From Paludibacteraceae bacterium (GTDB taxonomy: Bacteria > Bacteroidota > Bacteroidia > Bacteroidales > Paludibacteraceae): a DNA stretch of 64,000 bases. The position numbers and the translations under genes were made by a program. The notes under the pieces were generated by a model. That model saw only the letters and a program-made list of their open reading frames with translations. It had not been told where the DNA came from and did no database searches. The stretch covers positions 1-64,000 of the forward strand of contig CAJOEX010000001.1 of NCBI GenBank assembly GCA_905233415.1, given 5' to 3'. This document shows positions 1 through 64,000 of the stretch, one piece after another; the first letter of the stretch is position 1, and each line of letters opens with the position of its first letter.

Positions 1-228
1 TGCGGGTACACCATCTTTGTTGCGTTTGAAGTCAATTACGCGGAATTTCTGCTTGTGTCCACCACCGATATAACGCATGGTCTCTTTACCAGTGTTGTTG
101 CGACCACCCGTTTTCAGTTTACCGAACACGAGAGACTTCTCCGGTGCGCTTGCGGTAATTGTCTCAAACGCGCCGATAATTTTGTGTCTTTGCCCCGGTG
201 TAGAGGGTTTTAATTTACGTACAGCCAT
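1..228 (-). CDS. rplB: 50S ribosomal protein L2, 5' part only (runs off window)
   Basis: L2 binds 23S rRNA and is needed for peptidyl-transferase centre assembly. Only the first 76 codons are inside the window; the frame is open to base 1, so the gene continues to the left. The N-terminus reads [14 protein letters not shown], typical of bacterial L2, followed by the family motif GGGHKQ and a VIDFKRNK stretch. The ATG lies 2 bases after the stop of rplW, so translation is probably coupled. It is the last visible gene of the rpsL-to-rplB operon. Confidence 0.97.
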
Positions 229-230
229 TT

Positions 231-521
231 TTAGATATTGCTATAAAAATCAATTGTTTCACCTTCTTTCAATGTCACAATCGCTTTCTTATATGCCTGT
301 TGTGCACCACGAAGCAAACCGCTTTTTGTCCAGCGTTGTTTGCTCTTCGGAGCTACGATCAAGGTATTTACATCCAGCACTTGAACATTGTACATTTCTT
401 CTACTGCCTTCTTGATTTGAACCTTATTGGCAGTACGCTCTACGCGGAATCCGTAGCGATTCAACTTCTCGCCGGCGGCGGTCATCTTTTCAGTGACGAT
501 AGGTTTAATAATAATTGCCAT
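231..521 (-). CDS. rplW: 50S ribosomal protein L23
   Basis: L23 lies at the exit of the ribosomal tunnel and docks trigger factor and SRP. The 96-residue product has the usual family length and layout: N-terminal [13 protein letters not shown], then [15 protein letters not shown] and a C-terminal [11 protein letters not shown] strand. It lies between rplD (12-base gap) and rplB (2-base gap) in the conserved order L3-L4-L23-L2, so it belongs to the same transcript. Nothing is abnormal in the frame. Confidence 0.97.
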
Positions 522-533
522 AATCTTGCCTCC

Positions 534-1160
534 TTATGCTAAAGTTTCCTCGATTGCCTTTACGCTGTCTTGCAACAGGATAACGACATTCGAATTCATG
601 ATTGCGTATGTATTCAATTCGTTAACAGTAACCACATTGGTACGTTCGATATTACGTGCGGATTTCAGTACTACATCGTTGTTTGCGGGCAGTACTACCA
701 GCACTTTCTTACCGGTTGCATTCAGCTTTGCCAGTACTTCAACCATTGCCTTCGTCTTCGGAGCGTCGAAATTCAGCGCATCCAATACAAGGATTTGGTC
801 GTTCTTTGCACGCAGACTCAAAGCCGAGCGGCGGGCAAGCTGTTTAACTTTGTGGTTCAGCTTGAAGCTGTAATCGCGAGGTACAGGACCGAAAATCGTA
901 CCACCACCTACGCGTACCGGAGATTTGAAATCACCCGGACGTGCACCGCCGCCGCCTTTCTGACGACCCAGTTTGCGGGTAGAGTGTGCGTTTTCGCTAC
1001 GTTGTTTCGCTTTGGCTGTTCCCTGACGGTTGTTAGCCAAGAACTGCTTAACGTCCAAGTAAATAGCGTGGTCGTTAGGCTCGATTCCGAAGATCTCATC
1101 ATTCAGTTTGATCTTCTTACCGGTCTTCTCACCGGCTTGATTCAAAATACTAAGTTCCAT
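534..1160 (-). CDS. rplD: 50S ribosomal protein L4
   Basis: L4 (208 residues) binds 23S rRNA and sends an extended loop to the wall of the exit tunnel. The loop is visible at about residues 45-95 as a run rich in Gly, Arg and Lys ([17 protein letters not shown], then GGGTIFGP). The rest is the globular fold with the NILVLD/KVLVVL-type strands expected of the family. It is 5 bases after rplC and 12 bases before rplW. In some bacteria L4 also represses its own operon; no such leader is evident here. Confidence 0.97.
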
Positions 1161-1165
1161 ACTTT

Positions 1166-1783
1166 TTACTTGTTAATTGTTACAATACTGTTCTTTGCGC
1201 CCGGAATACTTCCCTTGACCATAATCAAGTTGTACTCTGGAATCACTTTCAAAACGAAAAGGTTTTGAACTGTTACGCGGTCAACACCCATGTGACCTGC
1301 CATACGGGTTCCCGGGAAAATACGGCTCGGGTATGCACATGCACCTACAGAACCGGGTGCACGCAGACGGTCGTCCTGACCGTGTGTGGATTGCCCCACA
1401 CCACCGAATCCGTGACGTTTTACAACGCCTTGGAAACCTTTACCTTTGCTGGTACCTACAACGTCGACAAAACTACCTTCCTCGAAGATACTTACGTTGA
1501 TTTCGTCACCAAGCTTCAACTCCTGGTCAAAACCGCCAAACTCTGCCAAATAACGCATGGGATTGACGCCTGCAGCCTTGAAGTGACCGGCCTCGGCTTT
1601 GTTCGTGTGCTTCTCGCTCTTCTGCTTGAAACCCAGCTGAACTGCCTCATAGCCATCCTTCTCCACTGTCTTCAGTTGCGTAACTACGCAAGGACCAGCT
1701 TCAATAACGGTGCATGGTATGTTCTTACCATCGGCACCGAATACGGATGTCATTCCGATTTTTTTACCTAATAATCCTGGCAT
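1166..1783 (-). CDS. rplC: 50S ribosomal protein L3
   Basis: L3 (205 residues) is an early assembly protein of the large subunit. The start [15 protein letters not shown] is diagnostic, as is the long central loop with the signature [17 protein letters not shown] and the following G-Q-S-T-H-G segment, which reaches toward the peptidyl-transferase centre. It follows rpsJ after a 115-base gap in which I see no gene, and precedes rplD by 5 bases. Frame and length are normal. Confidence 0.97.
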
Positions 1784-1898
1784 TTTGCTTAGATTGAATA
1801 ATTGTTAATAATTGTTTTTTCCGTTCTCGCCGACGGGGTTCGTCGTGTTGTTACACCTTTGCTATCCGTCGGAAACGGCTTGTTTGGGATTTTTGTTA

Positions 1899-2204
1899 TC
1901 AAACCTTGATTTCAACTTCCACACCACTTGCAAGCTCAAGTTTCATCAGTGCCTCAACAGTCTTGTTGTTGCTGTTGTAGATGTCAATGAGACGCTTGTA
2001 GTTGGCCAACTCGAATTGCTCACGGCTCTTCTTGTTTACGAACGTTGAGCGGTTTACGGTGAAGATACGTTTGTGTGTCGGCAGTGGAATAGGACCGCTT
2101 ACTACGGCACCTGTTGCCTTAACTGTCTTCACAATCTTCTCAGCCGATTTGTCAACCAGGTTGTGGTCGAACGATTTCAGTTTGATACGAATTTTTTGAC
2201 TCAT
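1899..2204 (-). CDS. rpsJ: 30S ribosomal protein S10
   Basis: S10 (101 residues) is a 30S head protein and in many bacteria also NusE, a transcription antitermination factor. Recognised by [14 protein letters not shown] near the start, the central [17 protein letters not shown] loop and the C-terminal GVEVEIKV. It sits downstream of fusA (136-base gap holding only T/A-rich homopolymer-like sequence and no gene) and upstream of rplC. The absence of tuf between fusA and rpsJ is noted; tuf is often elsewhere in Bacteroidetes. Confidence 0.97.
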
Positions 2205-2340
2205 TTTTTTTAATTTTAATTTTTAATTTTTAAATCTTACACAGCGCAGAATCCCCTAAAGAGTCATTCGCTCAGAAGACTCGTACGCGTGTGTGTTATT
2301 TTATTGTACGTGCACGCCTGCACGCGAGGTTATCTGTCAA

Positions 2341-4455
2341 TCAAACAAGGTCTGCACGACCGCCGCATTCTGTCAGCACGGCTTTCGCTATCGAACTTGT
2401 TACCGGCTCGTAATGTGAGAACTCCATACTGCTGGTTGCACGTCCGGAAGTAATCGTACGCAGAGCCGTCACATAGCCGAACATCTCGGCCAACGGCACT
2501 TTCGCCTTCACGATACGGGCACCCGTGCGGGCGGTATCCATACCTTCAACCTGTCCGCGACGTTTGTTCAAGTCACCAATCACGTCACCCATATTCTCAT
2601 CCGGAGTTACGATTTCAATCTTCATAATCGGCTCCATGAGTACAGGTTTTGCTTTTATACAAGCGTTCTTGAATGCTATCTGCGCACAGATTTCAAAACT
2701 CAACTGGTCACTGTCCACAGGATGAAAACTACCATCCAACACGGTCACTTTCAGTTTGTCAAGCGGGAAGCCTGCCAGTACGCCGTTCTTCATCGCGGTC
2801 TGGAAGCCCTTCTCAATGGCAGGAATATACTCCTTCGGAATATCACCGCCTTTTACCACATCCACAAACTGTAACGTACCCTCAAACTCCGGGTCTGCCG
2901 GTTCCACGCGGACAATGATGTCTGCAAACTTACCGCGACCACCGGTTTGTTTCTTGTACGTCTCACGCAACTCTACCGGAGCGCTGATTGCCTCACGGTA
3001 AGCCACTTGCGGACGCCCCTGGTTGCACTCCACCTTGAACTCGCGTTTCAAGCGGTCAATGATAATCTCAAGGTGCAACTCGCCCATTCCGGAAATAACC
3101 GTCTGACCGGTCTGGTCATCCGTCTTCACCGTGAACGTCGGGTCTTCCTCCGCCAATTTTGCCAATCCTACGCCTAATTTGTCGAGGTCTTGCTGGCTCT
3201 TCGGCTCTACTGAGATACCGATGACCGGAGCGGGGAACTCGATGCTCTCCAGTGTAATCGGTTTTTCTTCCGCGCATAGCGTGTCGCCCGTGCGTATATC
3301 CTTAAATCCTACGCACGCGCCTATGTCGCCTGCGCATATGACATCCACCGGATTCTGGTGATTCGAGTGCATCTGGAAGATACGGCTGATACGTTCTTTC
3401 TTGCCCGAACGGGTGTTATACACGTACGAACCTGCTTCCAGTTTGCCTGAATACACTCTGAAATAGCACAAACGTCCCACATACGGGTCGGTTGCAATCT
3501 TGAACGCCAACGCGCACAATGGCTCATCTTCGCTCGGATGACGTACAACCGGCTTGTCGTTACGCGGGTCTGTACCGGCGATCTCCTCTGCATCCAACGG
3601 ACTTGGCAGATAAGCACAAACGGCATCCAGCATTGTCTGAACGCCTTTGTTCTTAAAGCTCGAACCGCAGATGACGGGGAATATATGCAATCCGACCGTA
3701 CCCTTCCGGATGGCGGAACGGATTTCTTCTTCGGTAATTGTTGACGGGTCGGAGAAATATTTCTCCATCAGCACATCGTCAAATTCCGCACAGGCCTCAA
3801 GCATCTTGTCGCGCCATTCTTCCGCTTCTGCTTGCAGATTGGCGGGAATAGCCTCTTCTACATACTCGGCTCCCAGTGTCTCGTCATGCCAGATGATAGA
3901 CTTCATCTTTATGAGGTCCACCACACCCTTGAATGTTTCTTCTGCACCAACAGGAATCTGAATCGGACACGGAGTCGCACCAAGCGTTTCTTTGATTTGG
4001 CGTACCACATCAAAGAAGTTGGCACCGCTGCGGTCCATCTTGTTCACATAGCAGATACGGGGAACATTATACTTGTCTGCCTGACGCCACACAGTCTCGC
4101 TCTGCGGCTGCACGCCGCCTACTGCGCAGAATGTCGCCACAGCGCCATCCAGAATACGCAGCGAACGCTCCACCTCAACGGTAAAGTCCACGTGACCCGG
4201 AGTGTCTATCAGGTTGATTTTGTATTTCTCGCCGTTGTATGTCCAATAAGTGGTCGTAGCAGCAGACGTGATAGTGATACCACGTTCCTGCTCCTGTTCC
4301 ATCCAGTCCATCGTAGCTGCACCGTCGTGAACCTCACCCATTTTGTGAGTCAGTCCGGTGTAGTAGAGAATACGTTCTGAAGTAGTAGTCTTACCGGCAT
4401 CAATGTGAGCCATGATACCGATATTCCTATTATATTTCAAATCGTGTTTTGCCAT
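2341..4455 (-). CDS. fusA: translation elongation factor G
   Basis: EF-G is the GTPase that drives translocation of tRNA and mRNA. The 704-residue product is of normal length. G-domain motifs are intact: AHIDAGKTT (residues 16-24, P-loop), DTPGH, and NKMD. Switch and domain III-V segments follow, including GMGELHLEI and the C-terminal domain. I start at the ATG at 4455; a TTG one codon upstream is less likely because homologues begin MAK. The 56 bases between this start and rpsG are filled by an 8-bp tandem repeat, leaving no obvious Shine-Dalgarno sequence. Confidence 0.97.
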
Positions 4456-4509
4456 CAAATTTTGAAATCTTCAAATTTTCAAATCTTCAAATTTTCAAAT
4501 CCTCAAATC
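4456..4509. repeat. 8-bp tandem array (TTCAAATY) filling the rpsG-fusA gap
   Basis: About seven near-identical 8-bp units, mostly ttcaaatt and ttcaaatc in alternation, cover the whole gap from 2 bases after the rpsG stop to the base before the fusA ATG. On the mRNA this is a run of GAUUUGAA/AAUUUGAA, forming the entire ribosome-loading region of fusA. The same unit recurs at 5017-5040 and 46167-46182. Confidence 0.85.
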
Positions 4510-4511
4510 TC

Positions 4512-4988
4512 TTAGAATCTGAAGTGTGCAAACGCACGGTTGGCCTCAGCCATACGGTGCATATCCTCTTTACGCTTGAAGGCACCACCTTGGTTGTTGA
4601 TGGCATCCATGATTTCCGCCGCCAGTTTCTCGGCCATTGAGTGACCGCCGCGTTTGCGGGCGAAGTTAATCATGTTCTTCATTGCGATGGATTCTTTGCG
4701 GTCTGCACGAATCTCTGTCGGAACCTGGAAGGTGGCACCACCGATACGTTTCGACTTAACCTCTACCAACGGAGTGATGTTGTCGAGAGCCTGTTTCCAG
4801 ATGTCCAGTGCAGACTTCTCAGCATCTTTGTTCTTTTGACCAACGAGGTCCAAAGCGGTGTAGAACACGTGATACGAGGTGTTCTTCTTACCATCGAGCA
4901 TCAGGTGGTTAACGAATTTTGCCACCATTACCTCGCCGAATACCGGATCCGGCAGGATGACGCGTTTTTTGGGTTTTGCTTTTCTCAT
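4512..4988 (-). CDS. rpsG: 30S ribosomal protein S7
   Basis: S7 (158 residues) nucleates assembly of the 30S head by binding the 3' domain of 16S rRNA. Recognised by [18 protein letters not shown] at the start, [12 protein letters not shown], and the C-terminal [12 protein letters not shown] and [14 protein letters not shown]. It is second in the str operon, between rpsL and fusA. The 267-base gap to rpsL is long for this operon and holds three kinds of short repeat but no gene. Confidence 0.97.
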
Positions 4989-5012
4989 TTCTTTACTTTT
5001 GTTTTAAGCGGG

Positions 5013-5092
5013 AATCTTCAAATTTTCAAATCTTCAAATTCCCTTGGCTGTAATCGCTTCAGGATGTCAATTGTCAATTATCAATTGTCAAC
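5013..5092. repeat. 8-bp and 7-bp tandem repeats in rpsG-rpsL gap
   Basis: Two arrays lie close together. At 5017-5040 there are three 8-bp units (ttcaaatt, ttcaaatc, ttcaaatt), the same unit as in the rpsG-fusA gap. At 5065-5092 there are four 7-bp units (tgtcaat, tgtcaat, tatcaat, tgtcaac). They lie in the transcribed leader of rpsG. No function is evident. Confidence 0.75.
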
Positions 5093-5212
5093 TATCCTTA
5101 CTCAACCGATCAACCCATTTTTAATCTGTCCCAGCGTATGGAACGTTTAGTTAGTTTTTAATCTTGAGCTTCCCGTTCGTCTGTCAGCAGCATGCTGCGG
5201 CCTTACAGTGTA

Positions 5213-5252
5213 ACACTCTCACAGCGAAGCGGTCTAACAGGCGAAGCCGGTC
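5213..5252. repeat. GCGAAGC/GGTC repeat element, intergenic copy
   Basis: Just downstream of rpsL the sequence shows two related units built on agcgaagcggtctaac and aggcgaagccggtctt. The same units occur four times inside the P-loop gene at about 18912-18983, where they are translated. A near-perfect palindrome gcagcatgctgc (about 5187-5198) precedes them. The shared units at two distant sites suggest a dispersed small repeat family. Confidence 0.7.
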
Positions 5253-5255
5253 TTC

Positions 5256-5636
5256 TTACTTTTTCGCTTTCGGACGTTTCGCACCGTACTTCGAGCGGCG
5301 TTGCAGGCGGTTAGCCACACCGGCGGTATCCAGTGTACCACGAACAATGTGGTAACGTACACCCGGCAGGTCCTTTACACGACCGCCACGTACCATTACG
5401 ATACTGTGCTCCTGCAGGTTGTGACCTTCACCCGGAATGTAGGCATTCACTTCCTTCTGGTTCGTCAGACGAACACGTGCCACCTTACGCATTGCGGAAT
5501 TAGGCTTTTTAGGAGTTGTTGTGTAAACACGTACACATACGCCACGACGTTGCGGGCAGCTGTCCAATGCAGGGCTCTTGCTCTTGTCGATAAGTTCTGC
5601 TCTTCCTTTTCTAACTAATTGTTGAATTGTAGGCAT
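5256..5636 (-). CDS. rpsL: 30S ribosomal protein S12
   Basis: S12 (126 residues) helps set decoding accuracy at the A site. Diagnostic segments: [30 protein letters not shown] and [14 protein letters not shown], with the lysines of the PKKPNS loop in the ancestral (streptomycin-sensitive type) state. It is the first gene of the operon, with a perfect Bacteroidetes promoter about 85 bases upstream of its ATG. Length is normal. Confidence 0.97.
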
Positions 5637-5717
5637 TGTAACTTGTTTTGGTTAATAATTGTTTCTTTTTATTATGCGCACACATGTCTTATTCGCACGC
5701 ACGCCAAAAAAAGCGTG

Positions 5718-5749
5718 CAAAGTTACTACATTTTTCCCATATACACAAA
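5718..5749 (-). promoter_or_regulatory. promoter of rpsL operon
   Basis: Read on the minus strand the site is TTTG (5746-5749), 20 bases, TAACTTTG (5718-5725). This matches the Bacteroidetes primary-sigma consensus TTTG-N19-21-TAnnTTTG. Transcription should begin near 5711, giving a leader of about 75 nt. An inverted repeat GCACGC/GCGTGC (5695-5718) lies over the start point and could be a leader stem or an operator. Confidence 0.85.
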
Positions 5750-5848
5750 TATTTTCATCAAAAAATCACTTTTTTCGCCATTTTTCGTCATTTTTCTGCA
5801 TTTTGCTACTTCAATATTACAAAAACTGACGAAAAAATTCCAAAAACA

Positions 5849-5880
5849 TTTGCACAATTCAAAAAAATGCCGTACCTTTG
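5849..5880 (+). promoter_or_regulatory. promoter of SUMF1/caspase/DUF4384 operon
   Basis: TTTG at 5849-5852, exactly 20 bases, then TACCTTTG at 5873-5880: a full match to the Bacteroidetes consensus. Predicted start near 5887 gives a leader of about 36 nt before the ATG at 5923. It is divergent from the rpsL promoter, with about 100 bases between the two -33 elements. Confidence 0.88.
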
Positions 5881-5922
5881 CACGCTCAAACAAAAACACT
5901 CGAAACATAACCCGTTTTCAAC

Positions 5923-6936
5923 ATGATAAAACGTATATTACCGCTTCTTTTATGCGCGTTGTTTCCGCTGATGCTTGCCGCTCAAAAGGCAACGGACATC
6001 GTTGCCAGACAGGTCGGAAACACCATTGAGATTACTTATAATCTCGACAAAGACGCCATCACGACACTTTACCTTTCCCGTGACGGAGGTGAGACCTATA
6101 AGGAGTCACCAAAATCTTTAACCGGAGACATCGGTGTGACAGGTGCCGGAAAAGGCAAGAAAATCGTCTGGAACATCCTCGCGGACGGCGATGACTGGGA
6201 TATTGCCCAGGCACGATTCAAAATCGAAACCGAAAGCGTCGCACAACTAACTTTTACCGTTGGTAAATGCAAATTCGTCATGGTTCAGGTAGAGGGCGGA
6301 ACATTCCAGATGGGTTGTACCTCCGAACAGGGCGACGACTGCTCTGACCTTGAACGGCCTGTCCGTACAGTTACAGTCGGTGATTTCCACATAGCCCAGA
6401 CTGAAGTCACACAGGCGCTCTGGCAGGCCGTAATGGGAACAAACATCCGCCAGCAACGCCAGAAAGCCGATGTCACTTGGGACATCTACGGTGAAGGCGA
6501 CAACTACCCCATGTACTATGTCAGCTGGCTTGAATGCCAGGAGTTCATCCGTCGTCTCAACAGCGTCTATGCCTCGCAGTTAGGCGGTTTGCACTTTGCT
6601 TTACCGACCGAAGCACAATGGGAATATGCCGCCCGTGGTGGCAGCCAACCCAGTCCATACCAGAAGAAATACAGCGGCAGCGACCTCATCGGCTCGGTTG
6701 CCTGGTACGAGAACAACAGCAATCATACCACCCATCCGGTGGCAACAAAAATTGCAAACACCTTGGACATCTATGATATGAGCGGAAACGTGCGCGAGTG
6801 GTGCGAAGACAACTATGTTGTCCGCGGAGGCAGCTGGTTTGACAAAGCCGCAAACTGCCGTGTCTCCTACCGCACAGCATACACCCAGAATGCCCGTTTC
6901 AGCAGTCTCGGATTCCGTTTAGTACTTACCAAATAA
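5923..6936 (+). CDS. exported formylglycine-generating-enzyme-fold (SUMF1) protein
   Basis: The 337-residue product starts with a signal peptide (MIKRILPLLLCALFPLMLAAQ). Residues ~22-110 form a beta-rich domain with a DGGETY motif, common in Bacteroidetes proteins of this type. Residues ~115-337 form an FGE/sulfatase-modifying-factor fold: GGTFQMGC, TEVTQALWQAVMG, LPTEAQWEYAARGG, MSGNVREWCEDN and RGGSWF. True FGEs use a cysteine pair in the RGGSW...C region; here only the second position (NCR) is Cys, so formylglycine synthesis is unlikely and a binding or structural role is more plausible, as in GldK-like proteins. The segment between REWCEDN and RGGSW is short. First gene of a three-gene operon, 6 bases before the caspase gene. 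Confidence 0.85.
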   Translation: MIKRILPLLLCALFPLMLAAQKATDIVARQVGNTIEITYNLDKDAITTLYLSRDGGETYKESPKSLTGDIGVTGAGKGKKIVWNILADGDDWDIAQARFKIETESVAQLTFTVGKCKFVMVQVEGGTFQMGCTSEQGDDCSDLERPVRTVTVGDFHIAQTEVTQALWQAVMGTNIRQQRQKADVTWDIYGEGDNYPMYYVSWLECQEFIRRLNSVYASQLGGLHFALPTEAQWEYAARGGSQPSPYQKKYSGSDLIGSVAWYENNSNHTTHPVATKIANTLDIYDMSGNVREWCEDNYVVRGGSWFDKAANCRVSYRTAYTQNARFSSLGFRLVLTK

Positions 6937-6942
6937 CGCAAC

Positions 6943-8373
6943 ATGATGAAAAAACTGATATTCTCCTTAGCCGCAATGGTGGCGCTTACGGCCGCCGCCC
7001 AGTCGAATGAATCCAATGTCATTTCGATTTCCGTGCACAAACTCATGTACTTCAGCGACTATGCCAAACCCATAGTCGAAAAAGCCATCAACGAATGGCA
7101 GGTCAAAGACGAGTTTGAAAAACTCTCGGACTACCAGAAACGCGTCAACGAACAGACTCGCGCCGCCAAAATCAAGGAACTGACCGCCAAATGCGAGAAA
7201 GCATACATGAAGAAATACGAAGCCACGCTTCGTCCGAATGTGACATTGGATGCCATGTACGACGCAGATAACGAGGTTTTCATGCTCTCCGACCCGACTT
7301 TCGGAAACATGCTTGTCAACGTTCCGCTCTCCGAAGCAAGGGCGTTCAAGCAGAACTGGTCAAGCGTCAAACTCACGCCGAAATACTTCATCGAAAACGA
7401 CGTGATTGCCATGGCGTCGCTGGATATTTATTTCCCGACGCTCCGCAAGCATTATTCCTACTCCAACCAGGCATCCCTGAAATACGAACAGGCGCAGGTG
7501 GACTACAATTTCAACGACATTGAAATTGCCGCTTCCGGCAACAACGCCTCGAAAGGGCAGCAGACCATTTCCGAAAAGAAAGTCTCCGTCGGCAAATCCG
7601 CTGTGGACCAGAATATTCCCGAAACAGGCGCTTCCAACAGTAATACGTTCGTGGTTATTATCGCCAACGAGAATTATAAATCCGTTGCTTCCGTGCCTTA
7701 CGCCATCAACGACGGACATGTGCTGGCGAAATACTGTCAGCGCACGCTCGGCATTCCCGCCACGAACATCAAAGTGCACGACAATGCCACCTACAACGAC
7801 ATGCGTCTGGCTATTGCTTGGCTCAAGAACGTCTGCGACAAGTACGAAGGCGATGCTTCCGTCATTTTCTACTATGCCGGACACGGTATTCCCGATGCAT
7901 CCGACAAATCCGCCTACCTGCTGCCTGTTGACGGCGATGGACGGTATGTCGCAACCGGATACAAACTGGACGAACTCTACGACAAATTAGGCGCTATGCC
8001 CACCAAGTCCGTAACGGTTATTCTGGACGCATGTTTCTCAGGTGCCAATCGTGACGGAAAAATGCTTGCTTCCGAACGTGGCGTGGCGCTCAAATCCCGT
8101 CCCGGGCAGCCCAAAGGAAACATGGTCGTTTTCTCTGCCGCACAAGGCGATGAAACCGCTTTGCCCAACGACCAGGAAGGACACGGCATGTTCACCTACT
8201 ACATCCTCAAGAAACTGCAGGAAACCAAAGGCGATGTGACTTTGCAGGACCTTTCCGCGTATGTTATCCGTGAAGTCGGACGCACTTCCGCCGTTATCAA
8301 CAAACCGCAAACGCCTAGCATCAACCCCTCACCTGCCGTAGTGGATGATTGGAAAAACTGGAAACTTAAATAA
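6943..8373 (+). CDS. exported caspase-like (C14) cysteine peptidase
   Basis: 476 residues. A signal peptide (MMKKLIFSLAAMVALTAAAQ) is followed by a helical/charged N-terminal region (~25-220) and a C14 caspase-fold domain (~225-470). The catalytic dyad is visible: His314 in YYAGHG and Cys364 in ILDACFSGA, each after a hydrophobic strand, with the family's NDA-like loop (PYAINDGHVLAKYC) before them. It is therefore probably an active peptidase of the metacaspase/paracaspase group, working in the periplasm or at the surface. It sits between the FGE-fold gene and the DUF4384-like gene, whose ATG is 7 bases downstream. Substrate unknown. Confidence 0.85.
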   Translation: MMKKLIFSLAAMVALTAAAQSNESNVISISVHKLMYFSDYAKPIVEKAINEWQVKDEFEKLSDYQKRVNEQTRAAKIKELTAKCEKAYMKKYEATLRPNVTLDAMYDADNEVFMLSDPTFGNMLVNVPLSEARAFKQNWSSVKLTPKYFIENDVIAMASLDIYFPTLRKHYSYSNQASLKYEQAQVDYNFNDIEIAASGNNASKGQQTISEKKVSVGKSAVDQNIPETGASNSNTFVVIIANENYKSVASVPYAINDGHVLAKYCQRTLGIPATNIKVHDNATYNDMRLAIAWLKNVCDKYEGDASVIFYYAGHGIPDASDKSAYLLPVDGDGRYVATGYKLDELYDKLGAMPTKSVTVILDACFSGANRDGKMLASERGVALKSRPGQPKGNMVVFSAAQGDETALPNDQEGHGMFTYYILKKLQETKGDVTLQDLSAYVIREVGRTSAVINKPQTPSINPSPAVVDDWKNWKLK

Positions 8374-8380
8374 AACCGAT

Positions 8381-9271
8381 ATGAAACGTATATTTATCTG
8401 TGTGCTGTGTGCTGTTTTCTCTATTCCTTTCTTCGCCGCCAAGCCGAATGTGAAGGAAATTGTTTATGATTACGTTTATCGCTCCAACGACCGCAACGAG
8501 TCACAGTCACAGGCCGAACAACATGCCATCGAAAAAGCCAAGCAGAAAGCCCTCGAAGACTATTTCGGTTTGGATGTCAGCAGTATTGTGGTCACGATGG
8601 AAACCGAGCACGGCAACGATGGCAAATACTCCGACGAAGACGATTTCTATTCGCTCGGAAGCACGGTTGCACGCGGCGAATGGATTGAACAACGCGACGA
8701 ACGCGTGATTGAATCCCGCCACAATGGCGAATTCTGGGAAGTCAAAGTGCATGTCGAAGGTACCGCCCGCGAGAAAACCGGCACGCCAATCGACATCAAA
8801 TATTCCTTTATCAGTAACCAATTTGACCGCGAAAGTCGCACTATTTATTACGACCAGGACGACCTCCTTATGCGTTTCACCTCGCCTGTGGACGGCATGT
8901 TGTGCGTTTACCTGGTCGATGCGGAAAAGACGGCATACTGCCTGCTGCCGTTGGAAGGTAACGGTGCCGGCGCACAGGAAATCAAAGCCAATGAAGATTA
9001 CGTCTTCTTCCGGCCGGAACCATCCCTCGCTTTCCCGGGCTACAAACTGACAACCACGCAGAAGCAGGAGCAGAACGTGATTTACATCATCTTCTCGCCG
9101 AACCGCATAACAAAAGCACGTGACTTGAAAGGCCAAAAGAATATGCAAGGCGACAACCTCCCACGCAATCTGGCATATGAAGACTTTATCCGTTGGCTGG
9201 CAAAGAACCAGACAGCCGATGCAGATTTATTGGTCAGAACAGAACACATCCAAATCAAAAAAATCCGATAA
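8381..9271 (+). CDS. exported DUF4384-like protein
   Basis: 296 residues starting at the ATG at 8381 (MKRIFICVLCAVFSIPFFA, a signal peptide); the open frame extends 12 codons upstream but overlaps the caspase gene. Residues ~25-130 are charged and helical. Residues ~150-230 resemble DUF4384 (SPVDGMLCVYLVD ... YCLLPLEGNG ... EDYVFF), a small beta domain often found next to or fused with bacterial caspase-like and kinase-like proteins. The C-terminal tail is basic. As third gene of the operon it is a likely partner of the caspase-like protein. Assignment to DUF4384 is by eye. Confidence 0.7.
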   Translation: MKRIFICVLCAVFSIPFFAAKPNVKEIVYDYVYRSNDRNESQSQAEQHAIEKAKQKALEDYFGLDVSSIVVTMETEHGNDGKYSDEDDFYSLGSTVARGEWIEQRDERVIESRHNGEFWEVKVHVEGTAREKTGTPIDIKYSFISNQFDRESRTIYYDQDDLLMRFTSPVDGMLCVYLVDAEKTAYCLLPLEGNGAGAQEIKANEDYVFFRPEPSLAFPGYKLTTTQKQEQNVIYIIFSPNRITKARDLKGQKNMQGDNLPRNLAYEDFIRWLAKNQTADADLLVRTEHIQIKKIR

Positions 9272-9310
9272 AACGAACACAAAACAGCCTCATTTTTTCC
9301 TTGTCAAGTA

Positions 9311-9365
9311 CGATAGATATACGTTAGATTTACGTTAGATTGACGATACATTGACGATAGATTAC
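9311..9365. repeat. 11-bp tandem array A (five units)
   Basis: Five consecutive 11-bp units: cgatagatata, cgttagattta, cgttagattga, cgatacattga, cgatagattac. The spacing is exact although the bases vary. The array ends 9 bases before the ATG of the sugar kinase and lies 39 bases after the preceding stop. It is one of at least four such arrays in this window. Confidence 0.85.
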
Positions 9366-9374
9366 GCTACTCTT

Positions 9375-10265
9375 ATGCGAAGACGAGTGATTGGAATCGG
9401 AGAAACCGTTTTGGACATTCTGTTCAAGAACGACCAGCCGCAAAAAGCTGTTCCGGGAGGCTCCACGTTCAACAGCATCGTTTCACTTGGACGGGCAGGA
9501 ATCTCCTGTGCCATGGTTACGGAAGCCGGAGACGACCACATCGGCGACATCATCTGCCGTTTCCTGCACGAGAATGGGGTCTCTGCAGACTTTGTCTGCC
9601 GCCACAAAAACGTCAAATCCCACATTTCGCTTGCTTTTTTGGATGACAAGAATGATGCGCAGTATGTTTTCTACAAAGACCATGCGTCTGTTTCCCTGGA
9701 CGGTCCGCTGCCCGAAATACAGCCTGACGACATCATTTTGTTTGGTTCGTTCTTTGCTATCAATCCCGCCATTCGTCCGGTGGTGGGCACGTTGCTGCAT
9801 GAAGCACGAAAAGCCGGCGCTTGGTTGTATTACGATGTCAATTTCCGCAAACCGCACATTGCCGATTTGCCGCAGGTGATGACCAATATCGAGGAGAACA
9901 TGCAACTTTCGGATGTCGTACGCGGCTCAACGGAGGACTTTGCCTATTTGTACGGTTTGCACGACGGCGAAGCCATCTATAACAAAGTCAAATCCTTCTG
10001 CAACACACTTATCCTGACCGACGGAGCGCATCCCATCCGCATCTTTACGCCTTCCGGCTGCGAGACATATCCTGTGCAACCGATAGAAACCGTCAGCACG
10101 GTTGGAGCCGGAGACAATTTCAATGCCGGATACATTTATGCGCTTTTACAAGGCAAAAACGACCAGGCAGAACGCATTGCCATGGCGCAGCGTTGGAGTC
10201 AGGACGTATGCCGCCAGATTGGTAATAATATCAGCGACGATTTGGTCGCACGGCTGCGTGTTTGA
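9375..10265 (+). CDS. PfkB-family carbohydrate kinase (fructokinase-like)
   Basis: A ribokinase-fold sugar kinase of 296 residues, transferring the gamma-phosphate of ATP to a sugar. The N-terminal signature GGSTFNSIVSLGRAG and the C-terminal signature VSTVGAGDNFNAGY are present; Asp247 in GAGD is the predicted catalytic base. I start at the ATG at 9375 (MRRRVIGIGETVLDI); an open frame begins 8 codons earlier inside the 11-bp array and would be unusual. No promoter of the consensus form is seen directly upstream. The substrate cannot be read from sequence; fructose is a common one for this subgroup. Confidence 0.88.
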   Translation: MRRRVIGIGETVLDILFKNDQPQKAVPGGSTFNSIVSLGRAGISCAMVTEAGDDHIGDIICRFLHENGVSADFVCRHKNVKSHISLAFLDDKNDAQYVFYKDHASVSLDGPLPEIQPDDIILFGSFFAINPAIRPVVGTLLHEARKAGAWLYYDVNFRKPHIADLPQVMTNIEENMQLSDVVRGSTEDFAYLYGLHDGEAIYNKVKSFCNTLILTDGAHPIRIFTPSGCETYPVQPIETVSTVGAGDNFNAGYIYALLQGKNDQAERIAMAQRWSQDVCRQIGNNISDDLVARLRV

Positions 10266-10314
10266 CATAAATCATCCTGGAAAATAAAGAAAAATCGCAC
10301 AAAATGCAGAAAAA

Positions 10315-10346
10315 TTTGCACACGTGCGTTTTTTTTCGTACCTTTG
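10315..10346 (+). promoter_or_regulatory. promoter of ruvA-sprA
   Basis: TTTG at 10315-10318, 20 bases, TACCTTTG at 10339-10346: a full consensus match. Start predicted near 10353, about 33 nt before the ruvA ATG. As sprA begins 3 bases after the ruvA stop, this promoter probably drives the T9SS translocon gene too. Confidence 0.88.
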
Positions 10347-10385
10347 CGCGCTTTTTGTGTTTTTATGCACACGAGCCCGTGAATT

Positions 10386-11006
10386 ATGATAGAATACATC
10401 AAAGGAAAACTGACTGAACTGAACCCTACCTACGCGGTTTTGGAAGCTGCCGGAGTGGGATATGAAATAAACATCACCCTGCCGACATATTCAGACCTTG
10501 TCGGCAAAGAAAATTCCGAAGCCAAACTCTTCGTGAACGAAATTATTCGCGAAGATACGCACGACTTGTACGGTTTCTTCACAAAAGGAGAGCGCGAATT
10601 GTTCATTATGCTCATGACGGTCAGCGGTATCGGTGCCAACACCGCCCGGATGATTATGTCCGCTTATACCGCAGGCGAAATCCGGCAGATTATTGCCACT
10701 GGCAATTCCCGCTCCCTGGGGCAAATCAAAGGTCTCGGACCCAAAACTGCCCAACGTATTATTGTGGATTTGAAGGACAAAGTGCTGAAGATTGATTTGG
10801 GCGATGGTGTCACTAACGGCAATGAAACGGCAACGGATATGCTCTTCCCGACGGAAGAAAATCCGGTCAAGACCGAGGCGGTAAGCGCACTCACTATGTT
10901 GGGATTTGCAGCCGCAGCAAGCGGCAAAGCCGTTGATAAGATACTCAAAGAAACACCGGCTGCCACAGTCGAGGCCGTCATTCGACAGGCGTTAAAAATG
11001 CTTTGA
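10386..11006 (+). CDS. ruvA: Holliday junction DNA helicase subunit RuvA
   Basis: RuvA binds four-way junctions as a tetramer and loads RuvB for branch migration. The 206-residue protein shows the OB-fold domain I (MIEYIKGKLTE ... VGYEINITLPTY), the tandem helix-hairpin-helix domain II (TVSGIGANTARMIMSAY and IKGLGPKTAQRIIVDLKDK) and the small C-terminal domain III that contacts RuvB (SALTMLGFAAAASGKAVDKIL). Length is typical. It is joined to sprA, a gene pair seen in other Bacteroidetes. Confidence 0.96.
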   Translation: MIEYIKGKLTELNPTYAVLEAAGVGYEINITLPTYSDLVGKENSEAKLFVNEIIREDTHDLYGFFTKGERELFIMLMTVSGIGANTARMIMSAYTAGEIRQIIATGNSRSLGQIKGLGPKTAQRIIVDLKDKVLKIDLGDGVTNGNETATDMLFPTEENPVKTEAVSALTMLGFAAAASGKAVDKILKETPAATVEAVIRQALKML

Positions 11007-11009
11007 TAG

Positions 11010-14000
11010 TTGACCTTCCGTAAAGCCATATTATTCGTCTTGGTGTTACTGCCGATGCTGGCGGTGGCACAGACCCGTCAGCCGCTAATCCCGTCTGCCC
11101 GCAACGACAGGCGCGTGGCGGAAGAACAGGCACGCCGGCAAGAGCAGGGAGAGCAGGCTCCTCCGCCGCCGCAGGATCGTTCCGCGCGGCCCGAACGGGT
11201 CGAACGTAAGGACCAAAACCAAAAGTCCGCCAAGACCGCCGAATCCGATAAAGCCGTCAAGAACGAAAAGCACCTTGAATACGTGCCGAACGACTCGGTC
11301 GAAATGGCTCCGCTCAAGGTTAAGCAACTGGGTGCTGACAGCTACGACGATTTGACGGCTCCGCAAAGCAGTCTTGACCTCAATGACCCTGACAATGTCA
11401 AGACGGAAGTCATTTACGACCCGTACTCGGGAGGATACATCATCCATACCAAAATTGGGGACACGGATGTTGCCACGCCGTATCTGATGACCGAAAGCGA
11501 GTATAAGGAATACTCCGAACGCGAACTGATGCACCGCTACTGGCAGCAGAAAATCAGCGAAGTCGAGCATAATAACGAGAAGAAGTTCGACATTACTGAC
11601 ATGAAGTTCAACATCGGTCCGGCAGACAAGATCTTTGGTCCCGGCGGTGTGCAGTTGAAGTTGCAAGGTAGCGCCGAGCTGTTGTTCGGTTTCAAGCACC
11701 AGTATATCGACAATCCGTCCCTCACACAGAAAGCGCGTAACAACAACATCTTCGACTTTGACGAGAAGATTCAGGTCAATGTGAACGGTAAAGTCGGCGA
11801 CAAGCTGAGTTTCACAATGAACTACAACACGGAAGCCAGTTTCTCGTTCGATCAGCAGAACCTCAAACTGCAATACAAAGGTCAGGAGGATGATATCATT
11901 CAGTCCATAGAGGCGGGTAATGTGTCCATGGACTTGAACTCCAGCCTTATTCGGGGAACGCAGGCATTATTCGGCTTGAAAACAACGCTGAAGTTCGGAA
12001 AACTGAAGATTCAGGGACTTATTTCGCAGCAGAATTCCGAATCCCAGACCGTCAATAGTCAGGGCGGTGCACAGATGACCAAGTTCGAGATTGATGCCGA
12101 CAAATACGACGAGAACCGGCACTTCTTCCTGGGTTATTTCTTCCGTGACATATACGAACAGGCAATGCAGTCTCTGCCGTATGTGGCGAGCGGCGTGACC
12201 ATCAACAAGATTGAGGTTTGGGTCACCAACAAGCGCGGCAACTACGACCAGGCACGTAACATCGCTGCCTTTGTGGACCTTGGTGAAACAGGCACGCATA
12301 TTTATAATCCGGCTTGGATGACAGGTGTTACACAGGCACCAAGCAACAATGCCAACTCCCTCTATAGTGCCATTAACGCGCTCCCGGGCATTCGTGATAT
12401 TCAGCAGGTTAGCACGCTGCTTCAGGAACAATTAGGAATGGACTCCGGCGATGAATATGAGAAGATTGAGTCGGCACGCCTCCTTTCCACAAGCGAATAT
12501 ACGCTCAACAGCGCACTCGGTTTTATCTCGCTCAAATCAGCACTCAACCAGGACGAGGTGCTGGCCGTTGCCTACGAATACACCTATGGAGGACAGGTTT
12601 ATCAGGTCGGTGAGTTCTCTACGGACGCAAGCGACAACCTCAAGGCACCGGCTACGCTGATGCTCAAAATGCTGAAATCCAGCATCAACGCGCCTCACGA
12701 ACGCAATGTGGCGCGGCAGGGAGAGAAATACGGCACTTGGGATTTGATGATGAAGAACGTCTATCACCTCGGCGCAACGTCTTTCACCAACGAGAAGTTT
12801 GAATTGTATATCAACTACCGTAACGACTCTATCGGAACGGATGTGCAATATCTGTCCGAGTCGCAAATCAAGGGCAAACAGTTGCTCCGTGTCCTGCAGT
12901 TGGACCGCCTTGACAGCCGGAACAACCCTGCACCGGACGGCAAGTTCGACTATATTGAAGGTTATACCGTGCTTTCAGGTAGCGGACGAATCATCTTCCC
13001 TGTTCTGGAGCCGTTCGGCAGCTATTTGGCTTCGCAAATCGGCGACCCGAAAATCGCGGAGAGATATATTTTCCAGGAACTTTATGACTCCACGTTGGTT
13101 ATCGCCCAGGAGATGACCGAGAAGAATAAGTTCACTTTGAAAGGTAAATACAAGGGCACAAACGGCAGTCAAATCAGTCTGGGTGCCATGAACGTGCCGC
13201 GCGGAAGTGTGACGGTTACTGCCGGTGGTGCGAAACTCATTGAAAACGTGGACTACACGGTCGATTATACAATGGGAACGGTAACCATTCTCAATGAGTC
13301 CATTCTCGAATCCGGCACCAATGTAGAGTGCAAACTGGAGAACCAATCCACCTTCTCTATGCAGCGCAAAAGCCTCTTCGGTGTGCATCTGGAATACGAG
13401 TTCAACAAGGACTTTATGATTGGCGGTACGTTGATGCACATGCGGGAAAAACCGCTGACGACAAAGGTAAACACTGGTTCAGAACCATTGGCAAATACGA
13501 TTTGGGGTGTAAATGCCAGCTGGAAGACTGAGATGCAGTGGCTTAGCAACGCTATTGACAAGATTCCGTGGATTACGGCTACAGCACCTTCCACCTTCCA
13601 AATCAATGCCGAGTTTGCACACCTTATCCCGGGTCACACCAACGATGTCGGTTCGGCCGGAACCGCCTACATTGACGACTTCGAGGCGACAAAGGTCAAC
13701 ATTGACGTCCATTACCCGAACAACTGGTTCCTGGCTTCCACACCCTATGACCCCTCATCGTCAAGACAATTCAACAACGAAGATGCAAAACTGAGTAACG
13801 ACCCGCGTTACAACCGCAACCGCGCACTTATCAACTGGTTCCACGTGGACCCGATATTCGGCTACCCGCAAGCCAATACACCGGCACATATCAAGGACGA
13901 TTTGGACGCACTTAGCGACCACCGCACACGTATCGTGCTGCAGGAGGAGATTTATCCGACCAAGGGACAAGCCGCCTCCAATGAAGATATCCGTCTGAAC

Positions 14001-17000
14001 CTACTCAACCTCAGTTATTATCCTGAAGAACGCGGACCGTACAATATCTCCGCCAGCGAAATCAACTCGGACGGTAAACTCAGCAACCCGAAACAGCGTT
14101 GGGGAGGTATCATGCGCAAACTTGATAATACGGATTTCGAGAAAGCGAACATCGAATACATTGAGTTCTGGCTCATGGATCCTGCGCTGACCAATCCTGA
14201 AGGTTATGATGCGGAACTGTACATCAACCTTGGTGACATCAGCGAGGATATTCTGCGTGACGGAAAGAAGAGTTTTGAGCACGGTCTGCCTGTCAGTGAC
14301 AATGACCGCAACCGTATAGACACTACCCGCTGGGGCTTTGTGCCGCGCACTACTTCCACCACGGTTGCTTTCTCCAACGAAGCCGGAGCACGAATCCGTC
14401 AGGACGTCGGTCTGAACGGTTTGAGCACGCCCGAGGAGTTTGCGTTTACCTATCGCGGTGAACAACCTTATCAGCAGTATGTGGACGCCCTGCGTCAGAA
14501 AGTCACTAATCCGGAAGTTGTACGCAACTGGGAGAACGACCCGTATTCGCCGTTCAATGACCCTGCCGGCGATAACTACCATTACTACCGCGGTACAGAC
14601 TACGATAATGCCCAAGTGCCAATCTTGGCGCGCTACAAGCACTTCAACGGTACGGAGGGCAACTCGCCCGACTCCGAATCCCAGACTGAGAGTTACGGAA
14701 CAGCCTCTACCCTCATACCGGATATAGAGGACATCAATAACGATAACACCCTCAACGAAATCGAACGCTACTACCAGTATAAGGTTATTCTCCGGCCTGA
14801 CATGATGCAGATTGGCAAGCAGCACATATCCGAGCGCAAGATTGCCAAAGTAACGCTCCGCAACGGTGAAAAGGCGGAAGTTGCTTGGTATCAGTTCAAG
14901 ATTCCGCTCCGCGGAGACAGCTCCAATGTGCGCACCATCGGTAACATACGTAACTTCAAGTCCATACGTTTCATGCGTATGTACCTCACCAACTGCGAAC
15001 ACGAAACACACCTGCGTTTTGCAACGATGGCACTTGTCCGTGGCGAATGGCGCTCATACAATAAGGATCTTTATCCGCTTGGAACGAGCGTTAATACCGG
15101 AGCGTCCATGGATGTAGAGGCTGTTAATATCGAAGAGAACAGCAACAAAACGCCTGTCAACTACATTCTGCCTCCCGGTGTGACCCGTCAGACGGACCCG
15201 GGACAGGCGCAACTCGTGCCGCTGAACGAACAGGCGATGGTGCTCCGCGTACATAATCTTTCACCTAACGACGCCCGTGCCGTATATCGCAACGTCACCT
15301 ATGACATGCGTAATTACAAACGCTTCCAGATGTTTGTACATGCCGAGCAGACGGAAGACGCTCCAAACCTCAAGGACGGAGACCTCAGTTGCTTCGTACG
15401 TCTCGGTACTGACCTCAAGAACAACTATTACGAGTACGAAGTACCGTTGCACTTGACGGATCCCGGCATTTATAATAACGATAACGACAACGACCGCTAT
15501 AAGGTTTGGCCGCGGCAGAACTACTTCGACTTCCCGTTCACCGCCTTTACCAATGCAAAAACGGAACGTAACAAATCCAAACGTGCCGGTAACACGAATG
15601 TCGGAAACAATATACCTTATATTATATACGACGATGCCAACGGCAACCCGCAGAACAAAATCACCGTCCTCGGTAACCCGACTTTGCAGGAGGTTGAGTG
15701 TATCATGATTGGTATCCGCAACCATGGCGTGGAAATGACCGGTGGTGAAATTTGGGTGAACGAGATGCGCCTCAGCGAGTTCAACGAACAAGGTGGTGTG
15801 GCAGCAATGGCAAACGCCTCGCTCGGCATCTCCGACATTGCCCAGCTCAATGTCGCCGGACAACTCGAAACCGCCGGTTACGGAAGCATTGAATCCAACG
15901 TCTTGGACCGCAACATGGAGAACAACTACCAGGTATCTGTCTCGGCGGCGATGGAGGTAGGCCGCCTCTTCCCCGAAAAGGCGAAAATGCAGATTCCTGT
16001 TTATGTGGCATACACCCAGCATACCACATCACCTGACTTTGACCCGTTTGACACGGATATCAAACTCAGCGAGAACCTCGAAACATACGAGACCAAAGCC
16101 GAACGCGACTCTGTCAAAACGATGGCAAACACCGTTCAGGAATCCACCAACTTCTCCGTTACAAACATGAAGTTGAACATCAAATCCAAGAAACGGGATA
16201 TGTTCTACGATCCGGCGAACTTCTCTATTTCGGCGTCTTACATGAAGCAGAACGAGCACTCCCCGGACATGGAGAAGAACCTCACAACCGACCATAAAGG
16301 CTCCTTCCAATATGCATACTCCTTCAATCCGAAGCCGTGGGAACCCTTTAAGAACGTGGAGAAAGTCAGCAAGGTAAAGGCACTCAAGGAACTCAACTTC
16401 TATTATCTGCCGCAGTCATGGGGCTTTAACACGAATATGCACCGTACTTTCTCACACATGAAATTACGTGATTTCAATACGGACCAGACAACGCAGATGG
16501 ATATTACGCATTCCAAGGACTTCACATGGGACCGCAACTTCGACTTCAAGTTCGACCTCACCAAGAACATGAAGTTCTCCTTCCAGACCGCCATGAACTC
16601 GACGGTGGACGAAGGTCAGTACGCCAAGGAAATCATTGAGGAGTATCATTTCACCAACGACTACTACGAGGCTTGGAAGGACACTATCCAGCGTAGCCTT
16701 GCCAAGTGGGGTGCCCCATATACTTACCAGCAGGTGTTCACCGCTTCTTGGAATGTGCCTTTTAACCGCATCCCGTACCTTGAGGCAATAAGTGCCAATG
16801 CCTCATACAATGCCAACTACAACTGGGCACGGACGGCTTCCACACGTTCCGACCAGAATCTTGGTAACACCATTTCATCCGTCCAGTCATGGCAAATCGA
16901 CGGAGGCATCAACTTCGAAACCCTCTACGGCAAGTCCAAGTACTGGAAGAACATAACCCAGCGTTACACTGGTCGTCGCGGACGGCCGTTCAAACCTAAG

Positions 17001-18668
17001 ACATTCACGGCCACCGTCAAGGCGGAGAAAGGCGTCGCGCAGGAAATTACGCACCGCCTCGGCTCCGAGTTGCTTGTTATCACCGCTGCCGACTCTGCAG
17101 GACGCCGGATTCCGGTTTCCTTCAAGGCTATTGACAACAACAAAGTGTCTGTCACACCAAAAGCCGACTGTGATGCAATGGTGCTCACCGTCTCTTCCAA
17201 AGACCCGAACAGCCGTACTCCGGCACAGGTGGCTGGCGATATGTTTGCCTATGTCGGTACAATGATTCGCCGTGTGCAAGTGACCTACCGCCGCACGAAC
17301 TCACTGACCGTGCCCGGATTTAATCCCGAAATCGGATTCATGGGACAAAAGCACGAGGAAGGCAGCCTCTATGCACCCGGCTGGAACTTTGCCTTCGGAT
17401 TTATTCCTGACGACTTCGTAAACACCGCCAAGCAGCACCACTGGCTTAGCGGAGACACGGCCATCGTTCAACCCGCTACCCGCGCGATGACCGAGGATTT
17501 GGACATCAAGGTCAACCTCGAACCGCTCCCCGGACTGAAGATCCAACTCAGCGGCAAGCGTTATTATGCCAACTCCACCTCGATTATCTATTCCTACGAA
17601 CAGATGCAGGAGAACCTCACCGGTTCGTTCAATATTACGCAGGTGGCTATAGGAACCATCTTCTCACGCGTCGGCAACCAGGAAGAGAACTTTGCAAACT
17701 CCGCGTTTGACCAATTCTTACAGAACCGCGATGTCATTCAGGGGCGTGTGCAGTCGCAGTATAACGGACTGCGCTACCCGACCACAGGCTTTATGCAAGG
17801 GCATGTCTATTCAAAAGACGGTATGTACGACCCGAAGAACGGACGTGTTTCGTCCACGTCGTCCGATGTCCTTGTGCCGGCGTTCCTTGCCGCATACACC
17901 GGCCGCAACGCAGAGAATGTCAGTCTTAACCCGTTCCTCGGCTTCCTGAGTATCCTGCCCAACTGGTCTGTCACCTACGACGGTATCGGCAAACTGCCGT
18001 GGTTCAGGGATAAATTCAAGTCCGTCACCCTCACCCACGCATATACCTGTAAGTACGCAATCGGTTCGTATAACAGTTTCTCCACATGGGTGCCCGCCGA
18101 TGGAGACAATAAGATGATTGGTTTCGTGCGTGACGTATCCACCGACAATCCTATCCCATCCAGTGCCTACGACATCTCGTCTGTCAGCATTACCGAAGCG
18201 TTCTCGCCGCTGATTGGTCTCAATCTCGCGATGAAGAACTCCCTGACCGCGAAGTTCGAGTACCGCAAGCAGCGCAATCTCGCACTTAATGTGACCTCCG
18301 TACAACTGACCGAAGGACATACGGATGAGTTTGTAGTCGGTGCCGGCTATACCATCAAGGACCTGAACTTCATGACCAAGAACAAGTCTGGCGTCCAGAA
18401 GAAGGTTTCCAATGACCTCAAGTTGTCTGTAGACCTCAGCTACAAGAACATTAAGACGCTGCTCCGCAAGGTAGAGGAAGGTATCACGCAGGCTTCATCC
18501 GGCAATAAGGTCTTCTCTATCAAGATTGCTGCAGACTACGTGCTCTCGCAGAAGATTAACCTCCAGCTCTTCTACGACCATCAGGGCACTACTCCGCTTA
18601 TCTCGTCTTCTTATCCTGTCAAAGCGGACAATGTCGGCATCAACATCAAACTCATGCTCACCCGCTAA
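11010..18668 (+). CDS. sprA: T9SS translocon SprA/Sov (cell surface protein)
   Basis: SprA/Sov is the giant outer-membrane barrel through which T9SS clients leave the periplasm. The 2552-residue product is in the family range (roughly 2300-2500). It starts at TTG (11010) with a signal peptide (MTFRKAILFVLVLLPMLAVAQ), then a proline/charge-rich linker (~25-90), then long runs of alternating beta sequence typical of the barrel. Family segments include FNIGPADKIFGPGGVQLKLQG, the TIWGVNASWKTEMQWL/NAEFAHLIPG region and the C-terminal NVGINIKLMLTR strand. It follows ruvA by 3 bases. Its presence implies that the T9SS-tailed proteins encoded in this window can be exported. Confidence 0.93.
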   Translation: MTFRKAILFVLVLLPMLAVAQTRQPLIPSARNDRRVAEEQARRQEQGEQAPPPPQDRSARPERVERKDQNQKSAKTAESDKAVKNEKHLEYVPNDSVEMAPLKVKQLGADSYDDLTAPQSSLDLNDPDNVKTEVIYDPYSGGYIIHTKIGDTDVATPYLMTESEYKEYSERELMHRYWQQKISEVEHNNEKKFDITDMKFNIGPADKIFGPGGVQLKLQGSAELLFGFKHQYIDNPSLTQKARNNNIFDFDEKIQVNVNGKVGDKLSFTMNYNTEASFSFDQQNLKLQYKGQEDDIIQSIEAGNVSMDLNSSLIRGTQALFGLKTTLKFGKLKIQGLISQQNSESQTVNSQGGAQMTKFEIDADKYDENRHFFLGYFFRDIYEQAMQSLPYVASGVTINKIEVWVTNKRGNYDQARNIAAFVDLGETGTHIYNPAWMTGVTQAPSNNANSLYSAINALPGIRDIQQVSTLLQEQLGMDSGDEYEKIESARLLSTSEYTLNSALGFISLKSALNQDEVLAVAYEYTYGGQVYQVGEFSTDASDNLKAPATLMLKMLKSSINAPHERNVARQGEKYGTWDLMMKNVYHLGATSFTNEKFELYINYRNDSIGTDVQYLSESQIKGKQLLRVLQLDRLDSRNNPAPDGKFDYIEGYTVLSGSGRIIFPVLEPFGSYLASQIGDPKIAERYIFQELYDSTLVIAQEMTEKNKFTLKGKYKGTNGSQISLGAMNVPRGSVTVTAGGAKLIENVDYTVDYTMGTVTILNESILESGTNVECKLENQSTFSMQRKSLFGVHLEYEFNKDFMIGGTLMHMREKPLTTKVNTGSEPLANTIWGVNASWKTEMQWLSNAIDKIPWITATAPSTFQINAEFAHLIPGHTNDVGSAGTAYIDDFEATKVNIDVHYPNNWFLASTPYDPSSSRQFNNEDAKLSNDPRYNRNRALINWFHVDPIFGYPQANTPAHIKDDLDALSDHRTRIVLQEEIYPTKGQAASNEDIRLNLLNLSYYPEERGPYNISASEINSDGKLSNPKQRWGGIMRKLDNTDFEKANIEYIEFWLMDPALTNPEGYDAELYINLGDISEDILRDGKKSFEHGLPVSDNDRNRIDTTRWGFVPRTTSTTVAFSNEAGARIRQDVGLNGLSTPEEFAFTYRGEQPYQQYVDALRQKVTNPEVVRNWENDPYSPFNDPAGDNYHYYRGTDYDNAQVPILARYKHFNGTEGNSPDSESQTESYGTASTLIPDIEDINNDNTLNEIERYYQYKVILRPDMMQIGKQHISERKIAKVTLRNGEKAEVAWYQFKIPLRGDSSNVRTIGNIRNFKSIRFMRMYLTNCEHETHLRFATMALVRGEWRSYNKDLYPLGTSVNTGASMDVEAVNIEENSNKTPVNYILPPGVTRQTDPGQAQLVPLNEQAMVLRVHNLSPNDARAVYRNVTYDMRNYKRFQMFVHAEQTEDAPNLKDGDLSCFVRLGTDLKNNYYEYEVPLHLTDPGIYNNDNDNDRYKVWPRQNYFDFPFTAFTNAKTERNKSKRAGNTNVGNNIPYIIYDDANGNPQNKITVLGNPTLQEVECIMIGIRNHGVEMTGGEIWVNEMRLSEFNEQGGVAAMANASLGISDIAQLNVAGQLETAGYGSIESNVLDRNMENNYQVSVSAAMEVGRLFPEKAKMQIPVYVAYTQHTTSPDFDPFDTDIKLSENLETYETKAERDSVKTMANTVQESTNFSVTNMKLNIKSKKRDMFYDPANFSISASYMKQNEHSPDMEKNLTTDHKGSFQYAYSFNPKPWEPFKNVEKVSKVKALKELNFYYLPQSWGFNTNMHRTFSHMKLRDFNTDQTTQMDITHSKDFTWDRNFDFKFDLTKNMKFSFQTAMNSTVDEGQYAKEIIEEYHFTNDYYEAWKDTIQRSLAKWGAPYTYQQVFTASWNVPFNRIPYLEAISANASYNANYNWARTASTRSDQNLGNTISSVQSWQIDGGINFETLYGKSKYWKNITQRYTGRRGRPFKPKTFTATVKAEKGVAQEITHRLGSELLVITAADSAGRRIPVSFKAIDNNKVSVTPKADCDAMVLTVSSKDPNSRTPAQVAGDMFAYVGTMIRRVQVTYRRTNSLTVPGFNPEIGFMGQKHEEGSLYAPGWNFAFGFIPDDFVNTAKQHHWLSGDTAIVQPATRAMTEDLDIKVNLEPLPGLKIQLSGKRYYANSTSIIYSYEQMQENLTGSFNITQVAIGTIFSRVGNQEENFANSAFDQFLQNRDVIQGRVQSQYNGLRYPTTGFMQGHVYSKDGMYDPKNGRVSSTSSDVLVPAFLAAYTGRNAENVSLNPFLGFLSILPNWSVTYDGIGKLPWFRDKFKSVTLTHAYTCKYAIGSYNSFSTWVPADGDNKMIGFVRDVSTDNPIPSSAYDISSVSITEAFSPLIGLNLAMKNSLTAKFEYRKQRNLALNVTSVQLTEGHTDEFVVGAGYTIKDLNFMTKNKSGVQKKVSNDLKLSVDLSYKNIKTLLRKVEEGITQASSGNKVFSIKIAADYVLSQKINLQLFYDHQGTTPLISSSYPVKADNVGINIKLMLTR

Positions 18669-18671
18669 AAA

Positions 18672-18730
18672 ATGAGTAAATGAGTAAAGGATAAAATAAA
18701 TCGCCAAATCGTAAATCGCCAAATCGTAAA
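18672..18730. repeat. 8-bp and 15-bp direct duplications before the P-loop gene
   Basis: Directly after the sprA stop are two copies of atgagtaa (18672-18687), then two exact 15-bp copies of aatcgccaaatcgta (18699-18713 and 18714-18728). The 15-bp pair lies in frame at the N-terminus of the following gene and adds the residues NRQIV twice. Together they occupy the place where a start codon would be expected. Confidence 0.8.
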
Positions 18731-19229
18731 TATCGCAATTGTTGGTCCCGAATCCTCCGGCAAAACTACATTGGCAAAGTACCTTGCCAACCGTTACAAC
18801 GGCCTTTTCGTGCCCGAATATGCCCGTGAGTACATGGAGAACCTCAATCGTCCCTACACATACGAAGATGTCGAATCCATCGCCCGCCACCAAATTGAGC
18901 AACTCGCCGGTCTAACAGGCGAAGCCGGTCCAATAGCGAAGCGGTCTGACAGCGAAGCGGTCCAACAGCCGAAGGCGGTCTTCTTTGATACCGAACTGAT
19001 CATCACCAAAGTCTGGTTCGAGCATAAATACGGGCAATGCCCCGAATGGCTGGTCAAGGCCTTGCATGATTATCCGATGGATGTCTATTTGCTTTGTTAT
19101 CCCGACTTGCCGTGGGTGCCCGACCCTGTGCGGGAGAATCCGGATATTCGCATGGAGCTTTTCAACCGTTATGAATCCGAAATCCAAACCCTTAACATCC
19201 CCTACTACATCATCCGCCACAGTACCTGA
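18684..19229 (+). CDS. NadR-like P-loop ATPase/kinase with unclear start
   Basis: Resembles the C-terminal kinase part of NadR (nicotinamide riboside kinase-like, AAA_28). Visible: Walker A GPESSGKTT, the NadR-like PEYAREYMENLNRPYTYEDV, and FFDTELIITKVWFE with DLPWVPDPVREN downstream. Odd points: the open frame from 18684 has no ATG, GTG or TTG before Walker A; the first TTG (18771) is after it. An in-frame ATG at 18672 is followed by TGA three codons on. Translation may begin at an AUA/AUC/AUU codon or the gene may have lost its start. A block of about 20 residues between HQIEQL and VFFDTE is encoded by the GCGAAGC repeat and looks like an insertion. Start given as the limit of the open frame. 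Confidence 0.65.
   Translation, partial: VKDKINRQIVNRQIVNIAIVGPESSGKTTLAKYLANRYNGLFVPEYAREYMENLNRPYTYEDVESIARHQIEQLAGLTGEAGPIAKRSDSEAVQQPKAVFFDTELIITKVWFEHKYGQCPEWLVKALHDYPMDVYLLCYPDLPWVPDPVRENPDIRMELFNRYESEIQTLNIPYYIIRHST
18912..18983. repeat. GCGAAGC/GGTC repeat element inside a coding region
   Basis: Four units of 16-18 bp (ggtctaacaggcgaagcc, ggtccaatagcgaagc, ggtctgacagcgaagc, ggtccaacagccgaaggc) lie within the P-loop gene and keep its frame, adding GEAGPIAKRSDSEAVQQPK-type sequence. The first unit is identical to one beside rpsL at about 5225-5245. This points to insertion of a dispersed repeat into a gene. Confidence 0.75.
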
Positions 19230-19271
19230 CCGAGAGATGACCGAGAGATGACCGAGAGATGACCGGGACTT
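19228..19271. repeat. 11-bp tandem array B (starts in the stop codon)
   Basis: Three perfect copies of gaccgagagat (19228-19260) and a fourth degenerate copy (gaccgggactt). The first unit overlaps the TGA stop (19227-19229) of the P-loop gene, so read as TGACCGAGAGA the array begins exactly at the stop. Each unit carries TGA, and since 11 is 2 modulo 3 the copies put stops in all three frames. Confidence 0.9.
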
Positions 19272-19342
19272 CATCAGGCTGCCCTGCCCCCCCTTGTCTA
19301 AGATTTGAAAATGCGGGCTACCCTGCATTTTAAGGGAAATTA

Positions 19343-19394
19343 GTGAGTGAGTGAGTGAGTGAGTGAGTGAGTGAGTGAGTGAGTGAGTGAGTGA
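19343..19394. repeat. tetranucleotide microsatellite (GTGA)x13
   Basis: Thirteen uninterrupted copies of GTGA, 79 bases upstream of the -33 element of the fimbrial operon promoter. Between 19229 and 19659 there is no gene, only array B, this microsatellite and the promoter. Such tracts change length by slippage; the location suggests possible variation in expression of the fimbriae. Confidence 0.95.
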
Positions 19395-19472
19395 AAGCAA
19401 AAGTGCAAATTGCAACTTCCAAGTAGCAAAATGAAAAAAATGCACTTTTTTTAAAGAAACAGCACAAAAAAA

Positions 19473-19504
19473 ATTGCCTGTTTGGCTTTTTTCTTGTACC
19501 TTTG
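19473..19504 (+). promoter_or_regulatory. promoter of fimbrial locus
   Basis: ATTG (19473-19476), 20 bases, TACCTTTG (19497-19504). The -7 element is perfect and the -33 differs at one base. Start expected near 19511, leaving a leader of about 150 nt that contains a caggctaaaagcctg inverted repeat (about 19626-19640). Confidence 0.75.
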
Positions 19505-19658
19505 CATGTTTTTTAGCCGTCGCCCGAAGAATTTGTGTGTTGTTAGCTGTTAATCTTCGATAGCATAAAGTGCTGATAATCAAAAGATTGTGACAAAAAC
19601 ACTATTAATTTTCAAGACAGTTTTGCAGGCTAAAAGCCTGCGTTTCTACCGCAGAGAA

Positions 19659-21185
19659 ATGCGGTGGACATTGTTTGCATTTGCCCTATTATGCGATATC
19701 TGCGCGGGTGTCATGCCAGTGCACGCGGTTATGACTGTGCAGGATACTGTTTATACCCAGCATTATGACACGACGTACTTCTCGCATATTGATACCGTCT
19801 TTACGCAACATACGGACTCGTTTTACCACACATGGACGGACAGTACGGCATATTATGAGAAGCAGAAGGCATATGACAACGCCAAACCGGAAATTGTTGC
19901 GCTCAAGAACAACTTGCTCTACGACGCTATTCTGACGCCAAACTTGGAGCTGGAGTTCCGTCTGCACAGCCATTCGTCAATGGAATTGGGCGTGGGCTTC
20001 AATCCATTCCCGCTGAAGGCGGAGAGCTACCCGAAATGGCGCCATATATCAGCGTGGATTGCTCCGCGTTACTGGTTCTGCAACACGTTCAACCGTGGCT
20101 TCCTGTCCGTCAATGTGGCCTATGCGCATTACAATGTGGCAGGCGGCGACTACCCGATTGGTTGGATGTACAAGCAAGTGAAAAAAGAACGCTATCAGGG
20201 TGATGCCATTATGTTCGGTGTGAGCGGCGGTTGGCATTTTGCTATCGCTCCGCATTTCGGTGTCGAGCTGGAATGGGGTGTGGATGCCGGTCATACATGG
20301 TTTGACACGTTTGAGTGCAAGCATTGCGGCGAGCCTGTCAGCAAGAACGGAAGAGGCTGGTTTGCGCTGCCGAAGATTGGCATCAGTCTGGTTGTGCCTC
20401 TTGGCGGAGACAAGGTTTCGTTTGACAAGCGCTGCGACTGCGAGAAGATTGATATGGACCTGCCGGAAGTAACCGATACAACGCTGGTTGTAGTGCCGGA
20501 TACAATTATTCCTGCGCCAACCATTGACACAATTGTAACTGTTGTACGCGATACCGTTATTTCCGAGCGTGAAGTTGATGGTATAGACACGAACAGCGCA
20601 GCGATGAAGAAACTGCGTGCAGGTGTATTCCGTGACGCCGGCGAATATGTGCCTTACGATATCAACACGGCATTGAGCAGTGACCCGCGTAACGTCTTCC
20701 TGCACTTCGAAGTGAACGTAACAGCGCTTGACCGCAACTTCATTGAGAACGCCAAGACACTTGATAGTATCGCCTACCTGATTGGTGACGCCCTGGCGGA
20801 TTCGAACCTGCAGATTACGCATATCCAGATAGTCGGCTTTGCTTCCTTCGACGGACGTGTCGCTTACAATGAGAAACTGGCAGGCGGTCGTGCGCAAGCG
20901 ATGAAGCAGTTCTTCCAGGAGCGTTATCCGGAACTGCCGGACAGCATCTTCGCTGTTTGCAATGGTGGTGAGAGCTGGGCTGAGTTACGCTATCACTTGT
21001 CACAAGTGACCTTCGAAGGCAAGGATGAAGTGCTGGCAATCATTGACAACGAGCCTAATGCGGACAAGCGCGAGCAGCAAATCAAGAAGTTGCATAATGG
21101 CGCAACCTACCGCTACATGCGCGACAAACTAAGACGAATACTACGCAATCTCGGTTGTATAACCGTTTATTGTGAAGTTAAATAA
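19659..21185 (+). CDS. DUF3575 plus OmpA-like outer-membrane protein
   Basis: 508 residues from the ATG at 19659, which gives a clean signal peptide (MRWTLFAFALLCDICAGVMPVHA); a GTG 23 codons upstream (19590) is in frame but adds a charged tail. A DT-rich linker (~25-65) leads to a DUF3575 beta-barrel-like domain (~70-235: ALKNNLLYDAILTPNLELEF, ELGVGFNPFPL, YRWF-like WIAPRYWFCN), a second DT/V-rich linker (~255-305), and an OmpA-like C-terminal domain (~355-470: HIQIVGFASFDG ... LAGGRAQAMKQFF). DUF3575 genes commonly precede fimbrillin genes in Bacteroidales, as here. Likely an outer-membrane/peptidoglycan-anchored assembly or anchoring factor. Confidence 0.8.
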   Translation: MRWTLFAFALLCDICAGVMPVHAVMTVQDTVYTQHYDTTYFSHIDTVFTQHTDSFYHTWTDSTAYYEKQKAYDNAKPEIVALKNNLLYDAILTPNLELEFRLHSHSSMELGVGFNPFPLKAESYPKWRHISAWIAPRYWFCNTFNRGFLSVNVAYAHYNVAGGDYPIGWMYKQVKKERYQGDAIMFGVSGGWHFAIAPHFGVELEWGVDAGHTWFDTFECKHCGEPVSKNGRGWFALPKIGISLVVPLGGDKVSFDKRCDCEKIDMDLPEVTDTTLVVVPDTIIPAPTIDTIVTVVRDTVISEREVDGIDTNSAAMKKLRAGVFRDAGEYVPYDINTALSSDPRNVFLHFEVNVTALDRNFIENAKTLDSIAYLIGDALADSNLQITHIQIVGFASFDGRVAYNEKLAGGRAQAMKQFFQERYPELPDSIFAVCNGGESWAELRYHLSQVTFEGKDEVLAIIDNEPNADKREQQIKKLHNGATYRYMRDKLRRILRNLGCITVYCEVK

Positions 21186-21216
21186 ACAAATTAACTCAAT
21201 TATTAACCAAATCAAA

Positions 21217-23001
21217 ATGTTTAACATTATGAGAAAAGTAACATTTATTGCTTGCGTAGCAGCATTGCTGGCAAGCGTTGCATTCACAGGATGCAAAAAC
21301 AATGAGCCCGAAGGGAAGTACAACGGAGAAGTCGTAAAGACAGAGTTTGCTATTGCCCTTCCGAACCAACTCGCCAACGGCCCACGCCGTATGCCGAGCG
21401 CTATCGTTCAAAATGCAGGTGCCAATGACTTCCAGGGTATGACTGGCATTATTTTGGTTCCGTATGCTACTCAAGACACTATCAGAACAGCTGATGTTCG
21501 TCTTGGTGACAACATTAACCTTTCAGGCGATGTGGCAAAAGCTGACGTCCTCAAACCGTCAAGCGCAAAGGTGTACTCCGATGTATCAATTCCTCTGTCC
21601 ACCGGTTCGTTCCTCTTCTACGCAAAATCAGCGGCTGACAACTCTTCTGCCAATTTGAAATTCAAAGCAGGTTCTCTTATTCCGACGAACTTGAATGACA
21701 ACTCCAAACAATTAGGTGATTTCGCCTTTGATCTGGAGCCTATCGTTTCAAATACGGCTGCGTTAACAAATAGCACTTCCCATGGTGGTTTGCTATTGGC
21801 TTATTTGAGCAGTATAGCTAATGCTTCAGATGGCACAAAAGCATGGTACCAAATCACGGATGCCGATAATGCTGCTATGAAAGCCATGTTCGACACCTAT
21901 ACATTAGTAAATGACCAGCCTTCAATGCATGGTCTCTCTTCATTTGAAGTTGAGCGTGTTCTGACAGACCTTAACAAATCGCTTAAACCACTTAATCAGA
22001 ACGCTCTTGCACTGGCTATTAGGGATTCTATCAACAATTCTAATTATGCAACCGTTACTAACGACACTGTACATCTTATTGCAGCTCTTGCCGACTTCCC
22101 GCATGAGCACCGCCTTCCGGAAGGTTCCATTGACATTGCATGGAACGGGACAACTCATAAATTTACCGTAGGGTCATATGCTGGTATGGCAACTCCTGAG
22201 AAATACACCTATCCGGCACAATTATGGTACTATGTAAATTCCACCATCAAGACTTCGAACTCATCGAAGAAATCCATGTATGACAACACAAATGACTGGG
22301 ACGCAGTTCTTGGTGCTCACACAGATGCAGTTTCTGTAAACTCACGTACACGTGCCGTTGCCATTGAGCATCCTGTACAATATGCTGTAGCACGTTTGGA
22401 CGTACAAGTTCGCGTGAAAGACATTGCAGCCGGTTTGGAGGACAACAGCGAATCCGTAGTGGGAGCTGACCTCAAAGAGAATGTTGACTGCTCAGCTGGT
22501 TTCCCTGTTTCTGCTATCCTCGTAGGTGGTCAGCAACGCGTTGGTTGGGACTTCACCGTTAAAGATTTTAGCAGCGCTACCAATCCTGAAATGACCATCT
22601 ATGATGACTCTTTGAATGTGGAAGGAATGATTGCTCCACAAAGTGCCACTGCTTATTCTGATGTCAACCACACACTTGTTCTTGAAAATGGAACGAATGA
22701 CGTAATGATAGCTGTTGAGTTGACGAACACTACCGGCGTTGATTTCTATGGTGCAGGTGGTCAACTGATTCCGAAGAACGGCAAGTTCTACGTAGTAGCT
22801 AAATTGGACGCTGCTGCTGCAACAGAGACCGATGGTCACGTATTCAAACAAGACTACACAACAACAGCCAAGCTGACGTTGAAAGACCTCAAGAGCGCTT
22901 ACAACACTATTCCTGACCTGCGTACTCCGCAATTGGAACTTGGTTTCTCGGTGGACCTGACATGGCAAAGCGGTCATACTTATGAAATTAATTTCGAATA
23001 A
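21217..23001 (+). CDS. major fimbrial subunit-like lipoprotein (Mfa1/FimA fimbrillin family)
   Basis: 594 residues from the ATG at 21217 (another ATG at 21229 is equally possible). A lipoprotein signal ends in FTGC (Cys26). The mature part is beta-rich, with the family's N-terminal strand pattern (KTEFAIALPNQL), an Arg-containing processing-like region (GPRRMPSA, ~62), and a C-terminal segment ending LTWQSGHTYEINFE, typical of the donor strand end of type V pilins. In this family the lipoprotein is cleaved by an Arg protease on the surface and polymerised by strand exchange; cleavage here is inferred. First structural gene after the DUF3575 gene; the anchor gene starts 5 bases downstream. Codon use is lower in GC than sprA. 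Confidence 0.75.
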   Translation: MFNIMRKVTFIACVAALLASVAFTGCKNNEPEGKYNGEVVKTEFAIALPNQLANGPRRMPSAIVQNAGANDFQGMTGIILVPYATQDTIRTADVRLGDNINLSGDVAKADVLKPSSAKVYSDVSIPLSTGSFLFYAKSAADNSSANLKFKAGSLIPTNLNDNSKQLGDFAFDLEPIVSNTAALTNSTSHGGLLLAYLSSIANASDGTKAWYQITDADNAAMKAMFDTYTLVNDQPSMHGLSSFEVERVLTDLNKSLKPLNQNALALAIRDSINNSNYATVTNDTVHLIAALADFPHEHRLPEGSIDIAWNGTTHKFTVGSYAGMATPEKYTYPAQLWYYVNSTIKTSNSSKKSMYDNTNDWDAVLGAHTDAVSVNSRTRAVAIEHPVQYAVARLDVQVRVKDIAAGLEDNSESVVGADLKENVDCSAGFPVSAILVGGQQRVGWDFTVKDFSSATNPEMTIYDDSLNVEGMIAPQSATAYSDVNHTLVLENGTNDVMIAVELTNTTGVDFYGAGGQLIPKNGKFYVVAKLDAAAATETDGHVFKQDYTTTAKLTLKDLKSAYNTIPDLRTPQLELGFSVDLTWQSGHTYEINFE

Positions 23002-23005
23002 TTAA

Positions 23006-24019
23006 TTGAAACGTTGGTTGGTCATATTGTCCGTTGCGCTGATTACAAACGCCTGCTGCATCATTGATGATGACATCAGTGGTTGTAAATCAGACTTCGT
23101 AATGAATTATCAGTTGCAGCTGCACACCGAAATGAGTGTGCAGTTGCAGACTGAACTTGATACGGAAGTCGAGCTGCCTGTCCGTAATGCCTTGCAGAAA
23201 TGGCTTGACCCTATCTTTAGCGACACCGCCAAGGATGTGGACTTGCGTTTCTTCTCGGAAGAATTGGACGAGTTGAGACACCAAATCAAAGAAGAAATCA
23301 ACGACAATCGGACCAGCTACACCATTTATCTTCCTAAAGAGAACTATATGCACTTGGCGGTTGCTAATATAGTCAGCAACCCCCAAGTGCGTCTCTTGGG
23401 GGGAGAACATGCGGCAACGATGGAGCTCTATCTCCAGCAGCAACAGGAGATTAACTCACTCAATACGGGTATTTTCACCGCCCGCTTGCCGATGCATGTA
23501 AACGACAGCACAACAGAATTTGATGTGCATCTCTATATGATCACAGCAGCGGTGGCATTGGTGGTGGACCCGGGCGATTGCTCCGACCTCGTTTCGCTGA
23601 CCGGCAGTATGATGGGCTCAGCGGATGGTTTTTCGATTCGCGACAGTATATTCACCTACTCCATACCGCCACGCATCAACATGGAGGACATTATAAATAT
23701 TAATCCCCCAAGCGCGAGCGCGGGCGCACGAACCTTAATGAGCAGAGCAGAATTCCCGGAGCGCCTTTGTATGGGTGTTGTGAGTCTGCCTACAGAGGAA
23801 AACCAGACATGGTCCGTGACGATGCATGCCACGCTAACAAACAACCGGCACACCAAAACTGTTTTGACAGTGAAAGAACCGCTGAAAGCCGGCACTTTGC
23901 GTATTCTCAAGTGCCATATAGCAAGTAACGGCGGTTTAGAACCTTCCGGCACCGCTGACGTAGGTGCCAGTGTGGAATTAGACTGGAAAGAAGGCACAGA
24001 GATTGAAATTGAAATCTAA
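23006..24019 (+). CDS. Mfa2/FimB-family fimbrial anchor lipoprotein
   Basis: 337 residues, TTG start 5 bases after the pilin stop. Lipobox region ALITNACCIIDDD (Cys17 or 18), followed at once by the short ISGCKSDFVMNYQLQL segment that marks Mfa2/FimB proteins. The remainder is two beta-sandwich-like halves and ends in an acidic ELDWKEGTEIEIEI strand. Mfa2-type proteins terminate and anchor the fimbrial shaft in the outer membrane. The stop overlaps the next ATG by one base (TAATG), so the two are translationally coupled. Confidence 0.8.
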   Translation: MKRWLVILSVALITNACCIIDDDISGCKSDFVMNYQLQLHTEMSVQLQTELDTEVELPVRNALQKWLDPIFSDTAKDVDLRFFSEELDELRHQIKEEINDNRTSYTIYLPKENYMHLAVANIVSNPQVRLLGGEHAATMELYLQQQQEINSLNTGIFTARLPMHVNDSTTEFDVHLYMITAAVALVVDPGDCSDLVSLTGSMMGSADGFSIRDSIFTYSIPPRINMEDIININPPSASAGARTLMSRAEFPERLCMGVVSLPTEENQTWSVTMHATLTNNRHTKTVLTVKEPLKAGTLRILKCHIASNGGLEPSGTADVGASVELDWKEGTEIEIEI

Positions 24020-25098
24020 TGACAACAATGTTCAGGAACATATTGGTACTGGGAACTTGTCTGTTTCTAATCGGCTGCAAAGGATTGAACGATCCGTCAC
24101 AGACGGTTACTCTGCCTATTTCCATTTGTCTTCCTTCCGGCGAGACACAGGCTCCCCGCCATGCTCCGGTCCGCCGTTCATTGGGAGACCCTGGAACAAC
24201 AGAGCGTTTCATAATGCCTAATTACCTTTACTTTATCATTCTCAAACAAAACGGAACGAATTGGGAGGTTTGGGATACAATTACACGCCACGTTACAGAC
24301 AACGACTGGCAACCGAGACGCTATAGCGGCTCACTACATACGACTGGTGACAGTATTTATCAATATACAGGTACGTTCCCATTAATGACTAACAACCAAC
24401 AATTCAACGGACGTGTATATGCCGTGGCATCGGCCGTTGAGTTGACCTTTAGTCAGGACATCGGCACTATAGTAAACCTTGACCAACTATTGAATTTGAC
24501 CTTTGACGCATCTTCGGTTACCATACAAAGTAACCTGCAACATATATACTCAACCCCCTATAATTATGAGGTTGATGACGAATATTACGGTTCCTTCAGC
24601 ACCATTACAGTGCAATCACCTCGCATTAACTTAATGCTGTACCACATTGCTGCAAAGGTGGATTTGAAGTGGAACGTAGCGGAAGATAAGCGCATCAATG
24701 CCGCAGACCCGTCGCAGGCGGTTCGGTTGACCTATATGGAAGCCCGACGTTTGTTCAACGGCAATGCCTACTGCTTCAAGCCGATGCGAAATACACTGCC
24801 GGCATTACCGACAATGGGGTATTCGATTACTGACATTATTACTGCCGGCGACGAAGGACTTTGGTGGGAAGGACGAACATACTTCTACACCATCCCTTAT
24901 ACAATAGAGGGAAGCCCGACGTATTTTCCCTTGCAAATGCTGCTATGCACGAACGATGCAGCAAAGGCGGACGCATACAAGCTGACCCTTTATCAGCCGT
25001 TTGACACAACAGAAGTGTTTGTGCCGTGGTTGCGTGGAAACTTTGTGTTTAATAACCCCTTGCCGACTGATTCGGTGGCAAGAACAGTGAACAATTGA
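24019..25098 (+). CDS. third fimbrial-locus lipoprotein (fimbrillin-like, minor subunit)
   Basis: 359 residues with a lipoprotein signal (MTTMFRNILVLGTCLFLIGC, Cys20). The mature sequence starts TVTLPISICLPSG, then an Arg-rich stretch (APVRRSLGDPG) resembling the cleavage region of fimbrillins, and the fold-like pattern seen in Mfa-type minor subunits (GRVYAVASAVELTF, LMLYHIAAKVDLKWNV). Its place between the anchor gene and the giant adhesin matches the accessory/tip subunits (Mfa3/Mfa4) of the Porphyromonas mfa locus, but I cannot assign it to one of them. Confidence 0.65.
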   Translation: MTTMFRNILVLGTCLFLIGCKGLNDPSQTVTLPISICLPSGETQAPRHAPVRRSLGDPGTTERFIMPNYLYFIILKQNGTNWEVWDTITRHVTDNDWQPRRYSGSLHTTGDSIYQYTGTFPLMTNNQQFNGRVYAVASAVELTFSQDIGTIVNLDQLLNLTFDASSVTIQSNLQHIYSTPYNYEVDDEYYGSFSTITVQSPRINLMLYHIAAKVDLKWNVAEDKRINAADPSQAVRLTYMEARRLFNGNAYCFKPMRNTLPALPTMGYSITDIITAGDEGLWWEGRTYFYTIPYTIEGSPTYFPLQMLLCTNDAAKADAYKLTLYQPFDTTEVFVPWLRGNFVFNNPLPTDSVARTVNN

Positions 25099-25101
25099 TA
25101 A

Positions 25102-28100
25102 TTGATATTTAGGAAAGCGGACATATTGAGGAAAGTGGTGCTGACGTTGCTGATAATGCAATGTCATTTGTTCGTTTTTCATAATCAATTGGCAGCACAG
25201 ACAGATACGATTCGCTATGTCCGTACAACCGGTGCATATAATAACGACGGTAAGTCCTGGGCAACCGCAAAAGACAAAGTGCAGGACGCTATCAACGACC
25301 TGCATGACTACCTTGAGGCGAACAACCTCACTTCCGGCTCCGTCTATATTGCAGCCGGTACATATGTTCCTACGGAATCCACGGAGGCGGTCGGCGGTTC
25401 CATGCTGAACACCTCTTTTAAGATATATGCCGGCATTCACGTCTATGGCGGCTTTGACCCCGTCAATCCGGAGTCGCGGCCGGGCTTGCGCGTCATGATA
25501 AACGACAAAATATGTGACGACAACTGGTCCCGAAGCGAAACCGGAACAACCTCTGCTACTGAAGTCGCTGCACAATGGGACTTGAAGCACAAGACCATCC
25601 TTACCGGTAACCACGCAACCACTCCGCCGACATTCACCTTTGACCCTGTCCGCGGACGCTATAACACCACCTTCCCTGCCAGTTCCTTCCACGTGGTCTG
25701 GTTTGCTACGAACGGTGTATTTGAAACAAACAACGACAGTATAGCCGGGCACTATCGCCCGTTGGAATATCCCGCCTCACTGAACGGATGCGTCATTTCG
25801 TCCGGTAACGCTTCCTCCCGTAACACGACCTTCCGTGAGCACACGGGCTACGGTGGCGGTGTCTATATGGTGGGCAACTCCGAACTGCGCAACTGTATCG
25901 TCGAACGTTGTAACGCCACTTTGGGCGGTGGTGGTGTTTATATGGACGGCGGCGGCGTGGTCGAGTTCTGCAACGTACATACGTGCCAGTCTATCGGTGT
26001 CGGCGTCGTACAAGGGTACGGTGGCGGTATATATATGGAGTATGACGGTCAGATCGGACACAGCCATATCACTTCCTGCGCAGCACGTATCGGTGGCGGT
26101 TTTGCTATATCACACGTCTCGGGTGAATATCCCGTACAGCTGCGTATTGACGCGCATATCATGGACTGCGACACGGCACGTGTCAGTTATTACTCACCCT
26201 TTGCGGTAGCCTGCGTAATCAACAACAATACGGCGATGGCGGAGGGTGGAGGTATCTACCTCGCCGAAGGTGGTACGATTAACCACTGTACCGTTACTGC
26301 CAATAACTGTATCGGTCCCGACGTCACCTATTATGGTCGCCGTCACGGTCGTACAGGCGGTATTTATATCCGTAACTGCGGTATGATCTTCAACTCCGTG
26401 TTCTGGGGAAACAAATGCGCGACAAACAACGATATCCAGTTTGCTTCCGTACGCCAGTCCCAAAATGAAGACCATGAGATTTTCGTCTATCACTCGGCGT
26501 TCATGAACCACGATATATCAGACTGGACCGGCGTGTCGAAGGAAATGGTGTTCTCCCTCGACAAGCAGAATATGCCCGTTGCAGGGTCCTCCAGTAACTT
26601 CCCCTGCTTCTTCCAACCTACGGTGGTACCATTGGACTGGGACTCTGTCGATGCATCTGAAGGCTTGTACGGTGCAGGTGTGTTTGCAACTTTGCGTCCG
26701 GTAGATATTCCCGGACCGCGTATCTGGCACTTGACCTCTTATTCTGCCCTTGACCAGAAAGGTGTGCAGGTCACAGACGCTGTGCAGGACGCCTCGGAAT
26801 GGATTCGTCATGCACACACTGATTACGGTATTGTTACCAACCCGTTCGAGCCTGTTTCGACACTCGGTGCTTTGGTGCGCAAACCGGACCCCATTTCATA
26901 CGCCCTTGTGCCACAGCAAGGAGCGGAAGGCAGAGCAGACGGGACCTCTATCCCGACCATCTTTATTGACCCGGCGAGACCGGGCGTATATGATGGCGAG
27001 GGGCATTTCGTGGAGCAGGATAAAGAAGGTACTTCTTGGACAACTCCGCTTAAGGATATGGGTGAGGCGATTATGTTCTTCCGGCAGTATCTCGTGGATG
27101 ACGACGGCGGTAACCACCACTATATGATTCCTGCACTGGATGAGAACGGGCTTGCTACCGGTGAACTGACACGCTATGATTATGTGCAGCTTCTTGTCAA
27201 AGAAGGTAAAATCAATACTGCCGGTCCGGGTAACTACCTCGACATGAATATCCGTTCGGCGGCAATTCGTGTGGACAGTCACATGCGTCTCTATGGCGGT
27301 TATCCGAAAACGTTGACAGGAACGGACACTTCCGAACGTAACCCGCGCGACTATGTAACGACCATTACGGCAAACATCACCGGTATAGGCGGTGTCAAAG
27401 GTTATGAAAACAACGCCGCACACGTTATTGCCATGGTCAATGTGGAGCACTCGATTATAGATGGTTTCACGCTGGCGGATGCCAATACACACAACGTCTA
27501 TCTCAGTAACTCCGCCCACGCAGGTGGCGGTGTGCTGATGAACAACGGTTCGACAGCGCAGGAAAAACGTATCCACATGACCGGTAACCAACTCCGTAAC
27601 AGTGTCATTACCAACTGTTCTTCGCCAAAGGGTGCTGCCGTTTATGTGAACGGTGAGTTCCTGAATGCCGACGGCGATGTATGCTATGCCGAACTGAAGA
27701 TGATCAACTGCGTCGTGCGTAATAATACGGCGGACTATGAAGGCGAAGGCGGAACCATTGACGACCACGGTATCATCACCGCCAACGGACGTGCGTATAT
27801 CGAGATTGAGCACTGCGATATCGTCAATAACGTCGGCTATCCTTTCACGGCGGACGACAAGCAGACCGATGACGACACCCAACTCATTACCTGTGTCAAT
27901 CCGGATCACTACGGACACATCCTGCACGGCTTTATACGTGTGAACAACTCCATCATCTTCTGTAACGGTGACCGTCCGCTTGATAACCGCGGAGACCTTG
28001 GCACCACCGCCAATGTAATGTCCGTCTTCCCGGACGGGCAGGATTATGTATTCGGCGAACATAATATGTTCGATGCCGACTTGAGACTACAAAGACTGGA

Positions 28101-31100
28101 CCCGTTGCAGCCGCACGGATTCTTTAATCCCGCTTTCGCCTATACGGTACCTACCGGCTTTTTGCCTGCAGGCAGTTCGTACGGTACTTCGCTTAATGCA
28201 CCCTTGCCCTCGGACAAAAACAACAAGGCGATATTCACCCGCTTGAATAGTGCGGAACCGACCTATCCGACTTTTGTCAACCCCTCGCGTAATGTCGGTC
28301 ACTCGCCCTCCGGCGATAAACCGTTGTATGGCGGTACGGTGTCCTATGCGCCGACCACAACCAACCCCTGCGTCAATGCCGCCTATGTTCTTGCCTACGA
28401 TGAGAACGACTATTACGACCGTACGGATAATACCTTGCGTACCCGTGGCGGTGCACCCGATGTAGGTGCTGTCGAAAATACCGACCTTCCTATTGACGGT
28501 ACGGTTATTTATGTTACCCCCGATGGCGCCGGTAAACGCGACGGCTCCTCATGGGACAATGCCATCGCAGGTAATACGGTATATCGCCTTAATTCTGTAG
28601 CCGGTCCGGCATTGGCTGACGGCGACCAGATAGATTCTGAACCAACTTGCGACCGCGTGCTGGACAGCGAAGGCAACCCCGTGCTGACAACCAATCCCAA
28701 GTATAACGGAGGTTGGGGCAGAGTGTGGATGACCGCTAAAACCGAAAGCGTTACCACTACCCTGACAACCACGGCACAGGTTACCGAAACCGATATATAC
28801 ACGGGCGGAGGTCCGAATGACCGTACGGAAACGTTACCCGCGTATGAAGAAACAAACTCTGTTGTAACGCCTGTCAGCAGCGGTACGGCAGCAGGCTTTA
28901 CACCGGGCTATAACTACGATACACGTTACCCGTATGGCGAAATTTCCGGTGCGTCACGTACGTTCTGGAGAACGAATCCGCATACTTATACAGGCAGTTC
29001 CGGTTCTAATGATCAACCGGATGCATTTATTGCGGCTTGTAATGCCAATGGTTGGATTAAGAACACCCGCGCAGAGCGCTATGTCAGTGGCTTGCAGTAC
29101 GCGGTAGAGCAGGCTTCTGCTGTCAACAAAATGCACCACAAAGATTCGGTACAAGTATGGGTAGGTGCCGGTGAATACACGGATTATAAAGGCTTCATCA
29201 TGCGGGACAGCGTAACGGTTCTTGGTGGTTTCCCAAGTGGCAAATATAGCGCGCCAGGTATGTCCGAACGTCAAGCATTAATGTCGGATTCGATACGTAT
29301 TCCCAAGGCAAAAGAGGCACAGAATTTTGAAGCAAAAGATTATGAAACGCTTCTGCAAATATCGGACGTTAATCCCAAACAGACTAATGCCAATCTCTTT
29401 AATCAAGATGCTGTAAAATACTGGGATGATGACTATTCTGTAGATATTGTGAGTGATACGGAAACAACCGAAACGGCAACCATCGCACGTACCAACACCT
29501 ATACATGGTCAGTCGCTACGGGAGATAATGTAGCCGCAACATATATGCGGTATTCGACGATGATGAACGGTAATACGTTTATTTTTACCAAAGACCAGCG
29601 CGTGCGGCGAGATAGCGTTGGAAGATCGTTGGAAAATGATCCAGGTACCATTAGAAACTTTACTGCTGATGATGGGATATTTAGAGGAATACGATGGCGT
29701 GCTGGTCAGAAGGTAGTCTATGCCACTTTCCCAAAAAATGTGGATTGGCAAGATGCGAATGGTAATAAAAGTTGGGAAATTGTTTATGAAGATAGGACTA
29801 ACAATATTAACTATAATGTATGGGGATTTACTTCCAGTAGAGATGTACTCAATGCATCAGGAACGAAAATAGATACTGACCCGCGTGGTATGGCATTAGA
29901 AGGTGTCATGAATACCTTGAGCGCAGGGCAGACTATGAAAAATGTGCCAGACGGTCCGTACAAACTCCAAATAGATTTAGGTGCTTATTATACAAAGTAT
30001 GTAAATGATTCAGTGACTGGTATCACCTTCTATATACTTGCTTCCAATGGTGATACATTGGCAGAGCAGCCGGTATATTGTAAGAGCGACAAGTTGAGAA
30101 GGTATGAATTCTCGTTTACACAACCCACTGCCGGCGATTTAACGATACGATTAATGTCTTCCCCGGGTACGCATGCAACAGACCCTGCCACAGGTAATTT
30201 TAGCACAAATAGCAATAACTGGCGTAAGGTATGTTTGTCCAATGTACAGCTACTTCCAATCGTGGGTCAAGATTATGTTTTGTCTAATACCGTTGATTCC
30301 AAAACAGTGATTGATACTTCTGAACCGCAAAAAACCACATCTGCTACATATACGGTTCAGACTCATCGTACTACCCTCCGTAAACGCGTGCTCACAATGC
30401 CGGATGTTTGCGTACCTACCTATGGCGGCGGCGGTATAGGCGATCCGGTAAGCATGGCAGGTACGTTCTCTGTGGATGCACTGCCGCATACAGATCGCGT
30501 AAAAGGGGATACCAAGGATTTGCGAACAGCTGCTACAAGGGCTAAAGAAGAAGACCCGGCTTATGTAGAGTATAATAGTGTCAATTGGGATGGCTTTACA
30601 ATTCGTTATGGATTCTTATATAACGAGGCAATGGCGCATGGCGGTGGTGCTGGTGTGGCTATGTACGAGGGGGCGCACCTGCGCAACTGTATTATCGTCG
30701 ACAACGTGTCTGCCTGCTCGCGTATAAAAGGAGGCGGTATCTTCTGTGACGGTGCCACATCTACCATTGAGGGCTGCTTCGTACTGAATAATATATCCAT
30801 AGGCGGTTCCGTGGTTTCACAAAACCAAGTATTTGCAGGCGGTATGTTTATGTACGAAGGTACGTGCTTCAACTCGCTCTTTGCCAATAACTACTCCTAC
30901 GGCTCTGCTGGTGGCTTGGGCTTCTGCGTAGGACGGTTCTTCAACAATACGGTGGCATATAATACTGCTACATTGGTGGAAAGCGGTAAAATTAGTGGTG
31001 GAGCCATATCTTTGGCTACAGCTTCCAACCCGAACTTGTTTGTCGCAAATACTATTATCTATGGTAATAACGGTATCGCCATCCGTGACCGTGCTACGGC

Positions 31101-34100
31101 TGTCGGGAATGTCAACCCCTTCCTGCACTGCTATATTCAGTCGGAAGTGGCACATCCGAACCATGCTACCGTTAAGAACGCAAAAAACTGGACAGAGTCC
31201 GACCGTACCAATTATGGTATAGGTAACGTGTTCCTCAATGGTGTCGCACCCTCTGCGGCTAATACACCTTTTGCGGCTGACTTTGTGAACGGAGTATATA
31301 CGGCGGGAAATGCCAGTGCCACCAACGATTTCCAATTGATAAAAACTTCCGGTTGCGTAAACAAAGGTACAGAAGACTTTGCTGCCGAGTTCTATCAAGC
31401 TTTACGCTATAAAGGCAAATCGGATTCGGATATTAGGAACTCCTATGTCTATCAGAGCGTAGAGCAAGCAGTGATTCCTCAAAACGACGTGGCATTCGCC
31501 AAACGTGTACAGGACTGCGAAATTGATATGGGTGCATACGAGTTCAATGCCGCGTTCGATATCACGCCGGACACAACCTCCCACCCGGGTACAGCTATTT
31601 TCTATGTAACGTACGATGCTGCGGGTGGTGACGCCTCCGCTTCTTCGCGTGAAAATGCGGCTTGTTCGCAAAAACTCCAGCTCGTATTGGATGCAGCGGG
31701 ACGTTATAAGTACTACCTGATGAACAAGCCTGTACCCGTTGCCGGTGCCCCGGACAAGTCCTGGACCGTTGAAGTGCGACTCGTGGGCGATAATACCAAT
31801 TGTACTACCAGTGAACATTATGCGGTTTGGTACACCCCGACACGCTCCACCAAGCATAGCGTTGCCAACTACAATGACAACCCGCTGGACTACTCCTTTA
31901 TTATCCCGCACGGTGTGCAGGTAAAAGGCGGTTATGCGCCCGGCTTCTATCATTACGAGAACGCTGCCGGCACCACCGTACCTGCCGGCACGGCAGGGGC
32001 GCATATTGTCGATGACCGCGACCCGCTCACTTATCGTTCCGTGCTGTCCGGTAAGATTACTTCCACCACCGGTGCGGAAGGTCAGTGCTACCATGTGGTC
32101 GCTTTCACCAACGACCTCTTTGACGAGTATGAATACGTAAAAGACGAGGGAGGGCAATTAGCGGCATTCTCTGCGTTGGATAATGCGGAAGACCATCGTG
32201 CCGTGTTGGACGGTTTGTTTATAGAAGACGGTTACGCCAACGCACCGGATGAAGAAGACCAAGTCGGCGGTGGTGCCGTAGTCACCGGTTATGCGCACAT
32301 CCGCAACTGCATTGTGCAGAACAATGAAGCAATGAAAAATGGTGGCGGTCTGTATCTCAAACCTTGTGCGTTGGTCAGTGGTACGATTATTAAGAATAAT
32401 ACGGCTGATGTCGGTGGCGGTGTCTATTTTGAAGCACCAGTGTCGCAAAGCAACGATTCATTAGCCCACCTCTTTACCACGACTATTTGCCAAAACACCG
32501 CAAACACTACGGCAGGTGGTATGTGGTTTTACAACACCTTAGCACGTGTCAACTCCACCGCCCTTTGGCATAATACCGCAAATGACTATGCCAATGTCTC
32601 AGGTAGCTTCACCCGTACTGATACGGATTATCCATTTAACTACTGCGCCGTAGAGTCCCGCCGTCTGGAAGGACAAGGAAACCTTGAACTCTCACCGCGT
32701 GAAACCGAAGGCGTGCGTTGGGATGTCGCTGACCCGTTCAGTGCATTGGCATACTATCCGATTGTGATGTCTTCCACCCTTGCCCGTGCCGGTATGACCT
32801 ATTCCGAGTGGCGAAACACAATGGCTAAATACACCACACTGGACTCTATGGATATAGCCGGCGTTTGCCGTATGGAATGGACTGTTCCGGGAGTTCAGCG
32901 CGGCTTCTCATGGGGAGCGGATACATTGGCTATCAAAAATAATGACTTTATCGAAATAGGCGCCCGTGCAATCAACAAGTCCTTTGAGATCAGCGTCAAT
33001 GACAAGTATGTCATGCTCCGTCTCTATGTCTTGCACACCGATCTTCTCAATTCCGACGCGGCACTCGCCTTGCAGAACAACCCGGCGGATGACGATATTT
33101 CCGAAATGTACCGTCAGCTCGGTTCGTGTATATATAATCCCTTCCACCGTCTTGGTGATGCCCTTGACTATGTTATTGCCGTCCGCAGGTCTAATCCGGA
33201 TATGTACCGCAATGCCCGTTTCGAGATATACATGGATAAGGGAACCTACTATCCCTATCACAATGCCTACGGTGAGCAGGGACAGGTGCGTGCCAACACC
33301 TTCCTCATTCCGGAGGCGGTAACCCTTGTCGGTGGCGTGAACTCGCAAGTCGGAAACAACTATGGGCAGGAGGGGTATGAATATAAATATACCAACACGA
33401 TTATCAACACCAATCACGGTGATTCTGTCCCAATCGGGGATACAGGCTATTATGTCAAGTACGCCACTTCTACGGAAATTCGTCAACGTGACGACCAGCA
33501 CCGTAAGATGACTGACTATAACCTCAACTCCGTTATCGAACCCTGGGAGTTTGACCGCCAGACTATTCTGTCAGGTAACGCCGTGGCAGGTGAGGACTTT
33601 ACGCACGTTTACCATGTAATCACTATCCATGCCGACTCGACCAAGATAGGTCCGCAGCCGCAGAAGTTCCGCGTGGACAGTTCCGCAGTGGTTGACTGGA
33701 GGAAAGGCTATAAACTCTTACATTTCCCGATACCGTTTGATAGTGTAGAGGTGTTCGACCAGGAGTGTGAAGCATCGAGAGAGGCACGCGCGGTTATCTT
33801 GGATGGTGTGCATATCTCCGGCGGTTATGCCAACAACATTGATCCCTCGGATGTTGCCGAACACGCCTATCAGCGGAAAACCTATTTCCGTGGCGGAGGT
33901 ATCTTTATCGATGGTAACTGGACCGAGTCCTTTGACGACCCGGATGACACCAGTGTGCCTAACGTGACCGAGCCGGCACCTTATGCCATTTCGTTGGTGA
34001 TTCAAAACAGTTACTTCTCCGACAATATGGCGGGTAACGGCGGCGCTATCTATTCCAATGGTCCGATTCACGTGTATAATTCCCACTTCACGCAAAACTA

Positions 34101-37100
34101 CTCGCGGGGCCCGATGACCAAAGAGGACCAGAAGTATATCCCGTGGACTGCCGGCGGATGTATCGCCTCCAATGCTTATTGCGGTATTGTAAACTCTCTC
34201 TTTGACAACAATGAAGCACGCCGTGGCTTGTATCCCATTACCATCAAGGGAGAGGAAGAGATTCCCAATGCCGATGCGCGTCAGGGATTCGGCGGTGTAC
34301 TCTCTATCGCGGAGCAGTCCAGACTGCGTGCGATGAACTGCCACTTCGTCAAGAACAAAGCCGTGGCATACTCGGCTATTTATAACTTCCGACCCAATAG
34401 TTTCTATCATTCGGCAGACTCTATTCAGCTTGCCTTTAACTCCCTCTTCTGGGGTAATGAGGTCTTTGAGGTGGACAACCTCAACCAGTTGGAGTATATC
34501 GAAGCCCCCCTGGATTCGTCGGTTACTATCTTTAATGAGAAATATAAACCCTCGCGTACCGGTGTCTTCCACTATGACGGTCAAGAGTGGGATACGTATG
34601 AGCGGCTCTTCCATGAGTACGACAGTCTCTATCTCTATTACGCTGAGCAAAAAGACACCTTCAACACAAATGTTTTGAATAAATTGAATGAGCTCCGCGA
34701 TCAGGGCAACAAAATAGAGGGACTCTTCTTCTGCTCGTACCGTAAGACGTATGGACCGCCAAGCATGAAACCGACGAAAGCGGGCTACCTGCTTACACGC
34801 GAGGAGCAGCGTGCATTCACAGATCCGCGCCAGAAAGAGCTTCCGATTCAGGTTAACCCCCTTAATGGTGCTATTGAGGAGCATTTTGATAAGTTGTTCC
34901 AATACGTCTATGGTAATAACAATGTGCTTATCAACCGCATCAATACAGCCACCGATGGACCGAACTTTGTGCAGCCTTCGCCTATTGCCGGTATTGACGG
35001 CTATATGCAGAATGCCGACTGGCTCCTGGCGCGTTTGAACCACACCACCGATCAGGGTTGGGGACACCTCAAGCAGATAGTGAACCGGGCAGAGTACTAC
35101 ACAACCACATACACCGGCGACACTCATTATGACACATGGGAGGAAGCCCTTTATGCAGCACAGGCAATTGAACCTTCTGCCACCAAAGAGCATGATGTCG
35201 TCATGCACCACAGCACACCTTCAGCAACCTTCGATGGCGTAACCAATCAGGACACAAGCGCGATTTATAACTTCCTGTACAAGCGTGCAAAGGCGCAGTC
35301 GTTCACCATTCCGCGTATTCCGCTTGGTAACGACTATTACATGAGTTATACCCGTAATGGCAGTGAGGGTAGTGAGGCTGGCGGTGACATGCTCCGTATA
35401 TCGTTGAACCCGCGTGTGGGAATTGAAGATGTCTATATTGACATGGGCGTGTATGAATACCAGTACATCCAGTTGGACATCAAGGGTAACGAGGTGGATA
35501 CCATGTGGGTGGCTACAAAAGCCAAAGGCGAAAAACAGGATGGTCTGACATGGGAAACACCGACTACCGACCTCCAGACGGCGATAGACATTCTGATGGC
35601 GTCGCACAATAACCATGACAAGTATGTCTGCTTCCTGGGCGATGAGGAGTCTCGTTTTGCCCCCAGTAATGTCATCGATAACCGTCGTGCCTTCGTCATT
35701 ACGTCCAACACCTTGGCACCGCTGCTGCCCGATAATGCCATGGCGGACCATGACTACGGAGTCAACAGTCTGACCTTCCTCGGCGGTTATTGTTTTGACG
35801 TCAAGGATAAACCGCGCGACCCGTCTGCATACCCGACCGTGATAGAAATGCCGTTTACCGGCAACACGACACAGCTGAACCAGCTCTTTGTTGTGGAGGA
35901 CATGACCCGTCAGATGGTGCAAGCCAACTGGATGGGCGAACACACCGCACGTGACAGCGTCGTCATTCCTATTACATTTGACGGTATTACCTTTATCAAC
36001 CCGTATTCCACCAAGAATTCGGATGTCGCTCCGTACGACCTTGGCGGCGTCATGAGTGACCGTGGAGGTGCTGCTATCTATTACCGTTGGCAGCGGCAGT
36101 ATGTCGATCCGAATAATAGCGGAATTTACAACCCTGACTTCGCTATGGCGCTACATCCCGACTCTGCCTTGATTGACGGACATAAGGTCACACTGCCCAA
36201 ACTCACTATCTCCAACTGTACGTTCATGGATAACGGTGACCGTCCTGACGATGTGAACAAACGCTCTGCTGCCGTGCGTATCGAGCATGGAGGCGGCTCA
36301 TCCCTCATCGTCAACTCGCTCTTCCACTCCAATGCAGGCGCACCGATACATGCCGACCGCTATGACGAAATGGCAGAACCGAATGACCTCGCGTCCGTAC
36401 CGAACAACGTGGTGATTGTCAACTCCACCTTTGCCCTCAATGACGGACATTTAACGCTGGAATCGGACAACAGCGAAGTCCACAACTCACTCATATGGCT
36501 GGATGACCTTGCCTCAGACACGTTGGTACAACTGCGCATCAATAACGATCAATGGGACAAGACGACCAACAAAAACAAAGTCGGTATAGCCGACCGCGTA
36601 ACCTACAATGCCGTGTGGGGCTGTTTCCAGAATGGAGATGACACCTACCACAACGACCCGCTGGCTACCGATAATATGAACATTTTCGAGGGACCGTATT
36701 TTGCCGGACCGCTGGTTAATGCGACTACCTCCGAACAGCGTCGTGAACGCTCTTTCCGCCTGAATCCCGCGGTGCGCACCATGAATGCTGCGGATACTAC
36801 CGTTTATCGCAACCGTGTCTTCTTCCGCCAGTATCCGGCTGTGCCGCAAACCATCTACTGGCGCCGTGCCAACGGTTTGAAAGCAGATACCGTTTCCTCC
36901 CTTACCCAAGACTATGACCTGGCATACAAGCCGCGTCTCTCGGGTTTGGGTATGGAGCGTGGTGCATACGAATGTTTGGCAGTCTTGCAGCGTATGCTGT
37001 ACGTACAGCCGAACCTGCCTGCCGCTTCTGCCGGTGACGGCTCGTCGTGGCTCAAACCCTTCGGACAGGGACAGATTCAGAACGCTATTGACGTGGCGGC

Positions 37101-39672
37101 GGTATATAACTACCTTAACTCGAAACTGGATGCTGAGAGCAGACGTGCATACGTATTTGTCAAAGGCTCGTACGGCGCTACCGACCAAGCGGATATCATT
37201 GCCCGTGACGGAGTGAGCGTATATGGCTCTATTCCGGGCAACTTCACCGACACAGCGTTTGTTAAGGATGACCAATTTACCAATGAGGAATGCCAGCGCT
37301 ACGTCAATTATGTACGCTCCATCACAAACGGCGTTGCTTCGCCGGATGCTACACCGACCTACATCAACTCCGTATCCACTATCGCAGGCAATTATCCCCT
37401 CGGCTTCTCCATCGAGAACTTCGTCATTACCAATCCGAACAGAGTTCTGACGACATCTCCCATATCGTTGGACAATGACTCTGTGGTGATTCGGAACTGC
37501 CTCATTGCCGATAACAAGGTTGACGGTGCACCGGTAATAGACCTCAAGAGAGGGTTGCTGTACAATTCCCTGCTCTACCGTGATTCTGCGGATGCCATCG
37601 TGCAACTCGGCACAAAGGGACTATTGCTCAACAATACCATTGTGAACAATTATGGGGATGAGGTAACCAATATCGTCAACGCTTCCAATGACCACGTGAT
37701 AAACAACATCAGTTGTCAGTCGTCTGCAGCCAACTGTTTTGCTCCCTACCTGGCGCAGAAGAATCCGTACACCTTGCCAAACTACCTGTTGCAAAGCGAG
37801 GCGCTGAACTTCCAGCTGCATGAGCGGAGTACGTTCCTCAATGCCGGTACGGAATCATTGCCTGCCGTCTTTACGCCGTACACGTCCATCGGACTGGTGA
37901 ACTTTGCCGTGGACCGTGATGTACTCGGTAACCCGCGAAAGACCGGCGGTCATGTGGATGTAGGTGCGTTTGAGACCTGGCGTGTAGAGCCCGGAACGGC
38001 GGTTGAAGTATCGGCGTTGACCGACAAGATTATCACGCAGAATGAATGGAATATAGCCACCAAAGCAGAGAAACGGAACGCCTTTACCCGGAACTACGGA
38101 GGCCATAAGTATCCGCACCGCGGTTCGGTGGTTTATGTGATGGACAGTGCTGCCATGAGTATGGCGTATGACGATGTGCATGATTTTGAGGACTTCCAGG
38201 GCAATGCTATTATTCTCCGTCCGGCGTATATGCTGCTCAAACCGGGCGCCTCTTTCTATGGTAACGGACATGACGTGCAGATGAACTACCTTGCTGCGGA
38301 GAAGAAGTTTGTCAACCAGCGCTACTCCATGACAGCGTTCCCGTTCAACTACAATACTGCCAACATCACCACCACCACCTATTATCCCGCTACAGACAGT
38401 ATCAGCAGCCAATTGTCAACGTTCAACTTTAATACCTACCAATACTCCGGCACAGCCCGTTCGGCAAAGGATTATGTCTTCCAGCGCAATATGTCCTCCG
38501 CATGGTTGCCCGTGGACACCCTCAACCGTTCCGCTACGGAAGGTTACCTCATGGATTTCGGTTCCGCACAGGATACCGTACTGCGCTTCACCGCCTTTGC
38601 TCCCACAATAGGTAATTATGTCTATACGGAAGACGGCAACGACAAGATTGTCTGGCTCACCCAATACGACAACCGTCAAGCCGGTAGTGGTCAGGAACTG
38701 AACTTTACCCGTCAGGAAGACATGGGCTGGAACATGAAAGGTCTGCCCTGGCTCGTTTCCGAATACCGCACGGACACTATCCTTGAAGAAGGCAATTTCC
38801 AGCGGCAGATGTATATCCCGCATATCTTCTATCAGATGGACGGCGCAGGCGAATACATCCGCAGCGGAAGCCAGATATACACATCCCGTTCCTGGGATCA
38901 AGGATCTACCATGTCACTCGGCAACGCCTTCCTTACGCAGACAGCCACCCAGCAAGAACGTGAACCAGTATTGTTCAAACTGCCGTTATACAGCCGCAAT
39001 GAGAAAGTTGCACGCCCGCTTATCCGCCTGATGGGCAGCCGCAATCAAAGCGATATCCTGACCGTCATGCCGGATTCTGCCGCATCGAAAATTGTGCAGT
39101 ACAGCTACGGGCGTGACGGTGTGAAGTGGCTTACGAATGACGATGCCGCACAGGTTTATCTGTTGGACAGCAAACGCAACTCCCGCATTTCGCTGCTCGG
39201 CGCAGCACCGACGGAAGTGGATATACCGCTCGGCGTCATTATTCCTGCATCGGCAGACCAACAAGCGACAACAAACGACTATACGTTCACCCTGCCGGAG
39301 AAACAAGCCTTTGACGGGTTCAAATACGTATGGCTGATAGACAACCGGCAGAATCGTACCGTGAACCTGCTGGAACAAGACTATGAGACGGATATTGACG
39401 CCGGCGAACATAACAAACGTTTTGCTATCCGCTTCGGCGGCTTCCCGAAAACGGATGACAACGGGAAACGCAGCTATATTGTCTTTGCATTCGGCGGCAC
39501 GCTCTATGTGCGCGGACTGATTGAAGGTGACCAAGTGACCATCTATTCGCCATCGGGCCATATCGTCTATTCAACGACTGCGACGAGTTCCGAACTCTCC
39601 ATCCCGCTTGACTATCAATCCGGCTACATTATCAAGGTCAATGACACCGCCCATAAGGTGGTGAATATCTAA
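25102..39672 (+). CDS. giant right-handed beta-helix surface adhesin with T9SS sorting tail
   Basis: 4856 residues. Start is TTG at 25102; a TTG at 25126 (MRKVVLTLLIMQCHLFVF) gives an equally good signal peptide. At least six modules repeat: each opens with a DG-S-W-x-x-A type head (about residues 39, 622, 1134, 2166, 2640, 3466, 3964) and closes with an [DE]xGAxE motif (about 1119, 2141, 2617, 3446, 3950, 4286), the 'choice-of-anchor Q' pattern on beta-helix repeats rich in GGG and N-S-x-F. Residues ~1525-1720 differ and look like an inserted jelly-roll domain. The C-terminus (from about 4770: GTLYVRGLIEGDQVTIYSPSG ... GYIIKV) is a T9SS type-A-like sorting domain. It closes the fimbrial operon, in the place of Mfa5, a T9SS-exported tip adhesin. 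No ligand can be read. Confidence 0.85.
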   Translation: MIFRKADILRKVVLTLLIMQCHLFVFHNQLAAQTDTIRYVRTTGAYNNDGKSWATAKDKVQDAINDLHDYLEANNLTSGSVYIAAGTYVPTESTEAVGGSMLNTSFKIYAGIHVYGGFDPVNPESRPGLRVMINDKICDDNWSRSETGTTSATEVAAQWDLKHKTILTGNHATTPPTFTFDPVRGRYNTTFPASSFHVVWFATNGVFETNNDSIAGHYRPLEYPASLNGCVISSGNASSRNTTFREHTGYGGGVYMVGNSELRNCIVERCNATLGGGGVYMDGGGVVEFCNVHTCQSIGVGVVQGYGGGIYMEYDGQIGHSHITSCAARIGGGFAISHVSGEYPVQLRIDAHIMDCDTARVSYYSPFAVACVINNNTAMAEGGGIYLAEGGTINHCTVTANNCIGPDVTYYGRRHGRTGGIYIRNCGMIFNSVFWGNKCATNNDIQFASVRQSQNEDHEIFVYHSAFMNHDISDWTGVSKEMVFSLDKQNMPVAGSSSNFPCFFQPTVVPLDWDSVDASEGLYGAGVFATLRPVDIPGPRIWHLTSYSALDQKGVQVTDAVQDASEWIRHAHTDYGIVTNPFEPVSTLGALVRKPDPISYALVPQQGAEGRADGTSIPTIFIDPARPGVYDGEGHFVEQDKEGTSWTTPLKDMGEAIMFFRQYLVDDDGGNHHYMIPALDENGLATGELTRYDYVQLLVKEGKINTAGPGNYLDMNIRSAAIRVDSHMRLYGGYPKTLTGTDTSERNPRDYVTTITANITGIGGVKGYENNAAHVIAMVNVEHSIIDGFTLADANTHNVYLSNSAHAGGGVLMNNGSTAQEKRIHMTGNQLRNSVITNCSSPKGAAVYVNGEFLNADGDVCYAELKMINCVVRNNTADYEGEGGTIDDHGIITANGRAYIEIEHCDIVNNVGYPFTADDKQTDDDTQLITCVNPDHYGHILHGFIRVNNSIIFCNGDRPLDNRGDLGTTANVMSVFPDGQDYVFGEHNMFDADLRLQRLDPLQPHGFFNPAFAYTVPTGFLPAGSSYGTSLNAPLPSDKNNKAIFTRLNSAEPTYPTFVNPSRNVGHSPSGDKPLYGGTVSYAPTTTNPCVNAAYVLAYDENDYYDRTDNTLRTRGGAPDVGAVENTDLPIDGTVIYVTPDGAGKRDGSSWDNAIAGNTVYRLNSVAGPALADGDQIDSEPTCDRVLDSEGNPVLTTNPKYNGGWGRVWMTAKTESVTTTLTTTAQVTETDIYTGGGPNDRTETLPAYEETNSVVTPVSSGTAAGFTPGYNYDTRYPYGEISGASRTFWRTNPHTYTGSSGSNDQPDAFIAACNANGWIKNTRAERYVSGLQYAVEQASAVNKMHHKDSVQVWVGAGEYTDYKGFIMRDSVTVLGGFPSGKYSAPGMSERQALMSDSIRIPKAKEAQNFEAKDYETLLQISDVNPKQTNANLFNQDAVKYWDDDYSVDIVSDTETTETATIARTNTYTWSVATGDNVAATYMRYSTMMNGNTFIFTKDQRVRRDSVGRSLENDPGTIRNFTADDGIFRGIRWRAGQKVVYATFPKNVDWQDANGNKSWEIVYEDRTNNINYNVWGFTSSRDVLNASGTKIDTDPRGMALEGVMNTLSAGQTMKNVPDGPYKLQIDLGAYYTKYVNDSVTGITFYILASNGDTLAEQPVYCKSDKLRRYEFSFTQPTAGDLTIRLMSSPGTHATDPATGNFSTNSNNWRKVCLSNVQLLPIVGQDYVLSNTVDSKTVIDTSEPQKTTSATYTVQTHRTTLRKRVLTMPDVCVPTYGGGGIGDPVSMAGTFSVDALPHTDRVKGDTKDLRTAATRAKEEDPAYVEYNSVNWDGFTIRYGFLYNEAMAHGGGAGVAMYEGAHLRNCIIVDNVSACSRIKGGGIFCDGATSTIEGCFVLNNISIGGSVVSQNQVFAGGMFMYEGTCFNSLFANNYSYGSAGGLGFCVGRFFNNTVAYNTATLVESGKISGGAISLATASNPNLFVANTIIYGNNGIAIRDRATAVGNVNPFLHCYIQSEVAHPNHATVKNAKNWTESDRTNYGIGNVFLNGVAPSAANTPFAADFVNGVYTAGNASATNDFQLIKTSGCVNKGTEDFAAEFYQALRYKGKSDSDIRNSYVYQSVEQAVIPQNDVAFAKRVQDCEIDMGAYEFNAAFDITPDTTSHPGTAIFYVTYDAAGGDASASSRENAACSQKLQLVLDAAGRYKYYLMNKPVPVAGAPDKSWTVEVRLVGDNTNCTTSEHYAVWYTPTRSTKHSVANYNDNPLDYSFIIPHGVQVKGGYAPGFYHYENAAGTTVPAGTAGAHIVDDRDPLTYRSVLSGKITSTTGAEGQCYHVVAFTNDLFDEYEYVKDEGGQLAAFSALDNAEDHRAVLDGLFIEDGYANAPDEEDQVGGGAVVTGYAHIRNCIVQNNEAMKNGGGLYLKPCALVSGTIIKNNTADVGGGVYFEAPVSQSNDSLAHLFTTTICQNTANTTAGGMWFYNTLARVNSTALWHNTANDYANVSGSFTRTDTDYPFNYCAVESRRLEGQGNLELSPRETEGVRWDVADPFSALAYYPIVMSSTLARAGMTYSEWRNTMAKYTTLDSMDIAGVCRMEWTVPGVQRGFSWGADTLAIKNNDFIEIGARAINKSFEISVNDKYVMLRLYVLHTDLLNSDAALALQNNPADDDISEMYRQLGSCIYNPFHRLGDALDYVIAVRRSNPDMYRNARFEIYMDKGTYYPYHNAYGEQGQVRANTFLIPEAVTLVGGVNSQVGNNYGQEGYEYKYTNTIINTNHGDSVPIGDTGYYVKYATSTEIRQRDDQHRKMTDYNLNSVIEPWEFDRQTILSGNAVAGEDFTHVYHVITIHADSTKIGPQPQKFRVDSSAVVDWRKGYKLLHFPIPFDSVEVFDQECEASREARAVILDGVHISGGYANNIDPSDVAEHAYQRKTYFRGGGIFIDGNWTESFDDPDDTSVPNVTEPAPYAISLVIQNSYFSDNMAGNGGAIYSNGPIHVYNSHFTQNYSRGPMTKEDQKYIPWTAGGCIASNAYCGIVNSLFDNNEARRGLYPITIKGEEEIPNADARQGFGGVLSIAEQSRLRAMNCHFVKNKAVAYSAIYNFRPNSFYHSADSIQLAFNSLFWGNEVFEVDNLNQLEYIEAPLDSSVTIFNEKYKPSRTGVFHYDGQEWDTYERLFHEYDSLYLYYAEQKDTFNTNVLNKLNELRDQGNKIEGLFFCSYRKTYGPPSMKPTKAGYLLTREEQRAFTDPRQKELPIQVNPLNGAIEEHFDKLFQYVYGNNNVLINRINTATDGPNFVQPSPIAGIDGYMQNADWLLARLNHTTDQGWGHLKQIVNRAEYYTTTYTGDTHYDTWEEALYAAQAIEPSATKEHDVVMHHSTPSATFDGVTNQDTSAIYNFLYKRAKAQSFTIPRIPLGNDYYMSYTRNGSEGSEAGGDMLRISLNPRVGIEDVYIDMGVYEYQYIQLDIKGNEVDTMWVATKAKGEKQDGLTWETPTTDLQTAIDILMASHNNHDKYVCFLGDEESRFAPSNVIDNRRAFVITSNTLAPLLPDNAMADHDYGVNSLTFLGGYCFDVKDKPRDPSAYPTVIEMPFTGNTTQLNQLFVVEDMTRQMVQANWMGEHTARDSVVIPITFDGITFINPYSTKNSDVAPYDLGGVMSDRGGAAIYYRWQRQYVDPNNSGIYNPDFAMALHPDSALIDGHKVTLPKLTISNCTFMDNGDRPDDVNKRSAAVRIEHGGGSSLIVNSLFHSNAGAPIHADRYDEMAEPNDLASVPNNVVIVNSTFALNDGHLTLESDNSEVHNSLIWLDDLASDTLVQLRINNDQWDKTTNKNKVGIADRVTYNAVWGCFQNGDDTYHNDPLATDNMNIFEGPYFAGPLVNATTSEQRRERSFRLNPAVRTMNAADTTVYRNRVFFRQYPAVPQTIYWRRANGLKADTVSSLTQDYDLAYKPRLSGLGMERGAYECLAVLQRMLYVQPNLPAASAGDGSSWLKPFGQGQIQNAIDVAAVYNYLNSKLDAESRRAYVFVKGSYGATDQADIIARDGVSVYGSIPGNFTDTAFVKDDQFTNEECQRYVNYVRSITNGVASPDATPTYINSVSTIAGNYPLGFSIENFVITNPNRVLTTSPISLDNDSVVIRNCLIADNKVDGAPVIDLKRGLLYNSLLYRDSADAIVQLGTKGLLLNNTIVNNYGDEVTNIVNASNDHVINNISCQSSAANCFAPYLAQKNPYTLPNYLLQSEALNFQLHERSTFLNAGTESLPAVFTPYTSIGLVNFAVDRDVLGNPRKTGGHVDVGAFETWRVEPGTAVEVSALTDKIITQNEWNIATKAEKRNAFTRNYGGHKYPHRGSVVYVMDSAAMSMAYDDVHDFEDFQGNAIILRPAYMLLKPGASFYGNGHDVQMNYLAAEKKFVNQRYSMTAFPFNYNTANITTTTYYPATDSISSQLSTFNFNTYQYSGTARSAKDYVFQRNMSSAWLPVDTLNRSATEGYLMDFGSAQDTVLRFTAFAPTIGNYVYTEDGNDKIVWLTQYDNRQAGSGQELNFTRQEDMGWNMKGLPWLVSEYRTDTILEEGNFQRQMYIPHIFYQMDGAGEYIRSGSQIYTSRSWDQGSTMSLGNAFLTQTATQQEREPVLFKLPLYSRNEKVARPLIRLMGSRNQSDILTVMPDSAASKIVQYSYGRDGVKWLTNDDAAQVYLLDSKRNSRISLLGAAPTEVDIPLGVIIPASADQQATTNDYTFTLPEKQAFDGFKYVWLIDNRQNRTVNLLEQDYETDIDAGEHNKRFAIRFGGFPKTDDNGKRSYIVFAFGGTLYVRGLIEGDQVTIYSPSGHIVYSTTATSSELSIPLDYQSGYIIKVNDTAHKVVNI

Positions 39673-39695
39673 TTTACTAAAAAATCACGCATTTA

Positions 39696-39727
39696 TTTGC
39701 ATGTTTGCAAAATTTGTTGTACCTTTG
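39696..39727 (+). promoter_or_regulatory. promoter of transglutaminase-like gene
   Basis: TTTG (39696-39699), 20 bases, TACCTTTG (39720-39727), a full consensus match 24 bases after the giant adhesin stop. Start near 39734, with a leader of about 50 nt. It separates this gene pair from the fimbrial operon. Confidence 0.88.
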
Positions 39728-39782
39728 CGGCGGATTTGAAAAATCTGCCGGAACAAGCACTAATATCAAACACACAAATATT

Positions 39783-41489
39783 ATGAAACGAGTTATCTTT
39801 TTTGCAGTTGTAACCATGCTTGCAGCCAATGCCGCAGCACAGATGAGTTACGAGGAGTACAAAAAACAACAACAGGCGGAGTACCGCCAATTCAAGTCCG
39901 ACCGTCAGGCAGAGTTTGACGCATACCGTAAAAAAGTCAACGAAGACTATGCCGACTTTATGAAAAAGCGTTGGGAGAACTATACCGCCCAACCTGCTGA
40001 CGAGCCGGTAGAAGAAAAGAAAGTGGCACCTGTCATCTTTGAGGAAGTGCCCGAAGCAGAAGCTCCGAAAGAAACTCCGAAAGACGATTCAAAAGCGGAA
40101 CAACCCAAGCCGGCTGACAACAAACCGATTGCTGACAACAAACCCGCAGACACAAAGCCTGTAGCAGATACCAAACCTGCCGAGGTAAAACCTGATGAGA
40201 AGAAAGCGCAACCTGCAGACGACAAACAGGAAGAGAAACCTGAAGAACGCAAGCAGGAGCAAATGGCCGTTATCAAGGCCCCTGTAGGCACATTCACACC
40301 GAAACCGATTCCCGTACAAAAGGATATTGTGATCGTGCCGAAACCCGAACCGGCTCCCGAACCGATTGCGCCCGTTGTTCCCGATGAGCAAAAACCGCAC
40401 AAGACCGTCAGCATAAGTTTCTACGGCACAATGGTTTCTGTCGGCTTCCCCGACCCCGACGGCTTCAAGGTTCCCGAACTGAAGGAAGCGGCTTTGGCAG
40501 AAGCATGGAAACAATTGTCTAACGACAAATATGACATTACCGTTAACAATGTTCTCGCCGCCCGCGACGCCCACAAATTATGCGACTGGGCATATCTGAA
40601 CTTCCTGAAAGACGTGACCGAGAAGCACTACGGCAAGACCAACGAAGCCGTTTATATGCAGGCTTATCTGATGACCCAGTCAGGCTACAAGGTACGCTTG
40701 GCATTCTCATCGAAACAGAACAAGCTGTATCTGCTCTTCGCCTGCAAATATGACATCTACAACATGTCATACTATCGCGTGGACGGGCAAAAATACTATG
40801 CGTTCAACTGCGATGCGAAGGATTTGAACATCTGCCCTGCATCGGTTGACAAAGAGAAATCGCTTTCGCTCCAGATTGCCGATGACCAAAAATTCGACAA
40901 AGAGTTGAGCAAACAGCGCACCCTGACCTCGAAGAAAGGCGTCTCCGCAACTATCAGCGTGAACAAGAACAATATTGATTTCTTCAACAACTATCCGTCC
41001 GCATTCATCGGCGGCGACCCGACCACCCGTTGGGCTGCATACGCCAACACTCCGCTGGAGAAGAATGTGCGCGATGCCCTCTATCCGCAACTCAAGGCAA
41101 AAATTGATGGTTTGAGCGAGAAAGACGCAGTCGGACTGCTGCTGAACTGGGTACAAACCGCATTTGTATATGAATACGACGACAAGGTTTGGGGTCACGA
41201 CCGTGTGTTCTTTGCCGCAGAGACCTTGTTCTATCCCTATTGCGACTGCGAGGACCGTGCCATCCTGTTCTCCCGTCTGGTGCGTGACCTGATCGGGTCA
41301 GATGTAGTGCTGCTGTACTATCCTGGACACCTTGCCGCAGCAGTCGGTTTCAAGGAGAACGTAAACGGCGACTATCTGTTCTACAACAAGAAGAAATATG
41401 TTGTTTGTGACCCAACCTACATCAATGCAGGCATCGGTCGCACCATGCCCGGCATGGATAACCAAAAGGCGAAAGTTATTGTACTTTAA
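39783..41489 (+). CDS. exported transglutaminase-like protein with coiled/low-complexity linker
   Basis: 568 residues from the ATG at 39783 (signal peptide MKRVIFFAVVTMLAANAAAQ). Residues ~22-75 are charged and probably coiled (YEEYKKQQQAEYRQFKSDRQ), ~75-200 are a Pro/Lys/Asp repeat linker (ADNKP, ADTKP copies). The C-terminal part holds a papain-like transglutaminase core: Cys487/Cys489 in YCDCEDRAILFS, His516 in PGHLAAAV, Asp543 in CDPTY, in the right order and spacing. It may act as a peptidase or in cross-linking at the surface; substrate unknown. The next gene follows after 42 bases and probably shares the transcript. Confidence 0.75.
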   Translation: MKRVIFFAVVTMLAANAAAQMSYEEYKKQQQAEYRQFKSDRQAEFDAYRKKVNEDYADFMKKRWENYTAQPADEPVEEKKVAPVIFEEVPEAEAPKETPKDDSKAEQPKPADNKPIADNKPADTKPVADTKPAEVKPDEKKAQPADDKQEEKPEERKQEQMAVIKAPVGTFTPKPIPVQKDIVIVPKPEPAPEPIAPVVPDEQKPHKTVSISFYGTMVSVGFPDPDGFKVPELKEAALAEAWKQLSNDKYDITVNNVLAARDAHKLCDWAYLNFLKDVTEKHYGKTNEAVYMQAYLMTQSGYKVRLAFSSKQNKLYLLFACKYDIYNMSYYRVDGQKYYAFNCDAKDLNICPASVDKEKSLSLQIADDQKFDKELSKQRTLTSKKGVSATISVNKNNIDFFNNYPSAFIGGDPTTRWAAYANTPLEKNVRDALYPQLKAKIDGLSEKDAVGLLLNWVQTAFVYEYDDKVWGHDRVFFAAETLFYPYCDCEDRAILFSRLVRDLIGSDVVLLYYPGHLAAAVGFKENVNGDYLFYNKKKYVVCDPTYINAGIGRTMPGMDNQKAKVIVL

Positions 41490-41531
41490 GCAGAAAGACC
41501 GCGACTCCGTCGCCCAAAGAAAAAACAGGAT

Positions 41532-42194
41532 ATGAAGAAATTTTTTATCTGGTTCTTTGTTGCATTGTTTGCTGTATGTGCAGCGGCAGGAGGCTATGCC
41601 TATGCGAAAGGCGTCAGGAACTGGGACGAGTTGGTTGTGTTTGCCCAAAATGAGTGGCAGCGGCTGGTCGGTCCCAAATCCAACGTACCAGAGGCACCGG
41701 AAAACCAACCGGAACCGATTGTCATTAACTTGGAAGAGCCCGAAGAACCTGCTCCGCAGGTGGATGCCGTGACAACCTCCGCCCCCAAGCCGCATTATGT
41801 AGCTCCGCCCGAAGAAACTACAGACAAGTTCTCCATTTTTACCGAGGGCGAAGACGAAACCATCAATGCCTTGATTTTAGGGCATTGGGTGAATGTGGAC
41901 AATCCGTCATGGCACCGCGTCTATACCGACGAATACTCCGGCAACGGCTATTACTGGGGCAAAGAGTGGGACGAGTCGGAAGATGTGACAGAAGCCGACC
42001 TCGTAGACTACGGCAACGGCTGGTTTGAGTGGAAAATGGACGGCAACGATGTGCTTGAACTGGCTACAACGGATATGTCCGAATCGCGCGTACCGTTTAT
42101 ATACACCATCAAAAAATTGTCCAACAAAGATTTAATCTATGTCGAACAGCGTTCTACTGAAAAGCGGTCCTTCAGCCGCCTTGAAGCCCTTTGA
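41532..42194 (+). CDS. membrane-anchored protein of unknown function
   Basis: 220 residues. One N-terminal hydrophobic segment (MKKFFIWFFVALFAVCAAAGGYAYA, ~1-25) is either a signal peptide or an anchor. A Pro/Glu-rich linker (~55-95) follows, then a compact C-terminal domain (~110-220) with aromatic-rich strands (HWVNVDNPSWHRVYTDEY, GYYWGKEWDE, YGNGWFEWKMDG) that resembles a lipocalin-like barrel in pattern only. I do not recognise the family. It follows the transglutaminase-like gene and its stop codon is the first unit of the 11-bp array C. Confidence 0.6.
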   Translation: MKKFFIWFFVALFAVCAAAGGYAYAKGVRNWDELVVFAQNEWQRLVGPKSNVPEAPENQPEPIVINLEEPEEPAPQVDAVTTSAPKPHYVAPPEETTDKFSIFTEGEDETINALILGHWVNVDNPSWHRVYTDEYSGNGYYWGKEWDESEDVTEADLVDYGNGWFEWKMDGNDVLELATTDMSESRVPFIYTIKKLSNKDLIYVEQRSTEKRSFSRLEAL

Positions 42195-42332
42195 CAGCAG
42201 GATGCAGACAGGTCTATGGCAGGGTGATGACACGGTCAGGTACCGAGCAGGAACCGAGCAGGTACCGAGGTTGAATGTCGAAATTTAATCGACTTTGAAT
42301 CGAAAAAGAATCGATTTGGAGTCGTTTTTTAC
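42192..42332. repeat. 11-bp tandem array C (about twelve units, three sub-blocks)
   Basis: It starts in the TGA stop of the preceding gene: tgacagcagga, tgcagacaggt, ctatggcaggg, tgatgacacgg; after a 5-base slip, taccgagcagg, aaccgagcagg, taccgaggttg; after 4 bases, tcgaaatttaa, tcgactttgaa, tcgaaaaagaa, tcgatttggag, tcgttttttac. The period is 11 in all blocks although the sequences differ. It fills most of the 198-base gap to the next gene; I see no promoter there. Confidence 0.85.
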
Positions 42333-42392
42333 AGCCAGAAGGTCATGCACGATAATCAAATATAAATGATAATCATAATATAAATATAGGAT

Positions 42393-43778
42393 ATGAAAAG
42401 GTTATTTTTAGGACTTTGCCTGCTGAGTGCAAGCATCGTAATGGCGGAAACAGAACCGCTTTTTTATGAATCGTTCGACAAATGCATTGACGACGAAGGC
42501 GAAAACTACGGCTATACAGGCGGCAATGACGGTCAATGGGGCGGGAATGTCGGTACTGCGATTGTCATTTACGAAGACAATGAGGGCTGGACATATGACT
42601 ATGCCAACGGTGCATACCAATGCGTCAAGGTCGGCACAAGCAAGTATCAAGGCTGGATTAAAACACCACAGATACCGTGCAGCGGCGATGTGACACTTAC
42701 ATTCCGTGCGGCACCATGGGAAGGCGATTCCATTTTTACCGTTTCCGTAAGCGGCGGCACCGCCGACAAAACCTATTTTGAGCTTAAAAAGAACCAGTGG
42801 AACGACCTAACCGTTAACATATCGGATATCACAAGCGGTATTAAAGTGACTTTCAGTTCGCTATACAAACACCGCTTCTTTCTGGACGAAGTAAAGATAA
42901 CACCCGCCACCCCGGGCACACCCGCTATACGCGTGCCGGACGGCAAAACCGTTGACTTCGGGTTTGTCGGCAAATACTATACTTCCCAATCACGTGTCAT
43001 TGAGGTAATCGGCGAAAACCTGACCGGCAACATCACGGCGACGCTGGAGGACGGCGAAAACGACCTCTTTGCAGTCTCTCCTTCAATCTTACCGGCGGCA
43101 GGCGGTCAACTGACCATCACACTCAAAGAAGGTGCTTCAGCGGGTGACATGCACGGCACTTCCCTCAAACTGCGCGGCAAAGATGCTTCCAACAACACCA
43201 TCGAAAAAGCCATTACGCTGCTGGTGGAAGTCGGCAATATAGACCTGGAGGGAAGCGGCACGAAAGACGACCCATATACTATCGCCGACCGAATACTGCT
43301 TGCCAAAAATGACGGCACCGTTTGGGAAGGGACATACTATTGGGTGACAGGCTATGTGCTTGGGTCTGTCAAACGGTACAATGACACGTTTGACGGCGTT
43401 TGCGACAACGACAACACCTCGCTGGTGCTGGCAGCAACACCCGACGAAACCAACTGGAACAAGATTGTTACCGTGCAAATCGGTCAAGACGCACGCGCTG
43501 CACTCAACGTAATCGATAATCCCGAACTTATCGGGCAACAAATCAAGGTGCAGGGCATTCTCGTTTACGGTTCCAATGCCACACCGCTGTATCTCGGCAA
43601 ACCCGGCGTACGGAACGTGAACAATAACGACCAGTATGTCCGCCCTGCCAAAGACGCGACAGCTATAGAACATACCGAGTACGATATGAATATGCCGGTG
43701 TATGATGTTCTCGGTCGCAAAGTGGACGAATCTTACCACGGCATTGTTATTCAAGGCGGGAAAAAATGGCTCAGATGA
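42393..43778 (+). CDS. secreted protein with DUF6359-like OB domain
   Basis: 461 residues, signal peptide MKRLFLGLCLLSASIVMA. Residues ~20-170 look like a choice-of-anchor/carbohydrate-binding-type beta-sandwich (LFYESFDKC ... FFLDEVKI). Residues ~180-280 are an Ig-like strand set. Residues ~285-420 fit DUF6359, an OB-like domain (GSGTKDDPYTIADRILL ... YYWVTGYVLGSV ... VQGILVYG). The tail (MPVYDVLGRKVDESYHGIVIQGGKKWLR) is of the short type A T9SS-like form. Probably exported to the surface. The stop overlaps the next gene. Confidence 0.7.
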   Translation: MKRLFLGLCLLSASIVMAETEPLFYESFDKCIDDEGENYGYTGGNDGQWGGNVGTAIVIYEDNEGWTYDYANGAYQCVKVGTSKYQGWIKTPQIPCSGDVTLTFRAAPWEGDSIFTVSVSGGTADKTYFELKKNQWNDLTVNISDITSGIKVTFSSLYKHRFFLDEVKITPATPGTPAIRVPDGKTVDFGFVGKYYTSQSRVIEVIGENLTGNITATLEDGENDLFAVSPSILPAAGGQLTITLKEGASAGDMHGTSLKLRGKDASNNTIEKAITLLVEVGNIDLEGSGTKDDPYTIADRILLAKNDGTVWEGTYYWVTGYVLGSVKRYNDTFDGVCDNDNTSLVLAATPDETNWNKIVTVQIGQDARAALNVIDNPELIGQQIKVQGILVYGSNATPLYLGKPGVRNVNNNDQYVRPAKDATAIEHTEYDMNMPVYDVLGRKVDESYHGIVIQGGKKWLR

Positions 43779-44989
43779 AAGAGTTTCCGATGATAGCCAA
43801 GACCTTCAAAGGTCTGGAAGAAGTGCTGGCAGGCGAATTGGTGGCAATAGGCGCCAACAACGTGCAACTTGAACGGCGGGCGGTGTCATTTACTGGCGAC
43901 AAGCGGCTGCTCTATCGGGCAAACATGTGCCTGCGGACCGCTTCGCGGGTGTTAGTGCCGCTAATTACCTTCAAAGCGAAAGATGCAGACGAGGTCTATG
44001 AACATGTGAAGCAGGTGGACTGGGCGCAGTACATGACGCTACAGACGGGTTTCCAAATCGATTCAACGGTATATTCGGAAACGTTCCGGCATTCAAAGTA
44101 TGTGACTTACCGCGTCAAAGACGCGATTGCGGACTGGTGGAACGAACGCGAAGGCAAACGCCCGAATGTACGGCTGTCCGACCCTGATTTATGTCTGAAT
44201 GTACATATTGCCAACGAAAAAGTGACGCTGTCCTTGGACAGTTCGGGCGAGAGCCTGCACAAACGCGGTTACCGCGTGGCAAATACTGAAGCACCCATCA
44301 ACGAGGCGCTGGCGGCAGGAATGCTGCTGATGGCGGGATGGAAGGGCGAAACCGATTTCTATGACCCGATGTGCGGTTCGGGAACGCTGCTGATTGAGGC
44401 GGCTCTGATTGCACAGAACATTGCACCCGGAATTTTCCGCAAAGGCTTTGCGTTCGAGCGGTGGAAAGATTTTGACAAGGAACTGTTTGAGGACATCTAC
44501 AATGACGATTCGCAGGAGAAGCCGTTCACGCATCACATTTACGGCTCAGACGCCAGTTACTACGCCGTGCAGGCAGCACTGAAAAATATCAAAGCGGCAG
44601 GTCAGCAACGTTGTATTGACGTCAGGCAGATCCGTTTGCAGGAAATCAAGCGCGAGAGCAAGGAACCGGCATTGGTAATGGTGAATCCGCCTTACGGAGA
44701 ACGGTTAGCACAGGACAAGGACGTTCTGCGCTTATATGCCGACATGGGCACCGTCTTCAAACATCAGTTTACCGGCGCAACTGCGTGGGTTATATCCTCT
44801 AACGAAGACGCACTGAAATGTATCGGGCTCAAACCAAGCAAAAAGATCAAACTGATGAACGGCGAATTGGAATGCCTGTTCAACCAATACGAATTGTTCT
44901 CAGGCGAACGTAAAGCATTTGTCGCCAACAAGAAAACCAATCATCAACAAACCAACGGTCATGGAAGAAATCCGCATAAGCGAATATGA
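43775..44989 (+). CDS. rlmL: THUMP-domain 23S rRNA (guanine-N2)-methyltransferase, RlmL/RlmK-N type
   Basis: 404 residues. A THUMP RNA-binding domain (~5-155) is followed by a class I SAM-dependent methyltransferase: DPMCGSGTLLIEAA (SAM-binding region) and catalytic VNPPYGERL (N-P-P-Y). This layout matches RlmL N-terminal-half proteins that methylate guanine of 23S rRNA; many Bacteroidetes carry this single-domain form. I use the ATG at 43775, which gives an ATGA overlap with the previous stop; an ATG at 43766 is also open. The end overlaps queA by 29 bases. Confidence 0.85.
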   Translation: MKEFPMIAKTFKGLEEVLAGELVAIGANNVQLERRAVSFTGDKRLLYRANMCLRTASRVLVPLITFKAKDADEVYEHVKQVDWAQYMTLQTGFQIDSTVYSETFRHSKYVTYRVKDAIADWWNEREGKRPNVRLSDPDLCLNVHIANEKVTLSLDSSGESLHKRGYRVANTEAPINEALAAGMLLMAGWKGETDFYDPMCGSGTLLIEAALIAQNIAPGIFRKGFAFERWKDFDKELFEDIYNDDSQEKPFTHHIYGSDASYYAVQAALKNIKAAGQQRCIDVRQIRLQEIKRESKEPALVMVNPPYGERLAQDKDVLRLYADMGTVFKHQFTGATAWVISSNEDALKCIGLKPSKKIKLMNGELECLFNQYELFSGERKAFVANKKTNHQQTNGHGRNPHKRI

Positions 44990-46163
44990 TTACCCGTTAA
45001 CAGACGAGCGCATTGCCAAGTATCCCTTGCCGCAGCGTGACCACTCCAAACTGCTGGTGTATCGCGATGGCAACGTGTCGGAAGACCGGTTCTATAACGT
45101 CGGCGATTATATTGCGCCGAAATCGCTGTTGGTCTATAACAACACCCGGGTTATACCCGCCAGAATGGTTTTCCACAAAGACACCGGCGCACGCATAGAA
45201 ATATTCTGCTTGGAGCCGCTGGCTCCCAAGGACTACCAGTTGGCACTCTCGACGACCGACGGTTGCACGTGGAAATGTATGATCGGGAACCTCAAAAAGT
45301 GGAAGTCCGGCATCCTGACCAACGGCATCCTGCATGCCGAAAGACTGTCCACCAACGGCAACACACACGAAGTGCACTTCACATGGGATGACACGAATAT
45401 GTCTTTCGCTCAGTTGTTGGACAGCATGGGCGAACTGCCTATTCCACCCTATTTGAACCGGCCTACCGAAGAAAGCGACAAAACGACCTATCAAACCGTC
45501 TATAGCCGCATCAAAGGGTCTGTGGCAGCACCGACTGCCGGACTGCATTTCACGGAAGCCGTACTGGACGATCTGCGTAAACGCGGGATAAAGACCACAG
45601 AGCTGACCCTTCATGTCGGAGCGGGAACATTCCAGCCGGTCAAAACCGAAGACGCCAACAAACACACCATGCACACGGAGATTATCGCTGTTCCGAAGCA
45701 GGCGATTCAAGATGTGAAAGACAATCTCGGGCATATCGTGGCAGTCGGTACCACCTCTATGCGGACGCTTGAAAGTCTGTATTTTATCGGGGAGCAGCTC
45801 CGAAATACCGAAACAACCGCATTCCCGGATTCTGATTCAATCATCCACGTCTCCCAGCATGAGCCCTACGAAAAGCCGCACATGCTTTCTACGGCGGACT
45901 CGCTGCAGGCAATCTTAGACTACATGGCTGCCCGAAACCTCTCTGTACTTCATGCCGAAACGCAGATTATGATTCGTCCGGGATATACGTTTCATGTGGT
46001 GGACCAGCTGATTACCAACTTCCACCAACCGAAATCGACCTTGCTGCTGTTGGTTAGTGCTTTTGTCGGAGGCGACTGGCACACCATATATGACTACGCG
46101 CTCGCGCACGACTTCCGTTTCCTCTCCTACGGCGACAGCAGCATCCTGAATCATAAATCATGA
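44961..46163 (+). CDS. queA: S-adenosylmethionine:tRNA ribosyltransferase-isomerase
   Basis: QueA transfers and isomerises the ribosyl part of SAM onto 7-aminomethyl-deazaguanine in tRNA, making epoxyqueuosine. The 400-residue protein starts at the ATG at 44961 (MEEIRISEYDYPLTDERIA, with YPLPQRDHSKLL). Family motifs: VYNNTRVIPARM, AAPTAGLHFT, VGAGTFQPV, MHTE and GTTSMRTLES. It overlaps the methyltransferase gene, and the TatD gene follows 19 bases later, so the three form a compact run. Length is a little above the usual ~350. Confidence 0.94.
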   Translation: MEEIRISEYDYPLTDERIAKYPLPQRDHSKLLVYRDGNVSEDRFYNVGDYIAPKSLLVYNNTRVIPARMVFHKDTGARIEIFCLEPLAPKDYQLALSTTDGCTWKCMIGNLKKWKSGILTNGILHAERLSTNGNTHEVHFTWDDTNMSFAQLLDSMGELPIPPYLNRPTEESDKTTYQTVYSRIKGSVAAPTAGLHFTEAVLDDLRKRGIKTTELTLHVGAGTFQPVKTEDANKHTMHTEIIAVPKQAIQDVKDNLGHIVAVGTTSMRTLESLYFIGEQLRNTETTAFPDSDSIIHVSQHEPYEKPHMLSTADSLQAILDYMAARNLSVLHAETQIMIRPGYTFHVVDQLITNFHQPKSTLLLLVSAFVGGDWHTIYDYALAHDFRFLSYGDSSILNHKS

Positions 46164-46166
46164 AAT

Positions 46167-46182
46167 ATTCAAATCTTCAAAT
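46167..46182. repeat. two 8-bp repeat units before tatD
   Basis: Units attcaaat and cttcaaat occupy the gap between the queA stop and the tatD ATG, ending directly at the ATG. The unit is the same as in the ribosomal operon gaps (4456-4509 and 5017-5040). Confidence 0.65.
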
Positions 46183-46944
46183 ATGATTGATACTCATGCC
46201 CATATAGACGATCCGCAGTATGCGGAAGAACTGGAAGCATTTATCGCCCAACAACAGGCGGAAGGCGTGGAGGCCATTCTTGTTCCGGGCGTTGATACCG
46301 AAAACATTGATGCCGTTTTGGATGTTTGCAAACGTTTCCCCGGCTATCTGTTTCCCGCTATCGGACTGCATCCGGAAAACATAACCGCCGGATGGGAACA
46401 GGACATGAATTTCATGGAGCAGGATTTGCTGGCACATGAAAACGAGTATATCGCCATTGGCGAAATCGGTCTGGACTATCACTTTGACACAACCTATAAA
46501 GCCGAACAGCAGGCGGCTTTTCGCCGGCAGTTAGGTTGGGCGGTCGAACGTGATTTGCCGGTTATGATTCACAGCCGCGATGCGACGGAGGACTGCCTGA
46601 ACATATTGCGGGAGTTTCGCGGTTTGCGCGGTGTCATGCATTGTTACAGCGGCAGCAACGAGACGGCAAAAGAAATAATCAAAATGGGCTTGTATCTCGG
46701 TATCGGAGGCATAATTACCTTCAAAAACTCCAAGTTGCGGGACTACCTTGGCGGTATTCCCTTGGAGCGGATTGTTTTGGAAACGGACGCGCCGTACATG
46801 GCGCCGGTTCCCTTCCGCGGTCAGCGCAACGAAAGCCGCTGGATGCGCTATGTTGCCGAAGAACTCGCACGTGTTTATAACACGGATTTTGCACACATAG
46901 ATGCCGTCACAACCGCCAACGCCAAAGCCCTCTTCCGCCTATAA
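46183..46944 (+). CDS. tatD: TatD-family metal-dependent hydrolase
   Basis: 253 residues of the amidohydrolase-fold TatD family, generally 3'-5' DNA exonucleases or related metal nucleases. Metal-binding residues are visible: His5 and His7 (IDTHAHID), the Glu in IGEIGLDYH, His in MIHSRDA and in MHCYSG, and the final Asp in ETDAPY. Length matches the family. The start is the only ATG near and lies directly after the 8-bp repeat. Confidence 0.93.
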   Translation: MIDTHAHIDDPQYAEELEAFIAQQQAEGVEAILVPGVDTENIDAVLDVCKRFPGYLFPAIGLHPENITAGWEQDMNFMEQDLLAHENEYIAIGEIGLDYHFDTTYKAEQQAAFRRQLGWAVERDLPVMIHSRDATEDCLNILREFRGLRGVMHCYSGSNETAKEIIKMGLYLGIGGIITFKNSKLRDYLGGIPLERIVLETDAPYMAPVPFRGQRNESRWMRYVAEELARVYNTDFAHIDAVTTANAKALFRL

Positions 46945-47047
46945 CCACCAACCGCGGCAGATTCTGTCGCCCCTGATTATTTTTGTGCTCAAAATTCGTG
47001 AGTTTGGGACTGAAAATCGTAAAAAATACAAAAAAATGCACGAAAAG

Positions 47048-47079
47048 TTTGGCAGTTCCAAATATTTTGTGTAATTTTG
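47048..47079 (+). promoter_or_regulatory. promoter of tRNA-Ser and exbB operon
   Basis: TTTG (47048-47051), 20 bases, TAATTTTG (47072-47079). Predicted start near 47086, 19 bases before the tRNA. No second consensus promoter is seen before exbB, which starts 34 bases after the tRNA. Confidence 0.83.
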
Positions 47080-47104
47080 CAGGTCGTTTCGCGAAAACGG
47101 CCAT

Positions 47105-47192
47105 GGAAAGATGCTCGAGTGGTTTAAGAGGCACGCCTGGAAAGCGTGTAAACCTCAAAAGGGTTTCCGGGGTTCGAATCCCCGTCTTTCCG
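47105..47192 (+). tRNA. tRNA-Ser (anticodon GGA)
   Basis: 88 nt with a long variable arm. Acceptor GGAAAGA pairs with TCTTTCC (47185-47191). The anticodon loop CTGGAAA carries GGA, reading UCC/UCU. The T arm contains GGTTCGAATCC. The 3' CCA is not fully encoded (g-ca follows). It is the first transcribed element upstream of the ExbB/ExbD genes. Confidence 0.97.
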
Positions 47193-47226
47193 CAAAACTA
47201 TAATCAAAAACATAATTATCAATCAC

Positions 47227-48042
47227 ATGAAAAAAGTATTTGCAACCATTATGGTGCTGGCAGCGCTCAGTTTTGGCAGCGTTGCACTGATGGCGCAAGA
47301 GGCTGAAGGCCAGGCTCCTGCCGCTCAAGAAGAACAAGTTGTTGAAGATGCCGCACCTGCGGTAGAAGTGGCAGAAGTCGCAGAAGCAGGTGGCGTAGTA
47401 GCTCTCCACAAAACACTCAAGACCAAATTCATTGAAGGTGGTGCAGGCTTTATGGCAGCTACCTTGCTGTGCTTGGTATTCGGTTTGGCACTCTGTATTG
47501 AGCGCATTATCTATCTGAGTTTGAGCAAGACGAACACTAAAGCCCTGCTCGCAAACATCGAAGCAGCCCTGAAGAAAGGCGGCATCGAAGAGGCTTTGGA
47601 AGTTTGCCGCAACACCCGCGGTCCAGTTGCAAGTATCTTCTATCAGGGTTTGAGCCGTTATGACGAAGGCATTGAAGTGGTCGAGAAAACCGTTGCTTCC
47701 TATGGCGGCGTGCAACTCGGTCTGCTGGAGAAGAACCTGAGCTGGATTACGTTGTTCATCGCTATCGCCCCGTCGTTGGGATTCTTGGGAACCATCATCG
47801 GTATGATCGCCGCATTCGACAAAATCCAACAGGTTGGTGACATTTCGGCTACTGTTGTTGCCGGCGGTATCAAGGTTGCCTTGCTGACCACCCTTCTCGG
47901 TTTGATTATCGCTATCGTGCTGCAAATTTTCTACAACTACATCCTCAGCGTTATCGAAGGTCTCGTTAACGAAATGGAAGACAGTTCCATCAGCCTTCTC
48001 GACCTCGTAGTTGAATTTGACGCCGCACAAAAGAAGAAATAA
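47227..48042 (+). CDS. exbB: MotA/TolQ/ExbB proton channel protein
   Basis: 271 residues. Together with ExbD it forms the inner-membrane motor that energises TonB-dependent transport (or a Tol-like function). An N-terminal signal-like segment is followed by an Ala/Glu-rich periplasmic stretch, then three membrane segments: FMAATLLCLVFGLALCIE (~75-95), and the TolQ/ExbB core LSWITLFIAIAPSLGFLGTIIGMI and VALLTTLLGLIIAIVLQIFYNYI. The long cytoplasmic loop lies between the first and second. It heads an operon with a small membrane protein and two ExbD-like proteins, an arrangement common in Bacteroidetes. Confidence 0.92.
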   Translation: MKKVFATIMVLAALSFGSVALMAQEAEGQAPAAQEEQVVEDAAPAVEVAEVAEAGGVVALHKTLKTKFIEGGAGFMAATLLCLVFGLALCIERIIYLSLSKTNTKALLANIEAALKKGGIEEALEVCRNTRGPVASIFYQGLSRYDEGIEVVEKTVASYGGVQLGLLEKNLSWITLFIAIAPSLGFLGTIIGMIAAFDKIQQVGDISATVVAGGIKVALLTTLLGLIIAIVLQIFYNYILSVIEGLVNEMEDSSISLLDLVVEFDAAQKKK

Positions 48043-48070
48043 TAGTTGAACATCTTAACTCACAACTATT

Positions 48071-48547
48071 ATGAAAGATTACAAGTTAATACCGAAGGTT
48101 GTACTTCTGTCACTGCTGGCAATAGGCGTAGCCGTTTCAATACTGTTCTACGCAGGCGGTTCAGAGGGAACCCTTGAGGTTGCAGGAGATTTCCTGAATA
48201 TACCTCTGTTCACGAACCTGTTCCTCGTTTGGAACTATATCTTGCTTGCTCTTGTATTCTGCATCACGATTGGTGTAGTGATTTGGGAGTTTGTCAAGTT
48301 ATACAAGGTTGACAGGCCCGCAGCTTTGCGCAGGCTTGCAGTCGTTGCCGGTTTCGTATGCCTGATACTCGTTTGCTGGTTCCTTGGCAGTCCTGCAGAA
48401 GTGAAGATTATCGGCTATGAGGGAAGTGACAACGTCGGCACAATGGCCCGCTTGAGCGATGCCTGTCTGTATTTGACCTATATCCTTACCTGCGCTACGC
48501 TGGTAGCATTGGTTTGGGGCGTTATTCACACTAAACGCATGAAATAA
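48071..48547 (+). CDS. small four-helix membrane protein of the exb operon
   Basis: 158 residues with four predicted membrane segments (~8-25 VVLLSLLAIGVAVSILFY; ~45-70 LFLVWNYILLALVFCITIGVVIW; ~88-108 VVAGFVCLILVCWFLG; ~130-150 LTYILTCATLVALVWGVI). I do not know a defined function; similar proteins lie between exbB and exbD genes in other Bacteroidetes. The stop overlaps the next gene's ATG by one base (taATGg), implying coupled translation with ExbD and a role in the same complex. Confidence 0.75.
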   Translation: MKDYKLIPKVVLLSLLAIGVAVSILFYAGGSEGTLEVAGDFLNIPLFTNLFLVWNYILLALVFCITIGVVIWEFVKLYKVDRPAALRRLAVVAGFVCLILVCWFLGSPAEVKIIGYEGSDNVGTMARLSDACLYLTYILTCATLVALVWGVIHTKRMK

Positions 48548-49128
48548 TGGCAAAGAAAGTCCCACAGATTAACGCAAGTTCGATGGCAGATATCAGCTTC
48601 CTGCTGCTTATCTTCTTCCTTGTGACGACCTCTATGGACGTTAACCAAGGTTTGGCGCGCCGTCTGCCTGCTCCTATTCCTCCAGACCAGAAAATCGAGG
48701 ACACCGATATCAACAAACGCAACCTGATGGTCGTAAAGATCAATTCAGCAAACCAGTTGATGGTGCAGGGACAACTGACGGACGTTAAACAACTGCGGGA
48801 GAAAGCCAAAGAATTCATCAAGAACGAGAACGACGACGCGTATATGCCCAAACTGTTCGAAGAGGATTTCGGCGAGCCCATCGGTATCGTAAAATTTACC
48901 AAAGAGCACGTTATATCCGTTCAGAACGATGTGGACACGCGCTACCAGTCGTACCTTGACGTCCAGAACGAATTAGTGGCAGCCTACAACGAACTGCGTG
49001 ACGAATGCGCACGCAAGTATTTCCACAAAGGCTACAACGAACTTGACGAGGACCAGCAGAAGCAAGTGCAGAAAGTTTATCCTCAAAAGATTTCGGAGGC
49101 AGAACCCAAAAACTACGGAGGAAACTGA
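48547..49128 (+). CDS. exbD: ExbD/TolR biopolymer transport protein (first copy)
   Basis: 193 residues. The N-terminal cytoplasmic segment (KKVPQINASSMADISFLLLIFFLVTTS) contains the single membrane helix with its Asp (MADIS), the proton-bearing residue in this family. The periplasmic part is longer than usual and ends in an acidic, Gln/Lys-rich region (YNELDEDQQKQVQKVYPQ). It follows the four-helix protein with a one-base overlap and precedes a second ExbD by one base. Confidence 0.9.
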   Translation: MAKKVPQINASSMADISFLLLIFFLVTTSMDVNQGLARRLPAPIPPDQKIEDTDINKRNLMVVKINSANQLMVQGQLTDVKQLREKAKEFIKNENDDAYMPKLFEEDFGEPIGIVKFTKEHVISVQNDVDTRYQSYLDVQNELVAAYNELRDECARKYFHKGYNELDEDQQKQVQKVYPQKISEAEPKNYGGN

Positions 49129-49129
49129 T

Positions 49130-49600
49130 ATGGCAAAGATACGTAGAAATGAAAAACGCGAGATGCCGGCGCTCAACACGTCGTCACTCCCAGATATTAT
49201 CTTCATGCTGCTGTTCTTCTTCATGTCGGTAACGTCCATGAAAGAGGTGACCTACAAGGTGCAGTTCCAGACCCCTCAGGCGACGGAACTAACGAAGCTG
49301 GAGAAGAAGTCGCTGGTGCGCTACATCTACGTCGGAACACCGACCGCAGAGTTCCGCAAACAATACGGCGCTGAGACGCGTATCCAATTGGATGATGCAT
49401 TTGCCGAGAAAACCGACATTGGTGAGTATATTGTCAACGAGCGCTCGTCCATGAAAGAGCAAGACCAAGGTTTGATGACAGTGTCCATCAAGGCCGACAA
49501 AGAGACCCGAATGGGTGTCATTGCAGACATCAAACAGGAACTTCGCCGGGCTTATGCACTGAAAATCAGTTACGCGGCTACACAGCGAACCAGTTACTAA
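49130..49600 (+). CDS. exbD: ExbD/TolR biopolymer transport protein (second copy)
   Basis: 156 residues from the ATG at 49130, one base after the stop of the first ExbD. N-terminus RRNEKREMPALNTSSLPDIIFMLLFFFMSVTS has the membrane helix with the conserved Asp (LPDIIF). The periplasmic domain ends VIADIKQELRRAYALKISYAA. Paired, unequal ExbD proteins probably make a hetero-oligomeric plug in the ExbB ring. A terminator hairpin lies 37 bases downstream. Confidence 0.9.
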   Translation: MAKIRRNEKREMPALNTSSLPDIIFMLLFFFMSVTSMKEVTYKVQFQTPQATELTKLEKKSLVRYIYVGTPTAEFRKQYGAETRIQLDDAFAEKTDIGEYIVNERSSMKEQDQGLMTVSIKADKETRMGVIADIKQELRRAYALKISYAATQRTSY

Positions 49601-49637
49601 ATTACGTCTATTCAGGCGGAATAATACACAAAAAAGG

Positions 49638-49666
49638 GCGGAAAATCAAGTTTTCCGCTTTTTTTT
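49638..49666 (+). terminator. Rho-independent terminator after exb operon
   Basis: Stem gcggaaaa/ttttccgc with a 5-base loop (49638-49658), then eight Ts. It ends the exbB-exbD transcript and insulates the tRNA promoter that begins at 49697. Confidence 0.88.
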
Positions 49667-49696
49667 GCAAGAAAATGCATTTTTTTTGCAAAAAAA

Positions 49697-49728
49697 TTTG
49701 GTGGATTAAAAAAAAAGCAGTACTTTTG
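49697..49728 (+). promoter_or_regulatory. promoter of tRNA-Gly/Leu/Leu cluster
   Basis: TTTG (49697-49700), 20 bases, TACTTTTG (49721-49728). Full consensus match; start expected near 49735, about 31 bases before tRNA-Gly. Confidence 0.88.
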
Positions 49729-49765
49729 CACCCGCTTTTGAAAAAAGCAGTGGTCTGACACATTT

Positions 49766-49838
<73 letters not shown>

Positions 49839-49872
49839 CACGAAGTGCAGGACACCGTCCTGCATTTTTTAA

Positions 49873-49954
49873 GCCCAGGTGGCGGAATTGGTAGACGCGT
49901 ACGTTTCAGGTGCGTATGCCGCGAGGTGTGCAGGTTCGAGTCCTGTTCTGGGCA
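49873..49954 (+). tRNA. tRNA-Leu (anticodon CAG)
   Basis: 82 nt with a class II variable arm. Acceptor GCCCAGG pairs with TCTGGGC (one G-U). Anticodon loop TTCAGGT gives CAG, for CUG. T arm CAGGTTCGAGTCCTG. It lies 34 bases after tRNA-Gly in the same transcript. Confidence 0.96.
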
Positions 49955-50010
49955 CAAAAACGTTCTAACTAATATTGACCGATGAGAAAACTTGTTTTTC
50001 GAAATCGGAG

Positions 50011-50076
50011 AGGAGCAACTGCGGCGACTATACGAGTCGCGTAGCGACGTGGTCGTCGCAAGCAAGTTGCGACGAA
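50011..50076. repeat. GC-rich imperfect inverted repeat between two tRNA-Leu genes
   Basis: Arms gcaactgcggcgac (50015-50028) and gtcgtcgc...agttgc (50052-50070) pair, and an inner hairpin gtcgc-gta-gcgac (50036-50048) sits between them. It fills most of the spacer between the two tRNA-Leu genes. It may be a processing structure of the tRNA transcript or a small dispersed palindrome; sequence alone does not decide. Confidence 0.7.
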
Positions 50077-50160
50077 GCGCAGGTGGTGAAATTGGTATAC
50101 ACGCTACTTTGAGGGGGTAGTGGCAGCAATGTCGTGTGAGTTCGAGTCTCATCCTGCGCA
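50077..50160 (+). tRNA. tRNA-Leu (anticodon GAG), element integration site
   Basis: 84 nt, class II. Acceptor GCGCAGG pairs with CCTGCGC (50153-50159). Anticodon loop TTGAGGG gives GAG, for CUC/CUU. T arm GAGTTCGAGTCTC. The last 12 bases overlap, on the opposite strand, the final codons and stop of the serine integrase gene, so the tRNA 3' end is the likely attachment site. Confidence 0.96.
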
Positions 50161-51687
50161 CGTTGAGACATCTTCTTCGGAAGGTGTCTCTTTTTTATTG
50201 CCGTAACTTACTGAAAATCTGTCAAGTAAGTCAAAAATTGCATTGCGATTAGTGGTTCGATAATTGCGAATTTCTCTATCCCATAAAATTCCGTTAGGAA
50301 ACACCAATTCTTGTATTTGTCTCTTCGTTTCTAAGTCCCCATCATCCCACAAACTGCCTAATTTAGAGCAAGTTACGAGAACTTGATTGATTTTGTCATC
50401 GAGGTTCGATAAATCTAAGGCGTACTTTTCCAACTCCGCTTCAATATCTGCCTTACTGCGCTTTAATTCCGTAGAACTTATCATATATTCCTCATCGTCT
50501 ATTTTATCTGTCGAATGCTTCATAATGCATTTTTTCAAGTCGTTCTCAACTTCGGTTAAATGCTTTTTAAGCATTGTCACTTGGTTGGTACTTTCCTGTG
50601 TGTGTTTGCGAAACATATCACGAATGATATTTTCGTATTGCAGCAGCAAAGACATTGGTAAGTCATAAGCATATAGTAACTGCTTGTACTTGCAATGCAT
50701 TTCCGGTGCTGAAACGTTATTCTTGCAGCCAATCTTATTGCATTTGTAATAGTCTTTCCCTTTGCTCTTGACGCTGTACGCAGTGAAGCGTGTGCCACAA
50801 TCAGCACACGCTACGTGATGAGTTAAAGGGAATTGCTCCTTTTTCTTCTTTTGCTTATACTTACCCGAACGGTTCGACATGATACGTTGTACCTCTAGCC
50901 AATCTTCCCAACTAACCGCCTTTTCAATTTTGCCATCTACCATGCCGTTCTCTAGCATTTTGGAGCGTATCTTTCCTGCATAAAACGGATTGTTGAAGTA
51001 ATGGTTAAGTGTTTGCTTGGTTATATCTAGCCCTCTAACCTTCAAGGCATCCAATATCTCACCATTTGAATAGCCTAGTATCTTTAACTTAAATGCCTTC
51101 CCTATCAATTGTCCTTCTTCATTCAGATAGCATACTGAGTTGAGGCTTTTACCTTCCCTGTAATACCCTTTTGGAAGCACGCCAATATATGCGCCGCATT
51201 CATAACAATGCTGCCTTCCGGAATAGAACTTGTCCGCACGGTTGTCATTATCCCACTCTGCCACATTCAATGAATTACGAACCATCATAAAACCTTCTTT
51301 AGTAGAGGTGTCAAACCCTGTTTTCGCCGACTTAGCAATCACTCCCAAACTGCGCAACTCCTCCAATATCGTAATAGCCTGTCCGTTACTACGGCTAAAC
51401 CTATCAAATTCAGATACTATTACATATCGAATAGATGAATCCTTTTTGACTATTGAAATCATTTGCTTAATCATTTTGCCCGGCGTTTTTGCCGATTCGT
51501 GTTTACCTCCGAAATAGCCATGGTTTTCTCCTACATCTGCTATAGTTAAGCCTTCACGCTCTACATACTTTTCGCACAAAGTCTTCTGGTAGTCGAGACT
51601 ACCGCCATTCTCTTCTTGGTACTGGGTTGATACTCGCGTCCATATAACGCACTTCTTACCTTTTCTGTCTTGTCTGTAATTTATCAT
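50149..51687 (-). CDS. large serine recombinase (integrase)
   Basis: 512 residues. N-terminal resolvase catalytic domain (~10-150): Ser20 in WTRVST is the nucleophile, with SEFDRFSRS further on. A recombinase domain (~165-280) follows, then a zinc ribbon (CADCGTRF ... CNKIGC, ~305-335), then a coiled-coil region (~370-450), the standard large serine integrase plan. The ATG overlaps the stop of an upstream 40-aa ORF (ATGA). The last codons (VSTCAG) and the stop lie in the tRNA-Leu gene on the opposite strand, so the chromosome supplies the 3' end of the gene. It probably catalyses integration and excision of the element. Confidence 0.9.
   Translation of the reverse strand: MINYRQDRKGKKCVIWTRVSTQYQEENGGSLDYQKTLCEKYVEREGLTIADVGENHGYFGGKHESAKTPGKMIKQMISIVKKDSSIRYVIVSEFDRFSRSNGQAITILEELRSLGVIAKSAKTGFDTSTKEGFMMVRNSLNVAEWDNDNRADKFYSGRQHCYECGAYIGVLPKGYYREGKSLNSVCYLNEEGQLIGKAFKLKILGYSNGEILDALKVRGLDITKQTLNHYFNNPFYAGKIRSKMLENGMVDGKIEKAVSWEDWLEVQRIMSNRSGKYKQKKKKEQFPLTHHVACADCGTRFTAYSVKSKGKDYYKCNKIGCKNNVSAPEMHCKYKQLLYAYDLPMSLLLQYENIIRDMFRKHTQESTNQVTMLKKHLTEVENDLKKCIMKHSTDKIDDEEYMISSTELKRSKADIEAELEKYALDLSNLDDKINQVLVTCSKLGSLWDDGDLETKRQIQELVFPNGILWDREIRNYRTTNRNAIFDLLDRFSVSYGNKKETPSEEDVSTCAG
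50165..50196 (+). terminator. terminator of the tRNA cluster
   Basis: Stem gagaca-cttc with a ttcg loop and gaag-tgtctc (50165-50190), then six Ts. It starts 5 bases after tRNA-Leu(GAG) and lies within the C-terminal codons of the integrase on the other strand. Confidence 0.88.
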
Positions 51688-51806
51688 GCTCTACTTGCTT
51701 TTGTTATGTGATTTATACCTATTTGAAAAAGATTATCTATGAATTTTTCTACTATCAGTCTATCTTCTTCGTTTAATTCTTTGATTACTAAATTGTTACG
51801 ATTCAT
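51684..51806 (-). CDS. 40-aa ORF coupled to the integrase start
   Basis: Reads MNRNNLVIKELNEEDRLIVE, then KFIDNLFQIGINHITKASRA (40 residues), and ends in ATGA, so its TGA overlaps the integrase ATG. Charged and probably helical. It lies in the roughly 290-nt leader between the promoter at 51984-52015 and the integrase. I know no family for it; it could be a small regulator, an excisionase-like factor or only a translational coupler. The overlap supports real translation. Confidence 0.55.
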   Translation of the reverse strand: MNRNNLVIKELNEEDRLIVEKFIDNLFQIGINHITKASRA

Positions 51807-51983
51807 TCATATAATCGTATATAGCCTTTCGGCTGCGGCTGAACCGCTTATTAGGTTTTTAGGCTCATCGGTACACCCTTATGTGCTTTCGATGTCTTTT
51901 ACTGCCGCCATGGATAACCACAAACCAAGCATTGATTCATTGTTTACGTCATGTCATATTCGCATTGTTTTTAATCGTCAATG

Positions 51984-52015
51984 CAAATATACAGCAAATT
52001 TTTCAAGTAACCAAA
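51984..52015 (-). promoter_or_regulatory. promoter of the integrase transcript
   Basis: On the minus strand TTTG (52012-52015), 20 bases, TATATTTG (51984-51991), a consensus match. Start near 51977. The leader to the integrase is about 290 nt; its first 170 nt hold no convincing gene but do hold a hairpin agcc-tttc-ggct (about 51825-51840). Confidence 0.75.
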
Positions 52016-52018
52016 AAT

Positions 52019-52614
52019 TTACATCAAATCACGCAATTTTCTCAACGTGTTTACGCTCGTGCCTGTAATGGATTGCACATTCCGATCTCCTTTCCATATT
52101 GCGCGCGCATATCTGCTTCACTCTTTCTATAACCTTCTTTGCGTCCTACCTTTCCACCATTTGCACGGAAATGAGCATATCCGCTAGACATCCGGCTGCG
52201 TATCAACGAACGTTCCATACTATTAAATTGCCCTATTATGCCTAACACCAATTGCGCGATAGGATTTACTGATCCATCAGCCATCAAAGTCTCTAATCCA
52301 TTTTGAAGGATATACACGCTTACATTTAACTGCGTTAACTGCTCTATCACCTGTAAGAAGTCGATAGCACGGCGACTTATTCGGCTGCACTCATACACTA
52401 ATACCTTGTCAATACGATTAACCGCAGCAAAATCTAACAAGTCGGTAAGGGCTTGACGCTCGGCAATTTTTTTTGCACCGCTGATTTTTTCACTGAATTC
52501 ACGAACCACATCATAGTTCATGCGTGCTGCATAGTCTCTTAACTCGGATAACTGACGCTCATAATCCTGTCCTTGCGTTGATACTCTAGCGTAGATACAA
52601 ACTCGTGTTTTCAT
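52019..52614 (-). pseudogene. small serine resolvase/invertase, frameshifted near its DNA-binding domain
   Basis: A resolvase of the Hin/Tn3 type. The catalytic domain is intact in one frame (MKTRVCIYARVSTQGQDYER, Ser of RVST, YECSRISRRAIDFL, IIGQFNSMERSLIRSRM, and GGKVGRKEGYRK at the start of the linker). That frame ends at 52051 with an unrelated tail (GMCNPLQARA). In the next frame over, the bases from about 52100 to 52019 read KGDRNVQSITGTSVNTLRK, the helix-turn-helix end expected of this family. The shift lies around 52085-52105, probably with a small deletion. The intact frame may still give a truncated protein (52051-52614). The ATG at 52614 is preferred over the one at 52626. Confidence 0.8.
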
Positions 52615-52691
52615 ACCTCTAATCAAAACAATTATTATTAAATATAACGTTTATTTAAATTCGTTGATTTACATTCTAATCAATTACAAAG

Positions 52692-52723
52692 CTAAAGTAC
52701 AGCTTTTTTCTGATATATGCAAA
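52692..52723 (-). promoter_or_regulatory. promoter of the resolvase gene
   Basis: On the minus strand TTTG (52720-52723), 20 bases, TACTTTAG (52692-52699); the last but one base of the -7 element departs from consensus. It is divergent from the XRE promoter, with 47 bases between them. Confidence 0.65.
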
Positions 52724-52770
52724 TTTTTCGGCATTAAAATTGCATTTTTTTGCATTTTTTTGTAAAATTG

Positions 52771-52802
52771 TTTGATAATATCATAATTTATTGTTATCTT
52801 TG
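52771..52802 (+). promoter_or_regulatory. promoter of the XRE regulator
   Basis: TTTG (52771-52774), 20 bases, TATCTTTG (52795-52802), a full consensus match with the ATG at 52819, so the leader is only about 10 nt. A regulator bound here could control both this gene and the divergent resolvase. Confidence 0.8.
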
Positions 52803-52818
52803 CATAAAATTTTGAATT

Positions 52819-53175
52819 ATGAAAGAGAAATTAACAGAAAGAATCGCAGCCTCAGCACTTCTAGAAGACAACGTAAAGATGAGCGTTGGATGTGGAAAGA
52901 AGTATCGCTCATTAGCTGAATTAGCACAGGCGGTAGGGATTACTGCGCCGTCCTTAACTCATGCTCTAAAGGGCAATCCAAGTATATACACGGTACAAAA
53001 AATAGCCGATGCACTAGGTGTGTCTGTTGCATCGCTATTTAAAGAAAAGAATGCGGTAGAAGGCTATGCGATTATTAAAGGAAACAAGAAAGTTGCCTTT
53101 ACTTGCGTAGAAGAATTAGAAAAGGTACTTGTAGATGCAAAAAAGAAAGACAGCCCAGTTATCTTTTCAATATAA
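52819..53175 (+). CDS. XRE-family transcriptional regulator
   Basis: 118 residues. A helix-turn-helix of the Xre/Cro type is visible at ~28-75 (KYRSLAELAQAVGITAPSLTHALKGNPSIYTVQKIADALGVSVASLF). The C-terminal ~40 residues (GYAIIKGNKKVAFTCVEELEKVL) form a short extra domain. It is the only plus-strand gene of the element and faces the resolvase and integrase transcripts. A likely role is control of the element's lysogeny-like state; this is inferred from position. Confidence 0.85.
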   Translation: MKEKLTERIAASALLEDNVKMSVGCGKKYRSLAELAQAVGITAPSLTHALKGNPSIYTVQKIADALGVSVASLFKEKNAVEGYAIIKGNKKVAFTCVEELEKVLVDAKKKDSPVIFSI

Positions 53176-53181
53176 TCGGTA

Positions 53182-53212
53182 AAAGTTAGGGGGTAATACC
53201 CCCTAAAACTTT
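53182..53212. terminator. hairpin between convergent genes
   Basis: Stem agggggt-aat-accccct flanked by aaagtt/aacttt, directly after the XRE stop and before the end of the convergent minus-strand gene. It lacks a T tract of normal length, so it may act as a weak bidirectional terminator. Confidence 0.6.
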
Positions 53213-53231
53213 CACCGTGCTACAAAACAAA

Positions 53232-53573
53232 CTAAGCAACTATATAATCTGATGATTCAACAATTGCTTTTACTTCTTCTGCAGAAATTACTTTTACGAT
53301 TCTAGAATAGCTTCCCTTGCTAAATACACCACCATTGGTGTGCTTGGTTTCAGCAATAATTGCACTACCCTTGCCGTCATAATTGAATTGCAAGAAATCA
53401 ATGCTTGTGCCATCTACACACCCTTTTGCAAGATACTGAGTTTGTGTGATACCAAGCATTTTCTCGGCATCTTTTTGCTCATTAGGCTTAAATGCGTTTA
53501 ACATACTTTTCAATAATTTAAGTTTTCCTACCTCCTTTGTTGGCGAATCAGTTTCTCCATATATATCTTCCAT
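53232..53573 (-). CDS. element protein of unknown function
   Basis: 113 residues from the ATG at 53573 (MEDIYGETDSPTKEVGKLKLL). Longer starts (53654, 53630) would put codons through the large inverted repeat, so I prefer this one. The sequence has a DFLQFNYDGKGSAIIAETKHTNGG region and a C-terminal VISAEEVKAIVESSDYIVA. I recognise no family. It lies between the XRE gene (convergent) and the Rep-like gene (same strand), with its own consensus promoter about 190 bases upstream. Confidence 0.6.
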   Translation of the reverse strand: MEDIYGETDSPTKEVGKLKLLKSMLNAFKPNEQKDAEKMLGITQTQYLAKGCVDGTSIDFLQFNYDGKGSAIIAETKHTNGGVFSKGSYSRIVKVISAEEVKAIVESSDYIVA

Positions 53574-53614
53574 GATATATACAAAAAGTGGACGCTTCTT
53601 ATCCACTCCGAGGC

Positions 53615-53706
53615 TGTAGGAATCGCCCATAGTCGTAATAAGTAACGCCCACAAAACACGTGGACGTTTGCTAACTTATTAAACGACTATTCCTAAACTT
53701 CCTACA
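53615..53706. repeat. large imperfect inverted repeat (possible replication origin or leader structure)
   Basis: Nested pairing arms: taggaat (53617-53623) with attccta (53689-53695); agtcgt (53631-53636) with acgact (53683-53688); ataagt (53638-53643) with acttat (53674-53679); aacgcccac (53644-53652) with gtggacgtt (53660-53668, one mismatch). An outer copy tgtaggaa (53615-53622) can alternatively pair with ttcctaca (53699-53706). It lies in the leader of the unknown gene and 180 bases from the Rep-like gene end. Confidence 0.75.
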
Positions 53707-53764
53707 TTTGGGAGTGTTTAAGTTGCAAACGTTATAACAATATACTCTTTCGTATATTCGCCAA

Positions 53765-53796
53765 CAAAAGTACTGCTTTTTTCTGATATACGCAAA
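53765..53796 (-). promoter_or_regulatory. promoter of the unknown element gene
   Basis: On the minus strand TTTG (53793-53796), 20 bases, TACTTTTG (53765-53772), full consensus. The transcript would begin near 53758 and pass through the inverted repeat before the ATG at 53573. Confidence 0.8.
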
Positions 53797-53885
53797 TTTT
53801 CAAGGAGCAAAATAACTTTTTTGATTGTTTTGACACGTTTTGCACACTTTGTAGAGCCTCAGCCATAGATTAAAAGGTATCAAAA

Positions 53886-54818
53886 TTAGTTTGATACAAG
53901 CATCCCCATGATTTTGTCTCGCCAGCCCACTTCATTTTGCTCTGTTGGATTGTTACGCCTATTAAGAGCTTCCCTATATGGATTCAGTATTTTTGTCATG
54001 CCTGTCTTCTCTGCGTACTTATCTTTAAGCGTGGCTTCTACCTTCTGCATATCATAATCGCAATCCTTCAAAATGAGTTCGATTCTATATTGCTGAATAG
54101 CTGATATGTCTGTTTGAGTATTCGGGGCTAATACTTCATCTGCGAAATCGTATAAAGGAGTGGCTTTCGCAGATAACACCGTTTTGAGTATAGCATTTGT
54201 TATCCGTAGTGTTTGTCTCACTTGTTCCTCGCTATTAACCCTGATTTCAAAGCGGCATTTGTTCTGAAAGTCAAGCGGAGAAATATCGTATGCTTCCCTA
54301 AAACTCCTGTTGGTAGATTTCCCCATTTCGGTTTCCTTGTTATATACCGTGAGTTTCTTCCACGCCTCATTGGTATCTGCTATCTTGGTTATTTCAAGAT
54401 TGCCGTTTTTGTGCAGTTTTGCATCGAACAAACGATAACTGCGCATGTTGTTACGCATGAATCTGTTCATCTCCTTGATAGATGTACATTCTACATCTGT
54501 AGTAATATCACATGAAGTCACCTCGCCATCATTCAATATCTTTTCGTAATCTAAATAGCATATACCTAAAGCATTGATATTGTCAAAGCATTGTTTGATA
54601 GTTTGAACAGAGATGAGTTCTGCGTATCTTTTTCCTAGTATCTTACCTGTAAACTCTATCACAAGTTCTTTGCGCATATTCTTAACCTTTATTGCTAAGT
54701 GAAAAGGTATCTCTTGCGTGTATATCAATACTCCTTTTTTACATACGAATGCCCCGTTTTTAATGTTACTTATGTATGCCGTATTCGTTAAAATCATTAA
54801 CCTATCAAACTTAATCAC
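53886..54818 (-). CDS. Rep-like protein (resembles phage/plasmid replication gene II family)
   Basis: 310 residues, GTG start at 54818 (an ATG at 54797 is possible). The order of motifs resembles filamentous-phage gpII/Phage_CRI-type initiators: a beta strand CDITTDVE near residue ~100, a middle TVYNKETEMGKS (~177-188) and CRFEIRVNSEEQVRQTL (~210-226), then a basic helical C-terminus. In gpII-type proteins these lie in the nicking domain of rolling-circle replication. I cannot identify the catalytic Tyr with confidence. Alternative: another plasmid replication or mobilisation protein. It is placed in the AT-rich element with the large inverted repeat near its 3' end. Confidence 0.55.
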   Translation of the reverse strand: MIKFDRLMILTNTAYISNIKNGAFVCKKGVLIYTQEIPFHLAIKVKNMRKELVIEFTGKILGKRYAELISVQTIKQCFDNINALGICYLDYEKILNDGEVTSCDITTDVECTSIKEMNRFMRNNMRSYRLFDAKLHKNGNLEITKIADTNEAWKKLTVYNKETEMGKSTNRSFREAYDISPLDFQNKCRFEIRVNSEEQVRQTLRITNAILKTVLSAKATPLYDFADEVLAPNTQTDISAIQQYRIELILKDCDYDMQKVEATLKDKYAEKTGMTKILNPYREALNRRNNPTEQNEVGWRDKIMGMLVSN

Positions 54819-54885
54819 TTCTCATTGTGCTTTTCTGTATATGTTATTGTTTGCCCAAAATCTCACCGTCCCTGCCCTTAATAAG

Positions 54886-55089
54886 TTATTGGGTTGCACC
54901 GATTAAATCGCTCATGGTTATGCCTGATTTCGGGCGATGCGGTATTGTTTGCCAATAGTCTTTCATCGCTTGGCTTATCCTTTGCTTATGTTGCTCGGAT
55001 TTTGCTTTTCCTTGCGTGCTGCGGCTTATGCGCTCGCGTGTGGCATCATCTAATTCGCGCCATTGTCTTTTGTGTGGTTGGTTATTCAT
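54886..55089 (-). CDS. small basic protein with NUMOD3-like repeats
   Basis: 67 residues, rich in Arg, Lys and Gln. The pattern DDATRERISRSTQGKAKSEQHKQRISQAMKDYW matches NUMOD3-type DNA-binding motifs (short S-x-x-x-K-x-x-I-S-x-x-x-K units) found with homing endonucleases and in small element proteins. No nuclease domain is attached. It lies 67 bases upstream of the Rep-like gene on the same strand and may bind the element's DNA. Assignment by eye. Confidence 0.6.
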   Translation of the reverse strand: MNNQPHKRQWRELDDATRERISRSTQGKAKSEQHKQRISQAMKDYWQTIPHRPKSGITMSDLIGATQ

Positions 55090-55284
55090 TGTCTATCTCA
55101 GGCGTTTTTTGCCTGCTCCTTACTAATAAATACAGCAAGAATAGAAAAAGTAACAAGTATAGTAACTTTTTTCGCAGATTTTTTAGCCGGAAAAAATTAT
55201 TTGTTTGGTAAGAGGTATGCGCTATTATGCCTACTTCAAAATGCAAAAGGCGGGAAGGAAACATGCGCGCAAGCCTTGAAAATA

Positions 55285-55328
55285 CGGGGAGGGAGGGCTG
55301 AGGCTATCTACAAAAAGCCGCAGCCCCC
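55285..55328. other. GC-rich hairpin near the estimated right end of the element
   Basis: gggctgaggct (about 55295-55305) pairs with agccgcagccc (55316-55326), preceded by a G-run and followed by a C-run, without a T tract. From 55090 to 55390 I see no convincing gene: an open frame to 55359 exists on the plus strand but has no support. Confidence 0.5.
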
Positions 55329-55393
55329 CCATATAAACTGGGACGATGTTTTTCGATAGAATCTGCCCTTTTTGCAAGATTTTCTGCATTTTT

Positions 55394-55425
55394 CTTGCAG
55401 GAATGAAACTTTTTTACTACCTTTG
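55394..55425 (+). promoter_or_regulatory. promoter of candidate small RNA
   Basis: CTTG (55394-55397), 20 bases, TACCTTTG (55418-55425). The -7 element is perfect; the -33 differs at one base. No start codon with an open frame of useful length follows before the terminator at 55581. Confidence 0.75.
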
Positions 55426-55431
55426 CACCCG

Positions 55432-55612
55432 TTTTACAATTACGAACATTGAACTATTATAAAAGATGTTGAGTATGTCTCCGCATATCTTGATACATGC
55501 TGTACCAATCAACGAATTTGGTAATAGCATGAAAAGCATCTATCAAAGTTCGATAGTTGTTAAGAGATAGGCACCAAAAAAGACAGATTCTTCGGAGTCT
55601 GTCTTTTTTTTA
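55432..55612 (+). ncRNA. candidate small RNA of ~180 nt (possibly 6S-like)
   Basis: A promoter at 55394-55425 and a strong terminator at 55581-55612 frame a stretch without a credible ORF. Inside, catgctgtaccaa (about 55497-55509) can pair with ttggtaatagcatg (about 55519-55532), uugaua with uaucaa outside it, and aacuau (55452-55457) with auaguu (about 55554-55559), giving a long rod with internal loops. That size and rod shape are those of 6S RNA, which sequesters RNA polymerase, but I cannot confirm family membership; other Bacteroidetes small RNAs are possible. Start is inferred from the -7 element. Confidence 0.55.
55581..55612. terminator. bidirectional terminator between small RNA and galE
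   Basis: Stem agacagattc, loop ttcg, gagtctgtct (55581-55604) with Ts after and a run of As before. It can stop the plus-strand small RNA and, from the other side, the minus-strand galE transcript, whose stop codon is at 55700. Confidence 0.9.
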
Positions 55613-55699
55613 TAGGTTTTGAGGGGGCGACCGATAGCCCATGGTGGTCGCGTTATGGTCGCGTTTAGCGGGAAAAATATCTATCGGGGGCGGATTGGA

Positions 55700-56713
55700 C
55701 TAATATCCGTCGGGATTGGACTTTTGCCAATTCCAGGCGTCACGGCACATCTCATCAATGCCGAACTGTGCTTTCCAACCAAGTTCCCGCTCCGCCTTTT
55801 CCGGATTGCAATAGCATGTGGCAATATCTCCTGCACGACGAGGCAAAATAACGTACGGAATATCCACGCCATTCACACGCTTAAAGGCATTTACCACCTC
55901 CAAGACGGAATAACCGTGACCAGTGCCGATATTATACACCGCCAAGCCTCGCTTGCGTTCAACCGCCTGCAAAGCCGCCACATGCGCAGCTGCCAAATCA
56001 CAGACATGAATATAATCACGCACACCTGTGCCATCAGGCGTAGGATAATCATTTCCAAAGACCCCCAAACGTTCACGCTTGCCGACAGCGACCTGCGTAA
56101 TGTACGGCATAAGGTTATTAGGTATGCCGTTGGGGTTTTCCCCTATCCTACCCGACTGATGCGCTCCTATGGGGTTAAAATAGCGTAATAAGACCACATT
56201 CCACGACGGGTCAGCCTTTTGCACATCCATCAGCACCTGTTCCAGCATAGATTTGGTCTGACCATAGGGGTTGGTACACTGTCCTTTCGGGCAGTCCTCG
56301 GTAATGGGAATGATTGCCGGGTCGCCATAGACGGTGGCAGAGGACGAGAAAATGATATTCTTGCAATCATGACGGCGCATGACGTCCAACAGGACAAAAG
56401 TGCCGTTCATATTGTTCTCATAGTACTCCAGCGGTTTCGAAACGGATTCACCGACCGCCTTCAGGCCTGCAAAGTGAATGCAGGCATCAAAGCTGTTTTC
56501 AGCAAAAACACGTTCCAAAGCAGCCTTGTCGCGAATATCCGCCTCGATAAAAGGCACTTCGGGAATACCGATAATCTGCGCCACACGGCGAAGCGCCTCC
56601 GGATTGGAGTTGTAGAGGTTATCAACCACAAGTGCGGTGTGTCCCGCCTTGTAAAGTTCTATAAGTGTGTGGGAGCCGATAAATCCGGCACCACCGGTAA
56701 CAAGTATATTCAT
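55700..56713 (-). CDS. galE: UDP-glucose 4-epimerase
   Basis: GalE interconverts UDP-glucose and UDP-galactose using bound NAD. 337 residues: N-terminal Rossmann motif GGAGFIGSHT (~7-16), DNLYNSN, the catalytic Ser in FSSSATVYGDP (~124) and the Tyr-Lys pair in PYGQTKSMLE (~148-152), and the family segments YFNPIGAH and YIHVCDLAAAH. Length is normal. It follows a sugar nucleotidyltransferase gene on the same strand, with an 11-bp repeat array in the gap; the pair probably supplies nucleotide sugars for surface glycans. Confidence 0.93.
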   Translation of the reverse strand: MNILVTGGAGFIGSHTLIELYKAGHTALVVDNLYNSNPEALRRVAQIIGIPEVPFIEADIRDKAALERVFAENSFDACIHFAGLKAVGESVSKPLEYYENNMNGTFVLLDVMRRHDCKNIIFSSSATVYGDPAIIPITEDCPKGQCTNPYGQTKSMLEQVLMDVQKADPSWNVVLLRYFNPIGAHQSGRIGENPNGIPNNLMPYITQVAVGKRERLGVFGNDYPTPDGTGVRDYIHVCDLAAAHVAALQAVERKRGLAVYNIGTGHGYSVLEVVNAFKRVNGVDIPYVILPRRAGDIATCYCNPEKAERELGWKAQFGIDEMCRDAWNWQKSNPDGY

Positions 56714-56731
56714 AGTTTTTGTGTCTAAGTG

Positions 56732-56786
56732 AGGGTTCTGTCATCGTACTGTCACCCTTCTGTCACCCTTCTGTCACCCTTCGTAT
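56732..56786. repeat. 11-bp tandem array D (five units)
   Basis: Units on the plus strand: agggttctgtc, atcgtactgtc, acccttctgtc, acccttctgtc, acccttcgtat. On the transcribed minus strand they read GGGTGACAGAA and the like, carrying TGAC in four of five. The array fills most of the 77-base gap between the nucleotidyltransferase stop and the galE start. Confidence 0.88.
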
Positions 56787-56790
56787 TTGA

Positions 56791-57696
56791 TCAGGCAAAC
56801 AAGGGGGAAGGATAAACGCCATCCTTAACCAATTGTGCAAACTTGGCAACGACTTGCGGACGGTCGGTTGAATAGGTCACACCAAACCATTTGTCCGGCG
56901 TATCCAAGACGCGGCAGGTCGCTTTTCCCGAACGAATGAGGAAATCCACCATAGACGGGATATAGAACTCGGATTTGAGCTCATTGCCGTGCGCACGAAG
57001 GAAGTCAATAAAGAATTCCTCGGAATGGCGGAAATAATCCGGCGTGAACGCCCACATATTCATAGAAACAGGCGTGTTGTCGTCCAAAGGCGTCTTTGTT
57101 TCGCCCTCAATATAGCGAACAACACCATCTTCTTCGCGCAGGATTTTCGTGCGCTCGGTCACATTGGTCAGGAAGCCGTTCTCATCGGTCTGGCAGACGC
57201 CACGCGAAACTGTTCCGGATTCGGACAGGGTGTTGGCGACACGGTAGCCGACCATGGCATACTTACCCTCTGTGCCAGCAATGGACGACAGATAGTCCGC
57301 CAAGACTTTGAAAGAGACGCTGCCATAGTAATCGTCGGCATTGATGACGGCAAAAGGTTCACGTATAACATCCTTACCCATCAGAACGGCATGGTTGGTT
57401 CCCCACGGTTTTTCGCGTCCTTCCGGCACATTAAAACCCTCAGGCAGGGCATCAAGGTCCTGGAACACAAGTTCAACCGGGATACGATTTGCGTACTTGG
57501 AGACAATCTTCTCGCGGAAATCCTGCTCGAAGACACGGCGAATGACAAAGACCACCTTGCCGAAACCGGCTTGAATGGCATCATAGATTGAATAATCCAT
57601 AATGGTTTCGCCATTGGGGCCGAGCCCGTCAAGCTGTTTGAGGCCTCCGTAACGGCTGCCCATACCGGCAGCAAGGACAAAGAGTGTTGGCTTCAT
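56791..57696 (-). CDS. NDP-sugar nucleotidyltransferase (GalU/RmlA-like)
   Basis: 301 residues from the ATG at 57696 (MKPTLFVLAAGMGSRYGGLKQ); the frame is open 13 codons further but that would overlap the promoter. The nucleotide-binding motif LAAGMGSRYGG(L)KQL and the Mg-binding INADDYYG are present. Similar to glucose-1-phosphate uridylyl/thymidylyltransferases; it would activate a hexose-1-phosphate with an NTP. The exact sugar and nucleotide cannot be told. It has a perfect promoter and is followed by galE in the same direction. Confidence 0.85.
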   Translation of the reverse strand: MKPTLFVLAAGMGSRYGGLKQLDGLGPNGETIMDYSIYDAIQAGFGKVVFVIRRVFEQDFREKIVSKYANRIPVELVFQDLDALPEGFNVPEGREKPWGTNHAVLMGKDVIREPFAVINADDYYGSVSFKVLADYLSSIAGTEGKYAMVGYRVANTLSESGTVSRGVCQTDENGFLTNVTERTKILREEDGVVRYIEGETKTPLDDNTPVSMNMWAFTPDYFRHSEEFFIDFLRAHGNELKSEFYIPSMVDFLIRSGKATCRVLDTPDKWFGVTYSTDRPQVVAKFAQLVKDGVYPSPLFA

Positions 57697-57732
57697 ACGA
57701 TTTATATATTTATGCATTTTCATTTGGGAGCG

Positions 57733-57764
57733 CAAAGGTACACAAAAATTTGCAATCGTGCAAA
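57733..57764 (-). promoter_or_regulatory. promoter of nucleotidyltransferase-galE pair
   Basis: On the minus strand TTTG (57761-57764), 20 bases, TACCTTTG (57733-57740): perfect consensus. Start near 57726, about 30 nt before the ATG at 57696. Confidence 0.88.
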
Positions 57765-57794
57765 TTTTTATTGCATAATGCCCTAAAAAGCAAC

Positions 57795-57823
57795 AAAAAG
57801 GCGACTCAAAGAGCCGCCTTTTT
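57795..57823. terminator. bidirectional terminator after the barrel-protein gene
   Basis: aaaaaggc pairs with gcctttt(t), with an inner ctc-aaa-gag stem; A- and T-runs on both sides. It lies 16 bases after the stop of the outer-membrane protein gene and separates it from the next promoter. Confidence 0.85.
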
Positions 57824-57838
57824 GAGCATAGGACTAAA

Positions 57839-59257
57839 TTACTTCCACCAGTTGAAGTGGAACGCGAGTTTCAAACCAACGTCGAAGTAACCGAGACCTG
57901 AAACGTATGATTCGGTAGCAGAGTGAATACCTACAACAGCGGGTTTGCCGGTAGCCGGTGCGCTATCAATAGTGATAATCGACTTGCCAGTAACATCGTT
58001 GTTATAGAGCGTATAAACGCTGTAACCGCCATAGACACCGATAGAGAGTGAGTTCTTGTTAGCGAAAGCGTGCTCATAACCGAGTTCAGCGCCAAGCATG
58101 AGGTTCATGGTAGCGGGTTTCCACTTGCCACTGGACTTAGCCTGGTCTTCCGAAACGACACCGGTAATGAGAGCGTTGGTAACAGGAACACCTTCCTCAA
58201 CGAACGTAGCCACAATCTTCGGGTCCGTAATCTTCTGGTTGAACCATCCGGCTACGGGGATACCGATACGGGGACCGATGTTCATGAAGAAGCCCTTCTC
58301 ATGCACCATGCTGAACATGATGGGGATTTCGAGCTGAAGTTGTCCGTTAGCCTCTTTTACAGATTCAGCGGAGATCTGATAGTCGATGTTACCATCAGAG
58401 GTGCTGACTCTCGGCAGTGCATTGTCTGCGCTGCAGCTGAAAGAGGACTGTGCATATCCTGCACTTACGCCGAGCAAGAGACCATACTGCATCTTCTTGT
58501 CGAATTTCTTCCAGTAGTGTGCGTATTGGAGGTCAAGCATAGCGTCAAAGCCGATTTTCCACTCGCTGTTGGGGTTATCGGATTTGTGCATGAGCGATGC
58601 AGCGCCACCACGGAGACCGATGGTGAAGCGGTTGCAATTGAACTTCTGCTGTTTCTCCTTGTCAACTTGATAAGCTGCTTCAGAGCTGTCCTGGGCCTGT
58701 TTCCAAGCATTGAGAAGTGAATCACGGCGGGCTTGTGCAGCAGCTTCACGCTCTGCGTCTGCAATAGCGGTGGAGTCGCTCTGGCTCTCTTCAACTTCGT
58801 TGGAGTCATCAACGGCAACGTTCGACGTATCGTCGTCACCCTGCTGTTGCTCCTCTCCTTGTTGAGCTTCGGATTCGCCCTCTTTCTGCTCTTGTTCCTG
58901 AGCTTGTTGTTTAGCTTGTTGAGCAGCAGCCTGCTTTGCGGCCTGCTCTTCAGCATCTTCATGATGCTCGCTCTTATTCTCAATGTCGTCAGGACCTACC
59001 CAAGAGATAATTCCACGGATCAAGATACCTTCGGGGAAACGTTTGGAACCAATCTGTTGGATAGTATGGTCAACGTTATAAACCCACTTGGACATCTTTT
59101 CACCGGTGAGGTAGCGTTCGTGGTCTTTCTTAATGACAATTGTGTCACCCACGCTAAAGTCTGATGCTTTGGCTGCCGGTGCCGACTCTTGAGCCGACAC
59201 ACTAACAGCGCTAATCATACAAACGGCAATCAATAAACTTTTAATCATATTTTTCAT
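57839..59257 (-). CDS. outer-membrane beta-barrel protein with Gln/Glu-rich linker
   Basis: 472 residues (or 469 from the next ATG). Signal peptide MKNMIKSLLIAVCMISAVSVSAQ; a small N-terminal domain (~30-90: FSVGDTIVIKKDHERY ... IRGIISWVGPDD); a long charged low-complexity coil (~92-215) of Ala, Gln, Glu and Asp; then an outer-membrane barrel (~220-472) with alternating strands, ending in the aromatic LKLAFHFNWWK. I do not recognise a precise family. It begins 15 bases after the stop of the large T9SS-tailed protein, so the two are in one operon, which recalls adhesin/partner pairs such as SprB-SprF, but similarity to PorP/SprF is not visible. Confidence 0.75.
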   Translation of the reverse strand: MKNMIKSLLIAVCMISAVSVSAQESAPAAKASDFSVGDTIVIKKDHERYLTGEKMSKWVYNVDHTIQQIGSKRFPEGILIRGIISWVGPDDIENKSEHHEDAEEQAAKQAAAQQAKQQAQEQEQKEGESEAQQGEEQQQGDDDTSNVAVDDSNEVEESQSDSTAIADAEREAAAQARRDSLLNAWKQAQDSSEAAYQVDKEKQQKFNCNRFTIGLRGGAASLMHKSDNPNSEWKIGFDAMLDLQYAHYWKKFDKKMQYGLLLGVSAGYAQSSFSCSADNALPRVSTSDGNIDYQISAESVKEANGQLQLEIPIMFSMVHEKGFFMNIGPRIGIPVAGWFNQKITDPKIVATFVEEGVPVTNALITGVVSEDQAKSSGKWKPATMNLMLGAELGYEHAFANKNSLSIGVYGGYSVYTLYNNDVTGKSIITIDSAPATGKPAVVGIHSATESYVSGLGYFDVGLKLAFHFNWWK

Positions 59258-59272
59258 ATTGCTGCCCTCCTA

Positions 59273-62200
59273 TTATTTAATGATGTAACGTAAGGTTTCC
59301 TGCTTGTCACCTGACTGAACTTGCATGAGGTAGATACCCGGAGCACCTTCAGCCTGAATTTCAAGCACTTGCGAACCCTCGGAAGTAGTCTTCCAAGTCA
59401 TTACGCCGGAGCCATCAAATACCTTGATGTCAGAAACGGCTTCTTCATCGAGGTTGATGAGGTTCATCATACCACCGTTAGCGACAACGTTCGGGATAAG
59501 TTTCAACGGAGCGTTAGCCGGCTTCGACAGTTTGACGTCGGAACGGATAACAGCATCGCAACCATCCTTCGTTTCAGCATGGATGAGTACGAAGAACTCG
59601 CCACCCATTTCCTTATCCTCGGTGTAGTAGTATCCGGTGTGGTTCATCGGAGTCTCTACGCCGTTGATGATTTGATACCACTCAACATCTGCCTCTGAGA
59701 ATACGAGCTGGTGTTTACCTGCTGCATCCTGCAGCGCGTTAACGTCAAGCACGATAATCCAATCACCATACTTCACGTGGAGCAAGTTAGCGACGATATC
59801 CAACGGAGGATTCTCAACTTCAATCTTAGCGCCGAGTGTAATCGTGCTACCGCAGTTCTGACCAGTGATGGTACATTGGAACTCAACTTCCTTCTCATCA
59901 CCCTGGAATACGTGCTTAGCAGCAGCTTCCTCGTCGAACTTACCGTTCACCTTGATAGCCCAAGCAATCTTCACATCCTTATCAATGTGGAGCGTCTCGA
60001 AGTTGTCATCAAGATACTTCTGGATGTCAATAATAGCCTGCTCTACATCGAGAACGTGACCGCAGACAGCGTGAACGTTATCAATGAGCTCCTTCGGCAA
60101 CGAAGTTACATCATGATATACATAAACCTCAAACGGATAGAAGCGGTCGATGAGCTTCTTGTTCTCCTTAATGCGAACGCTGTCAACCCAAGCGGTATCA
60201 GCCACAATGAGTACTTCTATGCCGGCAGCATTCTTAACATAAGAACCTTCACAAGTATAGAGCACTTGCAATTCAGCCGTGTCACGGCCAATTGGCAGAA
60301 CAGTAACCAGCGTGTGGTAATGAGCGGTATCGCAACCGGTAATATCGTCCGTGAAGTACTTGTCGAACTCTTCGTCCTTGGTAATGATATACTCTTTACC
60401 ATACCACACGAACTTGTCACCAACGTTCACTTCAACCTTATCCTCATACGTTACGAGCTTCTCGATCTTGAGATCCAAGGTGTAAACGTGAGCAAGGCAA
60501 GAACCTCCTTCGTGCGCTACGCGAACAGTATCAACAAGGTCAGCATCAACCTCTTCAAAGGTCTTGAGGATATTGCCCTCAGCATCCTTCCACTCATAGT
60601 CAGCACCGTCGCAGACAAGAGCTTCCGTACGGATAGTGTCAGCAGCAGCGAAGAACGAGAGAGTCAGTTCATAATGCTCTTTGACGCAAGTTGTCGGCGC
60701 GCCAGTCTCGTCGAGATAGTAAACAGTATGCTCATACTTGTCAGCAGCAGTTACAGTCTGGATCAGATTACCTGCAGCGTCTTTCCAATCGTACGAGTCA
60801 CCCTCGCAGATGGTCTTAGCATCAACTTGGTCAACGAGTTTCTTGTTAACAGTGAGGTTGAGTCTGAAGATGTCAACCTTGCAGTTAGCCAAGTCAGGAA
60901 GCGTATCGAAGTACGTTCCTTCTGCGTCAACAGGAATAACCAAATCAACCTTATCACTCGGCTTCCAGTTATACGGAAGTTCGGTTTCGCAAATCGTTAC
61001 GTCTTGCGTACCGGCTGCAACTGTATCAACAGCATTAACCGTGAGATTGAGGGTAAATACAGAAACTTTGCAGTTAGCCAGATCAGGTATGGTATCGTGA
61101 TGCGTACCAGCTTCTTCGATCTTAATAGGAGCTGCAAATTCAGAACGATTCCACATGTACGGAAGTTCAGCAGCGCAAATCGTAGCGGCATCAGCCGGAA
61201 CAATACGAGCAGTATCAACAGGATTGATGGTCAGCGCAAGAGTAACGATACTATCGCAACCTGGGTTGAGAACGCTCGGCAGAGTAGCCACGTACGGACC
61301 ACCGTCAGCTGTTACGGTCTTACCATTCCATGTGAACGGCAGTTCAGCAGCGCACTTGGTAATCGGGTCGGTTGTCTCAATCGTCGGGCATCCGGACTTC
61401 ACCTGCCATGTCGAGTCAGCGTTGTTGACAATTTCGTCGCAAGCGGTTTGAACGAAGTAGCGCAACGTGAGAGATGTTGTACCGTCAGCAATAGGCTTGC
61501 TGTTGTCGTAGTCAACATAACCTGTCGCAGTAGGAGTCTGCCAACCGATAGCCTTGATGTCAGCAATAGACGGATTCAGACTACGTGCATAGGTCAACGC
61601 AGCCTTGATGTCGCTCTCTGCTTGTGTGAAATCAATCGTCTGACCAACATTCAGAGCCGGAACACGGAAAGTCACTTGCGTGAGATCCGGATTCTTCCAA
61701 ACAACTACGCTGTAAACCTTCGTGGAATCAACGTAACGCGGTTGACCCAGTGTATCAGCAGCCAGGAAGCCTTGCCACTTGTCGGTAACAGCTGTATCGG
61801 CGTGGTTAACGATAGTATAGGAATTCAGACCGATTTGTGCCGGAACACCTACGCAGAGCGTATCAGGGAATGCAACCGTTTCGCTGAGAGCCTTCTTAGC
61901 CAACGGAGCTACTGTGAGGTCCGGACCGTAGAATACATCCTCATTGCAAGCGTCCACAAGGAGTTTATAACGCAATGCTACAGCACCTGCATCGTCCGGC
62001 AGGAAGTAATCAGCCTTATAAACAGTCTTGATGTCTTTCCAGTTACCGGTAGCGTCTTTTGCTTCAAATTCAACGGCATCAACTGTGATTACAGAGTCGT
62101 TATCCAGTGCGTCGAAGTGCGCTTTCAGGTTAGCAATAGCCGCATCAGCATATACAGCCATACCACGAGCTACGAGCGGCAGAGCGCCGATAGCCTGAAG

Positions 62201-64000
62201 TCCTGCTACGTCAAGCGTTGTATCAGGAGCTACAATCGGAGTTACATGGAAGTGGTATATGCTGTCGCACAAGCTAGTACCTTTACGGAACGGAATAGTA
62301 TCGTCCCACATGAAGTACGAAGCCACCTTGGAATCAATGGTGTGGTCAATACCGGCAAACTTATCATGGAATACGGTTCCGTCGCAAACGAATTCACGGA
62401 TTGTTTCGTGAAGCATCTCCGTCGGTTCTGCATCTATGAGTTGTGCCCAGAAACGGGTGTCGTTCGAAGATGAGTAGTGAACATAAATACCCGGGTTCGG
62501 CCAACCAATCCATTCAATCAGGTCACGGTCAATAACACGAACTGAATCCGCTTTACCCTTGAAGTTATAGTCAAGCGACTTGAATGATCTGTCGCGGCAA
62601 TTGTAGAACAGGTCAGCAGCAACCTTTGTCTCAGCATCTACGAGGTTCTCGAAGTGGAGTTCAATATCCTTACCCTCAGGAATGATGGTCGGGCTGAGTT
62701 CAATGAGATACCAGAGATCCTGCTTGGCAGGATGGATGTGACCATTCTCCCAATCGAAGAGAATCGGGTTGAGACACTCATCACCCTTGCTGAGCTGGAT
62801 GTCGAAGCGGAAGGTGATATTCTCACCCGGACGAGTGGTAACGAGAACGAATACCTCATTCTCCTCAAGCGCGTTGATAGAAGCACGCTCAACGAGGCGG
62901 GTATATGTGCCGTTAGCATCAATGACCTGTGTCTTCTCCGTCATCTTGTATTGAACAGGGCACTCCCAAGAGAGTTCAGCTTTGAGCTTAATCTGCTGAC
63001 CAACTTTGTTGGTAACAGTCAGTGTACCGTCACCTACGGTGTTGTCACGCAGGTTGCTGATGTCAACACGGTACCATACAGCAGTGTCAGCCTTTTGGGC
63101 ATACTCTGTATTCAGAGCTACATTAACTGCTTGCAGACATGCATCCGGATCTCCTTGATACGGATCTTCGTCCTCAACATCGAAATTGATTTGACTCAGT
63201 TGCGTTACGGTCAACTCAACATAGATATAGGTTCCGGAGAAGCCACGGAAGAAGTCAGAACCGAATTCTTTACTCTTCACGGCACCTGCGCTGTGTTCAC
63301 GAGAACCTGTCTGGAACGGCTCTTCACCACAATTGGAGTAAACAGCTACAGAGATACGGCCGGCCTTATTGTCGAGGTTGGTCAGCGTCACAGTAGCGCG
63401 TTTGTGTTGGTCGATGAACGCCTTACGGTCAAGACGATACCAAACAGTCGTACCAGCCTTTTGGGTAATGGTAGTATCTTTCGTAGTGAGAATGATAGCG
63501 TGTTCGCACTTGTCACCGGTATTCGGGTCAACAAGGTCAACGCGGAATTGGAAGTCACCCTTCTTAGAGCGTGTTACACGGAACCAAACTTTCTCATACT
63601 TGTTAGCAACAGGCTCAATCATACTGCGCTCAATGAGTTTGGAGATTTTCGCACCATTCTTCAAAGAAGTGGACTTGGCAGCCATTTCCTCGGTAACAGG
63701 GCACTCATAAGCAACTTCAACCTTGATAGTGTTGTCAATCGAAGCGAGGCTCTTAAGAATTGCCTTCGGAGCCAAATCAGCCTTTTGGCGAAGGATGTCG
63801 GTCTTCACGAAGTACCAAGCGGTATCAACGGTTTGCGTATAGTCTTTATTGAACTCGAACTCCTGTGCATCATTACAAGCGGTAATCGGCTCAAATGCAG
63901 GAGCATCTTCTATTTCCGCTTCAAAATGAATAGGCACTGTCGTATTGATGCGTACCCAGACTTCATCACCAAAGGTTTCCAACGAAGCACGTGAGATAAC
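59273..64000 (-). CDS. large T9SS-sorted surface protein, 5' end outside window
   Basis: At least 1575 residues; the frame stays open to base 64000, so the true start is to the right. The N-terminal visible half has three or more repeats of ~200 residues, each opening C-x-x-A with ...DTxWYRVD and later a ...ER(S/A)-I block. The later half has at least five PKD/SprB-like repeats (TICAAELPYMWN, TICETELPYNWK, TICEGDSYDWKD, LVCDGADYEWKD). The last ~75 residues (LKLIPNVVANGGMMNLINLD ... GIYLMQVQSGDKQETLRYIIK) are a T9SS type A sorting domain, which directs export through SprA and surface attachment. The barrel-protein gene follows 15 bases downstream. Confidence 0.87.
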   Translation of the reverse strand, partial: VISRASLETFGDEVWVRINTTVPIHFEAEIEDAPAFEPITACNDAQEFEFNKDYTQTVDTAWYFVKTDILRQKADLAPKAILKSLASIDNTIKVEVAYECPVTEEMAAKSTSLKNGAKISKLIERSMIEPVANKYEKVWFRVTRSKKGDFQFRVDLVDPNTGDKCEHAIILTTKDTTITQKAGTTVWYRLDRKAFIDQHKRATVTLTNLDNKAGRISVAVYSNCGEEPFQTGSREHSAGAVKSKEFGSDFFRGFSGTYIYVELTVTQLSQINFDVEDEDPYQGDPDACLQAVNVALNTEYAQKADTAVWYRVDISNLRDNTVGDGTLTVTNKVGQQIKLKAELSWECPVQYKMTEKTQVIDANGTYTRLVERASINALEENEVFVLVTTRPGENITFRFDIQLSKGDECLNPILFDWENGHIHPAKQDLWYLIELSPTIIPEGKDIELHFENLVDAETKVAADLFYNCRDRSFKSLDYNFKGKADSVRVIDRDLIEWIGWPNPGIYVHYSSSNDTRFWAQLIDAEPTEMLHETIREFVCDGTVFHDKFAGIDHTIDSKVASYFMWDDTIPFRKGTSLCDSIYHFHVTPIVAPDTTLDVAGLQAIGALPLVARGMAVYADAAIANLKAHFDALDNDSVITVDAVEFEAKDATGNWKDIKTVYKADYFLPDDAGAVALRYKLLVDACNEDVFYGPDLTVAPLAKKALSETVAFPDTLCVGVPAQIGLNSYTIVNHADTAVTDKWQGFLAADTLGQPRYVDSTKVYSVVVWKNPDLTQVTFRVPALNVGQTIDFTQAESDIKAALTYARSLNPSIADIKAIGWQTPTATGYVDYDNSKPIADGTTSLTLRYFVQTACDEIVNNADSTWQVKSGCPTIETTDPITKCAAELPFTWNGKTVTADGGPYVATLPSVLNPGCDSIVTLALTINPVDTARIVPADAATICAAELPYMWNRSEFAAPIKIEEAGTHHDTIPDLANCKVSVFTLNLTVNAVDTVAAGTQDVTICETELPYNWKPSDKVDLVIPVDAEGTYFDTLPDLANCKVDIFRLNLTVNKKLVDQVDAKTICEGDSYDWKDAAGNLIQTVTAADKYEHTVYYLDETGAPTTCVKEHYELTLSFFAAADTIRTEALVCDGADYEWKDAEGNILKTFEEVDADLVDTVRVAHEGGSCLAHVYTLDLKIEKLVTYEDKVEVNVGDKFVWYGKEYIITKDEEFDKYFTDDITGCDTAHYHTLVTVLPIGRDTAELQVLYTCEGSYVKNAAGIEVLIVADTAWVDSVRIKENKKLIDRFYPFEVYVYHDVTSLPKELIDNVHAVCGHVLDVEQAIIDIQKYLDDNFETLHIDKDVKIAWAIKVNGKFDEEAAAKHVFQGDEKEVEFQCTITGQNCGSTITLGAKIEVENPPLDIVANLLHVKYGDWIIVLDVNALQDAAGKHQLVFSEADVEWYQIINGVETPMNHTGYYYTEDKEMGGEFFVLIHAETKDGCDAVIRSDVKLSKPANAPLKLIPNVVANGGMMNLINLDEEAVSDIKVFDGSGVMTWKTTSEGSQVLEIQAEGAPGIYLMQVQSGDKQETLRYIIK

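Follow-up and report, generated by a model that had tools for sequence, protein, structure and literature searches.

A dispersed family of 11-bp tandem arrays in Paludibacteraceae genomes, one of them upstream of a putative sugar kinase gene, is linked to a nearly genus-restricted basic protein family

The stretch of Paludibacteraceae DNA analysed here (64,000 nucleotides, henceforth referred to as the window) contains, directly in front of a putative sugar kinase gene, a tandem array of 11-bp units, and the question that this locus raises is what keeps such an array in period and what it is for. The array occupies positions 9309-9363 of the plus strand, between a co-directional ORF of 308 aa (8345-9271, plus strand), whose stop lies 37 bp before it, and the kinase gene (9375-10265, plus strand; PfkB-like, 296 aa, named from the preliminary description and from motifs). 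TRF reported period 11, 5.0 copies and 86% match at 9309-9363, and the gap that holds the array (9272-9374) gave a lag-11 self-match score of 29, a value that none of 5000 dinucleotide shuffles reached (shuffle maximum 11). The five 11-bp units that the preliminary description had placed at 9311-9365 are those of this array, with the register shifted by two bases. The units run TACGATAGATA TACGTTAGATT TACGTTAGATT GACGATACATT GACGATAGATT and are followed by ACGCTACTCTT (9364-9374, plus strand), a weakly conserved continuation directly 5' of the ATG at 9375, so that the kinase start lies 11 bp beyond the end of the array. On the other side the left flank, TTTTTTCCTTGTCAAG (9293-9308, plus strand), is in part conserved at other copies in the same genome. 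The units are contiguous and have no unique spacers, and a CRISPR array was therefore rejected. We refer to arrays of this unit, with consensus TACGATAGATT and degenerate form YACGWTASATW, as family A.

The kinase gap is not the only repeat-bearing gap of the window. Several arrays of the same period had been noted before, and TRF confirmed three: unit TGACCGAGAGA at 19227-19268 (plus strand; also listed as 19227-19265), unit CAGGTACCGAG at 42237-42269 (plus strand) and unit GGGTGACAGAA at 56735-56782 (minus strand; also listed as 56736-56782), the last between two minus-strand ORFs in the same stop-array-start layout as the kinase gap. Two units near ACGGCAACGAG, with up to 2 mismatches each, lie inside an ORF at 10816-10837 (plus strand); they resemble the unit in front of one gene of the protein family described below (C9:18934-19254, where the unit is ACGGCAACGAG) and may be a chance match. 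Tandem arrays of 7 and 8 bp (TCAAATCT, AATCTTCA and TGTCAAT) occur in the gaps at 4455-4510, 5013-5039 and 5065-5096. A perfect AGTG repeat at 19342-19394 (13.2 copies, TRF) is a candidate slippage site, and a CGGTCTAACAGCGAAG repeat, found inside an ORF at 18908-18981 and again in a gap at about 5220-5255, is possibly a dispersed element.

To see how the period behaves beyond the window, 711 kb of its own genome (G000, a MAG of 2.05 Mb in 53 contigs, 95.6% complete) were sampled, which is about a third of it. The 40 stretches were not random: 20 tile most of the window's contig (C1) and two thirds of a second contig (C5), chosen in the knowledge that it held hits, and the other 20 were cut around family A BLAST hits, which inflates the density of family A and not that of other units. 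In this sample TRF found 43 arrays of period 11, 14 of period 22 and 7 of period 33, and the same count in three Markov controls gave 2, 0 and 0. When intergenic and genic sequence were separated by gene calls from a simple longest-ORF rule, 44 lag-11 self-match segments were intergenic and 4 genic, compared with 1/2, 0/1, 0/4 and 0/0 at lags 9, 10, 12 and 13. Lags 7 and 8 were also in excess (17/11 and 21/6), and period 11 is the strongest but not the sole excess in the gaps of this genome. Two congeners gave the same picture at lag 11, with intergenic/genic counts of 10/1 in G011, a genome that gave no match to the family A pattern, and 11/5 in G033, where the stretches were picked around hits; one genome of another family (G057) gave 0 segments at every lag at the same threshold. 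The intergenic excess at 11 bp, proposed as a check on the locus, is thus seen in the own genome and two congeners, although not at 11 bp alone. Several unrelated period-11 units occur in each genome examined. Cyanobacteria likewise have short tandem repeats of constant period dispersed between genes, the STRR heptamers; the present arrays differ in their period of 11 and in the linked protein family.

Family A is itself dispersed. With the window region as DNA query, BLAST returned 33 matches in the own genome, from which 30 family A arrays were extracted in register, and 29 arrays of the family A unit were counted in the 711 kb, where half of the stretches had been chosen around hits already known; the reversed unit gave 0. 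Parts of a left flank (tccttattttttccttgtcaaa) recur at many of these copies, as do parts of a right flank that reads gcaagaacgctac or accgNactcttgc, the counterparts of ACGCTACTCTT in the window; in several relatives the left flank looks, by eye, 11-bp phased and TCCGCTATCTT-like. A second dispersed sequence, around GTAGCGACGTACAGGGTAGGAGCGACCGCCAAATATCC, was seen directly left of several family A arrays (L088, L090, L094, L095, L097 and L098). When a run of three units, with no more than one mismatch, was searched for in 151 genomes of the genus, 67 contained this family A pattern; the control with the pattern reversed gave zero in every genome except G156. Among the matches listed, the named contigs are mostly ruminant-gut Paludibacteraceae MAGs, with a few labelled Bacteroidales, Bacteroidia or Prevotella. 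Arrays contain 3-14 units, and G033 has long ones.

The unit is constrained rather than free to drift. Across 737 units from 111 family A arrays on named contigs of the genus, positions 2, 3, 4, 6, 7, 9 and 10 are 97.8 to 99.5% one base, percentages that are somewhat flattering because units were admitted by a score rewarding those positions; variation falls on position 1 (mainly T or C), position 5 (mainly A or T) and position 8 (mainly G or C). The proposal that period is kept while sequence drifts therefore stands for the exact period and needs amending for the drift, which in the own genome is mostly confined to positions 1, 5 and 8. Neighbouring units of family A arrays in the own genome differ by 167 complementary transversions, 35 transitions and 34 other changes, and in its period-7 and period-8 arrays transitions lead. 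In the wider genus sample of family A there are 353 complementary transversions and 358 transitions, the latter being as many because position 1 varies between C and T there. The exact one-turn period and the constrained positions fit selection on spacing, one of the explanations first offered, if exerted by a protein; the variant in which stop codons are cycled through the frames is not supported, since none of the sense frames of units such as ACGGCAACGAG, TACGGACGATA and CAGGTACCGAG has a stop triplet.

Where the arrays sit was determined for 164 family A arrays flanked on each side by a called gene, of which 82 lie in tandem gaps in sense orientation, 24 in tandem gaps in antisense, 35 in divergent and 23 in convergent gaps. 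The 82:24 bias gives a binomial p=1e-8, a value that is too small because loci overlap in part and species are related. Some arrays are preceded, at a distance of 22 to 33 bp, by a promoter-like word, TAnnTTTG; more commonly the word follows the array, about 90 to 140 bp further on. Inspection by eye showed no function common to the genes downstream of family A arrays, and few of these genes were met again in other species, unlike a conserved regulon. Turnover at individual gaps is evident: none of 10 kinase orthologues in relatives has an array, of 16 mazG loci only the one in the own genome does, and of 29 folC loci two do, namely the own one and that of G084. In G084 (L320) the gap between the aminotransferase gene and folC holds about seven units of TATGTGATTAG where the own genome has family A, and in G076, the closest relative at that gap, the two genes overlap. 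The arrays at the three genes compared are lineage-specific. Loss in close relatives with no replacement had been named as an outcome that would refute the proposal, and it is borne out in part: most relatives have no array in the three gaps examined, but arrays are present at other places in their genomes, and one species has, in the corresponding gap, an array built of another unit.

Clustering of array-adjacent genes showed that the gene most often behind arrays encodes one protein type (13 loci), an orphan of about 120 aa that is basic (median pI 10.1). A first query gave a best E-value of 0.025 against Pfam, and 48 members compared with Pfam, NCBIfam, PHROGs and PDB sequences gave nothing convincing. 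A single-sequence search over 60 relatives found the protein in this genus only; a profile of 48 rows matched 2 of 198 genomes of the order, which are the own genome itself and G214, and it had no match in two other genera of the family. By these searches the family appears nearly genus-restricted. In the own genome the profile gave 24 matches up to E=10, 16 of them with E below 1e-8; the best (C30:660-1001, in a gene at C30:660-1013) lies behind a family A array, and others lie behind ACGGCAACGAG, CCGAATGTTAA, ACCGACGGTCA, ATTCCTGCACT and TATTAGGTTAT arrays. AlphaFold2, run on the 48-row alignment (mean pLDDT 82, pTM 0.65), predicts a beta-hairpin at residues 21-38 (pLDDT about 72-76) followed by helices at 47-68, 70-88 and 102-117, and Foldseek searches with this model gave best E-values of 0.7 in PDB and 0.2 in BFVD. 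LytTR regulators, considered as an alternative binder, are not expanded (1 in the own genome and 0 in G033, which had more family A matches than any other genome in the pattern search). Seven homologues of about 280 aa (L389, L366, L395, L370, L386, L391 and L367) have a C-terminal part that resembles, by eye, a GNAT (ElaA-like) acetyltransferase; upstream of each there is a period-11 segment, in several cases made of ACCATAGGATA-like units. Another set in the own genome (L401, L403, L404 and L406-L413) is mostly without an upstream array (L404 has a weak one) and includes several near-identical copies, some near contig ends and some beside a short lipoprotein-like ORF.

The association between array and protein was assessed in several ways; score thresholds ranged from 12 to 15 and upstream lengths from 350 to 500 bp, and shared descent is still included in all of these tests. 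Of 48 homologues collected solely by protein search, 34 are preceded by a lag-11 array at no more than 350 bp, and the corresponding figures for background genes with an upstream lag-11 segment are 50/508, 10/152 and 15/158 (about 9%); at lags 6-10 and 12-19 the same 48 homologues yielded 0 to 5 with an upstream segment. Further loci retrieved with the profile of one subtype (henceforth type A) had an array upstream in 15 of 16 distinct proteins, duplicates having been dropped. Protein distance correlates with unit distance (r=0.671, 51 pairs, 0 of 2000 permutations), a correlation that could arise in part simply because array and gene are inherited together. When the regression was resolved by protein region (62 pairs), weight fell on residues 20-38 and 39-46 of the C30 protein, that is on the hairpin and the segment after it, and the helices carried almost none. 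Among the 151 genomes the family A pattern was present in 38 of 45 with a type A protein and in 29 of 106 without (Fisher p=7e-11); for this comparison the cut-off (E<=1e-44) had been picked by eye while the hit list was read and the counts were made by hand, and the genomes are related and not independent. The region beside murA illustrates the linkage: at four loci there one and the same protein subtype goes with arrays of the CGAAAACG or ACGGCAACGAG type, and a fifth combines a type A protein with a family A array. We regard the link between array and protein as very probably real.

One unit present at about 30 loci, together with one gene that has this unit in front of it, requires either recognition of the arrays or their copying, and the fixed degenerate positions, the basic protein, its hairpin and the one-turn period favour recognition. 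The explanation that we prefer for the observed arrays, their dispersal, the constraint on the unit, the tie between unit type and protein subtype, and the joint presence of family A arrays and type A proteins across genomes is that each array is a cooperative binding-site array for a sequence-specific member of this basic protein family, and we hold it with moderate confidence. Most family members would have their own 11-bp unit in tandem before their own gene, with one protein unit contacting each helical turn, which would be why the period is fixed at 11 and only certain positions vary. A member would regulate its own gene through the array in front of it; copies of that array elsewhere in the genome would be quickly gained and lost in intergenic gaps, where they would bring other genes, here the kinase gene, within reach of the same protein or else act as silent target sites. 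Taken singly, binding to DNA is the more secure part, and we consider it reasonably probable; for a regulatory role of the arrays the case appears evenly balanced. Operators of the OmpR/PhoB type (the pho box) are likewise built of 11-bp direct repeats, and the array at 56735-56782 even has CTGTCA-like units. Despite this likeness of one-turn direct repeats before genes, the present units differ between paralogues and number up to 14, and the linked proteins showed no sequence relationship to the Pfam families encountered in these searches.

Several results count against the binding-site explanation. Fourteen of the 48 homologues are without an array; 29 genomes, including G074 and G131 (>90% completeness), have family A arrays and no strong type A protein; several units that stand before homologues in the own genome have few or no dispersed copies in the 711 kb; several array families, e.g. 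CTGTGACGTTA, CAGGTACCGAG, TGACCGAGAGA and GGGTGACAGAA, yielded no partner protein; and no known fold or family in Pfam, NCBIfam, PHROGs, PDB or Foldseek searches backs DNA binding.

The quick turnover keeps a second explanation in contention, namely that the arrays are self-copying dispersed repeats which the linked protein moves or copies, with regulation secondary or absent. The comparison is with REP/REPIN sequences and their REP-associated tyrosine transposases (PMC3116915, PMC2817692), which are likewise scattered outside genes, depend on a link to one gene of their genome and also occur near that gene. Copying would suit the mainly intergenic dispersal, the partly conserved flanks that accompany the copies in the own genome, the lpxH stop codon that overlaps a first unit, and the lpxH-mazG and aminotransferase-folC gaps, which are without the own-genome array in the relatives examined (with the overlapping genes of G076). 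We nevertheless consider it unlikely. The copies differ outside the array, and the fixed Y/W/S variation is unlike the result of plain copying; the units are direct and not palindromic, with self-complementarity at random level. The linked protein belongs to no recognisable catalytic family and is not a Y1 transposase, and as a separate mover a Y1/RAYT transposase was rejected: PF01797 has 0 matches in the own genome despite its about 30 arrays, and 0 in G012, G014 and G021, all of which have family A arrays. A RAYT-like gene (motif MPDHLHVV) adjoins a homologue at three loci of other genomes (L042, L362 and L430).

Binding of the arrays as RNA, in 5' leaders and between the genes of operons, with control of translation or transcript stability, would account for the sense bias in tandem gaps, for an array that ends 11 nt before the kinase ATG and for those arrays before the protein's own gene that begin 22-33 bp after a TAnnTTTG site. 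This reading is hard to reconcile with the 24 antisense tandem and 23 convergent placements and with the many arrays that lie upstream of the promoter-like site and not after it, and we judge it distinctly improbable. RNA hairpins were rejected, as folding showed no structure beyond mononucleotide shuffles (z about 0), which tells against RNA recognition only in part, a single-strand binder needing none.

A role of the arrays in anchoring the chromosome (partition or nucleoid organisation), in the manner of a dispersed centromere, is suggested by a likeness of tandem 11-bp direct repeats before the gene of a small basic protein to the system of the R1 plasmid, whose ParR requires at least two 11-bp repeats (PMC9426499). 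The likeness to ParMRC (ParR on parC) extends to a small DNA-binding protein and a repeat specific for its cognate protein, where binding in the present case is presumed; however, the arrays here are many, scattered over the chromosome and mostly between ordinary genes, and ParR is a ribbon-helix-helix protein, whereas the model here has a hairpin and three helices and no PDB or Pfam match. No ParM-like motor gene was seen by eye among the neighbours at 14 homologue loci of the own genome, which are ordinary genes, and this, the transcription-linked orientation bias and the many different units per genome make anchoring very improbable. Neutral minisatellites arising by replication slippage are scarcely credible: the unit number does vary (3-14, with the long arrays of G033), but one unit at about 30 unrelated loci with seven of 11 positions 97-99% fixed across many species, and a unit type linked to protein subtype, contradict slippage with a fixed step as a sufficient cause, as had been suggested for this locus.

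Returning to the binding-site explanation, a limited search of the open literature found no account of 11-bp arrays in this bacterial group, and the searches for a family or a fold gave no match either. In its fullest form, which we put forward tentatively, each subfamily would read its own 11-bp DNA word through the beta-hairpin and the segment that follows, protein and word would change together, and arrays would spread from the protein's own promoter into new gaps, rewiring or parasitising the genome. Should the proteins be ordinary repressors, they would constitute a new family of a known kind. If the fuller proposal is true, one genus would hold a natural series of many protein-DNA word pairs, and aligning them could reveal a recognition code; a further kind of genome-wide repeat tied to a host protein would stand beside REP/RAYT, and a repeat landscape of rumen and gut bacteria that is absent from the libraries used here would be accounted for.
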